From Flavobacteriaceae bacterium NBU2973 (lineage in GTDB: Bacteria; Bacteroidota; Bacteroidia; Flavobacteriales; Flavobacteriaceae), in contig JAOEIQ010000001.1 in NCBI GenBank assembly GCA_026162565.1, forward strand, positions 310,001 through 374,000: a stretch of DNA of 64,000 nt. The letters run 5' to 3'. Positions within the stretch are counted from its first letter, which is position 1; each line of letters opens with the position of its first letter. The position numbers and the translations under genes were made by a program. Shown in pieces: positions 1 to 64,000 of the stretch. The notes beneath the pieces were generated by a model. It was not told where the DNA came from, did not search any database, and saw only the letters and a list, made by a program, of their open reading frames with translations.

Positions 1-1
1 T

Positions 2-334
2 CCTGAAAATGGGGGTCATAATTCTGGTTTAGGACCAAAAGCCATGATGCTATCCTCTCTAGCTGGTTGCTCCGGTTTAGATGTGGTATCTATTTTAAAA
101 AAAATGAAAGTGCCATTTTCAGATTTTAGAATCGACACATATGGCGAATTAACTGATGAGCATCCTAAATATTACCATACTGTTTCTGTAGAATATCATA
201 TATATGGCGATAATTTAGATGAAGATAAAATTAAGAAAGCAGTAGATTTATCAATAGAAAAATACTGTGGAGTCATGGAAATGTTCAGACAATTTTCAGA
301 AGTAAAAACATCGATTCACTATCACAATGCTTAA
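2..334 (+). CDS. OsmC family protein, YhfA-like (5' partial)
   Basis: The frame is open from base 2, upstream of the first ATG at 44, so the start lies before the window. The visible part is the C-terminal two thirds of an OsmC-like fold. The two conserved reactive cysteines are present, one in the segment LAGCSGLDVVSILKKM and one in VDLSIEKYCGVM. This layout matches the E. coli YhfA branch more than Ohr or OsmC proper. Family members reduce organic hydroperoxides through the cysteine pair, but the YhfA branch has no firmly established substrate. The stop is 9 bases before recJ, so the two genes are probably co-transcribed. The family call is confident; the substrate is unknown. Confidence 0.85.
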   Translation, partial: PENGGHNSGLGPKAMMLSSLAGCSGLDVVSILKKMKVPFSDFRIDTYGELTDEHPKYYHTVSVEYHIYGDNLDEDKIKKAVDLSIEKYCGVMEMFRQFSEVKTSIHYHNA

Positions 335-343
335 ATCTTTATA

Positions 344-2032
344 ATGCGTTGGACGCTAAAACCAAAACCTGAAACCCATAAAGTTGCTCATTTAAAAGAG
401 GCACTTCAAGTAGATACAACTGTTGCAACACTATTATTACAACGTGGTATTGAAACTTATGATGAGGCCAAAACATTTTTCAGACCAAGTTTAGACGATT
501 TGCACGATCCTTTTTTAATGAAGGATATGCAACAAGCCGTTGAGCGGATTGAAACAGCGATTTCACAGGGTGAAAACATTTTGGTTTATGGTGATTATGA
601 TGTAGACGGAACTACTTCAGTAGCGTTAATCTCCTCGTATTTAAAAACCAGAATTGATTCGGTTGCAACCTATATTCCCGATCGTTATGAAGAGGGTTAT
701 GGTATATCATATCAAGGAATTGATTTTGCTCATGATAATGAATTTTCGTTAATAATAGCTTTAGATTGTGGAGTAAAGGCTATAGAAAAAGTGGCTTATG
801 CTACAGAAAAGGGTATTGATTTTATTATCTGTGATCATCACAGGCCAGGAAAAGAATTGCCAAAAGCTGTTGCAGTTTTAGACCCAAAACGTGACGATTG
901 CGACTATCCATATAAAGAATTGTGTGGTTGCGGAGTTGGTTTTAAATTGATTCAAGCATTAGCATTAAAACAGAATAAAACTGTAAACGATTTAGTGCAT
1001 TATTTGGATTTAGTAGCGACTGCAATTGCTGCTGATATTGTTCCAATGACAGGAGAAAACAGAGCTTTGGCTTACTACGGTTTACAAGTTATAAATGAAG
1101 CACCTAGAAATGGGATTAAAGCAATTTTAAAACAGGTTAAAAAAGAAGAATTTACCATTACAGATGTGGTTTTTATAATTGCACCTAGAATAAATGCTGC
1201 TGGTAGAATGAAACATGGAAACCATGCTGTTACGCTTCTAACAGAGACCGATTATAATTTAGCAGCACAATTTGCAGAAGATATAGAAACCTTTAATAAT
1301 GATAGACGTGAAGCAGATAAACAAATTACTGAAGAGGCACTTAAACAAATTGAAGAGCAAAAAGAACAGGAACGCTTTACTACTGTTGTTTACGATGAAA
1401 GCTGGCATAAAGGTGTTATTGGTATTGTGGCTTCTCGACTAACGGAGACCTATTACAGACCGACACTTGTTTTTACTAAAAGCGGCGATAAATTAGCAGC
1501 TTCTGCGCGTTCTGTAAATGGTTTTGATGTCTATAATGCTTTAGATGCATGTAGCGAATATATTGAACAGTTTGGTGGCCATAAATATGCAGCTGGATTA
1601 ACTCTAAAGGAAGAGAATTATGAAGCATTTAAAACCAAATTTGAAAGTGTTGTTAAACAAACAATCGACCCTAATCTCTTAATACCAGAAGTAAAGGTTG
1701 ACCTAGAACTCAAACTAGAGCAAGTCGATAATAAATTATTACGTATTATTCGCCAGTTTGCACCTTTTGGCCCTGGAAATATGACACCAGTTTTTATGAC
1801 ACAGAGTCTAAAAGATACTGGTTATGGAAAATGTGTTGGAGAAGATGATAAGCATTTGAGAGTTACTGTTACTCAAAATGGAGCTAACAAAATAGTAGGA
1901 ATTGGATTTAATTTAGGACAAAAATTTGAAGTTATTCAGAATAGAAAACCTTTTAAAGCCGTATACACAATTGACGAAAACAATTGGCAAGGAAATGTGA
2001 GTCTGCAACTAAAATTAAAAGATGTTAAATAA
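344..2032 (+). CDS. recJ: Single-stranded-DNA-specific exonuclease RecJ
   Basis: 5'-3' single-strand DNA exonuclease acting in recombination and mismatch or base-excision repair. At 562 residues it is near the usual RecJ length. The DHH phosphoesterase motifs are intact: DYDVDG at residues 84-89, DCG at 141-143 and DHHRPG at 164-169. The DHHA1 motif GGHKYAAG lies near residue 410, followed by the OB-type C-terminal domain. The start ATG is 9 bases after the OsmC-like stop. The MFS gene follows 9 bases after the stop, so an operon of three is likely. Nothing is missing from the active site. Confidence 0.96.
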   Translation: MRWTLKPKPETHKVAHLKEALQVDTTVATLLLQRGIETYDEAKTFFRPSLDDLHDPFLMKDMQQAVERIETAISQGENILVYGDYDVDGTTSVALISSYLKTRIDSVATYIPDRYEEGYGISYQGIDFAHDNEFSLIIALDCGVKAIEKVAYATEKGIDFIICDHHRPGKELPKAVAVLDPKRDDCDYPYKELCGCGVGFKLIQALALKQNKTVNDLVHYLDLVATAIAADIVPMTGENRALAYYGLQVINEAPRNGIKAILKQVKKEEFTITDVVFIIAPRINAAGRMKHGNHAVTLLTETDYNLAAQFAEDIETFNNDRREADKQITEEALKQIEEQKEQERFTTVVYDESWHKGVIGIVASRLTETYYRPTLVFTKSGDKLAASARSVNGFDVYNALDACSEYIEQFGGHKYAAGLTLKEENYEAFKTKFESVVKQTIDPNLLIPEVKVDLELKLEQVDNKLLRIIRQFAPFGPGNMTPVFMTQSLKDTGYGKCVGEDDKHLRVTVTQNGANKIVGIGFNLGQKFEVIQNRKPFKAVYTIDENNWQGNVSLQLKLKDVK

Positions 2033-2041
2033 CCGTTTTAT

Positions 2042-3307
2042 ATGAAGCAAAACGATCCTTATGCAGCTTTGCGAATTAGAGAGTTTAATGTTTTTTTACT
2101 ACTACGCTTTGCATTAGTTTTTGGTTGGTCTATGCAGTTTGTGGTTATAGAATGGCAAGTCTACGCGTTAACAAAAAACCCACTCTCTCTAGGGATTATT
2201 GGGTTATGTGAATTTTTACCAGCTTTTTTACTCGCTCCATTTGCAGGACATATAGTTGATAAAAAAGAAAAGCGAAACTTATTTGCGCTTTGTATTGCTC
2301 TCTTTTCATTAATCAGTTTTGGTTTATTTTGGTTAACCTCAAATAGTATAGAATCTTCATGGAGCAAGCAAACAATTCTATTCGGAATTTACGGATTGGT
2401 TTTTTTTGGAGGCGTTTTAAGAGCCTTCTTTGGACCAACTATTTTTTCACTCATTGCGCTTCTAGTTCCTAAAAAAATATACCCAAATGCTGCAACTTGG
2501 AGCAGTAGTACATGGAAAGGTGCTAGTGTTTTTGGTGCTCTATTTGGCGGTTTTTTTATTGCATGGATAGGAGTTCATTATACGCTTGGTGTTATTTTTT
2601 TACTAGTAATGATAGCATTGCTACTCGTATTTTTAATAGCTAAAAAGCCTATTCTAAATCAAAGCGTTAACGAATCTGTAAAGGATAGTTTAAAAGCTGG
2701 ACTCCGTTTTGTATTTACAGATAAAGTTATTTTAGGAGCTTTAACTTTAGATATGATTGCTGTTTTATTTGGAGGAGCCGTCGCTATTTTTGCTGTATTT
2801 GCTACAGATGTTTTAAATGCTGGCCCAGAAGGCTTTGGTATATTAAACGCTTCGTTATCTTCAGGAAGTATTATAACCATGTTGGCAACAACATATATTC
2901 CAATTACAAAAAATACAGGAAAAAAATTATTAGTGTCTGTATTTGGATTTGGTGTTTGTATGATCATTTTTGGCGCTTCAAAATTTATGTGGTTAAGTGT
3001 TTTAGCTTTATTCTTTTCTGGTGTTTTCGATGGTATTTCAATGGTAGTTCGTCAAACTATTTTACAATTAAAAACTCCTGATGATATGAGAGGTCGAGTA
3101 GGTGCAGTTAATTCTATGTTTGTTGGCTCTTCTAATGAGTTAGGAGCATTAGAAAGTGGTATAGCAGCCCGAATTTTTGGTGCACCTTTAGCCGTAATGC
3201 TTGGTGGAACAGTGACGTTGATAATCGTTGTGATTATAGGACTAAAAAATACACCGTTACGAGAATTAGATTTGCAAAAAGATATTGAGGAACATGAAAA
3301 AGAATAA
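2042..3307 (+). CDS. MFS transporter (EntS/MFS_3-like exporter)
   Basis: This 421-residue polytopic protein has about 12 hydrophobic segments separated by short charged loops. The MFS loop 2-3 motif is visible as AGHIVDKKEKRN near residue 74, and the second half carries DDMRGRVGAVNSMF, typical of the MFS_3 branch that includes the enterobactin exporter EntS. Members are proton-driven exporters, but the substrate cannot be read from sequence. It follows recJ closely and is probably in the same transcript. The C-terminus ends in a short charged tail (DIEEHEKE). Confidence 0.88.
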   Translation: MKQNDPYAALRIREFNVFLLLRFALVFGWSMQFVVIEWQVYALTKNPLSLGIIGLCEFLPAFLLAPFAGHIVDKKEKRNLFALCIALFSLISFGLFWLTSNSIESSWSKQTILFGIYGLVFFGGVLRAFFGPTIFSLIALLVPKKIYPNAATWSSSTWKGASVFGALFGGFFIAWIGVHYTLGVIFLLVMIALLLVFLIAKKPILNQSVNESVKDSLKAGLRFVFTDKVILGALTLDMIAVLFGGAVAIFAVFATDVLNAGPEGFGILNASLSSGSIITMLATTYIPITKNTGKKLLVSVFGFGVCMIIFGASKFMWLSVLALFFSGVFDGISMVVRQTILQLKTPDDMRGRVGAVNSMFVGSSNELGALESGIAARIFGAPLAVMLGGTVTLIIVVIIGLKNTPLRELDLQKDIEEHEKE

Positions 3308-3339
3308 TTATTTTTATTTAGACTTATTATAAATAATAT

Positions 3340-3347
3340 TATATTTG
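3340..3347 (+). promoter_or_regulatory. Candidate -7 promoter box (TATATTTG)
   Basis: TATATTTG matches the Bacteroidota -7 consensus TAnnTTTG. It lies 16 bases before the ATG of the gene at 3364, in an otherwise AT-rich gap. No clear TTG box was seen about 19 bases upstream, so the call is moderate. Confidence 0.45.
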
Positions 3348-3363
3348 TTCTAAATATGTAATT

Positions 3364-3717
3364 ATGAGTAACGATATTTATCCAATTTACCACAATTCGT
3401 TTGGAATTACTTTTCAATGGAAACGACAGTTAGGTAGTAAGGGCTTTAATAAAATTCAGATGGTTTTTAGAGACATGGGTTTCTATCTTACTTTAGAAGA
3501 AATTCAAAGTTTTAAAAAGAATGTTGAGGCGGCTTCGGTTTGTAAAAACTGTAATTGTTGTAATAAAGAAGGACGATATATTTTATTAAAAACGCCTTCG
3601 GATAAAATGGATATTGCTGTTAGTGAAAAAGAACTTTCTCAAGTTGAAGATTTAATAAATGGCACTTTATTCCAACTTCAATTAGATACTTATATAAAAA
3701 GTATTTGTGTAAATTAA
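3364..3717 (+). CDS. Conserved hypothetical protein with CxxCxCC cluster (DUF6686-like)
   Basis: A 117-residue protein without signal peptide or membrane segment. Its most striking feature is a cysteine cluster at residues 60-66 (CKNCNCC), which could bind a metal. The rest is mixed alpha/beta, with an N-terminal stretch rich in aromatic residues. It resembles small uncharacterised Bacteroidota proteins (DUF6686 by memory), but no function is known to me. It has its own candidate promoter and is followed convergently by the lpxH-like gene only 18 bases away. Confidence 0.75.
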   Translation: MSNDIYPIYHNSFGITFQWKRQLGSKGFNKIQMVFRDMGFYLTLEEIQSFKKNVEAASVCKNCNCCNKEGRYILLKTPSDKMDIAVSEKELSQVEDLINGTLFQLQLDTYIKSICVN

Positions 3718-3735
3718 TTATTGGAGGTTACTAGA

Positions 3736-4512
3736 CTACTTATATTCTTTGAGTTCAAGCTTGTTACCATCAAAAACGCCATAAGTATAATAACTTATCC
3801 AATCACCAAGATTAATGTATTTTGAGTTGTTACCTAAATCTATATTAAGAGGTAAGTGTCTATGCCCAAATACAAAATAGTCGCGGTGTTTTTCTTCTAA
3901 TTTTCTTTTACTGTATTGTACTAACCATTCGCTGTCTTCACCTAAAAATTTAGCATCTTCATCGCCAGAGATAAGCTTGTTTTTTACAGATAAATAGTGG
4001 CCAATTCGCATACCAAAATCAGGATGTAACACACGTCTAAATAACCATTGACATAAAGGATTTGTAAACACTTTTTTCATACGCTTATACCCTTTGTCTC
4101 CTGGTCCTAATCCATCGCCATGGCCAATAAAAAAAGAGGTCTCATTAAAAGTAAATTCTCGAGGCTTGTGGTAAACGGGAATATTAAGTTCTTCTTCAAA
4201 ATAACCGTTCATCCATAAATCATGATTACCAACAAAATAATAAATAGGAATACCAGAATCTGTAATTTCTGCAAGTTTGCCTAAAGTCCTTGTAAATCCT
4301 TTTGGAACAACGCGTCGATATTCCATCCAGAAATCAAATAAATCACCTAATAAAAAAATGGCAGCTGCATCGTGTTTAACCTCATTAAGCCAAGCAACAA
4401 ATTTTTTCTCTCTTGGGAGAGAAGCTTCTTTTGTTGGAGCACCTAAATGGTTATCACTAGCAAAGTATATTTTTTTTCCATCAGGAACAGATATGTGAAT
4501 AGGATTACTCAT
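3736..4512 (-). CDS. lpxH: UDP-2,3-diacylglucosamine diphosphatase-like phosphoesterase
   Basis: Metallophosphoesterase that in LpxH removes UMP from UDP-2,3-diacylglucosamine in lipid A synthesis at the inner face of the membrane. All five metal-site blocks are visible from the chosen start: DNH at residues 20-22, GDLFD at about 56-60, GNHD at about 95-98, GHGDG near 129 and GHRH near 216. I chose the ATG at 4512, which gives MSNPIH and a compact ATGAGTAA overlap of 8 bases with the queD stop, over the upstream start at 4536. The first motif reads DNH where DxH is expected, so it is intact. Other calcineurin-like hydrolases cannot be fully excluded. Confidence 0.83.
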   Translation of the reverse strand: MSNPIHISVPDGKKIYFASDNHLGAPTKEASLPREKKFVAWLNEVKHDAAAIFLLGDLFDFWMEYRRVVPKGFTRTLGKLAEITDSGIPIYYFVGNHDLWMNGYFEEELNIPVYHKPREFTFNETSFFIGHGDGLGPGDKGYKRMKKVFTNPLCQWLFRRVLHPDFGMRIGHYLSVKNKLISGDEDAKFLGEDSEWLVQYSKRKLEEKHRDYFVFGHRHLPLNIDLGNNSKYINLGDWISYYTYGVFDGNKLELKEYK

Positions 4513-4957
4513 TGTCACTAGCAAACCATTCTGCATAAGAGGTTGCTGTTTCTTGTAATTTTAATGAATGAAGCTTAATGTTTTCTGGTAAGCGTTTCTT
4601 TATTTTTTCAGCAAAGTCTACGACCATCATTTCACTGGTTGGTTGATAATTTACAAGCAAAACATTATGGCCTCTATCTTTTAATTCTTTTGCCAACTCA
4701 ACATGAGGCGTATTTTTATTGAAAACTGTAGCATGATCAAACACATCTACAATATCTTCTTTTACAATTTTTTTAAGGTCACCAAAATCAATAACCATCC
4801 CAAATTTTACATGCGATGTATCAGAAATAGGTTGTCCAATTACAGTAACGTTTAATCTGTAACTATGTCCATGTACATTTTTACATTTACCGTCATAACC
4901 ATATAAAGCATGTCCTGTTTCGAAAGAAAATTGCTTGGTAATTCTAATAGTACTCAT
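4505..4957 (-). CDS. queD: 6-carboxytetrahydropterin synthase QueD / PTPS family
   Basis: T-fold enzyme converting dihydroneopterin triphosphate to 6-carboxytetrahydropterin in queuosine synthesis. The zinc ligands and catalytic Cys are present near the N-terminus: H16 in SFETGHAL, C25, and the HGH pair at 29-31 (CKNVHGHSY). A conserved Glu lies in LKLQETATSYAEW. The length of 150 residues is slightly above E. coli QueD. It sits in a tightly packed set: its ATG overlaps the stop of the 32-residue peptide upstream (TAATG), and its stop overlaps the lpxH-like start. A 6-pyruvoyl-tetrahydropterin synthase role is the alternative. Confidence 0.88.
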   Translation of the reverse strand: MSTIRITKQFSFETGHALYGYDGKCKNVHGHSYRLNVTVIGQPISDTSHVKFGMVIDFGDLKKIVKEDIVDVFDHATVFNKNTPHVELAKELKDRGHNVLLVNYQPTSEMMVVDFAEKIKKRLPENIKLHSLKLQETATSYAEWFASDNE

Positions 4958-5055
4958 TAGCGCCTTTTATTTCTATTGACAATATAAACAACAATTAATA
5001 CCACTGCAAGAATTAAGAACAATCCATTTCCGCTTAAAAAAGACATAATATCCAT
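4957..5055 (-). CDS. 32-residue single-span membrane peptide upstream of queD
   Basis: An ATG at 5055 opens a 32-codon frame (MDIMSFLSGNG, then a run of hydrophobic residues LFLILAVVLIVVYIV, then NRNKRR). It has one predicted membrane helix of about 15-17 residues and a positively charged C-terminal tail, which by the positive-inside rule suggests the tail is cytoplasmic. Its TAA shares a base with the queD ATG (TAATG), as expected for a coupled real gene. It is too short for usual gene callers. No function is recognised. Coding status is inferred from composition and coupling. Confidence 0.62.
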   Translation of the reverse strand: MDIMSFLSGNGLFLILAVVLIVVYIVNRNKRR

Positions 5056-5104
5056 ACTCTAAATTCGATTTAAATTTAACTTATTTAAAATTAGTTAATT
5101 AATT

Positions 5105-5117
5105 GTGCTTTAAGCAC
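5105..5117 (-). terminator. Short hairpin after the MATE gene
   Basis: GTGCTT and AAGCAC are separated by a single base, just downstream of the MATE stop on the minus strand. There is no following T-run, so terminator function is weakly supported. Confidence 0.3.
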
Positions 5118-5122
5118 CAAAG

Positions 5123-6457
5123 TTAATTCTTTTGAGCTAGTGGTAAAAATTGTTTTCTGAAATTTATTATCAGAGGGAACCCTCTAGCAATAATCCAAAA
5201 CGTAAAAGCAATGAATATGCCTTTTAGTTTTAAGTCTAATAAATCCATCCACAATAATATTGGTACAAACACTAAAAATGTAGATAGTAATAAAACATTT
5301 CGTAAGGCTTTCATTTTACCAAGACCTTTAAAAACACCATCAAAAATAAAAGCTAAAGCACAAAGTGGTTGCATGGCTAATACAATCCAGAACACGCTAT
5401 AAAACTCATTGAGAACATCTGGATCATTAGAAAACAGATTACCAATAGGATAATAAACAATAGCGCCCAAAACAGCAATTATAACACCTATTGTTATTCC
5501 GTAGCGAATTAATTTATTACTCAATTTAATGAGTGTTTTATACTCTTTAGCTCCTAATAATTTTCCTGATAAAATGTTGCCAGCACTCGCATAACCATCA
5601 ATTAAAAAAGCACCTAAAAACCACAGATTAATAGCGATTGTGTAGGCAGCAATATACTTTGCTCCGTAACCAGTTGCGTAAGCAGTTGCAAAATACAACG
5701 TGGCATTTAAAGCTAAAGTTCGTACAAATAAATTGAGTATCATGAGTACGAATTTTTTTATTTCTTTATTAAAAGGGAAAGTGACTTTTAGAGGAATGGT
5801 TGTCTTTTTTAAAAGATAAAAAGCTGCAAAAATTGCCATTAATAATTGTGCTATGACACTAGCATACGCTGCTCCTTGTATATTTAAAGCAGGAATAGCA
5901 CCTTCAATACCATATACAAAAACAAAATCTAATATGATATTCGCAACAGCTCCGATAATGGCAATTATCATTGGATAAAACGTATTTTGTAAACCTCTAA
6001 AGGTCCCAAAAACAGCAATTACAAATAGCGTAAACGGAAAACCAAATACACGAATTTTATAATAATCCACACTTAAATTTAAAATTAAGTCAGACGCATT
6101 ATATAGTTTGAATATTTGTGAAGCAAAAGGATATGTCGCTACTATTATTAAAATACTTAACGAAGTAATTAGAAAGATGGCTTGAGCAGGTAGATTTTTA
6201 ACCTCATCTATTTTATTGGCACCAAGATATTGAGATACAATAGATGAGATGGCGCTTCTTGTTTGACCCAAAACCCAAATAAGCATTGATAAAAATGTAC
6301 TCACAATACCAACTGCTGCTAAAGATTCTGTAGCATTTACATTTATATTACCAACAATCGCAGCATCTGTTAATGATAATATAGGCTCTGACACTCCAGA
6401 AATTAATGCTGGAATAGCAAGTTTATTAATATGTTTTAAAGAGATATTTGTGCTCAC
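5123..6457 (-). CDS. MATE family multidrug/cation efflux transporter
   Basis: About 444 residues with 12 membrane segments in two related halves, as in MATE (DinF/NorM-type) antiporters that export cationic compounds using Na+ or H+. The N-terminal block (LAIPALISGVSEPILSLTDAAIVG) is characteristic. No ATG is available near the start. The longer frame begins with TTG at 6475, but a GTG at 6457 forms a 4-base GTGA overlap with the upstream acetyltransferase stop and starts directly before the conserved region, so I prefer it. Substrate unknown. Confidence 0.88.
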   Translation of the reverse strand: MSTNISLKHINKLAIPALISGVSEPILSLTDAAIVGNINVNATESLAAVGIVSTFLSMLIWVLGQTRSAISSIVSQYLGANKIDEVKNLPAQAIFLITSLSILIIVATYPFASQIFKLYNASDLILNLSVDYYKIRVFGFPFTLFVIAVFGTFRGLQNTFYPMIIAIIGAVANIILDFVFVYGIEGAIPALNIQGAAYASVIAQLLMAIFAAFYLLKKTTIPLKVTFPFNKEIKKFVLMILNLFVRTLALNATLYFATAYATGYGAKYIAAYTIAINLWFLGAFLIDGYASAGNILSGKLLGAKEYKTLIKLSNKLIRYGITIGVIIAVLGAIVYYPIGNLFSNDPDVLNEFYSVFWIVLAMQPLCALAFIFDGVFKGLGKMKALRNVLLLSTFLVFVPILLWMDLLDLKLKGIFIAFTFWIIARGFPLIINFRKQFLPLAQKN

Positions 6458-6954
6458 AGAACTAATTCGTAACAATAAAATGGATGCTCACTTTGTTTTG
6501 GAAAGTAAATATTACCCAAACGTTTATAACCACGAAGTTCGTAAAACTTTTGGTTTTTATGGTTCTGTGAAAACGTGTCTAATCTTATAGATGTATAGTT
6601 GTTTTCTATTGCATGAGTTTTAGCATAATCCATCAGTTTTTGTGCATAACCTTTTCCTTGTTCATCAGGATGTACTGCTAAACGATGAATATAAATGTTG
6701 TTTTTATTTTTGGTTAACCATTTTACAGGAATGTACTCTTCGTCCATAAAAGTTGAAATCACGATACAACCAATCAACTTCGAGTCATTTTCTAACACAT
6801 ATAATTCGTTTCGTTTTATATCGTTTTCAAAGGAAGAACGTGAAGGATAGGTCTCATTCCACTGATAAATCTCTTTGCTAATCATATAGTTAGCACAAGC
6901 GCTAGTGATTTCTAAAATAGTATCAATATCATTCGTATTGGCTTTCCGAATCAT
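6454..6954 (-). CDS. GNAT family N-acetyltransferase
   Basis: A 166-residue GCN5-related acetyltransferase. The acetyl-CoA binding motif A is visible as LAVHPDEQGKGYAQKLM, preceded by beta-strand 4 (NIYIHR) and followed by motif B with a terminal FYELRGYKRLG typical of the family. The substrate cannot be inferred. Its stop overlaps the preferred GTG start of the MATE gene, so the two are probably co-transcribed, which would fit a detoxification pair, though this is only inference. Confidence 0.87.
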   Translation of the reverse strand: MIRKANTNDIDTILEITSACANYMISKEIYQWNETYPSRSSFENDIKRNELYVLENDSKLIGCIVISTFMDEEYIPVKWLTKNKNNIYIHRLAVHPDEQGKGYAQKLMDYAKTHAIENNYTSIRLDTFSQNHKNQKFYELRGYKRLGNIYFPKQSEHPFYCYELVL

Positions 6955-6964
6955 TAATAATGTG

Positions 6965-6972
6965 TATTTTTG
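6965..6972 (+). promoter_or_regulatory. Candidate -7 promoter box (TATTTTTG) for the Usp gene
   Basis: TATTTTTG matches TAnnTTTG and lies 32 bases before the ATG at 7005, in the divergent gap between the acetyltransferase and the stress protein. A TTG occurs 14 bases upstream, shorter than the usual spacing of about 19. Confidence 0.45.
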
Positions 6973-7004
6973 CCAATAAATTTAGATTATAAATCTGTAA
7001 TAAC

Positions 7005-7799
7005 ATGAAGAATATTTTAGTTCCTGTAGGCTCATCAAAAAATGCGCAAAGTCATTTGCAATATGCTGTGGATTTTGCAAAAGCATTTAACGCTAAATTA
7101 TTTGTAGTTCAAGTTTACAATGTTTATACAAAAGCTGGAACGATGATCAAGGTAGACCATATTCTAGAGAGAGAAAGCCAAGAATTTTTAAAACGAATGG
7201 TGTCTCAAATTGATACTAAAAATGTTGAAGTTGTTACAAGAACTTTAAAAGGGAAATTGATAGATGTATTAGAATTAGCATGTAAAAACCATGAAATAGA
7301 TTTAATTATTCTTGAGCCACGAACAAACTCTATTAAAGACGAAGTGTTTTTAGGTAAAACTTCTGGTAAGATAATCAAGCAAACCAATATTCCTGCCCTT
7401 ATAGTTCCTGAAGGCTATGCTTATAAGCCGGTTACTAGAATATTAATGGCATTAAAATCTGCAGTAATTAAAAAAGATGATGTTTTGGTTCCTTTAAAAT
7501 CGATACAGGATAATTTTAAAGCGGTTGCTAATTTATTATTAGTTAAAACGCCTTATTATAATAAAGGGGATTTTGATGTAAATGAAGAGTTATCAGATAT
7601 AATTACCAATACAAATCTAGTTGAAGCTCCAACCACTTTTTTAGGTGTTTTAGAGCATTATAAATCTAACGACCCAGATATGCTATGTGTTGTGAGACGC
7701 AAAAGAGGTTTTTTTATTAAAAAATGGGAAAAGAATACAATTTTAAAAAAAGATTTCAATAGTAATATTCCTGTTTTAGTTTTAAGCGGGTTAAAGTAA
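7005..7799 (+). CDS. Universal stress protein (UspA) family
   Basis: The N-terminal 140 residues form a clear Usp domain, beginning MKNILVPVGSSKNAQSHL and ending with the strand of IPALIVPEG. The ATP-binding signature G-2x-G-9x-G(S/T) is only loosely matched (FLGKTSGKIIKQTNIPALIVP). The C-terminal half (about residues 140-264) is consistent with a second, degenerate Usp domain, as is common for the 260-280 residue Usp proteins of Bacteroidota. A cytoplasmic stress-response role is assumed. It stands alone with its own candidate promoter. Confidence 0.85.
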   Translation: MKNILVPVGSSKNAQSHLQYAVDFAKAFNAKLFVVQVYNVYTKAGTMIKVDHILERESQEFLKRMVSQIDTKNVEVVTRTLKGKLIDVLELACKNHEIDLIILEPRTNSIKDEVFLGKTSGKIIKQTNIPALIVPEGYAYKPVTRILMALKSAVIKKDDVLVPLKSIQDNFKAVANLLLVKTPYYNKGDFDVNEELSDIITNTNLVEAPTTFLGVLEHYKSNDPDMLCVVRRKRGFFIKKWEKNTILKKDFNSNIPVLVLSGLK

Positions 7800-7857
7800 C
7801 CTCACTTCCAAAATGTTACTTTTCATTATATTTTCTCTAAAGGAACTGTTAAAAATA

Positions 7858-7891
7858 TTGCAAAACCTCTTAATTTTCAGTAGTTTTGCAA
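7858..7891 (+). promoter_or_regulatory. Strong Bacteroidota promoter inside a 9-bp inverted repeat
   Basis: TTG at 7858-7860 and TAGTTTTG at 7881-7888 match the -33 and -7 elements with 20 bases between them. Both boxes sit in the arms of a perfect inverted repeat, TTGCAAAAC (7858-7866) and GTTTTGCAA (7883-7891). The predicted transcription start is about 7895. The symmetry suggests an operator covering both boxes, but it could partly follow from the box sequences themselves. Confidence 0.6.
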
Positions 7892-7896
7892 CTTAT

Positions 7897-7995
7897 ATGA
7901 GGAAACAGATACAAAAAAACAATGCGAGAATTTTAACTTTTAACTTCTTGGTTTTTAGAAATCAACCTAACAAGTTCATTCCTCCTTCATTATAA
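7897..7995 (+). CDS. Possible leaderless 32-residue peptide
   Basis: An ATG at 7897, one or two bases after the predicted start of the promoter at 7858-7888, opens a 32-codon frame. The product is basic and polar, starting MRKQIQKNNARILTFNF and ending NKFIPPSL, without a membrane segment. Leaderless translation is plausible in this phylum. No homolog is recognised. The same transcript could instead be a leader or small RNA for the genes downstream. The longer frame starting at 7813 is rejected because it runs through the promoter. Confidence 0.3.
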   Translation: MRKQIQKNNARILTFNFLVFRNQPNKFIPPSL

Positions 7996-8011
7996 TTTCT
8001 TTTCAAAATTA

Positions 8012-8037
8012 TTAAATCAATTACACAATTGATTTAA
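8012..8037. repeat. Perfect 11-bp inverted repeat
   Basis: TTAAATCAATT and AATTGATTTAA are separated by ACAC. All base pairs are A-T except one G-C. It may be a weak terminator for the transcript starting near 7895 or a protein-binding site; no T-run follows. Confidence 0.45.
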
Positions 8038-8043
8038 ATTCTA

Positions 8044-8071
8044 TTGCAAGTTTATATTGTAAATATTCTTG
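8044..8071 (+). promoter_or_regulatory. Candidate promoter for the 63-residue protein and rpoD
   Basis: TTG at 8044-8046 is followed after 17 bases by TATTCTTG at 8064-8071, one mismatch from TAnnTTTG. It lies 63 bases before the ATG at 8134. Confidence 0.4.
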
Positions 8072-8099
8072 CCCTAATTGCTTAAAATATTGTTATTCA

Positions 8100-8118
8100 A
8101 TTGCTTTTTTAAAGCAAT
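8100..8118 (+). other. Hairpin in the 5' leader of the 63-residue gene
   Basis: ATTGCTTT pairs with AAAGCAAT across a 3-base loop, 15 bases before the ATG at 8134. It would form in the leader RNA of the predicted transcript starting near 8078. Role unknown. Confidence 0.35.
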
Positions 8119-8133
8119 ACACATCATTTATTT

Positions 8134-8325
8134 ATGAAACTAATTTATATCAAACGACAAACAAAAACCGAAAACAGGTTCGCTCCCAACATGGGACGAT
8201 TAGTAACCAAAGTTACATACATAAAAAAGTACTTTTTCGGGCTACCATTAAAAACTTTGCATAAATACCGAGAGACGTATTATGGTGAAGTTAAAGACTG
8301 CAAAGACTGCCATTTATTAGCATAA
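8134..8325 (+). CDS. Small conserved-type protein upstream of the primary sigma factor
   Basis: A 63-residue basic protein with no signal peptide or membrane helix. It has a compact C-terminal block (KTLHKYRETYYGEVKDCKDC) with two cysteines separated by two residues, which looks conserved rather than random. The frame ends 40 bases before the sigma factor ATG on the same strand, with no terminator between, so co-transcription is likely. I do not recognise a function. Codon use resembles its neighbours. Confidence 0.62.
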   Translation: MKLIYIKRQTKTENRFAPNMGRLVTKVTYIKKYFFGLPLKTLHKYRETYYGEVKDCKDCHLLA

Positions 8326-8365
8326 TTTTTAAAACAAACTATTTAAACCATACAAATATTGATAT

Positions 8366-9229
8366 ATGAGACAATTAAAAATCACTAAACAAGTTACTAA
8401 CAGAGACTCTAAATCGCTAGAGAAGTATCTTCAAGATATTAGTAAAATAGATATGATTACTGCCGATGAAGAAGTTGAACTAGCACAACGCATTAAAGAA
8501 GGAGATAAACGTGCGCTAGATAAGTTAGTAAGATCAAATTTACGTTTTGTGGTTTCTGTTGCTAAACAATATCAAAATCAAGGGCTAAAACTATCAGATT
8601 TAATTAACGAAGGTAATCTAGGTTTAGTTAAAGCTGCTAAACGATTTGACGAAACTAGAGGGTTTAAGTTTATATCCTATGCTGTTTGGTGGATTCGTCA
8701 ATCTATACTTCAAGCTATAGCTGAACAATCAAGAATTATTAGATTACCTCTTAATAAAATTGGTTCTATTAATAAAATCAAGAAGGCAACAGCGATAATT
8801 GAACAAGAATATGAAAGACAACCAAGTGTATCGGAGCTAGCCGAGCATTTAGACTTAAGTTATGATAATGTATCAACTTCGTTAAAAAATACGTCAAGGC
8901 ATATGTCTTTAGATGCGCCTTTACGTGAAGGTGAGACTTCTACATTTTACGAAGTTGTGAAATCTGAAAATTCCCCTAACCCTGAAAAAGAGCTTTTACA
9001 AGAGTCTTTAAAAACCGAAGTATCAAGAGTTTTAGATACACTTCCTAATAGAGAAGCTCAAGTTATAAAATTGTTTTATGGTTTAGACAATTACCCAGCT
9101 ATTTCATTAAGCGAAATAGGAGATAGGTTTGATTTAACTAGAGAGCGTGTAAGACAAATAAAAGAAAAAGCCTTGAGATTACTCAAGAAGCCAAATAAAA
9201 CTAAAGTTTTACAAACGTATTTGGGATAA
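8366..9229 (+). CDS. rpoD: Primary RNA polymerase sigma factor RpoD/SigA
   Basis: 287-residue sigma-70 family protein lacking region 1.1, the usual primary sigma form in Bacteroidota. Region 1.2 begins near residue 18 ([13 protein letters not shown]), region 2.4 carries [14 protein letters not shown] for -10 recognition, and region 4.2 carries the helix-turn-helix [19 protein letters not shown]. It directs transcription from the TTG/TAnnTTTG promoters noted elsewhere in the window. It converges on the hydrolase gene, with only 5 bases between the two stops. Confidence 0.96.
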
Positions 9230-9234
9230 GGCAG

Positions 9235-10074
9235 TTAAACTATAAATTCAATACTTTTTTCAACCACTTTTTTTAAGGCTTTAGGAAGTGTTTTCTCTTC
9301 CCAAGGATGTTTAGCTCCAAATACATGATTTGAGTTTTCTATCTCAAGAAGTTTACTTGAAGGGTTAAAACTATGAAGCGCTATGGCTTCATTAAATTTT
9401 ACAGAAGGGTCATCTTTAGCATGGATAATTAAAAATGGAATGTTTATAGCTTTAGCAGCCGATTCTATGTTTAATCGTTTTTCATTGGTTTTATAATCTA
9501 AATAAAATTGATAGTTATGAGGCATTTGCTGCTTGGTTCGTCCATTTAAAACATATTTAACGCCATCTTTTTTCCAACGCTGCAAATCTCCAGTAGTAGA
9601 AGTACGACTGCCAAAACCACTGACGCTAGCCCAAGTTATAAGTTTGGTAATTCGAGTGTCTTCAGACGCTTTTATAATAGAGATACCTCCACCACGAGAA
9701 TGGCCAATAACTGTTACATTATTTTTATCTATTTCGTCCCGAAACTGAAAATTTTCAGACAGTATATAATTTAAAACAGCATCTAAATCGTCTAACTCTT
9801 TAGAGTAATTATTTTCGGCAAAGGCTTCTAAATCTGGAAAATCAATAGGATTTTCAACAGTACCGCCATTGTGAGAAAAATTAAACTTCACAAAAAACAG
9901 GTCTGCTTCTTTAAAGGCTTTTGCCACCAAATCCCAACTTCCCCAATCTTTAAAACCTTTATAACCATGACAAAAAATAACTACAGGTTTTTTCTTACTG
10001 TTGGTATTAAAAAAGGCATCCCAAACAATCGGCTTTTTGTTATCTCTATAAATAATTTGATTTTTATAAATCAT
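9235..10074 (-). CDS. Alpha/beta hydrolase
   Basis: 279 residues with a classic alpha/beta hydrolase plan: oxyanion-hole region FCHGYKGF near residue 37, nucleophile Ser126 in GHSRGGG, an acid in HAKDDPSVKF, and the catalytic His in NSNHVFG near residue 255. No signal peptide is visible, so it is cytoplasmic. It resembles dienelactone-hydrolase or BAAT-type esterases, but the substrate is unknown. Its ATG is 2 bases after the stop of the nuclease gene upstream, suggesting one transcript. Confidence 0.88.
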   Translation of the reverse strand: MIYKNQIIYRDNKKPIVWDAFFNTNSKKKPVVIFCHGYKGFKDWGSWDLVAKAFKEADLFFVKFNFSHNGGTVENPIDFPDLEAFAENNYSKELDDLDAVLNYILSENFQFRDEIDKNNVTVIGHSRGGGISIIKASEDTRITKLITWASVSGFGSRTSTTGDLQRWKKDGVKYVLNGRTKQQMPHNYQFYLDYKTNEKRLNIESAAKAINIPFLIIHAKDDPSVKFNEAIALHSFNPSSKLLEIENSNHVFGAKHPWEEKTLPKALKKVVEKSIEFIV

Positions 10075-10076
10075 TT

Positions 10077-12824
10077 TTAAACCTCTTTTTCTAAAAAATC
10101 AATATTTGGATTACAAATTTCTAAAATGAGTTTTTTTAATTCTTCTCGAAAAGCATCAAGTGTTTCGTTAGTAATTAGTGTTTCCTTTTTTGCATACGAT
10201 CCAGCTCTGTCTTTTGTTGCAAATTTTAAGAATCCTTGATTTAAGTTTTTAAATGAAATTATACCAGCTTCAAAAGGAGGGTTTAAATTAGATTGTTTTT
10301 GCATCATTAAAGCATAACAGAGTACTTGAAAGCTTTTACTGTATTTGTCGTAATCTGTCGTTATATCTTCCCAATTTATAATTTCAACTTTATTTTGCTC
10401 AACCTTTCCTGTTTTATAGTCAATTATTCTGGTCAGTCCGTTATATGAATCTACGCGATCTACTTTTCCTGTTAATTTAACTGGGAAGTCTAATTCTGGG
10501 ATATCTATTTCAATTGTATTATCTACTTCTATTGCGAGTATTTTTATTTCATTTCCATTTTTAATATCCTCTAATTCTAAATTTAAAAAATTTGAAACAT
10601 AACGTTTTGCAATTTCAAAAATAATGAGGTTTTTTCCTTTAGTGATGTCACCGTCTTTATATACATCTTTAAAATGTTTGCTAACGGCCCCTTCAATTTT
10701 AGGCTTCATTTCTTCTATAAATTCTTCAGTAAGAATTTTGCCCTCCAAAGGTTTATAAAAATCCTCTAAAGTATTATGAACAACAGTACCAAGAGTGTTT
10801 GCTGCAACCGTTTCTTCCACCTCTTCTTGCTGTTTTATTTTAAGTATTTTTTGAAAATAAAAATCTATAGGATTTCTAATATAATTGGTTAGTGATGAAG
10901 GAGAAAACCCACTCTCCGAGACTTGCTTTAGTAAATCTAGAACAGCAGCGGTTTTTTTGATTGAAGTTTTTTGAGATTCAATTGAGGGCACTTCAGGAGC
11001 AACAATATTCCGGTTTATTTTATGTATACCTTCAATTTCTATTTGTGTTAGAAAGCGACTTTTTTCACCACCTTTCAAAGCATCAATTTCTGAATTGTAT
11101 AGAATATGAATATTTTGTGCTCTCTGTATTAGCCTGTAAAAATGATAGGTATAAACGGCATCTTTTTCTTTATAAGTTGGTAGGCCATTTTCAATTTTAA
11201 CATCAAAAGGAATAAAAGAATTATTTGTTTTTCCTGATGGAAGTATGCCTTCGTTAACCGAAGCAATAATAACGGTTTTAAAATCTAGAACACGAGATTC
11301 TAACATTCCCATTATTTGTAATCCTTGTAGTGGTTCTCCTTGAAAATCTAATGTTTCTGAAGATAATACCTCCTTATAAATTGCTTGTAGTGTAGAAACA
11401 TCATTTATATGATTATACGTTTTATTAAGCCTAGAAAGTTCATTAAACAACTCGTTATAACGGTATAAATACTCTAAAGCTAATAAGTTTTTAGATTTCT
11501 GCTTTTGAAGATTACTTTTTATTCGGTTAATTATTTTAAAACAGGATTCAATGGATTTCTCTGGAGTTTCCCAATTAGAGAATATAATGGAAATTAAAGT
11601 TTCATTAGCTACTGAAATTTGTTTTAATTGATTCGCGGATAAGTAAATTATATTGTTAGTTTCAATAGTATTTATAATACCTGATGCACTGTCATCTATA
11701 AATAAAGAGCGAATAAACTTATTGGACAATACATTAATAACATCTTTGTAATACAATGAGCCTTCTCCTTTTTTATGAATAGAAAATAGTAAATCAAAAA
11801 GCGAGGCAATAGGAATACTTTTTAGAGGCAGTCCCATTGTGATGTTTACATTTTCAAGCCCTTGAGGTAAGGAGTTTAAAACAGGAATTAATAAGTCTTC
11901 ATCTGCTAAAATAACAGCTGTTTTTTCTAGAGATTCTCCATTGTCTAATAGTGACTTTAATATAGATCCTATTTGTTTTACTTGACCAATGTTTTTTGGG
12001 ATTGCATAACTCTCAATTTGTTTTTCTTGAGCATAATAATTTGAGACCCAATTAAAAGAATTAGAATTGTAAAAACGCCAATTGGTTTTATACTGCCTCA
12101 TAAACAATCCCGCATCATGATGTTTATTATTGAAAAATTGTGAGTCAATATCCCAATAGACTTCAGCTAAACCATTACCCAGTAGCTCTTGGATGATTAT
12201 TTCTTCTGCGGAGTTTAACGCATTGAAACCAACAAATACATGCTTTTTAGTTTCATTATTTTGTATATAGGATTCTATATGTTCAACGGCTTCCCGATAA
12301 ATGAGTCCCTGGTAACCCAATTCTTTCTCTAATAATTGTTCTGTGAAATGTGAATAAATAGAGTTGAGCTTACTCCAAAAAGACAAATAATTTTTAACAA
12401 AATCTGTTTTATCTTCTTTTAAAGACCAATGTTTTAAATCTTGAATAGCACTTAAGTAATTGAATATTTTTTCTTGCGGAATTAGATATCTATCTATTTC
12501 ATTAAAATCTTGAATTAGTATTTGCGCCCATTTTGAAAACACTTCAAAACTATCACGTTCTTCTTTTGGAGTTAGTTTAGTATATGTTTCATAAAACTGA
12601 AAAAGGAGTTCAGTATTGGAGATTGGCTTTAATTGAGACAGTTTTTCAGTAAAAGTTTCTATGCTAACAATTTCGGGCGAGAATATTGTTTTGTTAGTTA
12701 GTATTGAAAGTTCATGTTTTAATAGTACGCTGGCTCTTCTACTTGGTACTATAAAAGTAAGATTAGATAATTTTAAATCTTTTTTTATTAAATCTACAAG
12801 TACTTCAGAAAGAAAAGTTATCAT
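10077..12824 (-). CDS. AddB-like PD-(D/E)XK nuclease of a recombination helicase complex
   Basis: 915 residues. The C-terminal quarter carries a RecB-type nuclease: a His in TVVHNTLEDFY near residue 680 and the motif GKVDRVD followed by IIDYKTGK near residue 798. The N-terminal part resembles an inactivated helicase, as in AddB, with the sequence SRRASVLLKHEL where an active Walker A would be. Together with the AddA-like gene at 15597-18734 it probably forms the AddAB end-resection enzyme. The partner genes are separated by OmpA and kbl genes, all on the same strand. The iron-sulfur cysteines of classical AddB are not evident. Confidence 0.85.
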   Translation of the reverse strand: MITFLSEVLVDLIKKDLKLSNLTFIVPSRRASVLLKHELSILTNKTIFSPEIVSIETFTEKLSQLKPISNTELLFQFYETYTKLTPKEERDSFEVFSKWAQILIQDFNEIDRYLIPQEKIFNYLSAIQDLKHWSLKEDKTDFVKNYLSFWSKLNSIYSHFTEQLLEKELGYQGLIYREAVEHIESYIQNNETKKHVFVGFNALNSAEEIIIQELLGNGLAEVYWDIDSQFFNNKHHDAGLFMRQYKTNWRFYNSNSFNWVSNYYAQEKQIESYAIPKNIGQVKQIGSILKSLLDNGESLEKTAVILADEDLLIPVLNSLPQGLENVNITMGLPLKSIPIASLFDLLFSIHKKGEGSLYYKDVINVLSNKFIRSLFIDDSASGIINTIETNNIIYLSANQLKQISVANETLISIIFSNWETPEKSIESCFKIINRIKSNLQKQKSKNLLALEYLYRYNELFNELSRLNKTYNHINDVSTLQAIYKEVLSSETLDFQGEPLQGLQIMGMLESRVLDFKTVIIASVNEGILPSGKTNNSFIPFDVKIENGLPTYKEKDAVYTYHFYRLIQRAQNIHILYNSEIDALKGGEKSRFLTQIEIEGIHKINRNIVAPEVPSIESQKTSIKKTAAVLDLLKQVSESGFSPSSLTNYIRNPIDFYFQKILKIKQQEEVEETVAANTLGTVVHNTLEDFYKPLEGKILTEEFIEEMKPKIEGAVSKHFKDVYKDGDITKGKNLIIFEIAKRYVSNFLNLELEDIKNGNEIKILAIEVDNTIEIDIPELDFPVKLTGKVDRVDSYNGLTRIIDYKTGKVEQNKVEIINWEDITTDYDKYSKSFQVLCYALMMQKQSNLNPPFEAGIISFKNLNQGFLKFATKDRAGSYAKKETLITNETLDAFREELKKLILEICNPNIDFLEKEV

Positions 12825-12835
12825 TATATAAAAAT

Positions 12836-12868
12836 AAAAAACGCTTCGATAATTCGAAGCGTTTTTTA
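12836..12868. terminator. Rho-independent terminator (bidirectional)
   Basis: ACGCTTCGA and TCGAAGCGT are separated by TAAT, with an A-run before and a T-run after. It lies just downstream of the OmpA gene (whose stop is at 12894, minus strand) and upstream of the AddB-like gene. Confidence 0.88.
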
Positions 12869-12893
12869 TTATTTAATGAGTGTTATAAGGAAA

Positions 12894-14264
12894 TTACTTT
12901 CTTAATTTAACTTCAACACGTCTGTTGTTTTTTCTACCACTTCTGGTTTTGTTAGAGTCGATTGGATAATCTTCTCCAAATCCAGCAGCTACTAATCTGT
13001 CAGCACCAATACCATTAGAAATTAAATAATCTCTTACAGCGTTTGCTCTTCTTTCAGATAACAATTGGTTAGAAGACTTACTACCTACACTATCAGTATG
13101 TCCTTCAATTGTAAAATCAGTTTTAGGATACTCTTTTAAGATAGCAGTCATTGCTTGTAATACAGAATATGTTTCTTCTTTGAAGCTAGATTTACCAGTA
13201 TCAAATAAGATAGTTCTAGCATAGCTATTTAATGTAGCCATAACTTCAGCAGTAGGCTCTACTACTTCAGGACAACCATTGTTAGCTACAGTACCAACTT
13301 CATCTGGACATTGATCATCTTTATCAAATACACCGTCTCCATCTGTATCTGGCCAAGGACATCCATTGTTTGCAGCAGGTCCAGCTTCATTTGGACAGTT
13401 ATCTTTTGCATCTGCAACACCATCACCATCAGCATCTGGACATCCAGCTAAAGATTTTAAACCTGGAGTTGTAGGACAGTCGTCATTTTTATCAGCAACA
13501 CCATCACCATCAGCATCTGGACATCCATTGAACTCAGCTAAACCAGCTTCATTTGGACAATCGTCTTTGCTGTCTTGAATACCATCACCATCGGTATCAG
13601 GACAACCATTGAAAGCTTCTAAACCAGCAACTTCTGGACAAGCATCGTCTTTATCATAAATGCCATCACCATCAGTATCTTTACCACCAAACTTAACGTT
13701 TACACCAACTGAATGTTGCCAGTGCTTTGGTAAGTAATCTTCGAATGAGTGTTTGTAACCCATTTGAGCATTAAGTCCCCAATTATCATTAAACCAGTAG
13801 TTTAAACCTAATGATCCATTTAGAGTTCCAGCTCCAATTTTGTCAACCCAAGTGTAACCACCACCAACGCCAAGATAAGGTTCTAATTTATTCCAATTCA
13901 GTAATTCTCCTAAACTGTATTTAATCATACCATCAATTGCGATGTAAGATAAATCACTTGTAGTTCTTGAATCACCAACCTTTTCAATCATATTAACAGA
14001 TCCAGTAGCTCCAAATGAAAAACCATCTCCTAAATATTTAGAAACAGTGATTGTAGATAATGAAGGAAGTATATTCCAGTGATCATTTACATTAAAGTGT
14101 TCGTCAAAATAATCGCCAAGAGGCGCATCTTCTCCAACAGGGTAAAGATCTACTGCGTTTACCCCAAAACTAAACAGCCAAGGGTTGTTATCGTCTTGTG
14201 CATTTATGTTGCTAAAACTTAATACAAGCAACATAGTGAACAATAATCTGCTAAGATTTTTCAT
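12894..14264 (-). CDS. OmpA family outer-membrane protein with TSP3 repeats
   Basis: Outer-membrane protein linking the membrane to peptidoglycan. The start ATG is at 14264; the longer frame begins with TTG. A signal peptide (about residues 1-22, ending NINAQ) is followed by a beta-barrel-like region to about residue 190. Then come five calcium-binding thrombospondin type 3 repeats of the form DxDGDGxxDxxDxCP, and an OmpA C-terminal domain with the peptidoglycan-binding signature ([28 protein letters not shown]). It has a strong promoter and a strong terminator, so it is likely an abundant monocistronic message. Confidence 0.94.
13268..13686 (-). repeat. Array of five TSP3-type coding repeats
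   Basis: Five in-frame copies of a unit coding for DxDGDG..D..D.CP, each followed by a short linker ending in NGCP or AGCP. The DNA is strongly repetitive (ACCATCACCATC on the plus strand), which explains the open frame on the opposite strand at 13366-13578. Confidence 0.85.
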
Positions 14265-14298
14265 ATTCAAAAATTTAATTTTAAGTGTTAATTGTAAG

Positions 14299-14329
14299 CA
14301 AAAGTAAGTTGTTAAATTTTATTAACAAA
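14299..14329 (-). promoter_or_regulatory. Promoter of the OmpA gene
   Basis: On the minus strand TTTG (14329-14326) is followed after exactly 19 bases by TACTTTTG (14306-14299), a full match to the Bacteroidota promoter consensus. The predicted start near 14292 leaves a leader of about 28 bases before the ATG at 14264. Confidence 0.72.
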
Positions 14330-14385
14330 GACAAATATATAAAAATATTGATATTTACTCTTATTTTACAAGTCTTTAGAGAAAT

Positions 14386-15579
14386 TTATATGATTTCTAG
14401 TGCCTTACCTACCTTTACAAAGGAAGTAATAGCTTTGTCTAAATGTTCTTTTTTATGAGATGCTGATAATTGTACACGTATTCTTGCTTTTTCTCTTGGA
14501 ACTACAGGAAAAAAGAAACCAATTACATAAATCCCTTCATGTAAAAGCATATCTGCCATTGTTTGTGATAGTTTTGCATCGTATAACATCACAGGTACTA
14601 TGGCCGAGTCTCCCTCAACGATATCAAATCCCGCATTTTTCATTCCTTTTTTAAAGTAATTTGTGTTCCACTCAAGTTTATCTCTTAACGATGTATCATT
14701 AGATAGCATATCGAAAACTTTGATAGAAGCCCCGACTATTGCTGGAGCTAAAGAATTTGAAAATAAATAGGGTCTAGATTTTTGACGAAGCATGTCTATT
14801 ACCTCCTTGTTGCCTGTTGTGTAACCGCCCATAGCACCACCTAAAGCCTTACCTAAAGTTCCAGTTATGATGTCAATTCTACCTAAAACACCTTTCTCTT
14901 CTAATGTTCCTCTACCTGTTTCACCAATGAATCCAGCTGCATGACATTCATCAATCATTACTAATGCATCATATTTATCTGCTAAATCACAAATTACATC
15001 TAAAGGCGCTACAAGACCATCCATTGAAAACACACCATCTGTTACAATAATTTTAAATCGTGCTCCATCTTTATTAGCCTGCTGTAATTGCTTCTCTAAA
15101 TCTTGCATATTATTATTTTCATAACGATATCTTGCTGCCTTACACAAACGAACTCCATCTATTATAGAGGCATGATTTAATGAGTCAGAAATAATAGCAT
15201 CTTCTTTTTCTAGCAGCGGTTCAAAGACTCCACCATTAGCATCGAAAGCAGCTGCATACAATATAGTGTCTTCTGTTCCATAAAATTCAGCTATTTTTTT
15301 CTCAAGCTCCTTATGAATATCTTGAGTACCGCAAATAAATCGTACTGAAGACATCCCAAAACCATGCGTGTCCATTGTGTCTTTAGCAGCTTGAATTACT
15401 TCTGGATGAGAGGATAGACCTAAATAATTATTTGCACAAAAGTTTAAAACTGTTTGACCTGTATTTAATGTTATTTCTGCACCTTGAGAGGATGTAATGA
15501 TTCGTTCCTCTTTGTAAAGACCACTATCTTTTATTTCTTGGAGTTCTTTTTGTAAATGTTGTTTTATGTTTCCGTACAT
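14386..15579 (-). CDS. kbl: Glycine C-acetyltransferase (2-amino-3-ketobutyrate CoA ligase)
   Basis: 397 residues, the usual length of the PLP-dependent alpha-oxoamine synthase family. Kbl cleaves 2-amino-3-oxobutyrate with CoA to glycine and acetyl-CoA in threonine breakdown. Visible features are the substrate region [15 protein letters not shown], the PLP-binding acid in [12 protein letters not shown], and the Schiff-base lysine in [11 protein letters not shown] near residue 244. No threonine dehydrogenase gene is adjacent. Serine palmitoyltransferase and BioF are relatives, but the N-terminal [13 protein letters not shown] favours Kbl. Confidence 0.92.
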
Positions 15580-15596
15580 GGTGTTTTTTTACAAAT

Positions 15597-18500
15597 TTAA
15601 AATTCTTTTATCTGAATTACATTATTAATGTAGACAAGAATTTTTTTGATGACCTTAATATTCATATTCTCAATTAATTGCTGATAGATTTCTAACTGAT
15701 TTAAGTATTTATCATTTTCTAAACCGGTTTTATAATCTATTATTACGGCTTCGTTTTTTGAGTTAATTACAATTCTATCTGGAATATGAATGGTGCCATC
15801 ACTTGCAATGATTTCTCTTTCATTATATATGATATGATTTGAGTCGTAATAACTGCATAGTTGTTCATGATTGGTAATTGCTAGGATTGTTTGTTTTAAT
15901 TCAGATGCTTGTTCAGGGTTTATAATATTAGATTTTATAAAATCATTGATTACAAAATCAACATCATTAATGGTGTAAATTTCACCAAGAATTTTATGAA
16001 TTAGATTTCCTTTTTCAATAGCTTCTTTTTGTTTAGTATCCCATAGCAAAGCAGACTTGGTTACAATTTTTAAATTATGATCTTTAATGTTTGAAGAGAT
16101 AAATTGTTGCTCTTTTATTTTAATATTGTTTCTAGTATTTGCTGCTTGTAATTTTCTAGTGTTTCCAAAAGAATATTCTAATTGTGAATCTTGCCACAGA
16201 TTATTTTCTTTTAAGTAGTTAATAAGTAAGCCAGAATATTTTTTCGGATTACCATTACCATTTTTATCAATATCCGTTTTTGAGATAATGTATAATTGCT
16301 CAATTGGTCTTGTTAGCGCAACATATAATAAATTTAAACTGTCTAATTCTAGTTCTGATTGATGCTTATTATAAATGAACTGCCCTTGCTCACCAAAATT
16401 TTCAAAGCTTTTGGAGTAGTTTAATAAGGCGTGAGAAAATCCATTGTAAGTTTCAGGATTTATTTCTAACCACTCTTTAGGTTCAATGTCTTCATAAATA
16501 TCTAAATCTGCATATGGAAAAATTACCACAGGGAATTCTAATCCTTTAGATTTATGAATAGTCATTATCTGAATAGCATTCTGGCCTTCCGGAGAGACAA
16601 TGCTTAAGTTTTCTTTTTTACTGTCATAATATTCTATAAAGGTTGCAATATCTGACCTGTTTTTTTGAGAAAAATCTAAAACAAAATCCAGATAAAATTG
16701 CATATAAGCATCTGAACTTGCTACTAAATTAAATTCTCTTACAATTGTCTCTACTAAATCGTAAAGTGAAAGTTTGGTTAAATCTGAATACTGTATATCT
16801 ATTGAAAATTCAGAAAAACTTGAAAAGAATTCCGGGAGATTTAATCTTATAAATTTACTGAAATACGAATGTTTATCTTCAACGGAAAAAGTATCTGCTA
16901 TAAAATTTAAAACAGAAGCCTTAATTTCTAGGTTAGTAGGATTAACTAATAACTTTAAAACATTATTGACAAAAGAAACTTTAGTTGAGGTTTTAATAAG
17001 TAGCGTTTCAGAGGAGATAATTTTAATGTCACTATTATTACTTAAATATTCTGCTAATAAAAAGCCATGCTTTTTCTTTCTAACTAAAATACAAATATCA
17101 CTTAATTGATAATCATTCTCTTTACAGTATTCGATAGTCTTTAAAACTTTTGAAGCATAAATTTCATCTACATTATCACTTTTATCTACATCTAAAAATG
17201 AAAGGTTTACATATCCTTCATTATCATGAACCGTTTTTTGTTGCGCGTTTTTAAATAGCTTGGCATGTTCTATTTTTGAAAAAGCGTTTTCAGAAACATA
17301 TTTGAAAAAATTGTTGTTAAAATTTACTATAGCTTTTGTGCTTCTGTAGTTTGTTTCTAACGAAAAAACATCTGGAGATACATAAAACGGGTTTTTGTCT
17401 TTATTATAAAGATTAATAAACTGCTCTGCTTCTCCACCACGCCATCGATATATTGCTTGTTTTGCATCTCCAACAAGCATAGCACTTCCTTTTGTGCTTG
17501 ACAGAGAATTGTCGATTAAAGGAACTAGGTTTTCCCATTGTAACAAGGATGTATCTTGAAATTCATCAATAAAATAATGTCTAAATTTTTCGCCAATACG
17601 CTCGTAAATAAATGGTGTTGGTTGATCTTTTATTTCATTGCTTATTATAGAGTTAAATTCAGAAATCAATAATTTATTTTGATCTAGTTTTAGTTGTTCT
17701 AACTCTTTATTAATACTTGCGAGTATTGATAAAGGTGTAATATTTTTATAAAATGCGTTTAGAAACTTTTGTTTAAAAATTAATTCTTTAGTTTTATTAA
17801 AAGCTTCTATTAATTGTGGTTGAATTTCGTCTACTACAGAAGCAATTTCAGGAGTCACTCTTTTTGGATAAAGAGTTTCATGATTAACGAGCTGCGATTG
17901 CCAAGCACTTTCAAATTTTACATCCAGCTTTTTATTAGAAAGGGATTCAAAATATTTTGGCAGTGAAGCCCTTGAAAAGTCATCGAATTGTAATCCACAC
18001 TCTTCAATCAGTATTAATGTGTTTTTTGAAATTAAAACTACCTCATCTGAAACAGCACTTAAGTCATCTTTTAATTGCGATTTTAAAACTTTAAAATCTT
18101 CAAGAGTTTTATCTTTTAGCGTTTGTATATAAGGTAAATCATTTTCGCTTATTAATAGTTTTGCAATTTTATTGAGATCGTAAGCAATATCCCAGCTTTT
18201 ATCATCGTCTGTTTTTTCTAAAGCAAAATCTACTAAGGTTTTAGTCAGTTCTGTATTAGTTCCAGCTTTAGAAATAAGCATATCTACAGCCTCTTTTAAT
18301 AGTTGATTCGTATCCAGTTCTACTTCAAAGTTCAAAGGTAGCTTTAGATCGTAAGCAAATGTTCTAATTACTTTGTGGGTAAAACCATCGATAGTAGAAA
18401 TATCAAAAGCTGCATAATTATGAATAATAGTTTGTAATAATTGCTTTGCCTTTTGATGTAAAATATTTAGTTGAATAGGTAATTCATCACCTATGGCTAA

Positions 18501-18734
18501 AGCCATACTATTTGGATTAGTAATTATTTCTGGAGAGGAAAATTGTTTCAGAGTTTCTATAATGCGCTCTTTCATTTCTCCTGCAGCTTTATTAGTAAAA
18601 GTAACTGCTAAAATATGTTTAAACTGATCTTTATTGGTGGCTTTAAATAGAAGTTTAAGGTATTCCTTTACTAGCGTAAACGTTTTACCACTTCCAGCAG
18701 ATGCATTGTATATTTTAAAGCTTGATGAATTCAA
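15597..18734 (-). CDS. AddA-like UvrD/Rep helicase-nuclease (TTG start)
   Basis: 1045-residue superfamily 1 DNA helicase with C-terminal nuclease. Walker A is ASAGSGKT at residues 11-18. The Walker B region is FIDEFQDTSLLQW, followed by GDAKQAIYRWRGGE, ETNYRST, the motif V block MTIHKSKGLEFPVV and motif VI LYVALTRP. The RecB-type nuclease motif VIIDYKTGLE lies near residue 1000. It likely pairs with the AddB-like protein for double-strand-break end resection. The only start that keeps Walker A is non-ATG: TTG at 18734, with an in-frame stop three codons upstream. The next ATG would delete the ATPase site. Confidence 0.92.
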   Translation of the reverse strand: MNSSSFKIYNASAGSGKTFTLVKEYLKLLFKATNKDQFKHILAVTFTNKAAGEMKERIIETLKQFSSPEIITNPNSMALAIGDELPIQLNILHQKAKQLLQTIIHNYAAFDISTIDGFTHKVIRTFAYDLKLPLNFEVELDTNQLLKEAVDMLISKAGTNTELTKTLVDFALEKTDDDKSWDIAYDLNKIAKLLISENDLPYIQTLKDKTLEDFKVLKSQLKDDLSAVSDEVVLISKNTLILIEECGLQFDDFSRASLPKYFESLSNKKLDVKFESAWQSQLVNHETLYPKRVTPEIASVVDEIQPQLIEAFNKTKELIFKQKFLNAFYKNITPLSILASINKELEQLKLDQNKLLISEFNSIISNEIKDQPTPFIYERIGEKFRHYFIDEFQDTSLLQWENLVPLIDNSLSSTKGSAMLVGDAKQAIYRWRGGEAEQFINLYNKDKNPFYVSPDVFSLETNYRSTKAIVNFNNNFFKYVSENAFSKIEHAKLFKNAQQKTVHDNEGYVNLSFLDVDKSDNVDEIYASKVLKTIEYCKENDYQLSDICILVRKKKHGFLLAEYLSNNSDIKIISSETLLIKTSTKVSFVNNVLKLLVNPTNLEIKASVLNFIADTFSVEDKHSYFSKFIRLNLPEFFSSFSEFSIDIQYSDLTKLSLYDLVETIVREFNLVASSDAYMQFYLDFVLDFSQKNRSDIATFIEYYDSKKENLSIVSPEGQNAIQIMTIHKSKGLEFPVVIFPYADLDIYEDIEPKEWLEINPETYNGFSHALLNYSKSFENFGEQGQFIYNKHQSELELDSLNLLYVALTRPIEQLYIISKTDIDKNGNGNPKKYSGLLINYLKENNLWQDSQLEYSFGNTRKLQAANTRNNIKIKEQQFISSNIKDHNLKIVTKSALLWDTKQKEAIEKGNLIHKILGEIYTINDVDFVINDFIKSNIINPEQASELKQTILAITNHEQLCSYYDSNHIIYNEREIIASDGTIHIPDRIVINSKNEAVIIDYKTGLENDKYLNQLEIYQQLIENMNIKVIKKILVYINNVIQIKEF

Positions 18735-18760
18735 TAAAATTTAATTTTTCAATAAAAATA

Positions 18761-18790
18761 AAAAAACCTGTTCGTTAAAACAGGTTTTTT
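18761..18790. terminator. Rho-independent terminator
   Basis: AAAAAACCTGTT and AACAGGTTTTTT form a 12-bp stem with a 6-base loop. It lies between the kelch-like lipoprotein stop and the AddA-like start, ending the lipoprotein transcript on the minus strand. Confidence 0.88.
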
Positions 18791-18811
18791 TGATGGTTAA
18801 GTTCTTAATTT

Positions 18812-20239
18812 TTATAAATCGGTTACCATAATTTTTGTCTCTGGTGTTCCAGATTGGTCATCAAATAAAATAAAGAGTTTGTTATTAAAAACGGTAATAC
18901 CCTTAATAGTATTTGTTCCACTATCATCTAAATCATTCGTTATTTCAGTAAAGGAGTCATCTTGAGTATTGTAAACTCCTAAAAAATTGTCATAATCTTC
19001 ATTAATATTATCGTTATCTGCATCAATCGCAATATTACCAGCCACATAAATTAGATTTTGATATCTAGCAGAATAAGAAGAAAACAAAGCTTCAGGTAAG
19101 TTAAAACTTGTAAATGAATCATTATCTATATCGTAAATATAGCTTAAGGCTTCAGGTTCTGTATCACTAAAAGCCGATTGCCCTCCAAAAATATATAGCT
19201 TATTATTTACAACTTCTATATCAGCCCAAGCCTTGCCAGAAGGCAAATTTGCTGCAGTTTCAAACGAATTGGATAACCCATTATAGCGCCATAATTCGTT
19301 TGATGTTTCAGTGTCTAAATTTTCACCAATTATGTAAATGTCTTGATCTAAAGTCGTAAAACCAAATCTTGTTAATGAGCCAATATTATGATTTACAAAA
19401 GAGGGCGTACCAGCAATATCCAAATCATATTCTGTAATGAATTGCCCTCCAAAAACTTTAAGCTTATTATTAGACACATAAGCTCTTTTTGTTACAAAAT
19501 CATTATTAGGATCTAAAGTGTTTTCTGTTAATGAACTGGTGTTTAAATCGTATTTATAAACGGTTGGCACATTTGGAACAACAGTATTGTCTCTAAAAGC
19601 AATGTATAAACTATTACTGCTATTAGCTCCTGTAAAACCTGTAGTGCCTAAAGCAAGACTTTTTTGAATAGTAGTAACTTCTGTAAAGTTTAATCCACCA
19701 CTTGGAGGCATTGCAAAATCTTCTGAAGTTTTTGGGCTTAAGTTTACAGAAAGCGATCCTCCTTGTAATGATAATTCTGCTGTGATATTAGAATTAGAGT
19801 TATATGTGAATGTTTTATTGGTATCTTCAAATACTTTGTTTTCAACATCAGTAATATTTAAAGTGCTATTTTCTGTTGAGCGATAGTAATCTAACAAGAA
19901 GTCAGATACATCAGAAGCATTTTCATTAAAAGAATTTCCTTGACGATACTCTAGAGTAATTGTTTGCGAATTGTTATCATTTTTAAATAGAAACTCATCG
20001 TCTACAATATTAAATGCATCACTTACATCTAAATCGGTAACATTATTATTGGTTAAAGTAGCCGATTCTATTTTCCATATGCTTTCAGTTCCTCCAGTTA
20101 TTTCTGTTATAAGCGCCTCTATTAATTGGTTTGCATTATCTTCCGGCGTATTACTGGAACTGTTATCGTCATCACTACCACAGCCTTGAGTACATAGTGT
20201 GAGTAAACTAAAAAAAATGACCGTTTTAATTGTTTTCAT
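18812..20239 (-). CDS. Kelch/beta-propeller-like lipoprotein
   Basis: 475 residues with a lipoprotein signal (hydrophobic residues 5-15, lipidation Cys in TQGC near residue 20, followed by an acidic GSDDDNSSSN linker). The second half contains several units of the form N-K-L-Y/K-x-F-G-G or D-I-Y-I-I-G-E spaced by about 45-50 residues, which is the pattern of kelch-like beta-propellers. The Asp and Asn rich linker after the Cys is common for flavobacterial surface lipoproteins. No enzymatic role can be inferred. It diverges from the superoxide dismutase gene. Confidence 0.8.
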   Translation of the reverse strand: MKTIKTVIFFSLLTLCTQGCGSDDDNSSSNTPEDNANQLIEALITEITGGTESIWKIESATLTNNNVTDLDVSDAFNIVDDEFLFKNDNNSQTITLEYRQGNSFNENASDVSDFLLDYYRSTENSTLNITDVENKVFEDTNKTFTYNSNSNITAELSLQGGSLSVNLSPKTSEDFAMPPSGGLNFTEVTTIQKSLALGTTGFTGANSSNSLYIAFRDNTVVPNVPTVYKYDLNTSSLTENTLDPNNDFVTKRAYVSNNKLKVFGGQFITEYDLDIAGTPSFVNHNIGSLTRFGFTTLDQDIYIIGENLDTETSNELWRYNGLSNSFETAANLPSGKAWADIEVVNNKLYIFGGQSAFSDTEPEALSYIYDIDNDSFTSFNLPEALFSSYSARYQNLIYVAGNIAIDADNDNINEDYDNFLGVYNTQDDSFTEITNDLDDSGTNTIKGITVFNNKLFILFDDQSGTPETKIMVTDL

Positions 20240-20293
20240 AATTTATAAGGTTTTTGTCCAACAATTATAATTTATATCAGAAAGCAAGAACAT

Positions 20294-20311
20294 ACCTATT
20301 AACAGGTATTT
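20294..20311. promoter_or_regulatory. Near-perfect 18-bp palindrome, candidate operator
   Basis: ATACCTATTAACAGGTAT has arms ATACCT and AGGTAT around a 6-base centre. It lies in the divergent gap between the lipoprotein and sod genes, 55 bases from the lipoprotein ATG and about 65 upstream of the sod -7 box. Confidence 0.4.
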
Positions 20312-20375
20312 TAGATATAACGATTTTCAATAATAGAATAGGAATTTAATATTTTCAATTCACTAGGAATATCAG

Positions 20376-20383
20376 TAACTTTG
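20376..20383 (+). promoter_or_regulatory. Candidate -7 box (TAACTTTG) of the sod gene
   Basis: TAACTTTG matches TAnnTTTG. A start near 20390 gives a 30-base leader before the ATG at 20420 and excludes the longer reading frame starting at 20381. Confidence 0.55.
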
Positions 20384-20419
20384 AAACACTTAAAAATTAA
20401 TAATCTAAAAACATATATT

Positions 20420-21028
20420 ATGGCTTTTGAATTACCAAAATTAGAATACGCTTATGATGCTCTTGAACCTCATATCGATGCAAGAACTATGGAGATTCAC
20501 CATTCTAAACATCATAATGGTTATACAAGTAAACTAAACACTGCAATTGATGGCACAGATTTAGAAGGGAAATCAATTAATGATATTTTAACCAATCTAG
20601 ACATGAGTAATAGTGCTGTAAGAAATAATGGAGGTGGATTTTACAACCACTCTTTATTTTGGACTGTTATGAATCCTGAAGACAGAGGGTATTTGTCTGG
20701 AGAATTAAAAGATGCAATTGAAGCAGAATTCGGATCTAAAGACGCATTTATTGAAGCATTTAGCAAAGCAGCGGCTACTCAATTTGGATCAGGTTGGGCT
20801 TGGTTATGTGTTCACAAAGGAGGAAAAGTTGAGGTTTGTTCAACACCTAATCAAGACAATCCTCTAATGCCAGGAGTTAGCTGCGGAGGAACTCCAATTT
20901 TAGGGTTAGATGTATGGGAACACGCTTATTATTTAAATTATCAAAATAGACGACCAGATTATATAAGTGCATTTTTTAATGTTATAAATTGGAATGAAGT
21001 AGAGCGACGTTACGCCGAAGCAAAATAA
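20420..21028 (+). CDS. Superoxide dismutase [Mn/Fe]
   Basis: 202-residue cytoplasmic Fe/Mn superoxide dismutase that converts superoxide to hydrogen peroxide and oxygen. The start at 20420 ([18 protein letters not shown]) fits the family N-terminus; the upstream ATG at 20381 overlaps the promoter. Metal ligands are visible: His27 in MEIHHSKHH, the His in [11 protein letters not shown], and Asp and His in [10 protein letters not shown]. The sequence [11 protein letters not shown] carries the Gln position typical of Mn or cambialistic enzymes. It ends in a strong terminator shared with the small RNA copy on the other strand. Confidence 0.95.
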
Positions 21029-21048
21029 TATTTTTAATATACATCATT

Positions 21049-21125
21049 AAAAAAGGAGTGCAATTATGCACTCCTTTTTTGTTCCCAAATCTAAACATAA
21101 ACTTAACCTACTTATGTCATGATAT
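21049..21125 (-). ncRNA. Candidate small RNA, tandem copy 1 (diverged)
   Basis: On the minus strand a conserved block (21081-21123) is followed by a terminator hairpin with stem GGAGTGCA/TGCACTCC flanked by six A and six T (21049-21080). The 5' part can fold through ACATAA pairing with TTATGT. The core CATAAGTAGGTTAAGT is identical to that of copies 2 and 3, while the ends have drifted. The terminator also serves sod, which ends at 21028 on the plus strand. No good -7 box was seen, so this copy may be silent. Confidence 0.5.
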
Positions 21126-21164
21126 TTAGTATAACGATACTTTAAACAACATATTATAAAAAAT

Positions 21165-21238
21165 AAAAAGGTGAACTAGAGAAGTTCACCTTTTTGCCCC
21201 AAATCTACCATAAACTTAACCTACTTATGTTATGGTGA
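21165..21238 (-). ncRNA. Candidate small RNA, tandem copy 2
   Basis: A 43-base block (21196-21238) runs directly into a terminator hairpin, GGTGAACT/AGTTCACC with five A and five T (21165-21195). The 5' end folds as ACCATAA pairing with TTATGGT around the conserved CATAAGTAGGTTAAG loop. The block differs from copy 3 at one base of 43. A consensus promoter stands immediately upstream on this strand (TATATTTG at 21249-21242). The 5' hairpin plus conserved linker plus terminator is the layout of an independent small RNA. It may correspond to the Flavo-1 RNA motif reported from Flavobacteria, but I could not check this. Confidence 0.66.
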
Positions 21239-21241
21239 CAA

Positions 21242-21273
21242 CAAATATATACGAGCTTTTAAAACCAACGCAA
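21242..21273 (-). promoter_or_regulatory. Promoter of small RNA copy 2
   Basis: On the minus strand TATATTTG (21249-21242) is a full -7 match. TTG at 21273-21271 lies 21 bases upstream and another at 21268-21266 lies 16 bases upstream. The predicted start, about 7 bases downstream of the -7 box, falls at the edge of the conserved block. Confidence 0.62.
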
Positions 21274-21401
21274 TTTATTAGATGAATAGCTTATAAATCA
21301 GCCTAAAAGAACATGTGTGAAAAATATGTTTATTGCCATATTTAATAGAATTGAGAAGGTAATTTATTAAAAATGAAGAAGTTAATTTTGTAATATGTCA
21401 T

Positions 21402-21476
21402 AAAAAAAGGTGAACAGAAGTTCACCTTTTTTTGCCCCAAATCTACCATGAACTTAACCTACTTATGTTATGGTGA
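21402..21476 (-). ncRNA. Candidate small RNA, tandem copy 3
   Basis: The conserved block at 21434-21476 matches copy 2 at 42 of 43 bases. It is followed on the minus strand by the hairpin GGTGAAC/GTTCACC flanked by seven A and seven T (21402-21433). The sequence upstream holds TACTTTAG, one mismatch from the -7 consensus, at the expected distance. The terminator loops differ between copies while the stems are conserved, which points to structural selection. The region 21239-21401 between copies 2 and 3 holds nothing else that I can identify. Confidence 0.62.
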
Positions 21477-21587
21477 ATCTAAAGTAGACCGATTTTAGAG
21501 AAGAATAGCTATTTATTAGATAAACGGTATTTTTTTTGGGTTAAAATCCGTTTTTCATAGATTAAATGTTAATAATGAGTTATTTAA

Positions 21588-23486
21588 CTAGTAGGCACGC
21601 TCCTTATTTCCTTCATAAAAGTTTATAAAAGCTTTATTAGAAACTCTATTCCCACCAGGAGTTGGATAATCTCCTGTAAAGTACCAATCACCTAAATTTT
21701 TAGGACAGGCTTTGTGTAGGTTTTCTACGGTTTGAAAAATGACTTCTACCTCTGCATTAACAGATGTATCACATATAAGTTCAGCAATCTTATTAGAAAT
21801 TTCTTCTGGAGTAAATTGCTCATAAAATGCTTTAACATGATTAGTTACTTTGTGGTCTTTAAAATCCTCTTCAGATTTACATTTTTTGTAAACCGATTCT
21901 ATAACCGCTTCTTTTTTATTTTCTTTTAGTAATTCTAAAGTAGCTCTAAATGCAACCAGATCTTCTAGTCTTGCCATATCAATTCCATAACAATCAGGAT
22001 AACGAATTTGAGGAGCAGATGAGACTACTATAATCTTTTTAGGATTTAGGCGATCCATCATTTTAATAATACTCTTTTTTAAGGTGGTACCTCTTACAAT
22101 ACTATCGTCGATAATAACAAGGTTATCTGAATGCTTAATTACTCCGTACGTAACATCATATACATGAGCCACTAAATCATCTCTGCTGCTATCTTCAGTA
22201 ATAAAGGTTCTAAGCTTTACATCTTTAATAGCAATTTTTTCTATTCGAGGTCTTTCAGATAAAATATCTATAACGGCCTCTTTAGATAAACCACCTTTAC
22301 CATCTAGTATAGCTTGAGTCTTTTTTGAATTTAAATAGTCTTCAACTGATTCAATCATTCCAAAGAATGATGTTTCAGCCGTATTAGGAATATAAGAGAA
22401 AACGGTATTTTTAGTATCCTTATTAATAGCTTTTAGAACATTAGGCATTAATAATTTACCAAGTTCTTTTCGCTCTTGATAGATTTCGGCATCACTTCCA
22501 CGAGAAAAATAAATCCGTTCAAAAGAACACGCTTTTCTTTTTAAAGGCTCTATTATTTTTTTGATTACAGTTTTTCCAGATTTTTTTGTAATGATGGCAT
22601 GTCCTGGTTCTAACTCTTTAACATCCTCAAAATTTACATTAAAGACGGTTTGTATTACTGGGCGTTCTGAAGCTACCACAACCACTTCATCATCTTTATA
22701 ATAATAAGCAGGTCTTATGCCAGCAGGATCTCGAAGGACAAAGGAATCACCATGACCTAATAAACCAGCCATAGCATAACCACCATCCCAATTTTTAGAA
22801 GATCGTTTTAATATTTTGGCAATATTTAATCGTTCTGCGATTAATGGTGAGCTTTCATTTTTACTGTAACCTTCTTTTTTTAGATCTTTATAAATTTTTG
22901 AAACTGCATCATCTAAAAAATGGCCAATCTTTTCCATAATAGTAATAGTATCGGCTTTTTCTTTAGGATGTTGTCCTAGCGCAACTAAACCATCAAATAA
23001 TTGATTAACATTCGTCATGTTAAAATTACCAGCAAGAATTAAATTTCTATGCTGCCAATTATTTTGACGTAAAAATGGATGAACGCTTTCTACACTATTT
23101 TTGCCAAAGGTGCCATAACGAACATGCCCCAAAAGCAACTCACCTATGTAAGGAATATTTTTTTTCTGAAGAGCTACATTAGTTTGATATTCTGGATTTT
23201 CAGTTAAATCCTTATTAATACGAGCATTAATTTGAGCAAAAATATCTTGAATGGGTTGTTGAGCGATAGATCTAACACGACTAATGTAACGTTCTCCTGG
23301 AGACGTGTCTAATTTAATACTTGAAAAACCCGCACCATCTTGTCCACGATTGTGTTGTTTTTCCATCATTAAATACATTTTGTTTACACCATAAAATGCA
23401 CTACCATATTTTTCTTTGTAATACTCAAGAGGTTTTAAAAGTCTAATTAATGCAATTCCACATTCGTGTTTTAAAGCGTCACTCAT
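21588..23486 (-). CDS. purF: Amidophosphoribosyltransferase-like protein (PurF family, long form)
   Basis: Class II glutamine amidotransferase fused to a type I phosphoribosyltransferase. PurF makes 5-phosphoribosylamine from PRPP and glutamine, the first step of purine synthesis. The putative nucleophile is Cys9 in HECGIAL. The PRPP motif appears as LVIIDDSIVRGTT, and the substrate loop as RDPAGIRPAYYY. At 632 residues it is about 120 longer than usual PurF, with insertions in both domains (for example residues 60-110). No propeptide is evident unless the first eight residues are cleaved. It lies in a purine cluster (purN at 25176). A second, standard purF may exist elsewhere, so the exact role is less sure than the fold. 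Confidence 0.85.
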   Translation of the reverse strand: MSDALKHECGIALIRLLKPLEYYKEKYGSAFYGVNKMYLMMEKQHNRGQDGAGFSSIKLDTSPGERYISRVRSIAQQPIQDIFAQINARINKDLTENPEYQTNVALQKKNIPYIGELLLGHVRYGTFGKNSVESVHPFLRQNNWQHRNLILAGNFNMTNVNQLFDGLVALGQHPKEKADTITIMEKIGHFLDDAVSKIYKDLKKEGYSKNESSPLIAERLNIAKILKRSSKNWDGGYAMAGLLGHGDSFVLRDPAGIRPAYYYKDDEVVVVASERPVIQTVFNVNFEDVKELEPGHAIITKKSGKTVIKKIIEPLKRKACSFERIYFSRGSDAEIYQERKELGKLLMPNVLKAINKDTKNTVFSYIPNTAETSFFGMIESVEDYLNSKKTQAILDGKGGLSKEAVIDILSERPRIEKIAIKDVKLRTFITEDSSRDDLVAHVYDVTYGVIKHSDNLVIIDDSIVRGTTLKKSIIKMMDRLNPKKIIVVSSAPQIRYPDCYGIDMARLEDLVAFRATLELLKENKKEAVIESVYKKCKSEEDFKDHKVTNHVKAFYEQFTPEEISNKIAELICDTSVNAEVEVIFQTVENLHKACPKNLGDWYFTGDYPTPGGNRVSNKAFINFYEGNKERAY

Positions 23487-23517
23487 TGTTTAGTTATTGT
23501 TGTATTGTTTAATAAAA

Positions 23518-23542
23518 AACGCGCTCAATTTTTGAGCGCGTT
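23518..23542. terminator. Hairpin between pfkB and purF
   Basis: AACGCGCTCAA and TTGAGCGCGTT form an 11-bp GC-rich stem with a 3-base loop. On the minus strand it follows the PurF start region and precedes the PfkB stop, so it ends the PfkB transcript; only a short A/T flank is present. Confidence 0.78.
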
Positions 23543-23545
23543 CGT

Positions 23546-24472
23546 TTATGTTAGTTTTATATCGAATTGTGTTAAATCTTTAAATTGTTGCAAGCGTTTA
23601 TGTACTTCTTGACTTGTTAAACTTTCCATTCGCTCTGTACCAAACTTTTCTACACAGAAGGATGCTAATGTTGAGCCATATATTACTGCATTTTTCATAT
23701 TCTCAAAGGATATATCTCCAGTTTTAGCAATATATCCAGCAAATCCTCCTGCAAAAGTATCTCCAGCTCCCGTAGGATCAAATACTTCTTTTAAAGGTAA
23801 AGCAGGTGCATAGAATACATTTTCATTATGAAACAAGAGCGCACCATGTTCGCCTTTTTTAATTACGACATACTTAGGTCCCATTTCGTGAATTTTATTA
23901 GCTGCTACAACTAACGAATATTCTCCAGTTAGCTGCCTCGCTTCTTCATCATTAATAGTGATCACATCTACATTTTTAATGACATTATGTAAATCATCTA
24001 AAGCACTATCCATCCAAAAATTCATGGTGTCAAGAATAACTAATTTTGGTTTAGCTGACATTTGGTTGAGTACACTTTGTTGAACAGCTGGATGTAAATT
24101 TCCTAGCATTACAATTTCTGCATCTCTATATTCTTGTGGAACAACAGGATTGAAATCTGCTAATACATTGAGTTCAGTTATTAAGGTGTCGCGAGAGTTC
24201 ATATCATTGTGATATTTACCACTCCAGAAAAAAGTTTTTCCTTCCTTTACTATTTCTACACCTGAAATATCAATATTTCTATTTTCTAGAGAGTCCAGAT
24301 ATTCTTGTGGGAAATCTCCGCCAACAATAGATACTATTGAGGAGTCTACATTAAAATGAGAGGCTGCAAGACCAATAAATGTGGCAGCTCCTCCAAGTAT
24401 TTTATCTGTTTTACCAAAAGGGGTTTCAATAGCATCAAAAGCTACAGTTCCAACAATAACTAATTTGCTCAT
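23546..24472 (-). CDS. PfkB family sugar/nucleoside kinase
   Basis: 308-residue ribokinase-fold kinase. The N-terminal glycine motif is LGGAATFIGLAASHF and the C-terminal signature DPTGAGDTFAGGFAGY contains the catalytic Asp near residue 223. It phosphorylates a sugar or nucleoside hydroxyl with ATP in the cytoplasm. The position next to purF and purN suggests a nucleoside such as adenosine, but ribokinase or fructokinase activity is equally compatible. It has its own candidate promoter. Confidence 0.88.
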   Translation of the reverse strand: MSKLVIVGTVAFDAIETPFGKTDKILGGAATFIGLAASHFNVDSSIVSIVGGDFPQEYLDSLENRNIDISGVEIVKEGKTFFWSGKYHNDMNSRDTLITELNVLADFNPVVPQEYRDAEIVMLGNLHPAVQQSVLNQMSAKPKLVILDTMNFWMDSALDDLHNVIKNVDVITINDEEARQLTGEYSLVVAANKIHEMGPKYVVIKKGEHGALLFHNENVFYAPALPLKEVFDPTGAGDTFAGGFAGYIAKTGDISFENMKNAVIYGSTLASFCVEKFGTERMESLTSQEVHKRLQQFKDLTQFDIKLT

Positions 24473-24493
24473 AAAAGCGCTTTAAATTTGGTG

Positions 24494-24501
24494 CAAATAT
24501 A
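24494..24501 (-). promoter_or_regulatory. Candidate -7 box (TATATTTG) of the pfkB gene
   Basis: On the minus strand TATATTTG ends 22 bases before the ATG at 24472. No TTG box at the usual distance was found. Confidence 0.48.
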
Positions 24502-24541
24502 GTAGTTAATAATGATATGTATTGCGTACAAAAAAGTAAAT

Positions 24542-25183
24542 TTATTTTCTGCCAAAATCTGCAGGTATTTCTCCCCAAGCTTTGGTTTCCCATTTTACAA
24601 TTACAGTAGAATAAGAGTTTTGTTTTAACCAATTAACAGCTCTATCAACGAGTTCAAATAAGGGCTTATTTTTATCAGTACGCTCTAGTTTAGTATTACA
24701 ATTTTTCTTTTTAACCCAACTTATAGCAGTTTTAGAATCGGTATACATAATTCTATTACTCTCTTGTTGTTTTAAAAAAGCTAATCCGTGAACTATAGCT
24801 AAAAATTCGCCAATATTATTTGTGCCTTCATCAAAAGGGCCTTGAATAAATAATTGTTTTTTTGTTTTAGTATCGACACCTCTATATTCCATTTTTCCTG
24901 GATTTCCAGATGAGGCTGCATCTACCGAAATAGAGTTAAAATTAGGTTGACCAATTTTTTTTAGTTGCTCATCAGATAATTCACTTTTAAATTTTTTGCT
25001 CTTACCAATATAATCTTTGTAATTTCCTTTTAATGCTTTTTTTGCAGCTTCAAAGGTTGAAAACGATTTATATTGAGCGCCTTTAAAATCTTTTATCTGC
25101 GCTTTACAATCCTCCCAAGTTTCAAAAACACCAGTATGATGCCCTTTCCAGACAGTGTAGTATTTTTTTTTCTTTTTAGTCAT
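24542..25183 (-). CDS. RNase H with N-terminal viroplasmin-like domain
   Basis: 213 residues. The N-terminal 45 residues form a hybrid-binding (caulimovirus viroplasmin-like) domain: YYTVWKGHHTGVFETWED, then the conserved AQYKSFSTFEAAKKAL. The C-terminal part is a type I RNase H, with acids in ISVDAASSGNPG, NNIGEFLAIVHG and YTDSKTAISWV. It degrades the RNA strand of RNA-DNA hybrids. Eukaryotic RNase H1 has the same domain order. The start overlaps the purN stop by 8 bases (ATGACTAA), so translation is probably coupled. Confidence 0.92.
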   Translation of the reverse strand: MTKKKKKYYTVWKGHHTGVFETWEDCKAQIKDFKGAQYKSFSTFEAAKKALKGNYKDYIGKSKKFKSELSDEQLKKIGQPNFNSISVDAASSGNPGKMEYRGVDTKTKKQLFIQGPFDEGTNNIGEFLAIVHGLAFLKQQESNRIMYTDSKTAISWVKKKNCNTKLERTDKNKPLFELVDRAVNWLKQNSYSTVIVKWETKAWGEIPADFGRK

Positions 25184-25742
25184 TTAGTAGTTTGTCTATA
25201 ACTTTCGGGAAATACTCCATTTCTAATTCATGAATTTTAGAAGCAACATCTTCAGCGGAATCAGAAGATAAAACATCACATTTTCCTTGAAAAATGATTG
25301 TTCCCTCATCGTAATTTTCATTAACGTAATGAATGGTGATACCAGATTCTGTTTCTTTATTCGCTACTACTGCTTCATGAACATGCATGCCATACATACC
25401 TTTACCTCCATATTTAGGCAATAAAGCAGGATGAATATTAATCACTTTATCTGGAAATTCATTTAAAATAGCTTCGGGAAATTTCCATAAAAAACCAGCT
25501 AATACTATTAAATCTGGATTAGAGGATTTTAAGATGTTTAAAACATCATGTGTTTGCATAAATGCAATTCTGTTAAATGATAAAGCGCTAACTTTCAGTT
25601 TTTTACAACGATCTAGAACTTTGGCATGAGGATTGTTAGTAAGCACTTGAATAACAGACGCATGATCTCTGTTGTGAAAAAACTTAATTATATTTTCAGC
25701 ATTAGTTCCAGAACCGGAAGCAAAAATTACAATACGTTTCAT
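25176..25742 (-). CDS. purN: Phosphoribosylglycinamide formyltransferase PurN
   Basis: 188-residue enzyme transferring a formyl group from 10-formyl-THF to GAR in purine synthesis. The phosphate loop is FASGSGTNAENI at the N-terminus. The active-site block is NIHPALLPKYGGKGMYG with the catalytic Asn and His, and the catalytic Asp lies in YVNENYDEGTIIFQ near residue 140. It heads a minus-strand set (purN, RNase H) and diverges from acpP-fabF-rnc, an arrangement that is often seen in Bacteroidota as far as I recall. Confidence 0.94.
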   Translation of the reverse strand: MKRIVIFASGSGTNAENIIKFFHNRDHASVIQVLTNNPHAKVLDRCKKLKVSALSFNRIAFMQTHDVLNILKSSNPDLIVLAGFLWKFPEAILNEFPDKVINIHPALLPKYGGKGMYGMHVHEAVVANKETESGITIHYVNENYDEGTIIFQGKCDVLSSDSAEDVASKIHELEMEYFPKVIDKLLND

Positions 25743-25887
25743 TTACAGATAGAGTGTTAAAATTGTTCAAACAAAAAAAAGAATAATAATTAACAATTAG
25801 ATTGTAAAAGCTAAATTCTTCAAAAGTAATTTATTAAATTACAGACACATTTTTAAAGTAAAGGTGTGTATTGAAATAAAGTTTTTT

Positions 25888-25895
25888 TATTTTTG
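25888..25895 (+). promoter_or_regulatory. Candidate -7 box (TATTTTTG) of the acpP-fabF operon
   Basis: TATTTTTG lies 30 bases before the acpP ATG. The nearest TTG is 14 bases upstream, shorter than ideal, but the hexamer-like match and position are good. Confidence 0.55.
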
Positions 25896-25925
25896 CGACC
25901 TAATTAAAACTTAAAATTAAAAATT

Positions 25926-26159
25926 ATGTCAGACATTGCATCAAGAGTAAAAGCGATTATCGTAGACAAATTAGGAGTTGATGAAAACGAAGTAGTAACT
26001 GAAGCTAGCTTCACTAACGATTTAGGAGCTGATTCATTAGACACTGTTGAGTTAATCATGGAGTTCGAAAAAGAATTCGATATCCAAATTCCAGACGATC
26101 AAGCTGAAAATATTGCAACAGTTGGTCAAGCTGTATCTTATATAGAAGAAGCAAAATAA
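25926..26159 (+). CDS. acpP: Acyl carrier protein
   Basis: 77-residue acidic four-helix carrier of fatty acid synthesis. The phosphopantetheine attachment serine is in [17 protein letters not shown], at the usual central position. It is directly followed by fabF (15 bases) and then rnc, the common fatty-acid gene order. High-frequency codons fit strong expression. Confidence 0.97.
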
Positions 26160-26174
26160 TTCAATAACCATTTT

Positions 26175-27425
26175 ATGGAAATTAAGCGAGTTGTAGTTAC
26201 TGGTTTAGGGGCTTTAACACCTATTGGCAATACCAAAGATGAATATTGGGATGCATTAATAAGTGGTAAAAGTGGCGCCGCGCCAATTACTTATTTTGAT
26301 ACTGAAAAGTTCAAAACAAAGTTCGCTTGTGAATTAAAAGACTTTAACGCTACTGATTTTCTTGACAGGAAGGAATCTCGTAAAATGGACAAATTCACTC
26401 AATATGCTATGGTAGCTTCTGATGAGGCTATTGCAGATGCTAAATTGGATTTGGATGCTTTAAATAAATTACGAGTAGGTGTTATTTGGGGAGCTGGAAT
26501 AGGAGGCTTGGAAACATTTCAAAATGAAGTTTTAAACTTCGCAGAAGGAGATGGCACACCAAGATTTAATCCGTTTTTCATCCCTAAAATGATTGCAGAT
26601 ATTGCACCAGGAAACATTTCTATAAAACATGGTTTTATGGGTCCCAACTATACTACAGTTTCTGCTTGTGCCTCTTCAGCTAACGCCATGATTGATGCTC
26701 TAAATACTATACGTTTAGGACATTGTGATGTTGTAGTTACTGGAGGAAGTGAAGCTGCTGTAGCTATTGCTGGAATGGGAGGTTTTAATGCGATGCATGC
26801 TCTATCAACAAGAAACGAAAGCCCAGAAACAGCTTCTAGACCTTTTGATGCAACCAGAGATGGTTTTGTTTTAGGAGAAGGAGCAGGCACTATTATTCTT
26901 GAAGAATACGAACATGCTAAAGCAAGAGGTGCTAAAATTTATGCCGAAGTTATTGGTGGTGGATTATCTTCTGATGCCTATCATATGACTGCTCCGCATC
27001 CTGATGGAATTGGAGTTATGGCTGTAATGAGAAATTGTTTAGAAAATGCTGGAATCCAACCTGAGGAAGTTGACCATATTAATACACATGGAACATCTAC
27101 ACCTCTTGGTGATGTTGCAGAATTAAAGGCAATTTCCGAAGTGTTTGGTGATCATGCAAAACATATTAATATTAACTCTACTAAGTCCATGACTGGACAC
27201 TTATTAGGAGCTGCAGGTGCCATAGAATCTATTGCATCAATTTTAGCAATAGAACATGGTATTGTGCCTCCAACAATAAATCATAGTGTAGTAGATGAGA
27301 ATATTGATCCTAAACTTAATTTAACACTAAATAAAGCTCAAAAAAGAGATGTTAAAGTAGCGATGAGTAATACATTTGGATTTGGCGGTCACAACGCTTG
27401 TGTATTATTTAAAAAAATAGATTAA
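26175..27425 (+). CDS. fabF: Beta-ketoacyl-ACP synthase II
   Basis: 416-residue condensing enzyme elongating acyl-ACP with malonyl-ACP. The nucleophile Cys is in VSACASSANAMID near residue 163. The two active-site histidines are in NTHGTSTPLGD and MTGHLLGAAGAIES, and the terminal NTFGFGGHN is present. Length and motif spacing match FabF. It lies between acpP and rnc on one transcript. Confidence 0.97.
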   Translation: MEIKRVVVTGLGALTPIGNTKDEYWDALISGKSGAAPITYFDTEKFKTKFACELKDFNATDFLDRKESRKMDKFTQYAMVASDEAIADAKLDLDALNKLRVGVIWGAGIGGLETFQNEVLNFAEGDGTPRFNPFFIPKMIADIAPGNISIKHGFMGPNYTTVSACASSANAMIDALNTIRLGHCDVVVTGGSEAAVAIAGMGGFNAMHALSTRNESPETASRPFDATRDGFVLGEGAGTIILEEYEHAKARGAKIYAEVIGGGLSSDAYHMTAPHPDGIGVMAVMRNCLENAGIQPEEVDHINTHGTSTPLGDVAELKAISEVFGDHAKHININSTKSMTGHLLGAAGAIESIASILAIEHGIVPPTINHSVVDENIDPKLNLTLNKAQKRDVKVAMSNTFGFGGHNACVLFKKID

Positions 27426-27432
27426 ATCCCGA

Positions 27433-28173
27433 ATGAAATTCATTCGTAACATACTAAATTCCCGTTCTCATGAAGACGGGAATTTTTTTATAGCTCTTTC
27501 TCAAGTACTTGGTTTTAAACCATATAACATAATTTATTATAAAACAGCATTCACACATCGTTCTATGAATAAGAAAGATGAAGAAGGTAACGCCATTAAT
27601 TATGAACGTTTAGAGTTTGTTGGTGATGCCATGATAAGTGCTGTTGTTGCCTCTCATTTATTTAATGAAGTCCCTCATGGAGACGAAGGCTATCTAACGA
27701 AGATGCGTTCAAAAATTGTGAGTAGAGAGCATTTAAACGAATTAGGTAAAGATCTAAAACTTATAGACTTTATCGAAAGTAAAATACCGAAAGATAATTT
27801 TGGAGACAATATACATGGTAATTTATTTGAAGCTATCGTAGGAGCTATTTATCTTGACAAAGGTTACTCTCAAGTTGAAAAATTTATCTATGATAAGGTT
27901 ATTATACCACATGTCAATATTGAGCAGTTAGAAGGAAAGGTAATTAGCTATAAAAGTCTGTTAATTGAATGGTGCCAAAAAGAAAAAAAATCTTTCAACT
28001 ATAATGTATATGAAGACACTGGAAATGACGATTTACGTCATTTTTCAGTAAAACTATCCATTAATAATAAGGTAGTAGCTAAAGCAAGAGCGACTTCAAA
28101 AAAGAAAGCAGAAGAAAAAGCATCTAAGCGAGCATTTTTTGTGTTTCAAAAACAAATATCACAAGTATTTTAA
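27433..28173 (+). CDS. rnc: Ribonuclease III
   Basis: 246-residue double-stranded-RNA endonuclease. The family signature is YERLEFVGDAMISAVV near residue 53, and the second metal-site acid lies in GNLFEAIVGAIYLDKG near residue 135. The C-terminal 70 residues form a double-stranded-RNA-binding domain ending in KARATSKKKAEEKASKRAF. It starts 7 bases after fabF. The sequence CCCGTTCTCATGAAGACGGG near its start can fold as a hairpin in the mRNA, which might be a self-processing site, but this is inference. Confidence 0.96.
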   Translation: MKFIRNILNSRSHEDGNFFIALSQVLGFKPYNIIYYKTAFTHRSMNKKDEEGNAINYERLEFVGDAMISAVVASHLFNEVPHGDEGYLTKMRSKIVSREHLNELGKDLKLIDFIESKIPKDNFGDNIHGNLFEAIVGAIYLDKGYSQVEKFIYDKVIIPHVNIEQLEGKVISYKSLLIEWCQKEKKSFNYNVYEDTGNDDLRHFSVKLSINNKVVAKARATSKKKAEEKASKRAFFVFQKQISQVF

Positions 28174-28282
28174 AGTAATTTCACTACAACGTTTTCGATT
28201 ATTATATTGTTAAGAATAATCAAAAATACTCTCTCGATAGTAGTTTTAATGGTATCTTTACAAATCATTACACTTGTAAAAA

Positions 28283-28765
28283 ATGGCGGTTCATAAATTA
28301 CTAGTCGATGATTTTCAAGATGATTGCTTTATACTACTAGCAATTCACTGTTCTATAGAGGACTACAGACTAGCTTATTTATTGAATAAACAATTACATA
28401 TAAATTTACAGCGAAGCCCCAAAGATGTAGATTATAAATATACATCTGCTTCGTATTCGATTTATGAATGGGAAGACCAAACACAACAAGCTACTTGGAA
28501 TCTTGTATCTAATATCTGTAGAAAAGAAGAAGAGACACTAACAAGCACAGGAACGTTATTTGATAATTCTCAACGAATTATCAGGCAGTACAATTTGATT
28601 CCAGAATACAAGAAAGCTAATTTTCTATTAAAGATAGAAAATGATTTTAACACCATAAACGAGCGATTGATTATTAATAAAATACAAGCAATTCCGCAAG
28701 TAATAACTGTTTACAGAATTGCAACTGAAAATTTAAAATCTAGTAACAACTTAATATTTAGCTAA
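28283..28765 (+). CDS. IPExxxVDY family protein
   Basis: 160-residue cytoplasmic protein of a Bacteroidota family named for a C-terminal motif. Here the motif is diverged, reading LIPEYKKANFLLKIE near residue 113. The N-terminal half starts with MAVHKLLVDDFQDDCFILLAIHCS. The function is unknown. It shares its last base with the pyk start codon (TAATG), which suggests translational coupling with pyruvate kinase and a conserved association. Confidence 0.85.
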   Translation: MAVHKLLVDDFQDDCFILLAIHCSIEDYRLAYLLNKQLHINLQRSPKDVDYKYTSASYSIYEWEDQTQQATWNLVSNICRKEEETLTSTGTLFDNSQRIIRQYNLIPEYKKANFLLKIENDFNTINERLIINKIQAIPQVITVYRIATENLKSSNNLIFS

Positions 28766-30207
28766 TGCCAACCAGAAAAAAAACCAAAATTGTAGCGACT
28801 TTAGGACCAGCAACAAGTAAGAAGCAAGTGCTTCGAGATATGGTAAAAGAAGGTGTAGATGTATTTAGAATTAATTTTTCTCATGCAAATTACGATGACG
28901 TAAAAGCGCGTATAGCTATGATTCGAGAAATTAATGAAGAATATGGTTTTAATACAGCTATTCTAGCCGATTTACAAGGGCCTAAATTACGTATTGGTAA
29001 TATGAAAGAGGATGTTGTTGTTGCTGTTGGAGATGAAATAATATTTGCTACTGGTAAACGATTTGAAGGCACAAAGAAACGTGTTTACATGACTTATGAT
29101 CGATTTCCTCAAGATGCAAATCCAGGAGAACGTATTTTATTAGATGACGGTAAGTTAATTTTTGAGGTAGTTTCTACAGATGGCAAATCAGAAGTAAAAG
29201 CAAAAGTGATTCAAGGAGGACCACTAAAATCTAAAAAGGGAGTAAACCTTCCTAACACGAATATCTCACAACCTGCTTTAACAGAAAAAGATATCGAAGA
29301 TGCCATTTTTGCTTGTCAACAGCAAGTAGATTGGATTGCTCTTTCTTTTGTTAGACATGCAGAAGATTTAATTCAGTTGCAAGAACTAATAAGAGAACAC
29401 AGCGAGCATAAAATTCCAATAATTGCAAAAATTGAAAAACCTGAAGCTGTTGCTAATATTGATAAAATTGTTGCCTATTGCGACGGCTTAATGGTAGCAA
29501 GAGGTGATTTGGGAGTTGAAGTTCCTGCTGAAGAAGTACCATTAATACAAAAGCAGTTGGTGCTTAGAGCTAAAAAAGCAAGAATACCTGTAATTATTGC
29601 CACTCAAATGATGGAAAGCATGATTACAAGCTTAACACCAACACGAGCAGAAGTTAATGATGTTGCTAATTCTGTTATGGATGGAGCAGATGCGGTTATG
29701 TTATCTGGAGAAACATCTGTAGGTAATTATCCTGTAGAGGTAATCAATACCATGGAAAATATTTTGCGAACCGTAGAAAATTCACCATTAATTCAAGTAC
29801 CACGAATACCACCTCATATTCGAACAAAACGTTACATTACTAAATCTATATGTTATCACGCAGCTAATATGGCTAATGAAATTGATGCAAAAGCTATTTC
29901 TACTTTAACAAATAGTGGTTATACAGCTTTTCAAATTTCAGCTTGGCGACCAGCTGCTCATATACTAGTTTTTACATCTAATAAGCGTATATTAACACAA
30001 CTAAATTTACTTTGGGGTGTTACAGCTTTTTATTACGATAAGTTTGTAAGTACAGACGAAACAATTGAAGACGTAAATGCCATTGCTTGTAAAGCAGGAT
30101 ATCTAGAAGCTGGTGATATGCTTATTAGTTTAGCAGCTATGCCAATTCAAGATAAAGGAATGGTAAATACCTTGCGAGTTACCGAGATCGAAAGTTGTAA
30201 TTTTTAA
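28765..30207 (+). CDS. pyk: Pyruvate kinase
   Basis: 480-residue glycolytic enzyme converting phosphoenolpyruvate and ADP to pyruvate and ATP. Visible are the N-terminal FRINFSHANYDD, the catalytic block IIAKIEKPEAVANIDKIV with the essential lysine, MVARGDLGVE, and DGADAVMLSGETSVGNYPVE. A complete C-terminal domain follows. Its TAA shares bases with the dinB stop in the convergent gene (overlap 30204-30207). Confidence 0.97.
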   Translation: MPTRKKTKIVATLGPATSKKQVLRDMVKEGVDVFRINFSHANYDDVKARIAMIREINEEYGFNTAILADLQGPKLRIGNMKEDVVVAVGDEIIFATGKRFEGTKKRVYMTYDRFPQDANPGERILLDDGKLIFEVVSTDGKSEVKAKVIQGGPLKSKKGVNLPNTNISQPALTEKDIEDAIFACQQQVDWIALSFVRHAEDLIQLQELIREHSEHKIPIIAKIEKPEAVANIDKIVAYCDGLMVARGDLGVEVPAEEVPLIQKQLVLRAKKARIPVIIATQMMESMITSLTPTRAEVNDVANSVMDGADAVMLSGETSVGNYPVEVINTMENILRTVENSPLIQVPRIPPHIRTKRYITKSICYHAANMANEIDAKAISTLTNSGYTAFQISAWRPAAHILVFTSNKRILTQLNLLWGVTAFYYDKFVSTDETIEDVNAIACKAGYLEAGDMLISLAAMPIQDKGMVNTLRVTEIESCNF

Positions 30208-31307
30208 AACTCAAACTTCAACTGCACACTAACTTCTTTTTTAGGTTCAACTGTTTTAGTTTTTTTTTCGGTATTAAGGTTAGAAAGAGAAATACCAAGT
30301 AGGCGTACAGAATTATTCAATTTTTCTTGGTATAAAAGAGCTTTAGCCGTTTCTAATATGATACTTTTATCACTAATATAGTAAAGCAAGGTTTTGCTTC
30401 GAGTTTGTAAAGTGAAGTCACTATATTTTATTTTTAAGGTTATTGTTTTTCCTGCAACAGTACTTTTTTTCAAACGTTTGGAAACTTCTTCAGCGATACT
30501 TTCTAACTTTTCTAGCATAAAAACTTCGCTTGATAGATTTTCACTAAAGGTTCGTTCTGCTGCTAATGATTTTCTGGTTCTATTGGGTTTTACTTCACTT
30601 CTATGTATTCCTCTAACAATATAATAGTATGACTTTCCAGATTTACCAAAATGCTCCTCTAGATATTCTTTAGATTTAGATTTTAAATCTTTTCCAGTAA
30701 AAATACCTTTTTGGTACATTTTTTCAGCAGTTACCTTACCAATACCATAAAATTTTCGAATATCTAATTGCTCTAAAAAGTCTAATACATCTTCAGGGTT
30801 AACAGTTTTTTGCCCATTAGGTTTATTATAATCACTAGCCACTTTAGCTATAAACTTATTAATAGAAATTCCAGCAGAAGCAGTAAGCCCAACCTCTTTA
30901 AAAATGCGTTCTCTTATTTCTTTTGCAATCAATGTTGCACTAGGATTACCTTTTTTATTTTCGGTAACATCTAAATACGCTTCATCCATTGAAAGTGGCT
31001 CAACCAAATCTGTATAATCATGAAAAATTTTTCGTATGTGTTTAGAAATTTCTGAATAGCGTTCAAAGCGCGGACGAACAAAAATAAGATCTGGGCAAAA
31101 CCGTTTTGCCTGCGAGCCACTAATGGCGCTTCGTACACCAAATTTACGAGCCTCATAACTGGCAGCACTCACTACACCTCGCTTTCCTCCACCTCCAACA
31201 GCTAGTGGCTTACCCTTAAGTTCTGGATTATCCATTTGCTCAACAGAGGCATAAAAGGCATCCATATCCACATGAATAATTTTTCTTATTGGTAAATCGT
31301 CAAGCAT
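30204..31307 (-). CDS. dinB: DNA polymerase IV (Y-family)
   Basis: 367-residue translesion polymerase. The palm motifs are HVDMDAFYASVEQ at the N-terminus and SMDEAYLDVTE near residue 103. The thumb helix-hairpin-helix region reads KFYGIGKVTAEKM, and a little-finger domain follows. The C-terminal VQLKFEF resembles a sliding-clamp-binding peptide. It converges on pyk and diverges from the CYTH gene. No LexA-type box was recognised upstream. Confidence 0.96.
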   Translation of the reverse strand: MLDDLPIRKIIHVDMDAFYASVEQMDNPELKGKPLAVGGGGKRGVVSAASYEARKFGVRSAISGSQAKRFCPDLIFVRPRFERYSEISKHIRKIFHDYTDLVEPLSMDEAYLDVTENKKGNPSATLIAKEIRERIFKEVGLTASAGISINKFIAKVASDYNKPNGQKTVNPEDVLDFLEQLDIRKFYGIGKVTAEKMYQKGIFTGKDLKSKSKEYLEEHFGKSGKSYYYIVRGIHRSEVKPNRTRKSLAAERTFSENLSSEVFMLEKLESIAEEVSKRLKKSTVAGKTITLKIKYSDFTLQTRSKTLLYYISDKSIILETAKALLYQEKLNNSVRLLGISLSNLNTEKKTKTVEPKKEVSVQLKFEF

Positions 31308-31345
31308 AATGTAAATTTAGACATTAAATACTTTAGATAATATCT

Positions 31346-31819
31346 ATGATTGAGATGGAACGAAAATTTTTAGTTACTTCTGAAACTTATAAGCAACGAG
31401 CGTTTAAGAATTCGAGAATAGCACAAGGGTTTTTAAGCACCAATAAAAAACGAACAGTGCGAGTAAGACTTAAAGGAGATCAAGGCTTTTTAACAATCAA
31501 AGGTCAAACCTCTAAAGATGGATTATCTCGTTTTGAATGGGAAAAAGAAATTCCTAGAAATGAAGCGGAATCACTTTTAAAATTGTGTAAAAAAAGCGTG
31601 ATTAGTAAAGTACGTTATGAAGTTAAAGTAGATAATCATACATTTGAAGTAGATGAGTTTTTTGACGATAATGAAGGTTTAGTTATTGCGGAAGTAGAAT
31701 TAGAATCTAAAAATGAGTCATTTACAAAACCTGATTGGCTTGGTAAAGAAGTTACAGGAGAATTAAAATATTACAACTCCCAATTAAGTAAACATCCATT
31801 TAAAAAATGGAAAAAATAA
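31346..31819 (+). CDS. CYTH domain protein (triphosphatase-like)
   Basis: 157-residue single-domain CYTH protein. The defining ExExK motif is at the start (EMERK at residues 3-7). Basic strand residues (TVRVRLKG, FLTIKGQ) and acidic strands (FEVDEFFDDNEGLVIAEVELE) alternate as expected for the triphosphate tunnel. Such proteins hydrolyse inorganic triphosphate or thiamine triphosphate, or act as class IV adenylate cyclases; the substrate is not decidable here. The gene is followed 6 bases later by the YciI lipoprotein. Confidence 0.9.
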   Translation: MIEMERKFLVTSETYKQRAFKNSRIAQGFLSTNKKRTVRVRLKGDQGFLTIKGQTSKDGLSRFEWEKEIPRNEAESLLKLCKKSVISKVRYEVKVDNHTFEVDEFFDDNEGLVIAEVELESKNESFTKPDWLGKEVTGELKYYNSQLSKHPFKKWKK

Positions 31820-31825
31820 CATACA

Positions 31826-32356
31826 ATGAAAAAACTATTTTTAACAGTATTAGCAGTAGTTGCTTTTATTTCTTGTAAGAATGAATCAAAAACAATTGAA
31901 GAGTCAGTAGACAAAGAAATTAAAGTTGTAGAGGATGAAATAACAGACAACATTAAAGAGGTTAAACAATCTGTTGCTAGTTTAAAAGCAGATCTTAAAG
32001 AGAAAGGGTTTCAAATTTTTGATTATGTAGATGAAGCGACCAAGGATACTATAATAATGCAACAATATTTTATTGCCTTTTTAAAAAGTGGTCCAGTGCG
32101 TGATCAAAATGAAGAAGAGGCTAATAAATTGCAAGAACAGCATTTAGCACATTTAGGCAAAATGTATGAGTTAGGTTATGCAGATATTTCAGGTCCTTTT
32201 GGAGACGATGGAGACATTCGCGGAATAACTATTTATAATGTGCCAACCTTAAAAATGGCTGATAGTTTAGCTAATGCCGACCCAATGGTTAAAGCAGGAA
32301 GGCTTAAAATAGAAATACATCCTTGGTGGGCTGCTAAAGGTTTTTCTCTGCGTTAA
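31826..32356 (+). CDS. Lipoprotein with YciI-like domain
   Basis: 176 residues. A lipoprotein signal ends at Cys17 (FISC), followed by an acidic coiled-coil-like stretch to about residue 65 (EESVDKEIKVVEDEITDN). The C-terminal 110 residues form a YciI-type ferredoxin fold (QQYFIAFLKSGP, LQEQHLAHLGKMYELGYADISGPF, MVKAGRLKIEIHPWW). YciI proteins are usually cytoplasmic, so a lipid-anchored version is unusual. Its 3' end overlaps the convergent ABM gene by 23 bases. Confidence 0.82.
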   Translation: MKKLFLTVLAVVAFISCKNESKTIEESVDKEIKVVEDEITDNIKEVKQSVASLKADLKEKGFQIFDYVDEATKDTIIMQQYFIAFLKSGPVRDQNEEEANKLQEQHLAHLGKMYELGYADISGPFGDDGDIRGITIYNVPTLKMADSLANADPMVKAGRLKIEIHPWWAAKGFSLR

Positions 32357-32654
32357 ATTCGTATTCGCGCTCTACTTTACAGATTCTAACATTGTACCAG
32401 CTATACCAATTGTTACGACCTTTTCGTTGAGCAATTAAATGATCGCTATGTTGCTTCCAGTTTTTAATAGCATCTAAACTTTGCCAATAGCTAACCGTTA
32501 TACCTAATTGACTTCTAGCACTATCAATTGCAATAAATCCCTCTTGCTGTTTAGCTAATGCTTCCATTTCAAGAGCCATTTTTTCATAACCTTCAATATT
32601 TTCTGTTTGAATAGAAGTGAAAATTACGGCGTAATAAGGTGTTGAGTTTTTCAT
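32334..32654 (-). CDS. Antibiotic biosynthesis monooxygenase (ABM) domain protein
   Basis: 106-residue protein of the ABM ferredoxin-like fold: YYAVIFTSIQ, a helix with MALEMEALAKQQEGFIAIDSAR, then ITVSYWQSLDAIKNWKQHSDHL. Related proteins act as small monooxygenases or bind heme or quinones; the role is not known here. A perfect palindromic operator lies 5 bases upstream of its ATG, so it is probably repressor-controlled. Confidence 0.87.
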   Translation of the reverse strand: MKNSTPYYAVIFTSIQTENIEGYEKMALEMEALAKQQEGFIAIDSARSQLGITVSYWQSLDAIKNWKQHSDHLIAQRKGRNNWYSWYNVRICKVEREYEFNAEKNL

Positions 32655-32659
32655 AATTT

Positions 32660-32675
32660 ACGAAAACGTTTTCGT
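32660..32675. promoter_or_regulatory. Perfect 16-bp palindrome, LacI/GalR-type operator
   Basis: ACGAAAACGTTTTCGT is fully symmetric, with the central CG expected of LacI/GalR-family sites (compare cre-like boxes). It lies 5 bases before the ABM start and about 50 bases upstream of the large secreted repeat protein. No LacI-type gene is in the window. Confidence 0.55.
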
Positions 32676-32725
32676 TAGAGTTGTTTTAGTATTAACATCT
32701 AAAGATAAAGTTTTAGTGGTATAAT

Positions 32726-35227
32726 GTGTATTTTTATAAGGTGAAATATCAATTAAACATTCTTAATTGTATCATAGTCTTATGTGTTTTTTTTTCTTCA
32801 GAAAAGAGTAACGCACAGTTAGGGTTTTGTAACGGAAATTCTGGAGATCCAATTTTTACTGAAGATTTTGGAACAGGAACAACTAATACAGCTTTGCCCA
32901 CAGGCACAACAACCTATACTTTTGTTAATGGTATTCCAAATGACGGTGAATACACAGTTACAAATTCACTTGCTGGAAATACTTTTGAATGGCATCCAAT
33001 ATTAGACCTTACATCAGGTGATACGAATGGAAAAATGCTTGTTATAAACGCAGATGATAATATAGCTGGAGAGTTTTACAGAACGAGTGTATCTGGTTTA
33101 TGTGAAACTACAACTTACGAATTTTCTGCGTGGTTAATAAATCTAGTAATTCCTGGAGGGTTTTGTTCAATACAGCCAGGTGGAGAGAAACCAATAAATG
33201 TACGCTTTGAAATTTGGGACAGTACTGATACTAATTTATTAGCTTCTGGAAGCACAGGAAATATTTTTGGTTCTTCAAGCCCTAATTGGCAAGAACAAGC
33301 ATTGGTTTTTCAAACATTACCAAGTCAAACATCAGTTATTTTAAAAATGATAAATAATGGTACAGGAGGTTGTGGAAACGATCTAGCGATTGATGATATA
33401 GAGTTTAAAACCTGTGGCGATTTTATTGAGGTAGAAGATTCAAACTCTAATAATGACATAACACTTTGTAGCGGAGAAACCCCTTTTAGTACCACCCTAA
33501 CAGCTATTCCTGATAATACCGTTTTTAGTAGTTATTTTTATCAATGGCAGCAAAGTCTAGATGCTGTTAATTGGTCTGATATTGCTGGTGAAACAAGTGT
33601 TGATATTTCAATTACAGGAGTTACTAATACAAATTATTTCAGAGCAAAAGTTGCAGAGTCAGCAGCTAATGTTAATTCTGCTAGTTGTAATACGTTTTCA
33701 GAAATTTTCCCAATCATAGTAACTCAAGCAGGAAATCCTCCAGATTTAGAATGTTGGGAAACAGCAACACTCAATAATACCACTTGTACTTGGGAAGTAA
33801 GCGGAAGCCAACCAGAAGCTCCAACTGACTTAGAATGTTGGGAGATAGCTACCTTCAACAATACATCATGTAGCTGGGAGATATCTGGAACACAACCAAA
33901 CCCTCCAATTCTAGAGTGTTGGGAAACTACTGTTTTTAATGAAACTACTTGTTCTTGGGATGTGACAGGAACGCAACCGGAAGCTCCAACTGATTTGGAG
34001 TGTTGGGAAACAGCAATATTTAACAATCTATCATGTGCCTGGGAAGTAACAGGAACCCAACCAGCAGAACCAACTGGTTTAGAATGTTGGGAGGTTACTA
34101 ATTTTAATACTACTACTTGTTCATGGGAAGTAAGTGGCACGCAACCAAATCCACCTACTTTAGAGTGCTGGGAGACAGCCACTTTCAATTCTACTTCTTG
34201 TTCTTGGGAAGTAAGCGGCACACAACCAGCTGAACCAACAGGTCTAGATTGTTGGGAATCTACTACCTTTAATACTACCTCATGTGCTTGGGAAATAAGT
34301 GGCACGCAACCAGATCCTCCAACTGATTTGGAATGTTGGGAAACCACCTCTTTCAATACTACTTCTTGTACTTGGGAAGTAAGTGGCACGCAACCACAAG
34401 AGCCTACAAATTTAGAATGTTGGGAAGTAGCAACGTTCAACCAGACCTTGTGTTTATGGGAAGTAACAGGAACCCAACCTCAAGAACCTACAGATTTAGA
34501 ATGTTGGCAAATAGCTACATTTAATAATACGACCTGTGTTTGGGATATAGAAGGAGAAGAGCCTATTAGTTTTATTGAAGAAACAGTTACATTTTGTGAA
34601 GACGATGATGTTATTTTAAGCGGAAATGTCGGACTTTCAAATCCTGAATATTCATGGAGTAATGGTGCCATGACAGAAAGTATTACTGTTGAGGATGCTG
34701 GAACGTATACAGTAGAAGTAACTAGTAACAATTGCATAACCATTATAAAAACATTTACAGTTATTGAAAACACCATTCCAATAATCGATTCTGTAGTTTC
34801 TGATGGAAATAATATAGTTGTTGTAATGGCTAATTCAGGTGATTTTGAATATTCGCTTGATGGAGTTTTCTATCAGTTAGGAAATATATTTTTTAATACG
34901 GAAGGAGGTTTCTACACTATTTTTGTGAGGGAGCGAAATGGTTGCGGATTAGTTACTTTAGAACACTTACACTTTATTATTCCTAAATACTTTACACCAA
35001 ATGGAGATGGTATAAAAGATATATTTAATTTAAGAGGTATTGAATTTTTTGACTCATCTGAAGTATATATTTTTGATCGTTTCGGGAAGCTACTCAAGGG
35101 TTCTAGAAACCAACCGTTTTTTTGGGATGGCACCTATAATGGTGAGCTTATGCCAACATCAGATTATTGGTATGTCATCAGAATTAATAATCAAGAAATT
35201 AAAGGCCATTTCACATTAAAGCGCTAA
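32726..35227 (+). CDS. Secreted repeat protein with gliding-motility-type (T9SS type B) C-terminal domain
   Basis: 833 residues. There is no ATG; the frame opens with GTG at 32726, and a second GTG at 32741 (MKYQLNILNCIIVL) gives a better signal peptide, cleaved after SNAQ. Residues about 30-230 form a beta-rich, possibly carbohydrate-binding N-terminal module, followed by an Ig-like region. Ten tandem units of 27-28 residues follow, with the pattern LECWExxxFNxTxCxWEVxGTQP. The last 80 residues match the gliding-motility-associated C-terminal domain (PKYFTPNGDGIKDIFNL, VYIFDRFGKLL, GHFTLKR), which directs export by the type IX system. Likely a surface adhesin. Confidence 0.88.
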   Translation: MYFYKVKYQLNILNCIIVLCVFFSSEKSNAQLGFCNGNSGDPIFTEDFGTGTTNTALPTGTTTYTFVNGIPNDGEYTVTNSLAGNTFEWHPILDLTSGDTNGKMLVINADDNIAGEFYRTSVSGLCETTTYEFSAWLINLVIPGGFCSIQPGGEKPINVRFEIWDSTDTNLLASGSTGNIFGSSSPNWQEQALVFQTLPSQTSVILKMINNGTGGCGNDLAIDDIEFKTCGDFIEVEDSNSNNDITLCSGETPFSTTLTAIPDNTVFSSYFYQWQQSLDAVNWSDIAGETSVDISITGVTNTNYFRAKVAESAANVNSASCNTFSEIFPIIVTQAGNPPDLECWETATLNNTTCTWEVSGSQPEAPTDLECWEIATFNNTSCSWEISGTQPNPPILECWETTVFNETTCSWDVTGTQPEAPTDLECWETAIFNNLSCAWEVTGTQPAEPTGLECWEVTNFNTTTCSWEVSGTQPNPPTLECWETATFNSTSCSWEVSGTQPAEPTGLDCWESTTFNTTSCAWEISGTQPDPPTDLECWETTSFNTTSCTWEVSGTQPQEPTNLECWEVATFNQTLCLWEVTGTQPQEPTDLECWQIATFNNTTCVWDIEGEEPISFIEETVTFCEDDDVILSGNVGLSNPEYSWSNGAMTESITVEDAGTYTVEVTSNNCITIIKTFTVIENTIPIIDSVVSDGNNIVVVMANSGDFEYSLDGVFYQLGNIFFNTEGGFYTIFVRERNGCGLVTLEHLHFIIPKYFTPNGDGIKDIFNLRGIEFFDSSEVYIFDRFGKLLKGSRNQPFFWDGTYNGELMPTSDYWYVIRINNQEIKGHFTLKR
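33746..34564 (+). repeat. Ten tandem 81-84-base coding repeats
   Basis: Each unit codes for L(E/D)CW, then about five residues, FN, a Cys in xTxC, W(E/D)(V/I), GTQP and a proline-rich linker ending in D, G or N. Each unit has two Cys and two Trp in fixed positions. The DNA copies differ at many third positions, so the array is old rather than recently amplified. The long antisense frame at 33724-34440 is a by-product. Confidence 0.92.
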
Positions 35228-35236
35228 TTAAAATAA

Positions 35237-35273
35237 AGTAATACTTGTAATTTTTAACATCACAAGTATTACT
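35237..35273. terminator. 12-bp inverted repeat between convergent genes
   Basis: AGTAATACTTGT and ACAAGTATTACT are perfectly complementary around a 13-base loop. Located between two convergent stops, it probably terminates both; no strong T-run. Confidence 0.5.
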
Positions 35274-35293
35274 AAAAGATTTATAACATAGCA

Positions 35294-36157
35294 CTAGCAA
35301 CCCATTGGTAACTCGAACACAATAATTTTTTCTGTTTTATAACCATCAATATCAGTCATAACAATTTTTAATTGTATTTGACTCATGGTCACACCTATTG
35401 GATAGTCATTAACAGATCTAGAGGTTTCCATTAATTTTGCCCATTTTTCGCCACAATGGTTTTTAACGTGCTCTTTGAGCTCTTCCATATTAACCTCAAT
35501 AAATTTGTTATAATCTTCTGGGTTTATGACAATGATTTTAAATATATTATTAGAGTTTGGATATTTCACCAAAGGTTTCCAGCTAGAATTAAAATGTTTA
35601 TAATCTAGTAGGTCACAATGAGGTCCTTCATTAGAAATAGAGATACTATTTTGATGTCTTTGAAACACTTCTATACTTCTATATTCCTGATGATGTTTCA
35701 CTTTGATGTAACGGTCTTCTGGTGTTGTACCTAAATCAATATAATAAGCCATAGAATTTTCGTTTGAATCTTCTTCTATAATTTGTGAATGCGCTGCCAG
35801 TTTATCTACAAATACGGTAAAAGCTTCAAAGGGAATCTTTAAAGGTGCTTCTATTTTTTTATCAGTTAAAAAACCATTAAAAACATAACCTTCTTCAAAA
35901 AATTCATCATTTTCTCGACCTTTAATCTTCACCCATTTTCCGGATACTTTTTTATTATTATCTATGACATCTAAATTAAGGTTTGTGTGTTCTAAAACTT
36001 CTACAGCTGATCCATAATCTAGTAAACCTACTTTAATAGCTCCTTGGTTTGGCTTCTCTCTTACTACAAGTCCGTTTTCAGCGAAAACATATTGTATGTC
36101 TTGGGCTTGAGCAACGCTTAAAGCGAAGCAAGCCACTACTAATATTCTAAATAACAT
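35294..36157 (-). CDS. Exported protein with N-terminal SH3-like domain
   Basis: 287 residues with a cleavable signal peptide (cleavage after VAQAQ near residue 19). Residues about 24-100 resemble a bacterial SH3 domain (FAENGLVVREKPNQGAIKVGLLDYGSAVEVLE and GKWVKIKG). The C-terminal 180 residues are not recognised. SH3-like domains in exported proteins often bind peptidoglycan. Periplasmic or surface location is inferred; function unknown. Confidence 0.78.
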   Translation of the reverse strand: MLFRILVVACFALSVAQAQDIQYVFAENGLVVREKPNQGAIKVGLLDYGSAVEVLEHTNLNLDVIDNNKKVSGKWVKIKGRENDEFFEEGYVFNGFLTDKKIEAPLKIPFEAFTVFVDKLAAHSQIIEEDSNENSMAYYIDLGTTPEDRYIKVKHHQEYRSIEVFQRHQNSISISNEGPHCDLLDYKHFNSSWKPLVKYPNSNNIFKIIVINPEDYNKFIEVNMEELKEHVKNHCGEKWAKLMETSRSVNDYPIGVTMSQIQLKIVMTDIDGYKTEKIIVFELPMGC

Positions 36158-36292
36158 ACGTTGTGGATTTTTAAATTAACAATAAAACTATTACAAGAGG
36201 TAAGCTTATTCCTGTTAATTTAATTACGCTGATATTTTAACAGTTGGATTTTAGATTGCTGTTAAATTGTTCTTAAAGTTATTTTTCAGAGT

Positions 36293-37093
36293 TTAATATG
36301 CCTTTACAGCTTCTAATAATTTTTTAGTTTGAATTTGAAATTCAGTTAAGAGTAAGATGTGTACCTTGGCATACCCTTCTCTAGATGCTAAATGGTTAAC
36401 AAATAATAATTCGTTTTCTTCATTTTGAAGCACTCTAGAACTTATACCTAACAAGCGCTCCATATTTTGTTTCGTTAAGGGGTTTGGACTGCTAAATTTT
36501 CTCTTATAACCTCTAAAAATATTTTTCCATTCTTGACTACTATCAAGAACTCCCAATTTTAGTGCTGTAGGAATAAATTCTTGATCTACATATAAGGCAT
36601 TATTTCCATCAATGACTTTTTCAATACGTTCTAATTCTTCATAATAATTAATGAGATGGTCTTTAAAGGTTTCGTTTTTTAGAAGTTGAATATTACCAGA
36701 AGAAATAAGTTCAACATAGGCAGGATTTGGGTTAAGAAATGTTCGTCTAGAAGTTATGGCGCCTAGAGCAACGGCAAATGTGCTATCTATTTTAAGTGTG
36801 TTTGTTTCATTATAAGGTTTAAGAGCATTTATACAATTATCTGCCACTTCAGACTCAAAATCTATTTGTAATTGAATAGCTTGTAATTGGTTATTTAAGT
36901 CACGTTCTATGTTTTTTATGTAAGTAGCCTCTCGCTTGGCATCAATTCGATTATTGTTCCAGTTATTAATCTGTAGTGCTATTAATATTCCAACAACCAC
37001 AAGGATAATCTCGCCAATGGCATATTTAAAGTATTTGCTCATTTTATTTTGTTCAAGTAATGTTTTGCGAATATGTCTGAAGAATTTAATCAT
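36293..37093 (-). CDS. DUF6090 family membrane protein
   Basis: 266 residues. The N-terminal amphipathic segment MIKFFRHIRKTLLEQNKMSKY precedes a single membrane helix (YAIGEIILVVVGILIALQINNW), the signature of the DUF6090 family. The remaining 220 residues are mostly helical with coiled-coil character. Function unknown. The ATG overlaps the stop of the 39-codon remnant upstream (TTATGATT), so this is the distal gene of a coupled chain whose members share the same first residues. Confidence 0.87.
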   Translation of the reverse strand: MIKFFRHIRKTLLEQNKMSKYFKYAIGEIILVVVGILIALQINNWNNNRIDAKREATYIKNIERDLNNQLQAIQLQIDFESEVADNCINALKPYNETNTLKIDSTFAVALGAITSRRTFLNPNPAYVELISSGNIQLLKNETFKDHLINYYEELERIEKVIDGNNALYVDQEFIPTALKLGVLDSSQEWKNIFRGYKRKFSSPNPLTKQNMERLLGISSRVLQNEENELLFVNHLASREGYAKVHILLLTEFQIQTKKLLEAVKAY

Positions 37094-37209
37094 AACGGAT
37101 TGGAATTGTCATTTCGAGCCTGTCGAGAAATCTGAACATTATTTTTTTGAAGAGATTCCTCCGCTACGGTCGGAATGACATACTTTATTTGTCTAAAAAA
37201 CTTTATCAT
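37090..37209 (-). pseudogene. DUF6090 remnant 1: start module fused to a palindromic repeat (39 codons)
   Basis: A frame from ATG 37209 to TGA 37090 starts MIKFFRQIK, like the neighbouring DUF6090 genes, then becomes translated intergenic repeat (VIPTVAEESLQKNN and so on). The membrane helix is missing. The start overlaps the stop of remnant 2, and the stop overlaps the start of the intact gene at 37093 (4-base ATGA overlaps on both sides). The gene body seems to have been replaced by a palindromic element while coupling was retained. It may now act only as a ribosome relay. Confidence 0.6.
37107..37180. repeat. Dispersed palindromic element (TGTCATTTCGA type)
   Basis: Ends TGTCATTTCGA and TCGGAATGACA are inverted copies at 10 of 11 positions, with inner arms GAGAAATCT and AGAGATTCCTC. 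This matches the short palindromic elements common in flavobacterial intergenic regions. It supplies most of the coding sequence of remnant 1. Confidence 0.7.
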
Positions 37210-37415
37210 AGTCTGTCATTAACTTCGTTGAATCTTCGATTTCCTGCGAAGGCAGGAATCAATTTTTTAATTATCAAGTCTAAAGTGGATTGGCTAACAG
37301 CCGAATCTTCGATTTCCGCATTAGGTTTCGAGAGCCTCAACTTTTGTGCGGAATAACAAAACGATTTGTTGTGTTCAATTAATGATTTTCTGATATGTCT
37401 AAAGAATTTAATCAT
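37206..37415 (-). pseudogene. DUF6090 remnant 2: truncated after 18 codons
   Basis: A 69-codon frame starts MIKFFRHIRKSLIEHNKS, nearly identical to the intact gene at 37093, then continues into repeat-derived sequence without the membrane helix. It contains a 15-base direct repeat (37230-37244 and 37303-37317) and the palindrome at 37241-37258. Its start overlaps the stop of the intact upstream paralogue by 8 bases (ATGATTAA), and its stop overlaps the start of remnant 1. It is best read as a decayed paralogue in a coupled chain; expression of a small peptide cannot be excluded. Confidence 0.6.
37241..37258. repeat. REP-like palindrome
   Basis: TTCCTGC and GCAGGAA are separated by GAAG. It is the flavobacterial short palindrome of the form TTCCTGC..GCAGGAA and lies inside remnant 2. 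Confidence 0.65.
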
Positions 37416-38133
37416 AGTTTAAATTATTAATATACTTAATAAGTAATTTTGCTTTTTCTAGTGCTTTTCTTGATGAAGAAATGTATGCTTTTATCATGAA
37501 ATTTTTGTAACCAACTAATCCGTTTAGATTATTTGCATAGCGTTTTTCATTATCAATATTTTTATTCAGCTTTTCTAAAAATTTACTTTTATTTTTTCCA
37601 AACGAGTAATTTGAGGAGAAATCATTTATTTTATCTACATAAATTCTCGCATTTATTTCAGAGAGACATTCGTTTTGTGCAATTTTATATTCTAAAAATT
37701 TTATTTTTAAATTATCTTCTAGTAACTCAATTTTACCAGAAGATTCAATAGAGCTTAATGTCGTATTATTAAAAGACTCTAAATTCCAGAAGTCTGGTTT
37801 AAAATCATCAGCCACCTTTTTAAAAGTATTAATAGTTGCGTCATCCTTTTCTAATTTATTTAAAAGAAGCGTATTATACTCTAGTAAATCTTCATTTGTC
37901 TTAATATGATTTGTTAATAGTAAAGTATCCCTAACAATATCATTATAAATAGAAGTTGTAAGTTTTTTTGCTTCTATTAAATCTAGTCTATTTTGATTCC
38001 AACTGTTTATTTGCAATGCAATTAATATTCCTAATACTACCAAAATAATTTCACCAATAGCATATTTAAAGTACTTCGAAAACTTATTTTCCGATAAGAG
38101 AGACTGGCGAATGCGCCTGAAAAATGTAATCAT
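37408..38133 (-). CDS. DUF6090 family membrane protein
   Basis: 241 residues, paralogue of the gene at 36293-37093. It starts MITFFRRIRQSLLSENKFSKY, followed by the membrane helix YAIGEIILVVLGILIALQINSW, and then diverges strongly from its paralogue in the helical C-terminal part. Function unknown. Its stop overlaps the start of remnant 2 by 8 bases. It is the first gene of the chain; a palindrome lies 7 bases before its ATG. Confidence 0.87.
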   Translation of the reverse strand: MITFFRRIRQSLLSENKFSKYFKYAIGEIILVVLGILIALQINSWNQNRLDLIEAKKLTTSIYNDIVRDTLLLTNHIKTNEDLLEYNTLLLNKLEKDDATINTFKKVADDFKPDFWNLESFNNTTLSSIESSGKIELLEDNLKIKFLEYKIAQNECLSEINARIYVDKINDFSSNYSFGKNKSKFLEKLNKNIDNEKRYANNLNGLVGYKNFMIKAYISSSRKALEKAKLLIKYINNLNYD

Positions 38134-38139
38134 ATCTAT

Positions 38140-38157
38140 TTCCCGAGAAAGCGGGAA
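38140..38157. repeat. REP-like palindrome before the DUF6090 chain
   Basis: TTCCCG and CGGGAA are separated by AGAAAG. It lies just upstream of the ATG at 38133, so it may affect the leader RNA; it belongs to the same class as the element at 37241. Confidence 0.6.
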
Positions 38158-38252
38158 TCTTATATGCTATATTAATATTCAAAGCAAATTAGGTTGATGG
38201 ATAGTTGAGGTCGGTTAATTATAGGTGTATGAAGATAATGAAATGTTACAGA

Positions 38253-39314
38253 TTATTGTTCATAGATGCCAATAGTTAATTCGCCTTTATCATTCATAGT
38301 GGCACGATACATGCCAGCAGTATTAAATTCGGCTACCATATTTCCATTTTTATCAACAGCAACAATACCACCATCTCCTCCTAAATCGCCAACTTTATTA
38401 ATAACAGTTTTTGCTGCTTCTTGTAAACTGAAGCCTTTATAATCCATTAAAGCTGAAATATCATGTGCGACTTGAGCCCTAATAAAATATTCGCCCCAAC
38501 CTGTACTCGATACAGCACATGTGGCATTGTTAGCATAGGTTCCAGAACCAATTATTGGTGCATCACCAACACGTCCCCAACGTTTGTTAGTCATGCCTCC
38601 TGTTGAAGTTCCTGCAGCTAAATTTCCATTTTTATCCAGTGCTGCGCAACCAACGGTTCCAAATTTATAATCCTTAATTATTGGATCGTAAAACGCTGTT
38701 TTACCATCATGATCTAATTCTATTTGTTCTCGTTTTTTAGCATTTTGTAACGATTTAAAACGACGTTCAGTATAAAAGAATTTAGGATCTACGATTTCTA
38801 AACCTTGCTCTTCAGCAAATTTCTCTGCTCCTGAACCAGCCATCATTACATGAGGTGACTTATCCATAATTGCTCTAGCTAAATCTATAGGGTAACGTAC
38901 ATTAGTGGTTCCTGCAGATGCACCAGCATTTAATGTTTTACCATCCATTATAGAGGCATCTAATTCATTAGTTTCAGCATTAGTAAAAACGGCACCTTTT
39001 CCAGCATTAAATAAAGGGGAGTCTTCCATAACGTTGATGGTTTTAGTTACAGCATCTAAACTAGAACCACCTTTTTTCAATATATCGTAACCAACTCTAA
39101 TAGCCTCCTCTAATGTAGCTTTGTAGGCAGCTTCCATCTCATCAGTCATATTCTTTTTCAAAATGGTTCCAGCACCTCCATGAATAATAATGGCAAATTC
39201 TGCTTTTTCGGGACTTGCAACCGCTTTATTATCTTCAACTTCGGTTGAGCTTGTATCATTCTTACAGGACAAAAGAACAAATACAAATAATGAAAGAATA
39301 GCTATTTTTCTCAT
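38253..39314 (-). CDS. Isoaspartyl peptidase / L-asparaginase (Ntn hydrolase), lipoprotein
   Basis: 353 residues with a lipoprotein signal (VLLSC, Cys17). This is a plant-type asparaginase that cleaves isoaspartyl dipeptides or asparagine after self-processing. The nucleophile Thr begins the beta subunit at GTVGCAALDKNG near residue 222. Other family blocks are IHGGAGT, NAGKGAVFTNAETNELDAS and GTSTGGMTNKRWGRVGDAP. The lipid anchor suggests periplasmic or surface action on damaged peptides. It diverges from the aldehyde dehydrogenase gene. Confidence 0.92.
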   Translation of the reverse strand: MRKIAILSLFVFVLLSCKNDTSSTEVEDNKAVASPEKAEFAIIIHGGAGTILKKNMTDEMEAAYKATLEEAIRVGYDILKKGGSSLDAVTKTINVMEDSPLFNAGKGAVFTNAETNELDASIMDGKTLNAGASAGTTNVRYPIDLARAIMDKSPHVMMAGSGAEKFAEEQGLEIVDPKFFYTERRFKSLQNAKKREQIELDHDGKTAFYDPIIKDYKFGTVGCAALDKNGNLAAGTSTGGMTNKRWGRVGDAPIIGSGTYANNATCAVSSTGWGEYFIRAQVAHDISALMDYKGFSLQEAAKTVINKVGDLGGDGGIVAVDKNGNMVAEFNTAGMYRATMNDKGELTIGIYEQ

Positions 39315-39392
39315 AATTGATTGGTTAGATTATTGCTTTCTAAAGGTAGTATTTTATGACGATTTTAGGAAAAGCAACTCTGCTAAATTTAG

Positions 39393-39400
39393 TATCTTCG
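39393..39400 (+). promoter_or_regulatory. Candidate -7 box (TATCTTCG) of the aldehyde dehydrogenase gene
   Basis: One mismatch from TAnnTTTG, 37 bases before the ATG at 39437. It lies inside the longer open frame from 39356 and so argues for the shorter protein. Confidence 0.42.
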
Positions 39401-39436
39401 CGACGAATTATAATAATTTTTAAAATCACAATATAT

Positions 39437-40990
39437 ATGGAAGCAGTTGCAACTGATTTCGGAATACATGAAGCACTCAAGCAATTAGGTGTTAAAGATA
39501 TAAACGACGGAACATCTACAGGATCTCATAATTTTTCTAATGGAGACATTATTGAAAGTTATTCACCTGTTGATGGACAATTAATTGCTAAAGTAAAAGC
39601 ATCTACACAAGAAGATTACGAAAAGGCAATGGAAGCTGCAACATCTGCTTTTAAAACTTGGCGTGTTATGCCTGCACCTCAACGTGGTGAAATTGTACGT
39701 CAATTTGGTGAAAAGTTAAGAGAGAAAAAAGAAGCTTTAGGTAAGCTAGTATCCTACGAAATGGGTAAATCATACCAAGAAGGTCTAGGAGAAGTACAAG
39801 AAATGATTGACATCTGTGATTTCGCTGTTGGTTTATCTCGTCAACTTCATGGATTAACTATGCATTCTGAACGTCCTGGACATAGAATGTATGAACAATA
39901 CCATCCATTAGGAGTTGTTGGTATTATTTCGGCATTTAACTTCCCAGTTGCAGTTTGGTCTTGGAATACTGCTTTAGCTTGGATATGTGGTGATACCTGT
40001 ATTTGGAAGCCTTCTGAAAAAGCACCTATTTGCGGAGTAGCTTGTCAGAATATTGCTGCAGAAGTTTTTGCAGAAAACAATTTACCAGAGGGTATTTCTT
40101 GTTTAATTAATGGGGATTACAAAGTTGGTGAAATGATGACTAAAGATACACGTGTACCTTTAGTATCTGCGACTGGCTCTACGAGAATGGGTAAAATTGT
40201 TGCTAAAGAAGTGGCAGGCCGTTTAGGAAAATCATTATTAGAATTAGGTGGAAATAATGCCATTATAGTAACTCCTGATGCTGATATAAAAATGACAGTT
40301 ATTGGAGCAGTATTCGGAGCAGTTGGAACATGTGGACAACGTTGTACAAGTACTCGTCGTTTAATTATTCACGAATCTATTTACGATAAAGTAAAAGATG
40401 CTGTTGTAGATGCTTATGGTCAATTACGTATTGGTAATCCTTTAGATGAGAACAACCATGTTGGGCCATTAATTGATACAGATGCAGTAGCAATGTATAA
40501 CAATGCACTAACTCAAGTTGTTGAGGAGGGAGGAAACATAGTTGTAGAAGGTGGTGTTTTAGAAGGTGAAGGTTACGAAAGTGGGTGTTATGTAAAGCCT
40601 GCAATTGCTGAAGCTGATAATTCTATGAAGATTGTTCAACATGAAACGTTTGCACCTGTATTATACTTGCTAAAATATTCAGGCGATGTAACCAATGCTA
40701 TTGATATGCAAAATGATGTTGCTCAAGGATTGTCGTCTGCAATTATGACCAATAATCTTCGTGAAGCAGAACGTTTCTTATCTCATGCTGGGAGTGATTG
40801 TGGAATTGCTAACGTAAATATTGGGACGTCTGGTGCCGAAATTGGAGGTGCTTTTGGAGGTGAAAAAGAAACTGGAGGTGGACGTGAATCTGGATCTGAC
40901 GCATGGAAGATTTATATGAGACGCCAAACCAATACCATAAACTACACAACAGAATTACCTTTAGCACAAGGAATTAAGTTTGATTTGTAA
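39437..40990 (+). CDS. Aldehyde dehydrogenase, ALDH7/AASADH (piperideine-6-carboxylate dehydrogenase) type
   Basis: 517 residues from the ATG at 39437 (MEAVATDFGIHEALKQLGV). ALDH7-type enzymes oxidise alpha-aminoadipic semialdehyde in lysine breakdown or betaine aldehyde. The nucleophile Cys is in TCGQRCTSTRRL, the general base Glu in LLELGGNNAI, and the NAD block in FNFPVAVWSWN and TGSTRMGKIVAKEV. The residues GGAFGGEKETGGGRESGSDAWK near the end are typical. No lysine aminotransferase gene is adjacent, so the substrate is inferred. Confidence 0.92.
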   Translation: MEAVATDFGIHEALKQLGVKDINDGTSTGSHNFSNGDIIESYSPVDGQLIAKVKASTQEDYEKAMEAATSAFKTWRVMPAPQRGEIVRQFGEKLREKKEALGKLVSYEMGKSYQEGLGEVQEMIDICDFAVGLSRQLHGLTMHSERPGHRMYEQYHPLGVVGIISAFNFPVAVWSWNTALAWICGDTCIWKPSEKAPICGVACQNIAAEVFAENNLPEGISCLINGDYKVGEMMTKDTRVPLVSATGSTRMGKIVAKEVAGRLGKSLLELGGNNAIIVTPDADIKMTVIGAVFGAVGTCGQRCTSTRRLIIHESIYDKVKDAVVDAYGQLRIGNPLDENNHVGPLIDTDAVAMYNNALTQVVEEGGNIVVEGGVLEGEGYESGCYVKPAIAEADNSMKIVQHETFAPVLYLLKYSGDVTNAIDMQNDVAQGLSSAIMTNNLREAERFLSHAGSDCGIANVNIGTSGAEIGGAFGGEKETGGGRESGSDAWKIYMRRQTNTINYTTELPLAQGIKFDL

Positions 40991-41014
40991 TAGATTTTCT
41001 AAATAAATAAATTT

Positions 41015-41046
41015 AAAAACCGTTTCATTTATGAAGCGGTTTTTTT
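41015..41046 (+). terminator. Rho-independent terminator of the aldehyde dehydrogenase gene
   Basis: AAAACCGTTTCAT pairs with ATGAAGCGGTTTT (one G-T pair) across a 2-base loop, followed by a T-run. Confidence 0.85.
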
Positions 41047-41118
41047 GTTTAACAACTTTATGGAATCATTTTTGCTTAAATAAATTAAACCATTTATTCT
41101 AGTTTTTGTCTAAACATC

Positions 41119-42495
41119 ATGAATAGTAAACATATTCAACATTTATATTGGCGAGCAGGTTTTGGGATAAATCCAATAGAGCTTGAAAGACTTAAGGGGA
41201 AATCTAGATCTCAAATAGTGAACGAGTTATTTTCTAACTCCTCTACAATTAGTGTTTTAGAATTAGACACTTCAGAATTTGATAATTATACTGTTTCAAA
41301 TTTTAAAAAAGACCCAGAGTTAAGACAAAAGCTGAATAACTTAAGCGCTAAGAAAGTAAAAGAGTTTAATAAAGCTTGGATTGAGAGAATGATTAATCCA
41401 AGAGAATTATTAAGAGAAAAAATGACTCTATTTTGGAGTAATCATTTTACGGTATTAAACAGAATAATTTTCTTTGTTCAAAAATACAATAATACTTTAA
41501 GATATCATGCTTTAGGTAATTTTGGAGATTTCGTTAAAGCAATTTCTAAAGAGGCTGCTATGATTGTTTATCTAAACACAAAACAGAATCTTAAAGAAAA
41601 ACCAAACGAAAATTTTGCAAGAGAGTTATTAGAATTATTTACTCTAGGAGTTGGTAATTATAAAGAAAAAGATATCAGAGAAATTTCACGAACATTCACT
41701 GGTTATAACCATAGAATTAGAGGGGATTTTTGGTTAAGAAAACAGTTTCATGATTATGGAATAAAAACAGTTTTTGGACAAACAGGTTACTTTAATGGAG
41801 ATGATGCAATAGATATTATACTCGAAAAGAAGCAATGCGCTCGATTTATTTGTAGAAAAATCTACAGGTATTTTGTGAATGATGTTGTGGATGAAAATAA
41901 GGTTGAAGAATTGTCAAATGTGTTTTATAAAGATTACAACATTGAAAATCTGATGCGACACATTTTTATGTCAGATTGGTTTTATTCCGAAGAAAATATA
42001 GGTGTTAAAATAAAATCTCCTATAGAATTACTTGTTGGGATTTGTAATACTGTACCAATAAAGTTTAAGAACACTGAAAGCTTATTTCATATTCAAAAAA
42101 TTTTAGGGCAAGTTCTTTTAAACCCTCCTAATGTTGCTGGTTGGGAAGGTGGAAGATCTTGGGTAGATAGTAATACTATGCTAACAAGGTTACGCCTAGC
42201 CTCTGTATTAATGAATGAATATAGAATACCTATTAATGAAAAAGGAGGATTTATAGATAAATACCGCCGACAATATTTTAAAAACAACTCCGATAAAAGT
42301 GTTTTTAAAACTGAACCAGATTGGAAAACATTTCATGCCAACTTTGATTCTTTTTCGTCAACAATATTAGAGACAAATTTAATTTTAAGTACTATTAACA
42401 AAGGAACGAGTGCTTACTTAAACAGGTTAAATAAATCTTCTAAACAGGAGTATTGCATCCAGTTAATGTCTATTCCTGAATATCAAATGTGTTAA
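41119..42495 (+). CDS. DUF1800 family protein
   Basis: 458 residues. The DUF1800 blocks are visible: LLREKMTLFWSNHFT near residue 95, NENFARELLELFTLGVGNYKEKDIREISRTFTGY near residue 170, and LNPPNVAGWEGGRSW near residue 335. No signal peptide was found. DUF1800 proteins almost always travel with DUF1501, as here (10 bases). The pair is thought to be exported or cell-surface related, but no activity is established. Confidence 0.92.
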   Translation: MNSKHIQHLYWRAGFGINPIELERLKGKSRSQIVNELFSNSSTISVLELDTSEFDNYTVSNFKKDPELRQKLNNLSAKKVKEFNKAWIERMINPRELLREKMTLFWSNHFTVLNRIIFFVQKYNNTLRYHALGNFGDFVKAISKEAAMIVYLNTKQNLKEKPNENFARELLELFTLGVGNYKEKDIREISRTFTGYNHRIRGDFWLRKQFHDYGIKTVFGQTGYFNGDDAIDIILEKKQCARFICRKIYRYFVNDVVDENKVEELSNVFYKDYNIENLMRHIFMSDWFYSEENIGVKIKSPIELLVGICNTVPIKFKNTESLFHIQKILGQVLLNPPNVAGWEGGRSWVDSNTMLTRLRLASVLMNEYRIPINEKGGFIDKYRRQYFKNNSDKSVFKTEPDWKTFHANFDSFSSTILETNLILSTINKGTSAYLNRLNKSSKQEYCIQLMSIPEYQMC

Positions 42496-42505
42496 AAACG
42501 AGCTT

Positions 42506-43696
42506 ATGAAAAGAAAAGATTTTATAAAAAATTCAGCATTAGCTAGTAGCGTTTTTTTTGTACCAAGTTTTGTACGAGCATTTGAAGATGTAGCTCTATC
42601 TAATTATGGCTTTAAAAAATTAGTAATTGTTCAATTATCTGGAGGAAACGATGGTTTAAATACGATTATTCCTTACAGAAATGACATCTATTATAATAAA
42701 AGGCTAAGTTTATCAATATCAAAAAATAAGGTTTTAGATATTAATGGCGAATTAGGGTTTCATGAAAGTTTAGAACCTTTAAGAAGATTATATGATAAAG
42801 GGTATGTAAGTATTTTAAATAATGTTGGGTATCCAAATCCAAACCGCTCACACTTTAGATCACTTGATATCTGGCAAACGGCAAGTGATTCTAATCAATA
42901 TTATACAAATGGTTGGATAGGTCGTTATTTAGATAATTATGGAAGTAAAGCTCATAATGCAATAGAATTAAACGAAAGTTTATCTCTTGCAATGAAGGGG
43001 AAAACAATGAATGCGATTGCGACTAAAAATCCATCACTATTTTATAAGGCGTCTAATGATCCTTTTTTTAATTCTGTATTAGATCATTATAATGATAAAC
43101 ATTTAAGTGAACATAATTTAGGATACTTATATAAAACCATGATTAGTGCTAAAACAAGTGCCAAATACATTTACGAAAAGAATAAGATATCTAATTCAAA
43201 TTCAGAGTATCCAAACAATGATTTTGGGAATCAATTAAAAACGACAGCCAGATTTATAAATTCTAGGCTTGACACACAAGTATATTATACGTCTCTGGGA
43301 GGTTTTGATACACATGCTAATCAACCTTTTAAACAAAAACGTCTTTTAGAAAACTATGCGCAAGGTATTGAGGCGTTTGTAGATGACTTAAAACGTAATA
43401 ATACGTTTGGTGATACTTTAATCCTAACGTTTTCAGAGTTTGGGAGACGTGTACAACAAAATGCTGGAAATGGTACAGATCATGGCACAGCCAATAATGT
43501 GTTTATTATTGGTAATAATTTGAAGACATCAGGAATTTATAATGAGTTAGCTTCCTTAACAGATTTAGATGAAAATGGAGATTTAAAATATTCAATAGAT
43601 TTTAGATGTATTTATGCTACAATACTTAAAAATTGGTTAGAAGTTGATGATAGAAAAGTATTAAACAAAAAATTTGAAAGACTGGATTTTATTTAA
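42506..43696 (+). CDS. DUF1501 family protein (sulfatase-like fold)
   Basis: 396 residues. The N-terminus (MKRKDFIKNSALASSVFFVP) is a weak Tat/Sec-type signal with cleavage near FVRAF. DUF1501 blocks are VIVQLSGGNDGLNTIIPYRN, YTNGWIGRYLDNYG, LGGFDTHANQPFKQKRLLENYAQGIEAF and FSEFGRRVQQNAGNGTDHGTANNVFIIG. The last block carries the metal-binding residues of the alkaline-phosphatase-like fold. It partners the DUF1800 protein upstream. Confidence 0.93.
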   Translation: MKRKDFIKNSALASSVFFVPSFVRAFEDVALSNYGFKKLVIVQLSGGNDGLNTIIPYRNDIYYNKRLSLSISKNKVLDINGELGFHESLEPLRRLYDKGYVSILNNVGYPNPNRSHFRSLDIWQTASDSNQYYTNGWIGRYLDNYGSKAHNAIELNESLSLAMKGKTMNAIATKNPSLFYKASNDPFFNSVLDHYNDKHLSEHNLGYLYKTMISAKTSAKYIYEKNKISNSNSEYPNNDFGNQLKTTARFINSRLDTQVYYTSLGGFDTHANQPFKQKRLLENYAQGIEAFVDDLKRNNTFGDTLILTFSEFGRRVQQNAGNGTDHGTANNVFIIGNNLKTSGIYNELASLTDLDENGDLKYSIDFRCIYATILKNWLEVDDRKVLNKKFERLDFI

Positions 43697-43713
43697 TCAA
43701 AGAAAAGTTTGGG

Positions 43714-43784
43714 CAAAAAAAAAATCTTGTTTAAACTTTCAGCCAAAACCGGAAGCGACAAGATTTTTCTAAAATTGATTAATA
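43714..43784 (-). ncRNA. Candidate minus-strand small RNA ending in a branched hairpin
   Basis: On the minus strand a full -7 box (TATATTTG, 43798-43791) is followed by about 15 bases of leader. Then comes a hairpin with outer stem AAAAATCTTGT/ACAAGATTTTT (43768-43758 with 43730-43720) and an inner stem CTTCC/GGAAG-like pairing, and the minus strand ends in a run of ten T. This is the layout of a short independent RNA of about 70 bases. No coding capacity is evident. Alternatively the hairpin is only the DUF1501 terminator on the plus strand. Confidence 0.42.
43720..43768. terminator. Terminator-like hairpin after DUF1501
   Basis: AAAAATCTTGT and ACAAGATTTTT form an 11-bp stem; the 27-base interior contains CTTTC/GGAAG which can pair. 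It can end the DUF1800-DUF1501 transcript on the plus strand, and on the minus strand it is followed by a long T-run. Confidence 0.6.
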
Positions 43785-43790
43785 GCAACA

Positions 43791-43798
43791 CAAATATA
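43791..43798 (-). promoter_or_regulatory. -7 box (TATATTTG) pointing at the candidate small RNA
   Basis: Full match to TAnnTTTG on the minus strand. A TTG box is not clear, but a T-rich segment lies at the right distance. Confidence 0.4.
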
Positions 43799-43830
43799 CA
43801 TATTAATTGTAGTAAAAAACTTATAAATGC

Positions 43831-43862
43831 ATAACTGGTATAAAATTCTCGATAACTGGTAT
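43831..43862. repeat. Two 11-bp direct repeats, 21 bp apart
   Basis: ATAACTGGTAT occurs at 43831-43841 and 43852-43862. The start-to-start distance of 21 bp is two helical turns, as for tandem half-sites of a response regulator. It lies about 170 bases upstream of the lipoprotein gene at 44035. Confidence 0.5.
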
Positions 43863-43895
43863 CATTTTTTGTGTAGTTGAATAGTTGTTATTTTT

Positions 43896-43909
43896 TAAGA
43901 TTAATCTTA
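43896..43909. promoter_or_regulatory. Perfect 14-bp palindrome upstream of the Cys-rich lipoprotein
   Basis: TAAGATTAATCTTA is fully symmetric. Together with the direct repeats at 43831 it makes the 240 bases before 44035 look like a regulatory region. No clear -7 box was identified for the lipoprotein. Confidence 0.38.
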
Positions 43910-44034
43910 CCTAAAAGAGGAATATTCTGTCGTAAAGTTATTTAGTATAATTTTAGTAGAGTTTCATCGATTAATTCTGAACAAAAAGAATTTAATGACT
44001 AATTTTATTCTGTTATTAATCAATTAATTAAAAA

Positions 44035-44619
44035 ATGAAAAACATCTTTAAGTTATTTTTAGTGACTGTTTTTATAGCATCTTTTACATCATGTAATACA
44101 GAAAATATAGACAGTGAAGAATCATTGAGTATCTCTGAAAGAAAAAAAGGAGGTTCTGATGATGATGGATGTGAAACAGGATTTGCCTATTGTAAAGATT
44201 TAGCGTCTTGTTTTACAGATAATGGTTTTAAGCGTTGGGGTTGGACTTTAGGTCCAATATCTGATCCTGATAAACATTTATGTGAAATTTATGCCGGTGC
44301 AGGACAATGTGATACAGACAAAGGAACCAAAGTAGGATATATTGATTTTGACTATGTTGATGGAAATGTAAGAGTTTACTGGACAGCGTATGATGGTTAT
44401 GAATTTCAAGAAATTCATCTATACGTAGGTAACGAGATGTTTCCTACAAAACCTAATGGAAAGCCTACTGTAGCTCCTGGTCATTTTCCTTATAAAGGAG
44501 AATATCCTGATGGGATTGATTATGTTCAGTTTAACATAGAAGATCAATTTGAAGGCGACATATACATTATTGCTCACGCAGTAGTATGTGAATCTGATAA
44601 AGATGGAGGAGCAAACTAA
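44035..44619 (+). CDS. Cys-containing lipoprotein of unknown function
   Basis: 194 residues. The signal ends at Cys20 (ASFTSC) and is followed by an acidic and then basic linker (SERKKGGSDDD). The mature part has cysteines in GCETGFAYCKDLASCF, DKHLCEIYAGAGQCD and VVCESDK, suggesting disulfide bonds. The rest is beta-rich with many aromatic residues (VRVYWTAYDGYEFQEIHLYVG). Surface location is likely. I do not recognise a family. A long regulatory region precedes it and a strong terminator follows. Confidence 0.72.
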   Translation: MKNIFKLFLVTVFIASFTSCNTENIDSEESLSISERKKGGSDDDGCETGFAYCKDLASCFTDNGFKRWGWTLGPISDPDKHLCEIYAGAGQCDTDKGTKVGYIDFDYVDGNVRVYWTAYDGYEFQEIHLYVGNEMFPTKPNGKPTVAPGHFPYKGEYPDGIDYVQFNIEDQFEGDIYIIAHAVVCESDKDGGAN

Positions 44620-44643
44620 TTACTTTTACAAATATTAAATTAT

Positions 44644-44674
44644 AAAAGCCTATTCCTACAGGAATAGGCTTTTT
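44644..44674. terminator. Rho-independent terminator between convergent genes
   Basis: AAAAGCCTATTCC and GGAATAGGCTTTT form a 13-bp stem around TACA. It ends the lipoprotein transcript; its T-run touches the stop of the AlbA_2 gene on the other strand. Confidence 0.9.
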
Positions 44675-45806
44675 AACTGTATTTTACTTTTCTTAAAATC
44701 CTCATAGCTTCCTTGTAGCTTATATATACATTTTTATAATTAGCCTTTAAATAAGGTTTAATTTGTTTTAATTTTTCAATAGACTCCTCAAAAGAATTTA
44801 GATAACATATTAAGTAAGTAGCAGGAAGATTTATTAAATCTAATTCTTCGTGCCTGTTAAGCTTTAAACCTTTTATTAGTTTTTCAGAAATACTATTGTT
44901 AGAGTTGTATATATGATGTAAAACTTTTTTATCAAATTGAGGTGGTTTAAATAATAATTCAGTATCTATTGTATAACTTACATTGTCCTCAAACTTAATA
45001 ATAGTCTCTTCCAGCGGATAATATTTATAGGAGTTTTGTAATCCTAGATTAACATACTCTATAATTTTAAAAGATTCTTCGTCATACGAAATGGATACCT
45101 CATCAAGCGTTGAAAAGAAAAGCCTAACCTGTTCATTTATCAACTCAATATCTACTCTAGAATAGAAAGTTTTGTCTTTTACGTCTTTTTTTTGGCCAGA
45201 CCAGCACAGCACAAAATACTCCTTAAAAACTTTATATTGTGGGTTGTAATCTTTTCGTTTGTTCATAAAATCAAAAACACCATCTAAAGTATGTTCAATA
45301 TTATTTTGAGCATGACTTTCTATTGCAGCAACTATTTTTGAATTAACATCTTTAATTTCTATGTCAAAAACTTTTGGCATACTCATGCTGCCATCTCTAA
45401 AAAAGACAGAACCTCCATAATATTTCCAGATATTTTTGCGTAGAGACGTAATCTCATCAATCGGTCTAATTGTTACCAATCCAACTACTTTATCATCTGT
45501 TAAATGCGGAAAAGGAATATTTTCGTACTGAACAATGGGCGGATTACTTAAATAAGCATTGATAAGGTTTTGTATTTTGCTGTCGTCAAAAAAATCAACT
45601 CCAATAATTTTGTTATCCTCATCCTGTACACCAATAACTATGTATGAGTTGTTTTTAGGATTGCTATTAGATAAGGCGCAAATATGTTTTAAGAATTTTG
45701 CTTTGCCTTCTTTTTCACTAATATCTATTTTACGCTTTTTATCATAAAAACTATTCTCATCATTATGAGCGAGTAGATTTTTAATAAGAAGGCGTTTGTT
45801 AATCAT
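44673..45806 (-). CDS. AlbA_2 (Schlafen-type) domain protein
   Basis: 377 residues. Residues about 15-155 match the AlbA_2 putative DNA-binding domain: EKEGKAKFLKHICALSNSN, NNSYIVIGVQDEDNKIIGVDFFDDSKI, and NIWKYYGGSVFFRDGSMSMP. The C-terminal 200 residues are not recognised and may be specific to Bacteroidota. AlbA_2 proteins occur as transcription regulators, in phage-defence contexts and as standalone proteins; no defence genes are nearby. The stop of the SDR gene... is not involved; its ATG is 5 bases after the SDR stop region, so the two may share a transcript. Confidence 0.8.
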   Translation of the reverse strand: MINKRLLIKNLLAHNDENSFYDKKRKIDISEKEGKAKFLKHICALSNSNPKNNSYIVIGVQDEDNKIIGVDFFDDSKIQNLINAYLSNPPIVQYENIPFPHLTDDKVVGLVTIRPIDEITSLRKNIWKYYGGSVFFRDGSMSMPKVFDIEIKDVNSKIVAAIESHAQNNIEHTLDGVFDFMNKRKDYNPQYKVFKEYFVLCWSGQKKDVKDKTFYSRVDIELINEQVRLFFSTLDEVSISYDEESFKIIEYVNLGLQNSYKYYPLEETIIKFEDNVSYTIDTELLFKPPQFDKKVLHHIYNSNNSISEKLIKGLKLNRHEELDLINLPATYLICYLNSFEESIEKLKQIKPYLKANYKNVYISYKEAMRILRKVKYS

Positions 45807-45811
45807 AGCAG

Positions 45812-46564
45812 TTATACTTCTTTCTTCACAATAGTAGAATTAGCTTGTGCAGTACAAAACATAAGTACATCTGCAATATTTACATGAGCAGGTCTCGATA
45901 TGGCAAATTGTATGACCTCTGCTACATCTTCTGCTTGTAAAGCTTTGTAACCTTTATAAACAGAATCAGCTATTTTATCACCTTTAAATCGCACTTGCGA
46001 AAATTCGGTTTCTACCAAACCAGGATTAATAGCAGACACTTTTATATTATAAGGATTTAAGTCTATTCGCATACCTTCAGTAATAGCTAAAACGGCATGT
46101 TTACTTGCGCAATAAACATTTCCTTTTGGGTATAGTTCACGACCAGCAGACGAACCAATATTTATAATATGACCAGAACAACGTTTAGTCATTTGCGGTA
46201 TGATGGCTTTACTTACATAGAGCAATCCTCTAACATTAATGTCCATCATCGCATCCCAATCATCAACATTACCTTCATTAATAGGATCCAAACCATGTGC
46301 ATTTCCAGCATTATTAATCAAAATGTCAATGTGTTTAAAGTCTTCAGGTAGAGATCCTATTGCCTTGAATACAGCATCTTTATCTCTAACGTCAAAATTT
46401 AAAGTATGCACATCGGTTTGCTTCGATAATGCTTTTTTAATAGTATCTAATCGCTCTTGTCTGCGGCCACAAAGAATAAGTTTAACACCATGTTTAGCAA
46501 ACTCATGTGCTGTTGCTCTACCTATTCCACTTGTTGCTCCAGTAATTAATGCTGTTTTTTTCAT
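45812..46564 (-). CDS. Short-chain dehydrogenase/reductase (YdfG-like)
   Basis: 250-residue NAD(P)-dependent oxidoreductase of the classical SDR type. The cofactor motif is GATSGIGRATAHEFAKHG, the NNAG motif is ILINNAGNAHG, and the catalytic YxxxK lies in VYCASKHAV near residue 155 with Ser in IGSSAGRE. The Arg-rich LCGRRQERLD suggests NADP. It resembles 3-hydroxy acid dehydrogenase YdfG, but the substrate is not certain. Confidence 0.92.
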   Translation of the reverse strand: MKKTALITGATSGIGRATAHEFAKHGVKLILCGRRQERLDTIKKALSKQTDVHTLNFDVRDKDAVFKAIGSLPEDFKHIDILINNAGNAHGLDPINEGNVDDWDAMMDINVRGLLYVSKAIIPQMTKRCSGHIINIGSSAGRELYPKGNVYCASKHAVLAITEGMRIDLNPYNIKVSAINPGLVETEFSQVRFKGDKIADSVYKGYKALQAEDVAEVIQFAISRPAHVNIADVLMFCTAQANSTIVKKEV

Positions 46565-46686
46565 TTAATTGAACTCATTTTGTAAAATAAATTAATGTTT
46601 AATTCAAATTTAAGTTTTAAAAGAGATAAAACTTGTGTTTAGATAATTATTTAATATTCAAGGTCCAAAATCACTATTCTCTCGTA

Positions 46687-46694
46687 TATATTTG
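46687..46694 (+). promoter_or_regulatory. -7 box (TATATTTG) of the DUF4382 gene
   Basis: Full consensus match, 24 bases before the ATG at 46719, giving a leader of about 17 bases. The -33 element is not obvious. Confidence 0.55.
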
Positions 46695-46718
46695 TATTAA
46701 CTTAAAATTTTAATATTC

Positions 46719-47528
46719 ATGAAGTATTTAAAATTATTAAAAACCTACATTTTTATTTTAGCTATTTTGTTAGCAGTAGGATGTAAATCAGATAATACAC
46801 CTACCAATTCCAATGGAGTATCATCAATTACTGTTAAATTAATGGATAATCCAGGTGATTTTGAAAATGTTTTTATCGAAGTGGTAGATGTTATGGTGAA
46901 AGTAAATGACTCTAGTGAAGATGAAAATGGATGGCAAAGTCTTGAGGCCATTAATACTGGAATTTATGATTTATTAGATCTTACAGGAGGTGTTAATGTT
47001 TTATTAGTAGACGATTTTCAAATTCCATCAGGAACCTTAAATCAAATTAGATTAGTATTAGGAGACCAGAATACTATAGTAATTGATGGTGAAACACTAC
47101 CATTAAATACACCAAGTGCTCAACAATCAGGCCTCAAAATTCAAGTAAACGAGGTTCTTGAAAATAATATAACCTATACTTTTTTACTAGATTTTGATGT
47201 TGATGAATCTATAGTAATTGCAGGAAACTCTGGAAATATTAATTTAAAACCTGTAATCAGAGCATCTATTGAAGCTAATTCAGGAGCTATTTCAGGTACA
47301 ATACAACCTTCAACTTTTCAGACTGAAATATCTGCTACCAATGGAGTTGATACAGTTTCAGCTTTTGCAGATGAGAATGGTGAATTTGTTTTAGTTGGAC
47401 TTAATGAAGGGGTTTATGATGTTACAGTAAGCCCTGATCCTTCATCTGAATTATCTGAAGTAACTATTGAAAGTATTGAAGTAATCACTGGAGAGGTTAC
47501 TGATGTTGGAACAATTATTTTAGAATAA
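46719..47528 (+). CDS. DUF4382 domain lipoprotein
   Basis: 269 residues. The lipoprotein signal ends at Cys22 (LAVGC). The DUF4382 domain covers about residues 35-185, with VKLMDNPGDFENVFIEVVDVMV, GIYDLLDLTGGVNVLLVDDFQIPSGTLNQIRLVLG near residue 85 and INLKPVIRA at its end. The last 80 residues form a carboxypeptidase-regulatory-like beta sandwich (GEFVLVGLNEGVYDVTVSP). Likely surface-exposed; function unknown. It is monocistronic, with its own promoter and terminator. Confidence 0.9.
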   Translation: MKYLKLLKTYIFILAILLAVGCKSDNTPTNSNGVSSITVKLMDNPGDFENVFIEVVDVMVKVNDSSEDENGWQSLEAINTGIYDLLDLTGGVNVLLVDDFQIPSGTLNQIRLVLGDQNTIVIDGETLPLNTPSAQQSGLKIQVNEVLENNITYTFLLDFDVDESIVIAGNSGNINLKPVIRASIEANSGAISGTIQPSTFQTEISATNGVDTVSAFADENGEFVLVGLNEGVYDVTVSPDPSSELSEVTIESIEVITGEVTDVGTIILE

Positions 47529-47549
47529 TTTTTTATGCATTTTACAAGA

Positions 47550-47589
47550 AAATAAAGGAGCGATACAGACCTGTATCGCTCCTTTATTT
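47550..47589 (+). terminator. Long rho-independent terminator
   Basis: AAATAAAGGAGCGATACAG and CTGTATCGCTCCTTTATTT form a 19-bp perfect stem around a 2-base loop. It separates the DUF4382 and convergent aldo/keto reductase genes and probably serves both. Confidence 0.92.
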
Positions 47590-47618
47590 TTTCATGTTTA
47601 CTATTTTAAAACTTCTAA

Positions 47619-48494
47619 TTAAGGTACTTTATGTCCTTGTGAAGCTACTAATATTAAAAACCAATCTTCTAATTCTAAATCTATTGCCATTGCTTTACTT
47701 GCATTGCTAATCCTAGTTAGATTCGTTGTTCCAATTACGGGATGAATATTAGCTGGGTGTTTTAATATCCAAGCTAATAATAATTGCTCTTCTGTAGCAT
47801 TATATTTATCCAACAGTTTTCCTAATTGTTTATGGATTCGTCTGGATTGTTCTGTATCCTCTCTAAAAACAGAACCTAAAGGAGACCAACACATTACCTT
47901 ACAATTATTAAGCATCATATAATCTAAAGTACCATTATGCATTGCAGAATGTTGAGTTAAGGAAAACTCTATTTGATTGGCAAAAATTGGAGTAAGGCTA
48001 GCAATTAAATCCATTTGAGATGGCGTGAAATTAGACACACCAAATTCTATAATTTTACTTTGTGATTTTAATGTCGATATCGCTTCAGCAATTTCTTCAG
48101 GATGCATCAAAGGACTTGGTCTATGTAATAATAATAAATCAAGATAATCGGTTTTTAAATTCCTCAAAGACTCTTCAACAGACCAAATTATATAATCCTT
48201 ACTATAATTATAATGCTTTACTTTGTTGTAACTTCTAGTTTGCATTAGATATTGTATGCCGCATTTGGAGATAAGCTTTATATTCTCTCTATCAATTCCA
48301 CTTTTGGCAAAAGCATTACCAAAATCGGTTTCTGTAGAATAATCGCCATAAATATCTGCATGATCAAATGTGTAAATGTTATTATCAATACAACAATTTA
48401 TGCGCTCTATGATGTCTTTTTCAGATAGATTCCTGCCCCATTTGCCCCAGTTCATCGCACCAGCAATTATTTTAGAATAGTCTGTATTTTGCAT
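47619..48494 (-). CDS. Aldo/keto reductase (YdhF-like)
   Basis: 291-residue NADP-dependent reductase with a TIM-barrel fold. The catalytic Tyr is in FDHADIYGDYST, the Lys in IKLISKCGIQ, and the His in LLLLHRPSPLMHPEEIAEAI. Other blocks are IEFGVSNFTPSQMDLI and HPVIGTTNLTRI. The overall layout resembles oxidoreductase YdhF. The substrate is unknown. Confidence 0.92.
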   Translation of the reverse strand: MQNTDYSKIIAGAMNWGKWGRNLSEKDIIERINCCIDNNIYTFDHADIYGDYSTETDFGNAFAKSGIDRENIKLISKCGIQYLMQTRSYNKVKHYNYSKDYIIWSVEESLRNLKTDYLDLLLLHRPSPLMHPEEIAEAISTLKSQSKIIEFGVSNFTPSQMDLIASLTPIFANQIEFSLTQHSAMHNGTLDYMMLNNCKVMCWSPLGSVFREDTEQSRRIHKQLGKLLDKYNATEEQLLLAWILKHPANIHPVIGTTNLTRISNASKAMAIDLELEDWFLILVASQGHKVP

Positions 48495-48601
48495 GAATTA
48501 TAATTGATGCTTAAAAATAGAAAACTAAATAGGGTTAACGAGTGTTAACAGCCACATTTTTTAACCAATTATTAACAGCATCACACGAATAATTTTAACA
48601 A

Positions 48602-48633
48602 TTTGCAACACTCAAATCGAGATAGTATATTCG
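48602..48633 (+). promoter_or_regulatory. Promoter of the moxR-bat operon
   Basis: TTTG at 48602-48605 and TATATTCG at 48626-48633 (one mismatch from TAnnTTTG) are 20 bases apart. The start near 48640 gives a 17-base leader before the ATG at 48657, and excludes the longer reading frame from 48603. Confidence 0.58.
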
Positions 48634-48656
48634 AGCTTTTAAAATTTAAAATAAAA

Positions 48657-49658
48657 ATGGAAGAAACTAGTACAATTGATATTAAGTCTATTAACGAGAA
48701 GATTGAAAAGGAAAGTGCTTTTGTTGATTTACTAATGTTAGAGATGAATAAAGTAATCGTTGGTCAAAAACACATGGTCGAGCGATTACTAATAGGCCTT
48801 TTAGGACAAGGACATATTTTGTTAGAAGGTGTGCCTGGGTTAGCAAAAACGTTAGCTATTAATACACTATCTCAAGCAGTAGATGGAAGCTTTAGTCGTG
48901 TACAGTTTACACCAGATTTATTACCTGCAGATGTAGTTGGGACATTAATCTACAATATGAAAGAGAATGATTTTTCCATTAAAAAAGGACCAATATTCGC
49001 CAATTTTGTATTAGCAGATGAGATTAACAGAGCGCCAGCCAAAGTGCAATCTGCATTATTAGAGGCTATGCAGGAAAAGCAAGTTACTATTGGTGATGAG
49101 ACTTTTAAATTGGATAAACCATTTTTAGTAATGGCGACTCAAAACCCAGTTGAGCAAGAAGGAACTTACCCACTACCAGAAGCTCAAGTAGATCGATTTA
49201 TGCTTAAAACCATAATTGATTATCCTAAACAAGATGAAGAGCAATTGATTATGAGAGCTAATTTAAAAGGAGCTTTCGATAAAGTTAATCCTGTTGTTTC
49301 TGTATCACAAATATTAAAAGCTCAAGAAGCTGTTCGTGATGTATACATGGACGAGAAAATTGAGAAATATATACTAGATATTATTTTTGCTACACGTTAT
49401 CCTGAACGTTATAAATTAGCAGATATTCAACCTTTAATTTCTTTTGGAGCTTCTCCTAGAGGTAGTATCAATTTAGCAAATGCAGCAAAATGTTATGCAT
49501 TTATTAAACGTCGTGGTTATGTAATTCCTGAAGATGTTCGTGCTGTGGTTCATGATGTATTACGTCACAGAATTGGAATTACCTACGAAGCAGAAGCAGA
49601 AAACATAACTTCTGAAGACATCATCAACAAAATTGTAAACGAAATAGAAGTGCCTTAA
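48657..49658 (+). CDS. MoxR family AAA+ ATPase
   Basis: 333 residues from the ATG at 48657 (MEETSTIDIKSINEKIEKE). Walker A is EGVPGLAKTLAI and Walker B is FVLADEINRAPAKVQSALLEAMQE, with sensor 1 at MATQNPVEQEGTYPLPEAQ. MoxR ATPases act as chaperones that mature or insert partners, usually the VWA proteins encoded next to them. Here it heads the Bat operon. Confidence 0.95.
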   Translation: MEETSTIDIKSINEKIEKESAFVDLLMLEMNKVIVGQKHMVERLLIGLLGQGHILLEGVPGLAKTLAINTLSQAVDGSFSRVQFTPDLLPADVVGTLIYNMKENDFSIKKGPIFANFVLADEINRAPAKVQSALLEAMQEKQVTIGDETFKLDKPFLVMATQNPVEQEGTYPLPEAQVDRFMLKTIIDYPKQDEEQLIMRANLKGAFDKVNPVVSVSQILKAQEAVRDVYMDEKIEKYILDIIFATRYPERYKLADIQPLISFGASPRGSINLANAAKCYAFIKRRGYVIPEDVRAVVHDVLRHRIGITYEAEAENITSEDIINKIVNEIEVP

Positions 49659-49664
49659 AAATTT

Positions 49665-49733
49665 AAGATTTTAGAATGACGAATGACGATTGAGAAAATC
49701 GTAAATCAAAAATCTACAATCGTAAATTGAAAG
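49665..49733. repeat. Repeat-like spacer in the bat operon
   Basis: The gap between the MoxR and DUF58 genes is made of short imperfect repetitions (GAATGACGAATGACGATTG, AATCGTAAATC, AATCGTAAATTG). This looks like a dispersed flavobacterial spacer repeat; no regulatory role is evident. Confidence 0.45.
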
Positions 49734-50600
49734 ATGGATACTAAAGAATTACTAAAAAAAGTACGAAAAATTGAGATTAAGACACGTCGTTTGTCTGATC
49801 ATATATTTGGAGGAGAATATCACTCTACCTTCAAAGGTCGTGGTATGACTTTTAGTGAGGTAAGACAGTATCAATATGGAGATGACGTTAGAAATATAGA
49901 CTGGAATGTCACAGCTCGATATAACGAGCCTTATATAAAAGTTTTTGAGGAAGAACGTGAGCTCACTATGATGCTCATGGTTGATGTTTCAGGATCAGAG
50001 TTATTTGGAACAGATAAACAATTTAAAAATGAAATTGTTACTGAAATTGCTGCAACATTAGCCTTTTCTGCCACACAAAACAATGATAAAATCGGATTAA
50101 TTCTGTTTTCAGACGATGTAGAATTATATATTCCTCCTAAAAAAGGGCGTTCTCACGTTTTGCGAATTATTCGAGAACTTATAGAGTTCAAACCAAACAG
50201 TAAGAAAACAAATATAGCTGAAGCTTTAAAGTTTCTATCAAATGTCATGAAGAAAAAGGCTATCGTTTTTGTATTGTCAGATTTTATTGCTGATGATTAT
50301 GAACAAACAATGAAAATAGCTTCTGGGAAACATGATTTAACAGGAATTAGAGTTTACGATAAACGAGAAGAGGAAATCCCAAATCTCGGAGTTGTTCAAA
50401 TGCAAGATGAAGAAACTGGCGAATTAGTTTTAGTGAATACGTCCTCTAAAAAAGTGAGGCTCAATTATGGTAAATATTATCAAGAGCGAGTTGATTATTA
50501 TAAAAACACATTCACAAAATCAGGAGCCGGAACTATAGATTGTCGTGTTGATGAAAGCTATGTTAAAAAGTTATTAGGTTATTTTAAAAGAAGAGGATAA
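49734..50600 (+). CDS. DUF58 domain protein of the Bat operon
   Basis: 288 residues. The DUF58 core reads SEVRQYQYGDDVRNIDWNVTARYNEPYIKVFEEERELT, followed by a VWA-like fold with MVDVSGSELFG. Usual DUF58 proteins have this VWA-like region without a full MIDAS. The protein is soluble and probably works with MoxR. Function in detail is unknown; the operon is linked to oxygen tolerance in Bacteroides and to envelope stress. Confidence 0.92.
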   Translation: MDTKELLKKVRKIEIKTRRLSDHIFGGEYHSTFKGRGMTFSEVRQYQYGDDVRNIDWNVTARYNEPYIKVFEEERELTMMLMVDVSGSELFGTDKQFKNEIVTEIAATLAFSATQNNDKIGLILFSDDVELYIPPKKGRSHVLRIIRELIEFKPNSKKTNIAEALKFLSNVMKKKAIVFVLSDFIADDYEQTMKIASGKHDLTGIRVYDKREEEIPNLGVVQMQDEETGELVLVNTSSKKVRLNYGKYYQERVDYYKNTFTKSGAGTIDCRVDESYVKKLLGYFKRRG

Positions 50601-50614
50601 ACGAATTACGATTT

Positions 50615-52294
50615 ATGAATTACGATTTTAGATTTAAGAATTATAAAAAAGCACCAAGCTTCAAGTATCTAGGTGTTTTTTCGTTGTCTTTATTCTTGAG
50701 TCTTATATCTCATTTCTCATTTGCTCAAATATCAGCAACAATAGATTCGACTTCTATTAAAATAGGAGAACAAATTACGTATAGAATTGAAGTTGAGGCT
50801 GACTCCATAGATTTAGTAGTTCTGCCTGAAGGGCAATCATTTGCGCCATTAGAAGTAATCGAGTTCTACAAAACAGACACCATTAAAAATAAGGATAGAT
50901 TTAAGTATATTAAGGAGTATGCCTTAACGCAATTTGATTCAGGAGTTTATACCATTCCTAGACAGAAAATTATTCTTGCAAATAAAACCATATTTACAGA
51001 TTCGCTTAAAATTGAGGTTAATAATGTAGTAGTTGATACAACAAAACAAGGTTTATACGATATTAAACCCATTATAGAAGTAAACAAAAGTATTGGTAAT
51101 TGGTGGAAATGGGTTTTAGGAATTCTACTCACAATAGTTCTAGTTACTTTTTTACTGTATTGGTTTATTTGGAGAGAAAAACCACTTACAGAGGAAGAAC
51201 AAATTGCCTTACTTCCTCCATATGAACGGGCAAAATTAGCGTTACAAAAACTCGATGACAATAAGTATTTAGAAAAGTCTGAAATAAAAGAATACTATTC
51301 AGACTTGACTATGATAATTAGAAAGTATCTAGACGAAAAAGTCTATGATCATGCCCTAGAAAGTACTACAGATCAATTAATAGATCGCCTTACTATTTTA
51401 AGAGAAGGAAATCAAATTGATTTAGACAAAAAAACAATTAGTAATATAGAGAGTATTTTAAAACGTGCAGATTTGGTAAAATTTGCGAAATCTCAACCAA
51501 ATATAGAACTAGCTAAATTAGATCGAAATACTATAGATTCTGAAATAGACCATGTAAAAGAATCACTTCCAGAACCTTCTGAAGAAGAAAAATTACTCAA
51601 TCAACAATATAAAGAAGAGCAAGAGCGTAAAAAGAAACGTAGAAAAATCATTATTACTGTAGTTATTGCTGTCTTACTATTAATTGCAACATTTGTCGGT
51701 TTTGGTATAAAGTATGGCTTTAGATATGTAAAAGATACTATTATTGGTCATGAAAGTAAAGAACTATTAGAAGGTAAGTGGGTGAGAAGCGAATACGGAA
51801 TTCCACCAATATACATTTCAACACCAAAAGTTTTAAAGCGAATAGAAGTAGAACTGCCTGACGAACTAAAAAATCAGATAGATATTACAAGCTTTGGTTA
51901 CGGAAGTTTATTAGAACGACTAAATATTGTTGTTGCCACGTCTATTTTTAAAGACCCAGAATTAAAAGAAATAGACTTACAACCACTAATTGAAGGGAAC
52001 TTCAAAACTTGGGAGGCCAAAGGCGTACAAAATATCATTACAAAAAACGAACAGTTTATAACTCCAAATGCTGCTGAAGGCTTAAAAGTATATGGAACTG
52101 CCAGCTTTCCTGGGTTAACACCTAATCAATATGAAAAAGGTAATTACGCTTTATTCTTATTTACAACCCAAAATATTGTTCAACAAATAATTCTTACTTG
52201 GAAAGAAGATGATTTTTATTCTGATGAAATAATTGAACGTATTATAAACTCTATAGAGTTAAAAGTAGTTGAAAACGAACAAAACAATGAATAA
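50615..52294 (+). CDS. Bat-operon membrane protein with two transmembrane helices
   Basis: 559 residues. A signal-like segment (YLGVFSLSLFLSLISHFSFAQ) is followed by a periplasmic BatD-like region, a membrane helix near residues 164-186 (WVLGILLTIVLVTFLLYWFIW) and a helical cytoplasmic region with PPYERAKLALQKLDDN. A second helix lies near residues 345-370, after the basic KKKRRK, followed by a periplasmic C-terminal domain of about 180 residues. It occupies the usual slot of a large uncharacterised protein between DUF58 and BatA. The first residues (MNYDFRFKNYKK) are encoded by repeat-like DNA. Stop and batA start overlap (TAATG). Confidence 0.85.
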   Translation: MNYDFRFKNYKKAPSFKYLGVFSLSLFLSLISHFSFAQISATIDSTSIKIGEQITYRIEVEADSIDLVVLPEGQSFAPLEVIEFYKTDTIKNKDRFKYIKEYALTQFDSGVYTIPRQKIILANKTIFTDSLKIEVNNVVVDTTKQGLYDIKPIIEVNKSIGNWWKWVLGILLTIVLVTFLLYWFIWREKPLTEEEQIALLPPYERAKLALQKLDDNKYLEKSEIKEYYSDLTMIIRKYLDEKVYDHALESTTDQLIDRLTILREGNQIDLDKKTISNIESILKRADLVKFAKSQPNIELAKLDRNTIDSEIDHVKESLPEPSEEEKLLNQQYKEEQERKKKRRKIIITVVIAVLLLIATFVGFGIKYGFRYVKDTIIGHESKELLEGKWVRSEYGIPPIYISTPKVLKRIEVELPDELKNQIDITSFGYGSLLERLNIVVATSIFKDPELKEIDLQPLIEGNFKTWEAKGVQNIITKNEQFITPNAAEGLKVYGTASFPGLTPNQYEKGNYALFLFTTQNIVQQIILTWKEDDFYSDEIIERIINSIELKVVENEQNNE

Positions 52295-53298
52295 TGTTTG
52301 AAGGAATAGAGTTTTTAAATAAAGAATTGTTTTGGTTGTTACTATTGCTACCATTAGCACTACTATGGTATGTTTTTAAGTACAATAAGCAAACGGCAGA
52401 GCTAAAAATATCAAGTGTAAAAGGCTTTAAAGTTGGTAATACAATTTTACCAAAACTAAAACATGGTTTGTTTTTACTTCGCTTATTAGCATTAACGGCT
52501 TTAATTACTGCTTTGGCCAGACCACGAACTGTAGACGTATCAACAAAAACAAAAACCACAAAGGGGATTGATATTGTTATGGCTATAGATGTATCTGCGA
52601 GTATGTTGGCTAAAGATTTATTACCAAATCGATTACAAGCCTTAAAAAAAGTAGCTGCAGATTTTATAAAAGGCAGGCCGAATGATAGAATAGGACTAGT
52701 AGAATATGCTGGAGAAAGTTTTACAAAAACACCAATAACTAGTGATAAAAATATTGTTTTACAATCTTTAAGAACTATAAAATATAATACGCTTATAGAA
52801 GGAGGCACAGCTATTGGAATGGGATTAGCCACGTCAGTTAATCGATTAAAAGACAGTAAATCGGAGAGTAAAGTCATTATCCTTTTAACAGATGGCGTAA
52901 ATAACTCTGGCTTTATTGACCCTAAAATAGCAAGTGAATTAGCAGTAGAATATGGTATTAAAGTTTACACTATTGGTTTAGGAACAAATGGTATGGCATT
53001 AACACCAATGGCTATTTTGCCAAACGGCAATTTTCAATATGGAAGAGCTCAAGTTGAAATTGATGAGACACTTTTAAAAGAAATAGCAGATGTTACAGGA
53101 GGAAAATATTTTAGAGCAACTAATAATGAAAAACTAGCCGAAATTTACGGTGAGATTAATAAGCTAGAAAAAACTGAAATAGAAGAGTTCAAGTTCTACA
53201 ACTATGAAGAAAAGTATCGACCTTTGGTGTTACTAGCTGGCTTACTTTTATTGGTAGAAGTGTTATTGCGTTTCACTGTTTTTAGAAGTTTTGTGTAA
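52294..53298 (+). CDS. batA: BatA, von Willebrand factor A membrane protein
   Basis: 334 residues. Two N-terminal membrane helices (ELFWLLLLLPLALLWYVF and FLLRLLALTALITALA) precede a VWA domain with the MIDAS motif AIDVSASMLA near residue 98. A C-terminal helix (LVLLAGLLLLVEVLL) completes the topology. The MIDAS binds a metal and a partner protein. Start overlaps the previous stop by 1 base. The flavodoxin-like gene follows 1 base after the stop. Confidence 0.93.
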   Translation: MFEGIEFLNKELFWLLLLLPLALLWYVFKYNKQTAELKISSVKGFKVGNTILPKLKHGLFLLRLLALTALITALARPRTVDVSTKTKTTKGIDIVMAIDVSASMLAKDLLPNRLQALKKVAADFIKGRPNDRIGLVEYAGESFTKTPITSDKNIVLQSLRTIKYNTLIEGGTAIGMGLATSVNRLKDSKSESKVIILLTDGVNNSGFIDPKIASELAVEYGIKVYTIGLGTNGMALTPMAILPNGNFQYGRAQVEIDETLLKEIADVTGGKYFRATNNEKLAEIYGEINKLEKTEIEEFKFYNYEEKYRPLVLLAGLLLLVEVLLRFTVFRSFV

Positions 53299-53299
53299 C

Positions 53300-53827
53300 A
53301 TGAAAACAACAGGAGTTATCATACAAGCAAGTTCTAGAAGTAAAGGAAATACTGAAAAAGTAGTTGCTTTTTTTCAGCAACAAACAGGTTTTGATGTAAT
53401 AGATTTAAATACAAAAAACATAGGTCATTTTGATTATGAGTTTAATAATAAAGACGATGATTTTAATGCATTATTTAAGCAGATAGCTAAAAAATACAAA
53501 ACCATTGTTTTTGCTACGCCAATTTATTGGTACACAATGAGTGGTCTATTAAAAGTATTTCTAGATCGTATATCAGACTTTTTATTTAATGAAAAAGAAT
53601 ATGGTCGCATGTTAAGAGGGAAAAAAATGGCAGTAATTAGTTGCGGATCTGATGATGAGATTTTTGAGGGTTTTACAATGCCGTTTAAAGAGAGTTCTAA
53701 CTATTTAGGAATGCATTTTTTAGGACACGTTCACACTTGGATTGAGAATGACTCTATTCCTGAATTAGTGAAAACTAGAGTTAATGAGTTCATATTACAG
53801 TTAAACAAAAAACCAATAATAAATTAA
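53300..53827 (+). CDS. Flavodoxin-like NAD(P)H-dependent oxidoreductase inside the bat operon
   Basis: 175 residues from ATG 53300 (MKTTGVIIQASSRSKGNTEKVV); the longer frame begins with TTG at 53291. It is a flavodoxin-fold FMN protein: the phosphate loop is SSRSKGNTEKV, and the FMN-binding strand is FATPIYWYTMSGLLKVFLDR near residue 75. Such proteins reduce quinones, FMN or Fe(III). It lies between batA and batB and overlaps the batB start (TAATG), so it is translated with them. It is not a usual Bat component and suggests a redox input. Confidence 0.9.
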   Translation: MKTTGVIIQASSRSKGNTEKVVAFFQQQTGFDVIDLNTKNIGHFDYEFNNKDDDFNALFKQIAKKYKTIVFATPIYWYTMSGLLKVFLDRISDFLFNEKEYGRMLRGKKMAVISCGSDDEIFEGFTMPFKESSNYLGMHFLGHVHTWIENDSIPELVKTRVNEFILQLNKKPIIN

Positions 53828-54861
53828 TGCAATTAGAAGAAAAAATATGGTTTTGGGCTTTACTGATTATTCCAGTACTGTTTTTAATGTTTTTGATATT
53901 GCAGTTATGGAGACTTAATATTCAACGTAAGTTTGCCGATAAGAATCTCCTTAAAAGATTAAGCCCTAATCAATCAACATTCAAGTCTGTACTTAAAATT
54001 ATTGTATTGAGTTTAGCTTTTGCCTGTTTAGCAATAGCTTTAGTTAATCCTAAAATAGGCACAAAATTAGAAACAGTAAAGCGAGAAGGTGTCGATATTG
54101 TTTTTGCATTAGATGTGTCTAAAAGTATGTTAGCAGAAGATATCGCTCCTAATCGTTTAGACAAAGCAAAACAATTGGTGACTCAAATTATCAATAATCT
54201 AGCAAGTGATAGAATAGGTATCATTGCTTACGCTGGGAAAGCGTTTCCTCAACTACCAATTACAACAGACTATGCAGCTGCAAAAATGTTTTTACAAAAC
54301 ATGAATACAGATATGTTGTCATCTCAAGGAACTGCCATTAATGAAGCAATTACTTTAGCAAAAACCTATTATGATGACGAAGAGCAAACCAATCGAGTGC
54401 TCATTATTATTTCTGATGGAGAAGATCATAGTGATTCAGCTTCAGATGTTGCTGAAGAAGCCAGTGACGAGGGAATTCGAATTTTCACAATTGGTGTTGG
54501 AGATGCAAAAGGAGGTCCAATCCCAATTAAGAGAAATGGTATTGTTTTAAACTATAAGAAAGATAAAAACGGCGAAACAGTAATAACAAAGCTAAACGAA
54601 GAAACACTTCAAAATATAGCTGAAGAAGCTAACGGAGCCTATATTAATGGAGAAAATACTAACGATGTAGTTGAGAGTATTAGAGATATTTTAAATAAAA
54701 TGGATAAAAAAGAATTTGAAGCCAAACAATTTGCGGATTATAAAGATCAATTTCAGTGGTTTTTAGCTCTTGGAATTTTCTTTTTATTCATTGATATTTT
54801 CTTATTAGAGAGAAAAACAGGGTGGCTTAAAAAGCTTAATTTATTTAACGAAAATCTATAA
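53827..54861 (+). CDS. batB: BatB, von Willebrand factor A membrane protein
   Basis: 344 residues, paralogue of BatA. N-terminal helices (FWALLIIPVLFLMFLILQLW and VLKIIVLSLAFACLAIAL) are followed by a VWA domain with MIDAS ALDVSKSMLAED near residue 97 and the conserved IISDGEDHSDSASD. A C-terminal helix reads FLALGIFFLFIDIFLL. The start overlaps the flavodoxin-like stop. Likely membrane partner of BatA. Confidence 0.93.
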   Translation: MQLEEKIWFWALLIIPVLFLMFLILQLWRLNIQRKFADKNLLKRLSPNQSTFKSVLKIIVLSLAFACLAIALVNPKIGTKLETVKREGVDIVFALDVSKSMLAEDIAPNRLDKAKQLVTQIINNLASDRIGIIAYAGKAFPQLPITTDYAAAKMFLQNMNTDMLSSQGTAINEAITLAKTYYDDEEQTNRVLIIISDGEDHSDSASDVAEEASDEGIRIFTIGVGDAKGGPIPIKRNGIVLNYKKDKNGETVITKLNEETLQNIAEEANGAYINGENTNDVVESIRDILNKMDKKEFEAKQFADYKDQFQWFLALGIFFLFIDIFLLERKTGWLKKLNLFNENL

Positions 54862-54866
54862 TTTTA

Positions 54867-54912
54867 TGTCACTTCGAGTGATTTTAATTGATTAAAATTA
54901 TATCGAGAAGTC
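54867..54912. repeat. Palindromic repeat element between batB and batC
   Basis: TGTCACTTCGAG at the left end faces ATCGAGAAGTC at the right, with an inner palindrome ATTTTAAT/ATTAAAAT. It resembles the dispersed TGTCATTTCGA elements elsewhere. It lies in the only sizeable gap of the operon (136 bases). Confidence 0.5.
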
Positions 54913-54997
54913 TATAAAATTTATAGTTATAATTTAAGAAAACTTTAAAAAAATTAGAATTAAAGTTTTATAATTTAGACAATTACGAAAGTGATAG

Positions 54998-55855
54998 ATG
55001 AAAAACATATTCATAACCATATTAACACTTATTTCTAGCATTGCTTTTTCGCAAATAGATGAGTTTAATAAAAAGCAATTAGAGGCTGAAAAAAACTCTA
55101 CAGATTTAGTGTATGAAGCCAATGAGTTAGCTAGTGAAAATGATTTTATCTCTGCAGAGATGGCGTACAGAAAAGCAATTTCTGAAAGCTCATCAGTTGT
55201 TGCCGGATCTTATAATCTAGGTAATGCGTATTATAAAAATGGAGCTTACGAAGAAGCATTATATAGACACCAACAGGCAGCTAAAACATCTAAAAACCGA
55301 TTAGAAAAACATAAAGCATTTCACAATATTGGCAATATTTTAATGCAGAATAAGAAATGTAAAGAAGCTGTAGAAGCTTATAAAAGTGCTTTAAGAAACA
55401 ATCCTAAAGATGACGAATCTCGTTATAATTTAGCACTAGCAAAAGAGTGTGCTAAAGAGCAAGGCGACGGAGATGGTGACGATGAAAATGAAGATGAGGA
55501 TAAAAAAGATCAAAATAAAGATCAGCAAGACAAAGAAGATAAGCAGGATAAAGACGAACAAGAAAAAGACGAAGAAGGAGAAGATAAAGATAAACCTGAA
55601 GATGAAGGTGATCAAGATAAGAAAGAAGGTGACAAAGATGAGGATAAAGATGGGAAGCCTCAAGATGAAAAGAAAGATCAAGGTGAAAATAAAGATCAAC
55701 AAAAAGATAAGCCACAACCAAAACCAGGACAATTATCTCCTCAACAAATTAAAAATTTGTTAGAAGCCATGAGCGATCAAGAGCAGAAGGTTCAAGAAAA
55801 AATTAATGCTAAAAAACAAAAAGGCGTTAAAGTTAAAACAGACAAAGATTGGTAA
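54998..55855 (+). CDS. batC: BatC, tetratricopeptide protein with long charged tail
   Basis: 285 residues. A signal peptide (IFITILTLISSIAFSQ) is followed by three TPR units (for example SYNLGNAYYKNGAYEEALYRH and KAFHNIGNILMQNKKCKEAVEAY) to about residue 150. Residues about 153-245 are an extremely charged Asp/Glu/Lys/Gln tract. A final helical segment (SPQQIKNLLEAMSDQEQKVQEKINAKK) closes it. The tail is unusually long, and the DNA is repetitive there (55455-55735). The stop and batD start share a base (TAATG). Confidence 0.9.
   Translation: MKNIFITILTLISSIAFSQIDEFNKKQLEAEKNSTDLVYEANELASENDFISAEMAYRKAISESSSVVAGSYNLGNAYYKNGAYEEALYRHQQAAKTSKNRLEKHKAFHNIGNILMQNKKCKEAVEAYKSALRNNPKDDESRYNLALAKECAKEQGDGDGDDENEDEDKKDQNKDQQDKEDKQDKDEQEKDEEGEDKDKPEDEGDQDKKEGDKDEDKDGKPQDEKKDQGENKDQQKDKPQPKPGQLSPQQIKNLLEAMSDQEQKVQEKINAKKQKGVKVKTDKDW
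55455..55735 (+). repeat. Low-complexity Asp/Glu/Lys/Gln coding tract of batC
   Basis: Codons GAT, GAA, AAA and AAG dominate with short imperfect period-like units (GATAAAGA). It creates spurious open frames on both strands. It may be prone to length change. Confidence 0.75.
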
Positions 55856-57627
55856 TGAAGTTGAAAGCATATATCATAACAATTTTTTTATTCGTTTCTC
55901 AATTAGCGTTAGCTCAAGTAACATTCGAAGCTAAAGTTAGTAAGAAGAAATTAGGAGTAAACGAACGTTTACGAGTAGACTTTGAAATGAATAAAGATGG
56001 TGATAATTTTAATCCGCCAAGCTTTGCTGATTTTAAAGTGGTTGGAGGACCTAACCAATCTGTAAGTCAATCTTGGGTTAACGGAAAGCGCTCTTACAAA
56101 AAAACTTACAGTTATTTTATTGCGCCTAAAAAGCGTGGACAGTTCACAATTAAACAAGCTACAATTGAAATCGATGGTCAAGTATACAAAACCACTCCTA
56201 TTACAATAAATGTAACTGCAGCTGTAGATAAACCAAAAGACCCTAATGATCCAGAATATGTTGCTTCACAGAATATTCATTTGGTAGCAGAAGTATCTAA
56301 CTCTCAACCCTATTTAAACGAACCAATAACTGTAGTATATAAGTTATATGTAGCTCCAAACACAGGAGTTAGTAATTGGCGAGAGATTGATAATCCTCGT
56401 TATAATGATTTTTGGAGTCAGAATATTGAAGTGAAAGGGAGGCGTATCCTAAACGGAACCTACAATGGAGAAGATTATCGTTATGTAGTATTATATCAAA
56501 AAGTATTATATCCTCAAAAAACAGGTAAGTTAAATATAGAGCCTTTAGTTCTTGATGTTACGGTTGAAGTTCCAACAAATAGACGAGATATTTTTGGCGC
56601 TAGACTTACACAGTCTGTTAATAAAACCGTTTCTGCTGGAAACAGAACAATTAATGTAAAAGCGTTACCAGAAACAGGTAAACCTATAGATTTTACAGGA
56701 GCTGTTGGAGATTTCGATTTTTCTGTATCGACCTCTAAAAACGAATTAAATGCATCAGAGTCTTTTCAAGTGAATGTTAAAGTTTCTGGTAAAGGAAACT
56801 TAAAATTATTTGAGTTACCTAAATTAAGCTTACCAAGTTCGTTAGAGGTTTATGAACCTGAGAAAAATGATAATATCAGAACAAACTTAAGAGGCATGCA
56901 AGGTTATAAAAGTGAGAATTACACTGTTGTCCCTCAATTTAAAGGGAAGTATCCAATACCAAGTGTATCATTTTCTTACTTCGATTTAAATACTAAAAGT
57001 TACAAAACGGTTTCGTCAGATGAACTAGTAATCGATGTTTTGGAAGGTCCGACCAACTCCTCTAATTCAGATAATAATATTTCTGCTATGAACAATAATA
57101 AGCAGAAGGTTATATTTTCTGGTGAGCAATTTGCTTTTATTAAAACGACACCTAATTTAATTGAAGTAAAACCATCTTATTTCTTTAAGTCTAAACTATT
57201 TTGGACTGCTTTACTAGCACCTTTATTAGCCATACCATTAGCAATGATTGTTAGAAGACGAAAGGCTGAACGCGATGCAGATGTTGTAGGAAATAAAATT
57301 AGAAAGGCAGATAAATTAGCTAAAAAATATTTAAGTGAAGCTAAAAAGGCTTTAGGTCAGAAAGAAGCTTTTTACATTGCTCTTGAAAGAGCATTACATA
57401 ATTATTTAAAAGCTAAACTCAATATTGAGACGAGTGATTTTAGTAAAGACAAAATAAGCGCCTTATTAAGTGAGAGAAGTGTTACAGATGCTGTAATATC
57501 AAATTTTATAAGTATTTTGAAAAGTTGTGAACTGGCTAGATATACACCTTCTAGCAATGTAGAAATGCAAAAAGATTATGATAAGTCTGCTAAAACAATT
57601 TCTGCCATCGATAAACAAATACGTTAA
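55855..57627 (+). CDS. batD: BatD, oxygen tolerance membrane protein
   Basis: 590 residues from ATG 55855 (MKLKAYIITIFLFVSQLALAQ, signal peptide); the longer frame begins with TTG. The periplasmic part has BatD repeats (KKLGVNERLRVDFEMNKDGDNF, VSQSWVNGKRSYKKTYSYFIAPKKRGQFTI, SVSTSKNELNASESFQVNVKVSGKGNLKLFELP). A membrane helix lies near residues 445-465 (LFWTALLAPLLAIPLAMIV), and a helical cytoplasmic tail follows. Two shorter proteins with related domains occur in the same operon. Confidence 0.93.
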   Translation: MKLKAYIITIFLFVSQLALAQVTFEAKVSKKKLGVNERLRVDFEMNKDGDNFNPPSFADFKVVGGPNQSVSQSWVNGKRSYKKTYSYFIAPKKRGQFTIKQATIEIDGQVYKTTPITINVTAAVDKPKDPNDPEYVASQNIHLVAEVSNSQPYLNEPITVVYKLYVAPNTGVSNWREIDNPRYNDFWSQNIEVKGRRILNGTYNGEDYRYVVLYQKVLYPQKTGKLNIEPLVLDVTVEVPTNRRDIFGARLTQSVNKTVSAGNRTINVKALPETGKPIDFTGAVGDFDFSVSTSKNELNASESFQVNVKVSGKGNLKLFELPKLSLPSSLEVYEPEKNDNIRTNLRGMQGYKSENYTVVPQFKGKYPIPSVSFSYFDLNTKSYKTVSSDELVIDVLEGPTNSSNSDNNISAMNNNKQKVIFSGEQFAFIKTTPNLIEVKPSYFFKSKLFWTALLAPLLAIPLAMIVRRRKAERDADVVGNKIRKADKLAKKYLSEAKKALGQKEAFYIALERALHNYLKAKLNIETSDFSKDKISALLSERSVTDAVISNFISILKSCELARYTPSSNVEMQKDYDKSAKTISAIDKQIR

Positions 57628-57632
57628 ACGAA

Positions 57633-57683
57633 TGTCATACTGAATATTTACATTGAGGCTGTCGAAATGAAGTGAAGAATCTC
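57633..57683. repeat. Repeat-like spacer before batE
   Basis: A fragment of the type TGTCATACTGA ... CTGTCGAAATGAAG TGAAGAATCTC, similar to the dispersed flavobacterial elements. It provides the GTG (57672) that extends the longer reading frame of batE. Confidence 0.5.
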
Positions 57684-58439
57684 ATGAAAAATTTAATATA
57701 CATAGTTACTGCTTTTACAAGTTTTACATTTGCTCAAAATGACATCATTTTTGAACAAGCAAATACCTTGTATAATGAAGGTAAATTTACCGAAGCAATA
57801 CAACAATATGAGTCAATAATTGATAATGGTGAGCACTCTTCAGAATTATATTTCAATCTGGGAAATGCACATTACAAACTTAACAATATCGCACCAAGTA
57901 TTTATTACTATGAAAAAGCAGCTCTATTAAATCCAAAAGATGTAGAAATACAAAATAATTTATCCTTTGCAAAAAATATGACGATCGATGCAATTGATAA
58001 AATTCCAGAAGTAGGTTTTTCTAAAATTATTAAAAACACTACTAATATGTTTAGTTTTGATATTTGGTCTTGGATTTCTATCGCTTTAATGATAGTATTT
58101 GTAATGTTGTTTTTAAGCTATTACTTCTCAAATACGACGTCAAGAAAACGATTTGCTTTTATAGGAAGCTTTGCTTCACTATTGTTATGTTTTGTTGCAT
58201 TATCATTTGCCTTTAATAAGTACAGTCTCGATAAAAAAAATAATCCAGCAATAGTTTTTGCTCAAGAATCTCAAGTAAAAAGCGAACCTAACTTAAGAAG
58301 CACAGAAGCCTTTATACTCCATGAAGGTACTAAAGTCCAAGTTTTAGAAACTGTAGATAATTGGAAAAAAATTAAACTAACTGATGGTAAAATAGGATGG
58401 ATACCTTCAGAAGACATTAAATTGTTAAAGAATTTTTAG
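57684..58439 (+). CDS. batE: BatE, TPR and SH3 domain membrane protein
   Basis: 251 residues from ATG 57684 (MKNLIYIVTAFTSFTFAQND, signal peptide); the longer frame uses a GTG within the repeat spacer. Two TPR units (TLYNEGKFTEAIQQYESII, ELYFNLGNAHYKLNNIAPSIYYYEKAALLNP) are followed by two membrane helices (WSWISIALMIVFVMLFLSYYF and FIGSFASLLLCFVALSF). A C-terminal SH3 domain (VKSEPNLRSTEAFILHEGTKVQVLE, WKKIKLTDGKIGWIPSEDI) follows. It is the last gene of the operon. Confidence 0.92.
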   Translation: MKNLIYIVTAFTSFTFAQNDIIFEQANTLYNEGKFTEAIQQYESIIDNGEHSSELYFNLGNAHYKLNNIAPSIYYYEKAALLNPKDVEIQNNLSFAKNMTIDAIDKIPEVGFSKIIKNTTNMFSFDIWSWISIALMIVFVMLFLSYYFSNTTSRKRFAFIGSFASLLLCFVALSFAFNKYSLDKKNNPAIVFAQESQVKSEPNLRSTEAFILHEGTKVQVLETVDNWKKIKLTDGKIGWIPSEDIKLLKNF

Positions 58440-58472
58440 TATTTGTTTAACAAAATAATTTTCAAATAATTC

Positions 58473-58480
58473 TATTTTTG
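58473..58480 (+). promoter_or_regulatory. -7 box (TATTTTTG) of the gene at 58497
   Basis: Full consensus match, 16 bases before the ATG at 58497, with the predicted start near 58487. It would also drive the SulP gene downstream. Confidence 0.5.
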
Positions 58481-58496
58481 TTTATTTGATAGTCTA

Positions 58497-58805
58497 ATGA
58501 ACAAATCTTTACTAGCCATAATCTTTAGCGTTCTGTTTGTTTTTATTGCAGCAGCACCAAGTGTTATTTCTATTTTAAAAATGGATTGCGATATCAGCTT
58601 GGTTTTGGACTTAAGTGAGGAAGAGGAAAAAAAAGAAAGTAAAGAGTCATTAAGCGATGTTGAGATTGAAGTTATTCATCAAGTAAGTTTAGATTTACAC
58701 TTCAAGGATTGTCTAAACTTTTCTGTTTTAGAGTTTTATTTTAACTCTTATGCATCTAATGATATAGAGTTAATCTCTCCACCTCCCGAACAATTTAGAA
58801 TTTAA
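58497..58805 (+). CDS. Small membrane or exported protein upstream of SulP
   Basis: 102 residues. A single N-terminal hydrophobic segment (SLLAIIFSVLFVFIAAAPSVISIL) is followed by an acidic stretch (LDLSEEEEKKESKESL) and a C-terminal part with one Cys. It may be a signal anchor. No family is recognised. Its position 63 bases before the SulP gene on the same strand suggests co-transcription, so an accessory role is possible but not shown. Confidence 0.7.
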   Translation: MNKSLLAIIFSVLFVFIAAAPSVISILKMDCDISLVLDLSEEEEKKESKESLSDVEIEVIHQVSLDLHFKDCLNFSVLEFYFNSYASNDIELISPPPEQFRI

Positions 58806-58868
58806 ACCGTTTTATTTTACTAAATGTTCAATCACTTTTATTCTAGATAAAAGACCAAAAAAATTATC

Positions 58869-60458
58869 ATGTTTAAATATTTAAAAAACGACTTACCTGC
58901 AAGTATCGTCGTATTCTTTGTCGCTTTACCATTGTGTTTAGGTATTGCACTTGCTAGTGGAGCTCCTTTATTTTCTGGGCTTATTGCTGGTATTGTTGGT
59001 GGTATTGTAGTAGGAGGTTTAAGTGGCTCTCAAATTGGAGTTAGTGGTCCTGCCGCGGGATTAGCTGCCATAGTATTAACTGCCATAACCGCTTTAGGTG
59101 GTTGGGAAAACTTTTTAGTTGCTGTAGTCCTTGGTGGTGCCATACAAATCCTTTTCGGTGTTCTCAAACTAGGAATTATTGGGTATTATTTCCCATCATC
59201 TGTAATCAAAGGTATGCTTACTGGTATAGGAATTATAATCATACTAAAACAAATACCTTATTTCTTCGGAATAGATAAAAATCCTGAAGGCGATTTCGCT
59301 TTCCTTCAGATTGATGGTGAAAATACCTTTACAGAATTACTAAAAACATTAAATGCGCTTTTAAGTGGTAATTTTGATAAAGGAGCAACCATTATTGCTC
59401 TTATTGCTATGGCAATATTGTTATTATGGAGCAATGTTTTAAGCAATAAAGGAAGAATCTTTCAACTAGTTCAAGGGCCTTTAGTAGCTGTTGTTACAGG
59501 AATTGTATTCTTCTTCTTAACCAGAGATTCTAGCCTAGCTTTAAGTCCTGAACATTTAGTATCTGTTCCAGTTCCTGATGGGTTATCAGATTTAAAATCC
59601 TTACTTGCATTCCCTAATTTTGAGGTGATTACTAGAACCGATGTTATTATCACAGGATTTACTATTGCATTAGTGGCATCATTGGAAACACTGTTATGTG
59701 TTGAGGCAACCGATAAGTTAGATCCTCACAAAAGGGTAACACCAACCAATCGTGAGTTGTTAGCACAAGGAACAGGAAATATGATTTCAGGATTTATAGG
59801 TGGTTTACCAATCACTCAAGTAATCGTTCGTAGTTCAGCCAATATTCAGTCAGGAGGTCGCACAAAAGCTAGTGCTATTATTCATGGTTTCTTTTTGTTG
59901 ATTTCAGTATTGACTATTCCTCAAATATTAAATTATATTCCGCTTTCAGTGTTGGCAGCTATTTTATTTATTGTAGGTTATAAATTAGCAAAGCCGTCAA
60001 CTTTCAAAGCAATGTATGATGGAGGATGGATGCAATTTGTACCATTCATGGTTACCGTTTTAGGTATTGTATTTACTGATCTATTAGTAGGTATCGGAAT
60101 GGGACTTGCGGTAGGTATTTTTATTGTACTTTTTAGAAGTTACAAAAACTCTCATTTTTTACACAAGGAAGGGGAAGATGTTGATGATGGAAAAATAAAA
60201 ATGACCTTGGCTGAAGAGGTTACCTTCTTCAATAAAGGCGCGATACTTAAAGAATTAGATCGTTTACCTAACGACTCCTATTTAGAGTTGGATGTAAGAA
60301 AAACGAGATATTTGGATAACGATATCATTGAGATTTTAGAGGATTTTGGGCATAAAGCAAAAGAACGAAATATAAGAGTAAAATTAATATCTGAAAGAGG
60401 TACTGTTGAAAATCCCGATAGCTTTGTAGAGTTTTTTAAATTGAGACCTAAAATCTAG
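58869..60458 (+). CDS. SulP family anion transporter (probable bicarbonate or sulfate)
   Basis: 529 residues. About 11-12 membrane segments are followed by a cytoplasmic STAS domain from about residue 430 (LAEEVTFFNKGAILKELDRLPNDSYLELDVRKTRYLDND). The family signature region VVGGLSGSQIGVSGPAAGLAAIV is present near residue 55. SulP proteins carry sulfate, chloride or, in BicA, sodium-coupled bicarbonate. The carbonic anhydrase two genes downstream favours bicarbonate. The DUF2490 gene begins 1 base after the stop. Confidence 0.93.
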   Translation: MFKYLKNDLPASIVVFFVALPLCLGIALASGAPLFSGLIAGIVGGIVVGGLSGSQIGVSGPAAGLAAIVLTAITALGGWENFLVAVVLGGAIQILFGVLKLGIIGYYFPSSVIKGMLTGIGIIIILKQIPYFFGIDKNPEGDFAFLQIDGENTFTELLKTLNALLSGNFDKGATIIALIAMAILLLWSNVLSNKGRIFQLVQGPLVAVVTGIVFFFLTRDSSLALSPEHLVSVPVPDGLSDLKSLLAFPNFEVITRTDVIITGFTIALVASLETLLCVEATDKLDPHKRVTPTNRELLAQGTGNMISGFIGGLPITQVIVRSSANIQSGGRTKASAIIHGFFLLISVLTIPQILNYIPLSVLAAILFIVGYKLAKPSTFKAMYDGGWMQFVPFMVTVLGIVFTDLLVGIGMGLAVGIFIVLFRSYKNSHFLHKEGEDVDDGKIKMTLAEEVTFFNKGAILKELDRLPNDSYLELDVRKTRYLDNDIIEILEDFGHKAKERNIRVKLISERGTVENPDSFVEFFKLRPKI

Positions 60459-60459
60459 G

Positions 60460-61155
60460 ATGGTTAACAACAAGAGTTTCAGAAAAAACAGGATAACTAA
60501 AATCATTACAGGTTTAGTTGCTTTTTTCTTGGTGCTTAATGCACAAGCTCAAGATAGTAATCTGGGAAATTGGTTTATCTATTTTGGCAACAAACAAATT
60601 AATGAGAAATGGAACTGGCATCACGAAGTTCAATACAGAAATTATGACGCAATCGGTGACCTTGAGCAGTTACTTTTAAGAACAGGAATAGGATATAATT
60701 TATCTGAAAACAATAATAATATTTTGTTAGGCTATGGTTTTATAGCATCAGAAAATTATGTTGGCAATACTAACGAAAAAGTAAACGTTAATGAGCATCG
60801 AATTTATCAGCAGTTCATTACTAAACAAAATATAGGAGCTGTTAATTTAAGTCATCGTTATCGTTTTGAACAACGTTTCGTCGAAGATGATTTCAGAATG
60901 CGATTTAGGTACTTTTTAAGCCTGAATGTGCCGATATCGAAAAAGGTAGATGATATACCTAACAAATGGTATCTGTCTGCCTACAACGAAATTTTCTTAA
61001 ACACAGAGTCTAGTATTTTTGATAGAAATAGATTGTATGGTGGTTTAGGTTATAGGCTAAATAGCAATATTCGTTTTGAACTAGGTTATATGAATCAATT
61101 TTTTGAAACCTCTAGTCGTGACCAGATAAACATCATATCATTTGTTAACTTTTAA
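60460..61155 (+). CDS. DUF2490 outer-membrane beta-barrel protein
   Basis: 231 residues with a signal peptide (ITGLVAFFLVLNAQAQ). The rest is DUF2490: FGNKQINEKWNWHHEVQYRNY, LLLRTGIGYNLSENNNNILLGYGFI, YRFEQRFVEDDFRMRFRYFLSLNVP, with a terminal aromatic FVNF typical of barrels. It starts 1 base after the SulP stop, so it is probably translated with it. A role as an outer-membrane channel for the same anion is an inference only. Confidence 0.9.
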   Translation: MVNNKSFRKNRITKIITGLVAFFLVLNAQAQDSNLGNWFIYFGNKQINEKWNWHHEVQYRNYDAIGDLEQLLLRTGIGYNLSENNNNILLGYGFIASENYVGNTNEKVNVNEHRIYQQFITKQNIGAVNLSHRYRFEQRFVEDDFRMRFRYFLSLNVPISKKVDDIPNKWYLSAYNEIFLNTESSIFDRNRLYGGLGYRLNSNIRFELGYMNQFFETSSRDQINIISFVNF

Positions 61156-61259
61156 GTTTAGTTTGTAACAGATAAATAGCTTTTTAAGCAAAGTTGCTTT
61201 AAAAGGGTTAAAGCAAAAGATAAAAAGATTAATATTAACAAAATTTAAATTATTTAATT

Positions 61260-61895
61260 ATGGCAGTTAAAAACATAGCAATAAATAAAGATATGCAGGC
61301 AGCAATGACTCCTGCTTCTGTATTAGAAGATTTATTAGATGGAAACAATAGATTTACTTCTGGTAATACAGACCAATTGGATAACGCAGCTTTAGTAAGT
61401 CAAACTACAGGTGGACAATTTCCAAAAGCAGTAGTATTATCTTGTATAGATTCTCGTGTTCCGGTTGAAACAGTATTAGATCAGGCAATAGGTGATATTT
61501 TTGTAGCAAGAGTAGCAGGGAATTTCGAGAATGTTGATATTCTCGGTAGTATGGAGTATTCTTGTAAAGTAGCTGGAAGTAAATTAGTATTAGTTTTAGG
61601 GCATGAAGCTTGTGGAGCTGTAAAAGCTGCTTGTGATGGTGTTGAGCTTGGAAATATTACAGCTTTATTAGATAATATATTACCAGCTGTAAAAGTGTCA
61701 TCAGATCAAGTAGATGGAGAATTAAATTCATCTAATAAAGAGTTTGTTGCTAAAACAGTAGAAAACAACGTAAAGCTAACTATGGATCGAATTCGTGAAA
61801 AATCTCCTATCTTAAAAGAAATGGAAGATAATGGTGAGATTCAAATTGTTGGAGGAGTATATAACTTACATTCTGGAAAAGTAGAAATGTTATAA
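61260..61895 (+). CDS. Beta-class carbonic anhydrase
   Basis: 211 residues. Zinc ligands Cys62, His115 and Cys118 are visible in SCIDSRVPVE and GHEACGAVKAA, with the catalytic Asp64-Arg66 dyad. It interconverts CO2 and bicarbonate in the cytoplasm. No signal peptide is seen. Standing with SulP and DUF2490, it fits a module that supplies bicarbonate for anaplerotic carboxylation. A terminator follows. Confidence 0.95.
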   Translation: MAVKNIAINKDMQAAMTPASVLEDLLDGNNRFTSGNTDQLDNAALVSQTTGGQFPKAVVLSCIDSRVPVETVLDQAIGDIFVARVAGNFENVDILGSMEYSCKVAGSKLVLVLGHEACGAVKAACDGVELGNITALLDNILPAVKVSSDQVDGELNSSNKEFVAKTVENNVKLTMDRIREKSPILKEMEDNGEIQIVGGVYNLHSGKVEML

Positions 61896-61913
61896 TTTCA
61901 GAATTCTAGTATT

Positions 61914-61943
61914 AAAAAAGCCACTTTTTTAAGTGGCTTTTTT
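61914..61943. terminator. Rho-independent terminator between convergent genes
   Basis: AAAAAAGCCACTT and AAGTGGCTTTTTT form a 13-bp stem around a 4-base loop, followed by T-runs in both directions. Confidence 0.9.
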
Positions 61944-62452
61944 TATGTTTCTGTTTCAGAATCTTCTTTTTTATCATTTAAAATACTAGGAAAAATAATT
62001 GGTGCAACTGATTTTACGGGTTTGTATAGTATTGATTCTTCCAAATCTTCTTTTTCTACAAACGGCAAGGTGTTATTCATTTTGTCAAATACAATTAAAA
62101 TAATACTTAATATGAGTCCAATTTTTAACGCTCCAAAAACACCACCAAGTAATTTGTTTAAAATACCTAAAGCTGCAAAATCAGCAAGTTTAGTTAAAGC
62201 TTTTCCTGCTAAACCAATTGCTAAAACAATCACTACAAACGTTATAGCAAACGCTACAATATTTATATATTTTTCCTCCCAATCAACTCGACTATCTAAA
62301 AATGTTGCTGCAAAATTACTAAAGTGGATGGCTCCATAAACACCAAGAACGAGTGCTAAAAGTGAAGCGATTTCTACAAAAAGCCCTTTCATAAAGCCTC
62401 GCACTAATCCAAAAAGAAGTAGTGCGCCTAATACAATATCAATTACCGTCAT
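61943..62452 (-). CDS. CvpA family membrane protein
   Basis: 169 residues from ATG 62452 (MTVIDIVLGALLLFGLVRGFMKGL); the longer frame begins with TTG. Four membrane segments and the family hallmark IDIVLGALLLFGLVRGFMKGLFVEIASLLALVLGVYGAIHFS are seen in pieces. CvpA proteins are linked to colicin V production and envelope integrity; the mechanism is not settled. It diverges from the hypothetical gene at 62633. Confidence 0.9.
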   Translation of the reverse strand: MTVIDIVLGALLLFGLVRGFMKGLFVEIASLLALVLGVYGAIHFSNFAATFLDSRVDWEEKYINIVAFAITFVVIVLAIGLAGKALTKLADFAALGILNKLLGGVFGALKIGLILSIILIVFDKMNNTLPFVEKEDLEESILYKPVKSVAPIIFPSILNDKKEDSETET

Positions 62453-62580
62453 ACAAACCAAGATTTCTACAAATTTAGAGTAAACTCTAATATTAACAAG
62501 TAATTATATATAATAGCTTTAAAATAAGATTGATTGATGTATTTATAACGTTAAACTTTTATTAGTATTTTATTAGTCTG

Positions 62581-62588
62581 TAAATTTG
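62581..62588 (+). promoter_or_regulatory. -7 box (TAAATTTG) of the gene at 62633
   Basis: Full consensus match, 44 bases before the ATG. A hairpin-like TCCCCATTTTCATGGGA sits between the predicted start and the ATG. Confidence 0.5.
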
Positions 62589-62632
62589 TAGAATAATAAC
62601 TTTATAAAGTTCCCCATTTTCATGGGAATAAG

Positions 62633-62989
62633 ATGGCAAGAGACGAGCAATTAAAACAGCAGTGGGAATTAGTAGTAGAAAAACTATCTAACCAATTTGC
62701 TGATGGAGATAAACTAGATTTAGATGCAATTATTTACTTAATTGGTTTGCAAGAGTTAGGGCAGCTAGATAGAGAGTTTAAAAAAGATGAAAAAGTAAAC
62801 CTAATGCATATTGCTATATGCAAGCTTTTAGAGCCTTACGGTTATTATGAGTTTGATTATGTTGATGATGATGGTTGGCCACATTATAAAATTAAAGAGC
62901 AACTACCACACTTAAAAGCTGGAGAGCAAAGCATCTTGATGAAAGAAGCTATTGTAAATTACTTTTTAGAAACGGAATTTATAGATTAG
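62633..62989 (+). CDS. Conserved hypothetical protein
   Basis: 118-residue acidic, mostly helical cytoplasmic protein without signal or membrane segment. Blocks such as DLDAIIYLIGLQELGQ and YGYYEFDYVDDDGWPHY look conserved. I recall similar uncharacterised proteins in Flavobacteriia but no function. It lies directly upstream of pheS, 53 bases away, with a separate promoter in between. Confidence 0.78.
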   Translation: MARDEQLKQQWELVVEKLSNQFADGDKLDLDAIIYLIGLQELGQLDREFKKDEKVNLMHIAICKLLEPYGYYEFDYVDDDGWPHYKIKEQLPHLKAGEQSILMKEAIVNYFLETEFID

Positions 62990-62995
62990 TTTTCC

Positions 62996-63003
62996 TAAAT
63001 TTG
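62996..63003 (+). promoter_or_regulatory. -7 box (TAAATTTG) of pheS
   Basis: Full consensus match, 39 bases before the pheS ATG, predicted start near 63010. No T-box or attenuator was seen in the short leader. Confidence 0.5.
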
Positions 63004-63042
63004 CCACTTATTTGAAGTTACTGAAATAAATTCAGCACAGGC

Positions 63043-64000
63043 ATGATAGATAAGATTAAAGAACTTATAGCAGAAGCAGAAGCATTTAAAGCGCAATCAA
63101 AGGAGGAAATAGAAACGTTTAGAATCAAGTACCTTGGAAAAAAAGGATTACTTAATGACTTTTTTGCAGAGTTTAAAAATGTAGCTAACGACCAAAAAAA
63201 AGAATTTGGTCAAGCTATTAATATGCTTAAAACTACTGCTCAAAATAAAGTAAATGCTTTAAAAGAAGAGTTAGAAAGTAAGGAAGAGGTTGCAGGCGTT
63301 TATGGAGATTTATCTAGACCTGGAGAGCCAATTACTCTAGGTTCACGTCATCCTATTTCTATTGTAAAAAATCAAATTATTGATATATTTTCACGCATTG
63401 GGTTTAATGTTAGTGAAGGTCCAGAAATAGAGGATGATTGGCATAATTTTACTGCTTTAAATTTGCCAGAATACCATCCAGCGCGTGATATGCAGGATAC
63501 GTTTTTTGTGCAAACTAATCCAGATATATTATTACGTACGCACACAAGTTCTGTGCAAGTGCGATACATGGAAAACAATCAACCACCAATTCGTACAATT
63601 TCTCCAGGGCGAGTATTTAGAAATGAGGCAATTTCTGCGCGCTCACATTGTTTTTTTCACCAAGTAGAAGGCTTGTATATAGATAAAGACGTCAGCTTTG
63701 CAGATTTAAAACAAACATTACAATACTTTACTACAGAGATGTTTGGGAAAAGTAAAATTAGATTACGTCCTTCCTATTTCCCATTTACAGAACCTAGTGC
63801 TGAAGTAGATGTATATTGGGGACTTGAAACGGAAACCGATTATAAAATGACCAAAGGTACTGGTTGGTTAGAAATAATGGGTTGTGGTATGGTAGATCCT
63901 AATGTATTAGACAACTGTGGAATAGACTCAAAAGAATACTCTGGATTTGCCTTTGGAATGGGAATTGATCGTATAGCATTACTATTACATCAAATTAGTG
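63043..64000 (+). CDS. pheS: Phenylalanine-tRNA ligase alpha subunit (3' partial)
   Basis: The ATG at 63043 begins MIDKIKELIAEAEAFKAQ, the coiled-coil arm of PheS. The frame stays open to the window end (319 complete codons, roughly 20 short of a usual PheS). Motif 2 is visible as RTISPGRVFRNEAISARSHCFFHQVEG, and motif 3 as GFAFGMGIDRIALLLHQIS at the very end. It charges tRNA-Phe together with PheT, whose gene should lie beyond the window or elsewhere. Not listed as a full gene because the stop is outside. Confidence 0.96.
   Translation, partial: MIDKIKELIAEAEAFKAQSKEEIETFRIKYLGKKGLLNDFFAEFKNVANDQKKEFGQAINMLKTTAQNKVNALKEELESKEEVAGVYGDLSRPGEPITLGSRHPISIVKNQIIDIFSRIGFNVSEGPEIEDDWHNFTALNLPEYHPARDMQDTFFVQTNPDILLRTHTSSVQVRYMENNQPPIRTISPGRVFRNEAISARSHCFFHQVEGLYIDKDVSFADLKQTLQYFTTEMFGKSKIRLRPSYFPFTEPSAEVDVYWGLETETDYKMTKGTGWLEIMGCGMVDPNVLDNCGIDSKEYSGFAFGMGIDRIALLLHQIS

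Follow-up and report, generated by a model that had tools for sequence, protein, structure and literature searches.

A family of probable small RNA genes arrayed in tandem between purF and sod in the Flavobacteriaceae

The window, the whole stretch of DNA that was analyzed, comprises 64,000 nt of the genome of Flavobacteriaceae bacterium NBU2973 (contig JAOEIQ010000001.1, positions 310,001-374,000), and all coordinates given here are window positions. It contains two genes that we take to be purF (21588-23486, minus strand) and sod, for a superoxide dismutase (20420-21028, plus strand), as delimited by the list of open reading frames and by synteny. The gap between these convergent genes carries, at 21049-21476 on the minus strand, a unit of about 75 nt that is present three times, as judged from its sequence and its inverted repeats. 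Each unit is built in the same order: a sigma-A type promoter that is clear in two of the copies, a 5' hairpin, the linker AGATTTGGGG, which is nearly invariant and predicted to be unpaired, and an intrinsic terminator. The 17-mer CATAAGTAGGTTAAGTT at the heart of the unit is found without change in all three copies (21451-21467, 21213-21229 and 21100-21116 in copies 3, 2 and 1, respectively). In the copies that have not diverged, and in those related to them, the conserved block reads CCAUAR-CAUAAGUAGGUUAAG-UUYAUGGUA(A)GAUUUGGGG; a perfect terminator hairpin and a T run come next. An earlier note on this DNA had described three minus-strand blocks of about 75 bases with a common core; all three were located by a covariance model of the family, which scored copies 3, 2 and 1 at 82.3, 74.2 and 61.3 bits, while the next match in the same genome reached only 19.4 bits. 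Consequently, by this family-model search, the copy number in the genome is three, and all copies reside in the purF-sod gap.

The inferred transcript of copy 3, the purF-proximal one, spans 21403-21476 on the minus strand. It is preceded by a -7 box, TACTTTAG (21479-21486), that agrees with the consensus TAnnTTTG at five of six positions, and further upstream by tandem direct repeats with the 20-bp period of the family (21515-21547), which were placed from the family consensus and from the offsets of a self-shift comparison. Its predicted 5' hairpin with the loop GUAGG occupies 21445-21474 and has thin covariation; the unpaired linker, a proposed seed on the grounds of its conservation, the predicted fold and the pairing tests described below, lies at 21435-21444, and the terminator, visible as an inverted repeat, at 21402-21433. 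Copy 2, in the middle, has an inferred transcript at 21165-21238 that is likewise predicted to fold, a promoter box TATATTTG at 21242-21249 with a perfect match to the consensus (6/6), upstream direct repeats placed at 21277-21309 from the family offsets, the same linker at 21197-21206, and a terminator at 21165-21195; all of these features are on the minus strand. The full promoter and the near-identity of two blocks (42 of 43 bases) that the earlier note had reported thus hold, as copies 3 and 2 differ at one of 48 bases. A generic scan of the Escherichia coli type called the terminator of copy 2 as the sole one, and it found two promoters where 4.6 were expected, hence no excess.

Copy 1, the sod-proximal one (inferred transcript 21049-21124, minus strand), is diverged and degenerate. 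Its promoter box matches at no more than four of six positions and is displaced by four bases from the usual position, the outer stem pairs are lost, and no upstream repeats were seen by eye. Its terminator (21049-21080) differs in sequence from the other two and has kept its pairing, so that all three copies show, after a short linker, a perfect hairpin of 13-14 bp followed by a T run, just as had been claimed. Copy 1 may be decaying. Since T runs are present on either strand of its terminator, this element could serve sod as well, and copy 1 is perhaps kept because its terminator also ends sod transcripts. The predicted folds of the three copies, with z-scores of -3.7, -4.5 and -5.2, all show the 5' hairpin and the terminator with an unpaired linker between them.

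The unit recurs in other genomes. With one mismatch allowed at most, the core pattern was detected in 28 of 60 genomes, and 26 of these are among the 37 members of the window's own family, the source genome included; the matches in these 26 genomes are exact in most cases and frequently in tandem, and the two matches outside the family (L005, L032) both stand without the other elements of the unit. When named genomes were scanned for an exact 24-mer, at least 117 stretches were returned, and the 80 matches listed carry either genus names of the Flavobacteriaceae or labels of uncultured Flavobacteriia, Bacteroidetes or Bacteroidota. A covariance model was trained on 25 diverse copies, and the searches with it used strict filters, at the cost of weak matches; under these filters, 259 of 298 sampled Flavobacteriaceae genomes, representing 166 of 187 genera, contained up to seven matches each. 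The corresponding samples of the order and the phylum yielded matches in 32 of 196 and 15 of 198 genomes, respectively, all of them Flavobacteriaceae, and eight listed Flavobacteriaceae of the order sample were without a match at this stringency.

The genomic address of the unit is largely constant. Of 143 loci, 125 show purF, 112 show sod and 99 show both genes; in some of the loci lacking one neighbor, the available stretch ends before that gene could appear. Wherever seen, purF lies upstream and is co-directional (125/125), sod lies downstream and is convergent (112/112), and in all 99 loci with both genes the copies sit between them in this single arrangement. Copies at other sites occur: one locus (L017) has neither purF nor sod nearby, and second sites exist in five genomes (G005, G006, G007, G014, G024). 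A tally of 173 arrays, which counts some genomes twice and includes some arrays cut by the ends of the loci, comprises 73 single, 45 double and 29 triple arrangements, together with 14, 9 and 3 arrays of four, five and six copies; the median spacing of copies within arrays is 207.5 bp. Judged by sequence and gene order, this is a conserved family whose main address is the purF-sod gap, where it has been multiplied in tandem. The block sought in other Flavobacteriaceae therefore recurs together with its hairpins and promoters, and not as bare copies at random positions.

The two structural elements differ in how firmly they are established. A perfect terminator hairpin is present in 304 of 305 copies, and in an alignment of 25 copies, two-sided changes affect 10 of 11 pairs in the terminator and 0 of 10 in the 5' hairpin. 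The compensatory change that had been noticed between the terminators of the window's copies is present there and much stronger across genomes. A larger alignment was fitted to the model; in it, all five covariation measures of the whole structure exceeded those of 500 out of 500 shuffles; controls slid by +2 and +3 gave 79 and 84 cells with two-sided change versus 65 in the true register, while their pairing dropped from 91.8% to 48-60%. For the 5' hairpin, the larger alignment contains two-sided changes in 3 of 11 pairs, each confined to one or two copies. An inner pair fails to form in 28 of 131 copies, which by inspection are mostly of the CATTAG type. Divergent copies are predicted to refold into the common shape. 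One of them (L006:1143-1217) has compensatory changes in its 5' hairpin, and in another (L094:2419-2493) the spacer before the linker is lengthened by A residues. We regard the predicted terminator as proven by covariation and the 5' hairpin as likely. The near-invariant sequence spans about 36 nt, stems included, and its two fixed boxes are separated by a spacer whose length differs by 0-3 A residues.

Upstream of the block, the TAnnTTTG box is matched at all six positions in 145 and at five in 177 of 333 distinct copies (322 in total), compared with 4 and 56 of 333 shuffled stretches, counts that are not independent of each other since the copies share ancestry. In 277 of the 333 copies, the distance from the start of the box to the core is 19 bases, and from this fixed place we infer that transcription starts close to the beginning of the conserved block. 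A promoter box at a fixed distance combined with a terminator is the layout of an intrinsically terminated, sigma-A-dependent small RNA gene of the Bacteroidota.

Further upstream, recognizable tandem direct repeats with a 20-bp period precede the putative promoter of most copies: in 294 copies, a set that excludes the class with the linker GATTTGGGA, the segment from -81 to -67 shares an identity of 0.513 with the stretch 20 bp downstream, versus 0.22-0.35 at other shifts. The LytTR consensus, taken at a 21-bp spacing only, was matched with up to three mismatches in 66 of the 294 copies versus 34 of 294 shuffled ones, at scattered positions. In the GATTTGGGA-linker lineage, a TTATTTCCCACAATACCAGTA-like element is instead conserved at the last copy (42.6 bits within -50 to -20, 42 distinct sequences); last array copies with this element are found, for instance, in L010, L022 and L031. 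The copies of the family thus have their predicted output in common and differ in their predicted input. A search for the upstream repeats elsewhere gave matches in 22 of 31 genomes, a backwards control also matched in many of these, and no regulator gene stood out in the 31 genomes searched. Elements of the form TTTATCGA-N12-GC-TTTATCGA, akin to the repeats upstream of the small RNA, were noticed before other genes around position 1501 of three loci (L278, L287, L298). At least two genes behind TTTATCGA-type elements look secreted, and backwards controls match here, too; these elements could represent a regulon of the same activator.

Taken together, we consider each copy to be a small RNA gene in its own right, about 75 nt long, with a probability of about 0.93, because the conservation of the family, its fixed synteny, the promoter box, the covariation of the terminator and the refolding of divergent copies all point in this direction. 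The earlier proposal of an independent, multicopy small RNA family is borne out in that many genomes carry the predicted hairpin, promoter box and terminator at one place.

With regard to known RNAs, the whole window has no match to an Rfam 15 family at or above gathering, and this covers the check that had been suggested for the array. The region gave 27 weak matches, all below the cut-offs and mostly terminator-like; the best by E-value was STnc250 on the plus strand (E 0.0089; 25.7 bits versus a cut-off of 42). The earlier note had left the choice between the Flavo-1 motif and something new. Only the latter stands: Flavo-1 (RF01705), likewise a flavobacterial RNA motif, has no match at the array at its 42-bit gathering score and is absent from the 27 weak matches, and the four Flavo-1 matches above the cut-off in the same genome (L302-L305) lie elsewhere. 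A description of the family was not found in the open-access literature searched; subscription papers or supplements may hold one. Small RNAs have been mapped in Flavobacterium psychrophilum, with 85 newly described RNAs (PMC9723704), and in F. columnare (PMC5395568), and the main-text parts of these two papers do not describe the array family. The main text of the former does not mention purF, superoxide, paralogs or copies. Rfp18 of F. psychrophilum, new in that study, is a conserved flavobacterial small RNA described as pairing through a third stem-loop (PMC9723704), whereas the array RNA has two predicted stem-loops; the difference from Rfp18 is one of described structure, and the family may be identical with another Rfp transcript. 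The family is new in that it is absent from Rfam 15 at gathering scores, and its tandem layout at a fixed site is unusual; the general kind of small RNA is known.

The closest parallel in layout is offered by the CiaR-dependent csRNAs of streptococci. These RNAs and the array are not known to have any sequence in common. According to the csRNA paper, several alike csRNAs are encoded per genome, each with two stem-loops around a conserved unpaired region and with direct repeats upstream, in bacteria described as lacking hfq (PMC3091779); the array RNA, in its predicted folds, also has two stem-loops with a conserved unpaired stretch between them. The likeness is one of layout. The csRNA repeat is TTTAAG-N5-TTTAAG and the csRNA seed is complementary to the Shine-Dalgarno sequence and the start codon, whereas the array repeats follow a different consensus with a 20-bp period, and the array linker is AGAUUUGGGG. 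The main text of that paper never uses the word tandem, in contrast to the tandem order of the array copies.

Chaperone proteins were sought by profile searches. Hfq was detected in none of 40 genomes, 25 Flavobacteriaceae among them, with five control genomes positive. The RRM_1 domain was likewise detected in none of the 25 Flavobacteriaceae genomes, the source genome included, with Bacteroides ihuae as a positive control, and it was found in 4 of 15 genomes from other families of the order. The core is present in 17 of these 25 Flavobacteriaceae genomes. A diverged chaperone that escapes the Hfq and RRM_1 profiles is possible.

Possible targets of the linker were assessed in 2.46 Mb of sequence (the window and 120 stretches taken from six genomes) with 1812 crudely called gene starts, 1803 of them usable. 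The complement CCCAAATC occurs six times between -45 and +25, versus 0.8 occurrences expected from composition. For the whole conserved block, 8-mer matches amounted to 146 versus 102.2 expected for form A and 144 versus 150.4 for the Flavobacterium form, and most of the excess comes from the start codon. The 14-nt linker gave 147 matches at or below -10 kcal in the window from -45 to -5, compared with 114.6 in dinucleotide-shuffled windows; this was the sole clear excess among five windows tested, and it is borderline, as 2-3 of 60 permuted linkers equalled the ratio. Because the GCAA of this linker pairs with the promoter TTTGC, it was trimmed to the 11-nt UAGAUUUGGGG, a post hoc step taken after this pairing had been noticed. 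In the same -45 to -5 window of the 1803 genes, the trimmed linker gave 135 matches versus 124.0 in shuffled windows at -8 kcal, 77 versus 60.7 at -9, 35 versus 24.9 at -10, and 19 versus 8.9 at -11; permuted linkers equalled these ratios in 2 of 60 cases at -8 and in 0 of 60 at each of the three stricter thresholds. The excess is confined to windows between -60 and +10, and farther out the counts are at or below those of shuffled windows. It amounts to about 10 genes, and 29 of the 35 matches at -10 kcal stem from three of the six genomes.

Segments of the loop and of the hairpin arms showed no enrichment as a seed in these start-region tests. A first linker test with mono-shuffled queries had looked strong; its control breaks the GGGG run, and it was replaced. 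Among the neighboring gene starts, pairing was favorable for purF, pfkB and acpP, not for purN, fabF and uvrD, and hardly for sod, and it was discarded as evidence since, by eye, it is largely that of GCAA with the promoter TTTGC. A gldK-like and a gldM-like gene (gliding and type IX secretion; L366:3600-5880) have the seed complements TTAACCTA and CCCAAATC just before their starts. Each of these complements was found in one genome, the start region of another close gldK (L286) has TTAACCT, and the cases are too few to count. Starts that resemble signal peptides are found in 26 of the 60 best predicted targets and in 645 of all 1803 genes, which is no clear difference. An inverted repeat downstream that would pair with the linker was dismissed as a general feature (9 of 333 copies versus 2.5 expected; by eye in few copies). 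Complements of the linker appear modestly enriched just upstream of start codons, and the support that this lends to pairing is only suggestive.

We propose the following course of events. A TAnnTTTG promoter at a fixed distance would produce an RNA composed of the GUAGG hairpin, the unpaired linker and the intrinsic terminator, and an activator would bind the direct repeats that precede most copies. The copies would then answer one signal, and their number would set the dose; in one lineage, the sod-proximal copy with its own promoter element would add a second input. The linker would then pair with mRNAs just upstream of their start codons and block the access of ribosomes, possibly in the manner of the streptococcal csRNAs, that is, without Hfq or an RRM protein. 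Of the mechanisms considered, pairing of the linker with mRNAs has the best support, at about even odds, and we place the combination of small RNA genes, shared activator and linker pairing, the best explanation of the whole, on the same evenly balanced footing.

The invariance of about 36 nt exceeds what a 10-nt seed needs, which speaks against pairing, and for this reason protein titration is the main rival, doubtful as it is. CsrB and RsmZ RNAs titrate an RNA-binding protein, and the GUAGG loop and the G-rich linker might similarly bind a protein that is soaked up by the tandem copies. It is the sequence, and not the structure alone, that is near-invariant, in the stems as well; the two fixed boxes with their variable A spacer resemble two binding modules, and a copy number between 1 and 7 fits a dosage effect. 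However, each RNA has one set of motifs rather than many, there is no candidate protein, RRM_1 and Hfq were not detected in the genomes searched, and the excess of linker complements is specific to the positions before start codons. That the elements act in cis only, terminating purF and sod and forming their 3' ends while the block serves in processing or attenuation, would account for the invariable position downstream on the purF strand and opposite to sod, as well as for a sod-proximal terminator that could act both ways. A terminator needs no two to seven promoter-bearing copies, though, and this reading is improbable in the light of the separate promoter boxes and of the copies at second sites or away from purF and sod.

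A distant kinship with FopS/GibS of Bacteroides, with action through UUCAUGGUA..AGAUUU, is very improbable in our estimation. FopS (RF04319) was the best-scoring Bacteroidota small RNA among the weak matches (BTnc060 reached 17.5 bits on the opposite strand), and its matches of 22.8 and 23.2 bits, which align precisely this stretch, fall far below the gathering score of 56, so that membership in this family was rejected. Measured against 5000 shuffles, the best pair of forms was reached by 27 of them, while the other five pairs were weaker or not significant (177, 380, 2182, 2604 and 2937); the short similarity is a weak lead. FopS is multicopy, has a promoter, a seed and a terminator, and acts with the RRM protein RbpB (PMC11697453); FopS/GibS and the array are alike as multicopy Bacteroidota small RNAs with a sigma-A promoter, a conserved 5' part, a terminator and a short shared stretch. 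In contrast, the 5' part of FopS is single-stranded and contains the R1 seed, whereas that of the array RNA is predicted to fold as a hairpin, and the array differs further in its tandem order at one main site, its matches in the Flavobacteriaceae only, and the lack of a detectable RRM_1 protein in the 25 family genomes searched. RF04319 matched none of 80 genomes drawn from the phylum. On contigs filed under viruses, 45 stretches (L227-L271) also contain the FopS-like sequence, and many of them have, by eye, a promoter-like TTTG before it and a hairpin after it. Finally, we deem it highly improbable that the units encode small proteins or are mere repeats at the DNA level. Across the 41-nt block, two antisense frames are free of stop codons in 325 and 303 of 333 copies, and the repeats do lie at one place; the antisense stretch tested, however, has only 13 codons, in which the two types differ by one base. 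No conserved sense frame exists among the 333 copies (open in 3, 0 and 0 of them), the internal ATGG enters differing frames (MVRFG in 178, MVDLG in 148 copies), and the promoter-terminator layout is fixed.

Post-transcriptional control in the Flavobacteriaceae is little charted, and most of the sampled genomes carry a unit to which no Rfam 15 family corresponds. With a single locus and a single bait, this near-invariant small RNA would provide a handle on RNA regulation in these abundant bacteria and on any protein substitute for Hfq, and the natural series of one to seven copies would permit the study of why small RNA genes amplify. Read at its widest, and this we suggest tentatively as a possibility, the array would be a family-wide core regulator: a near-invariant small RNA in tandem copies, under a dedicated activator, that would govern the translation of many mRNAs together with a novel RNA-binding partner, since neither Hfq nor an RRM chaperone was detected in the genomes searched. 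If this is true, its targets would perhaps include mRNAs for the cell envelope and for gliding and type IX secretion.
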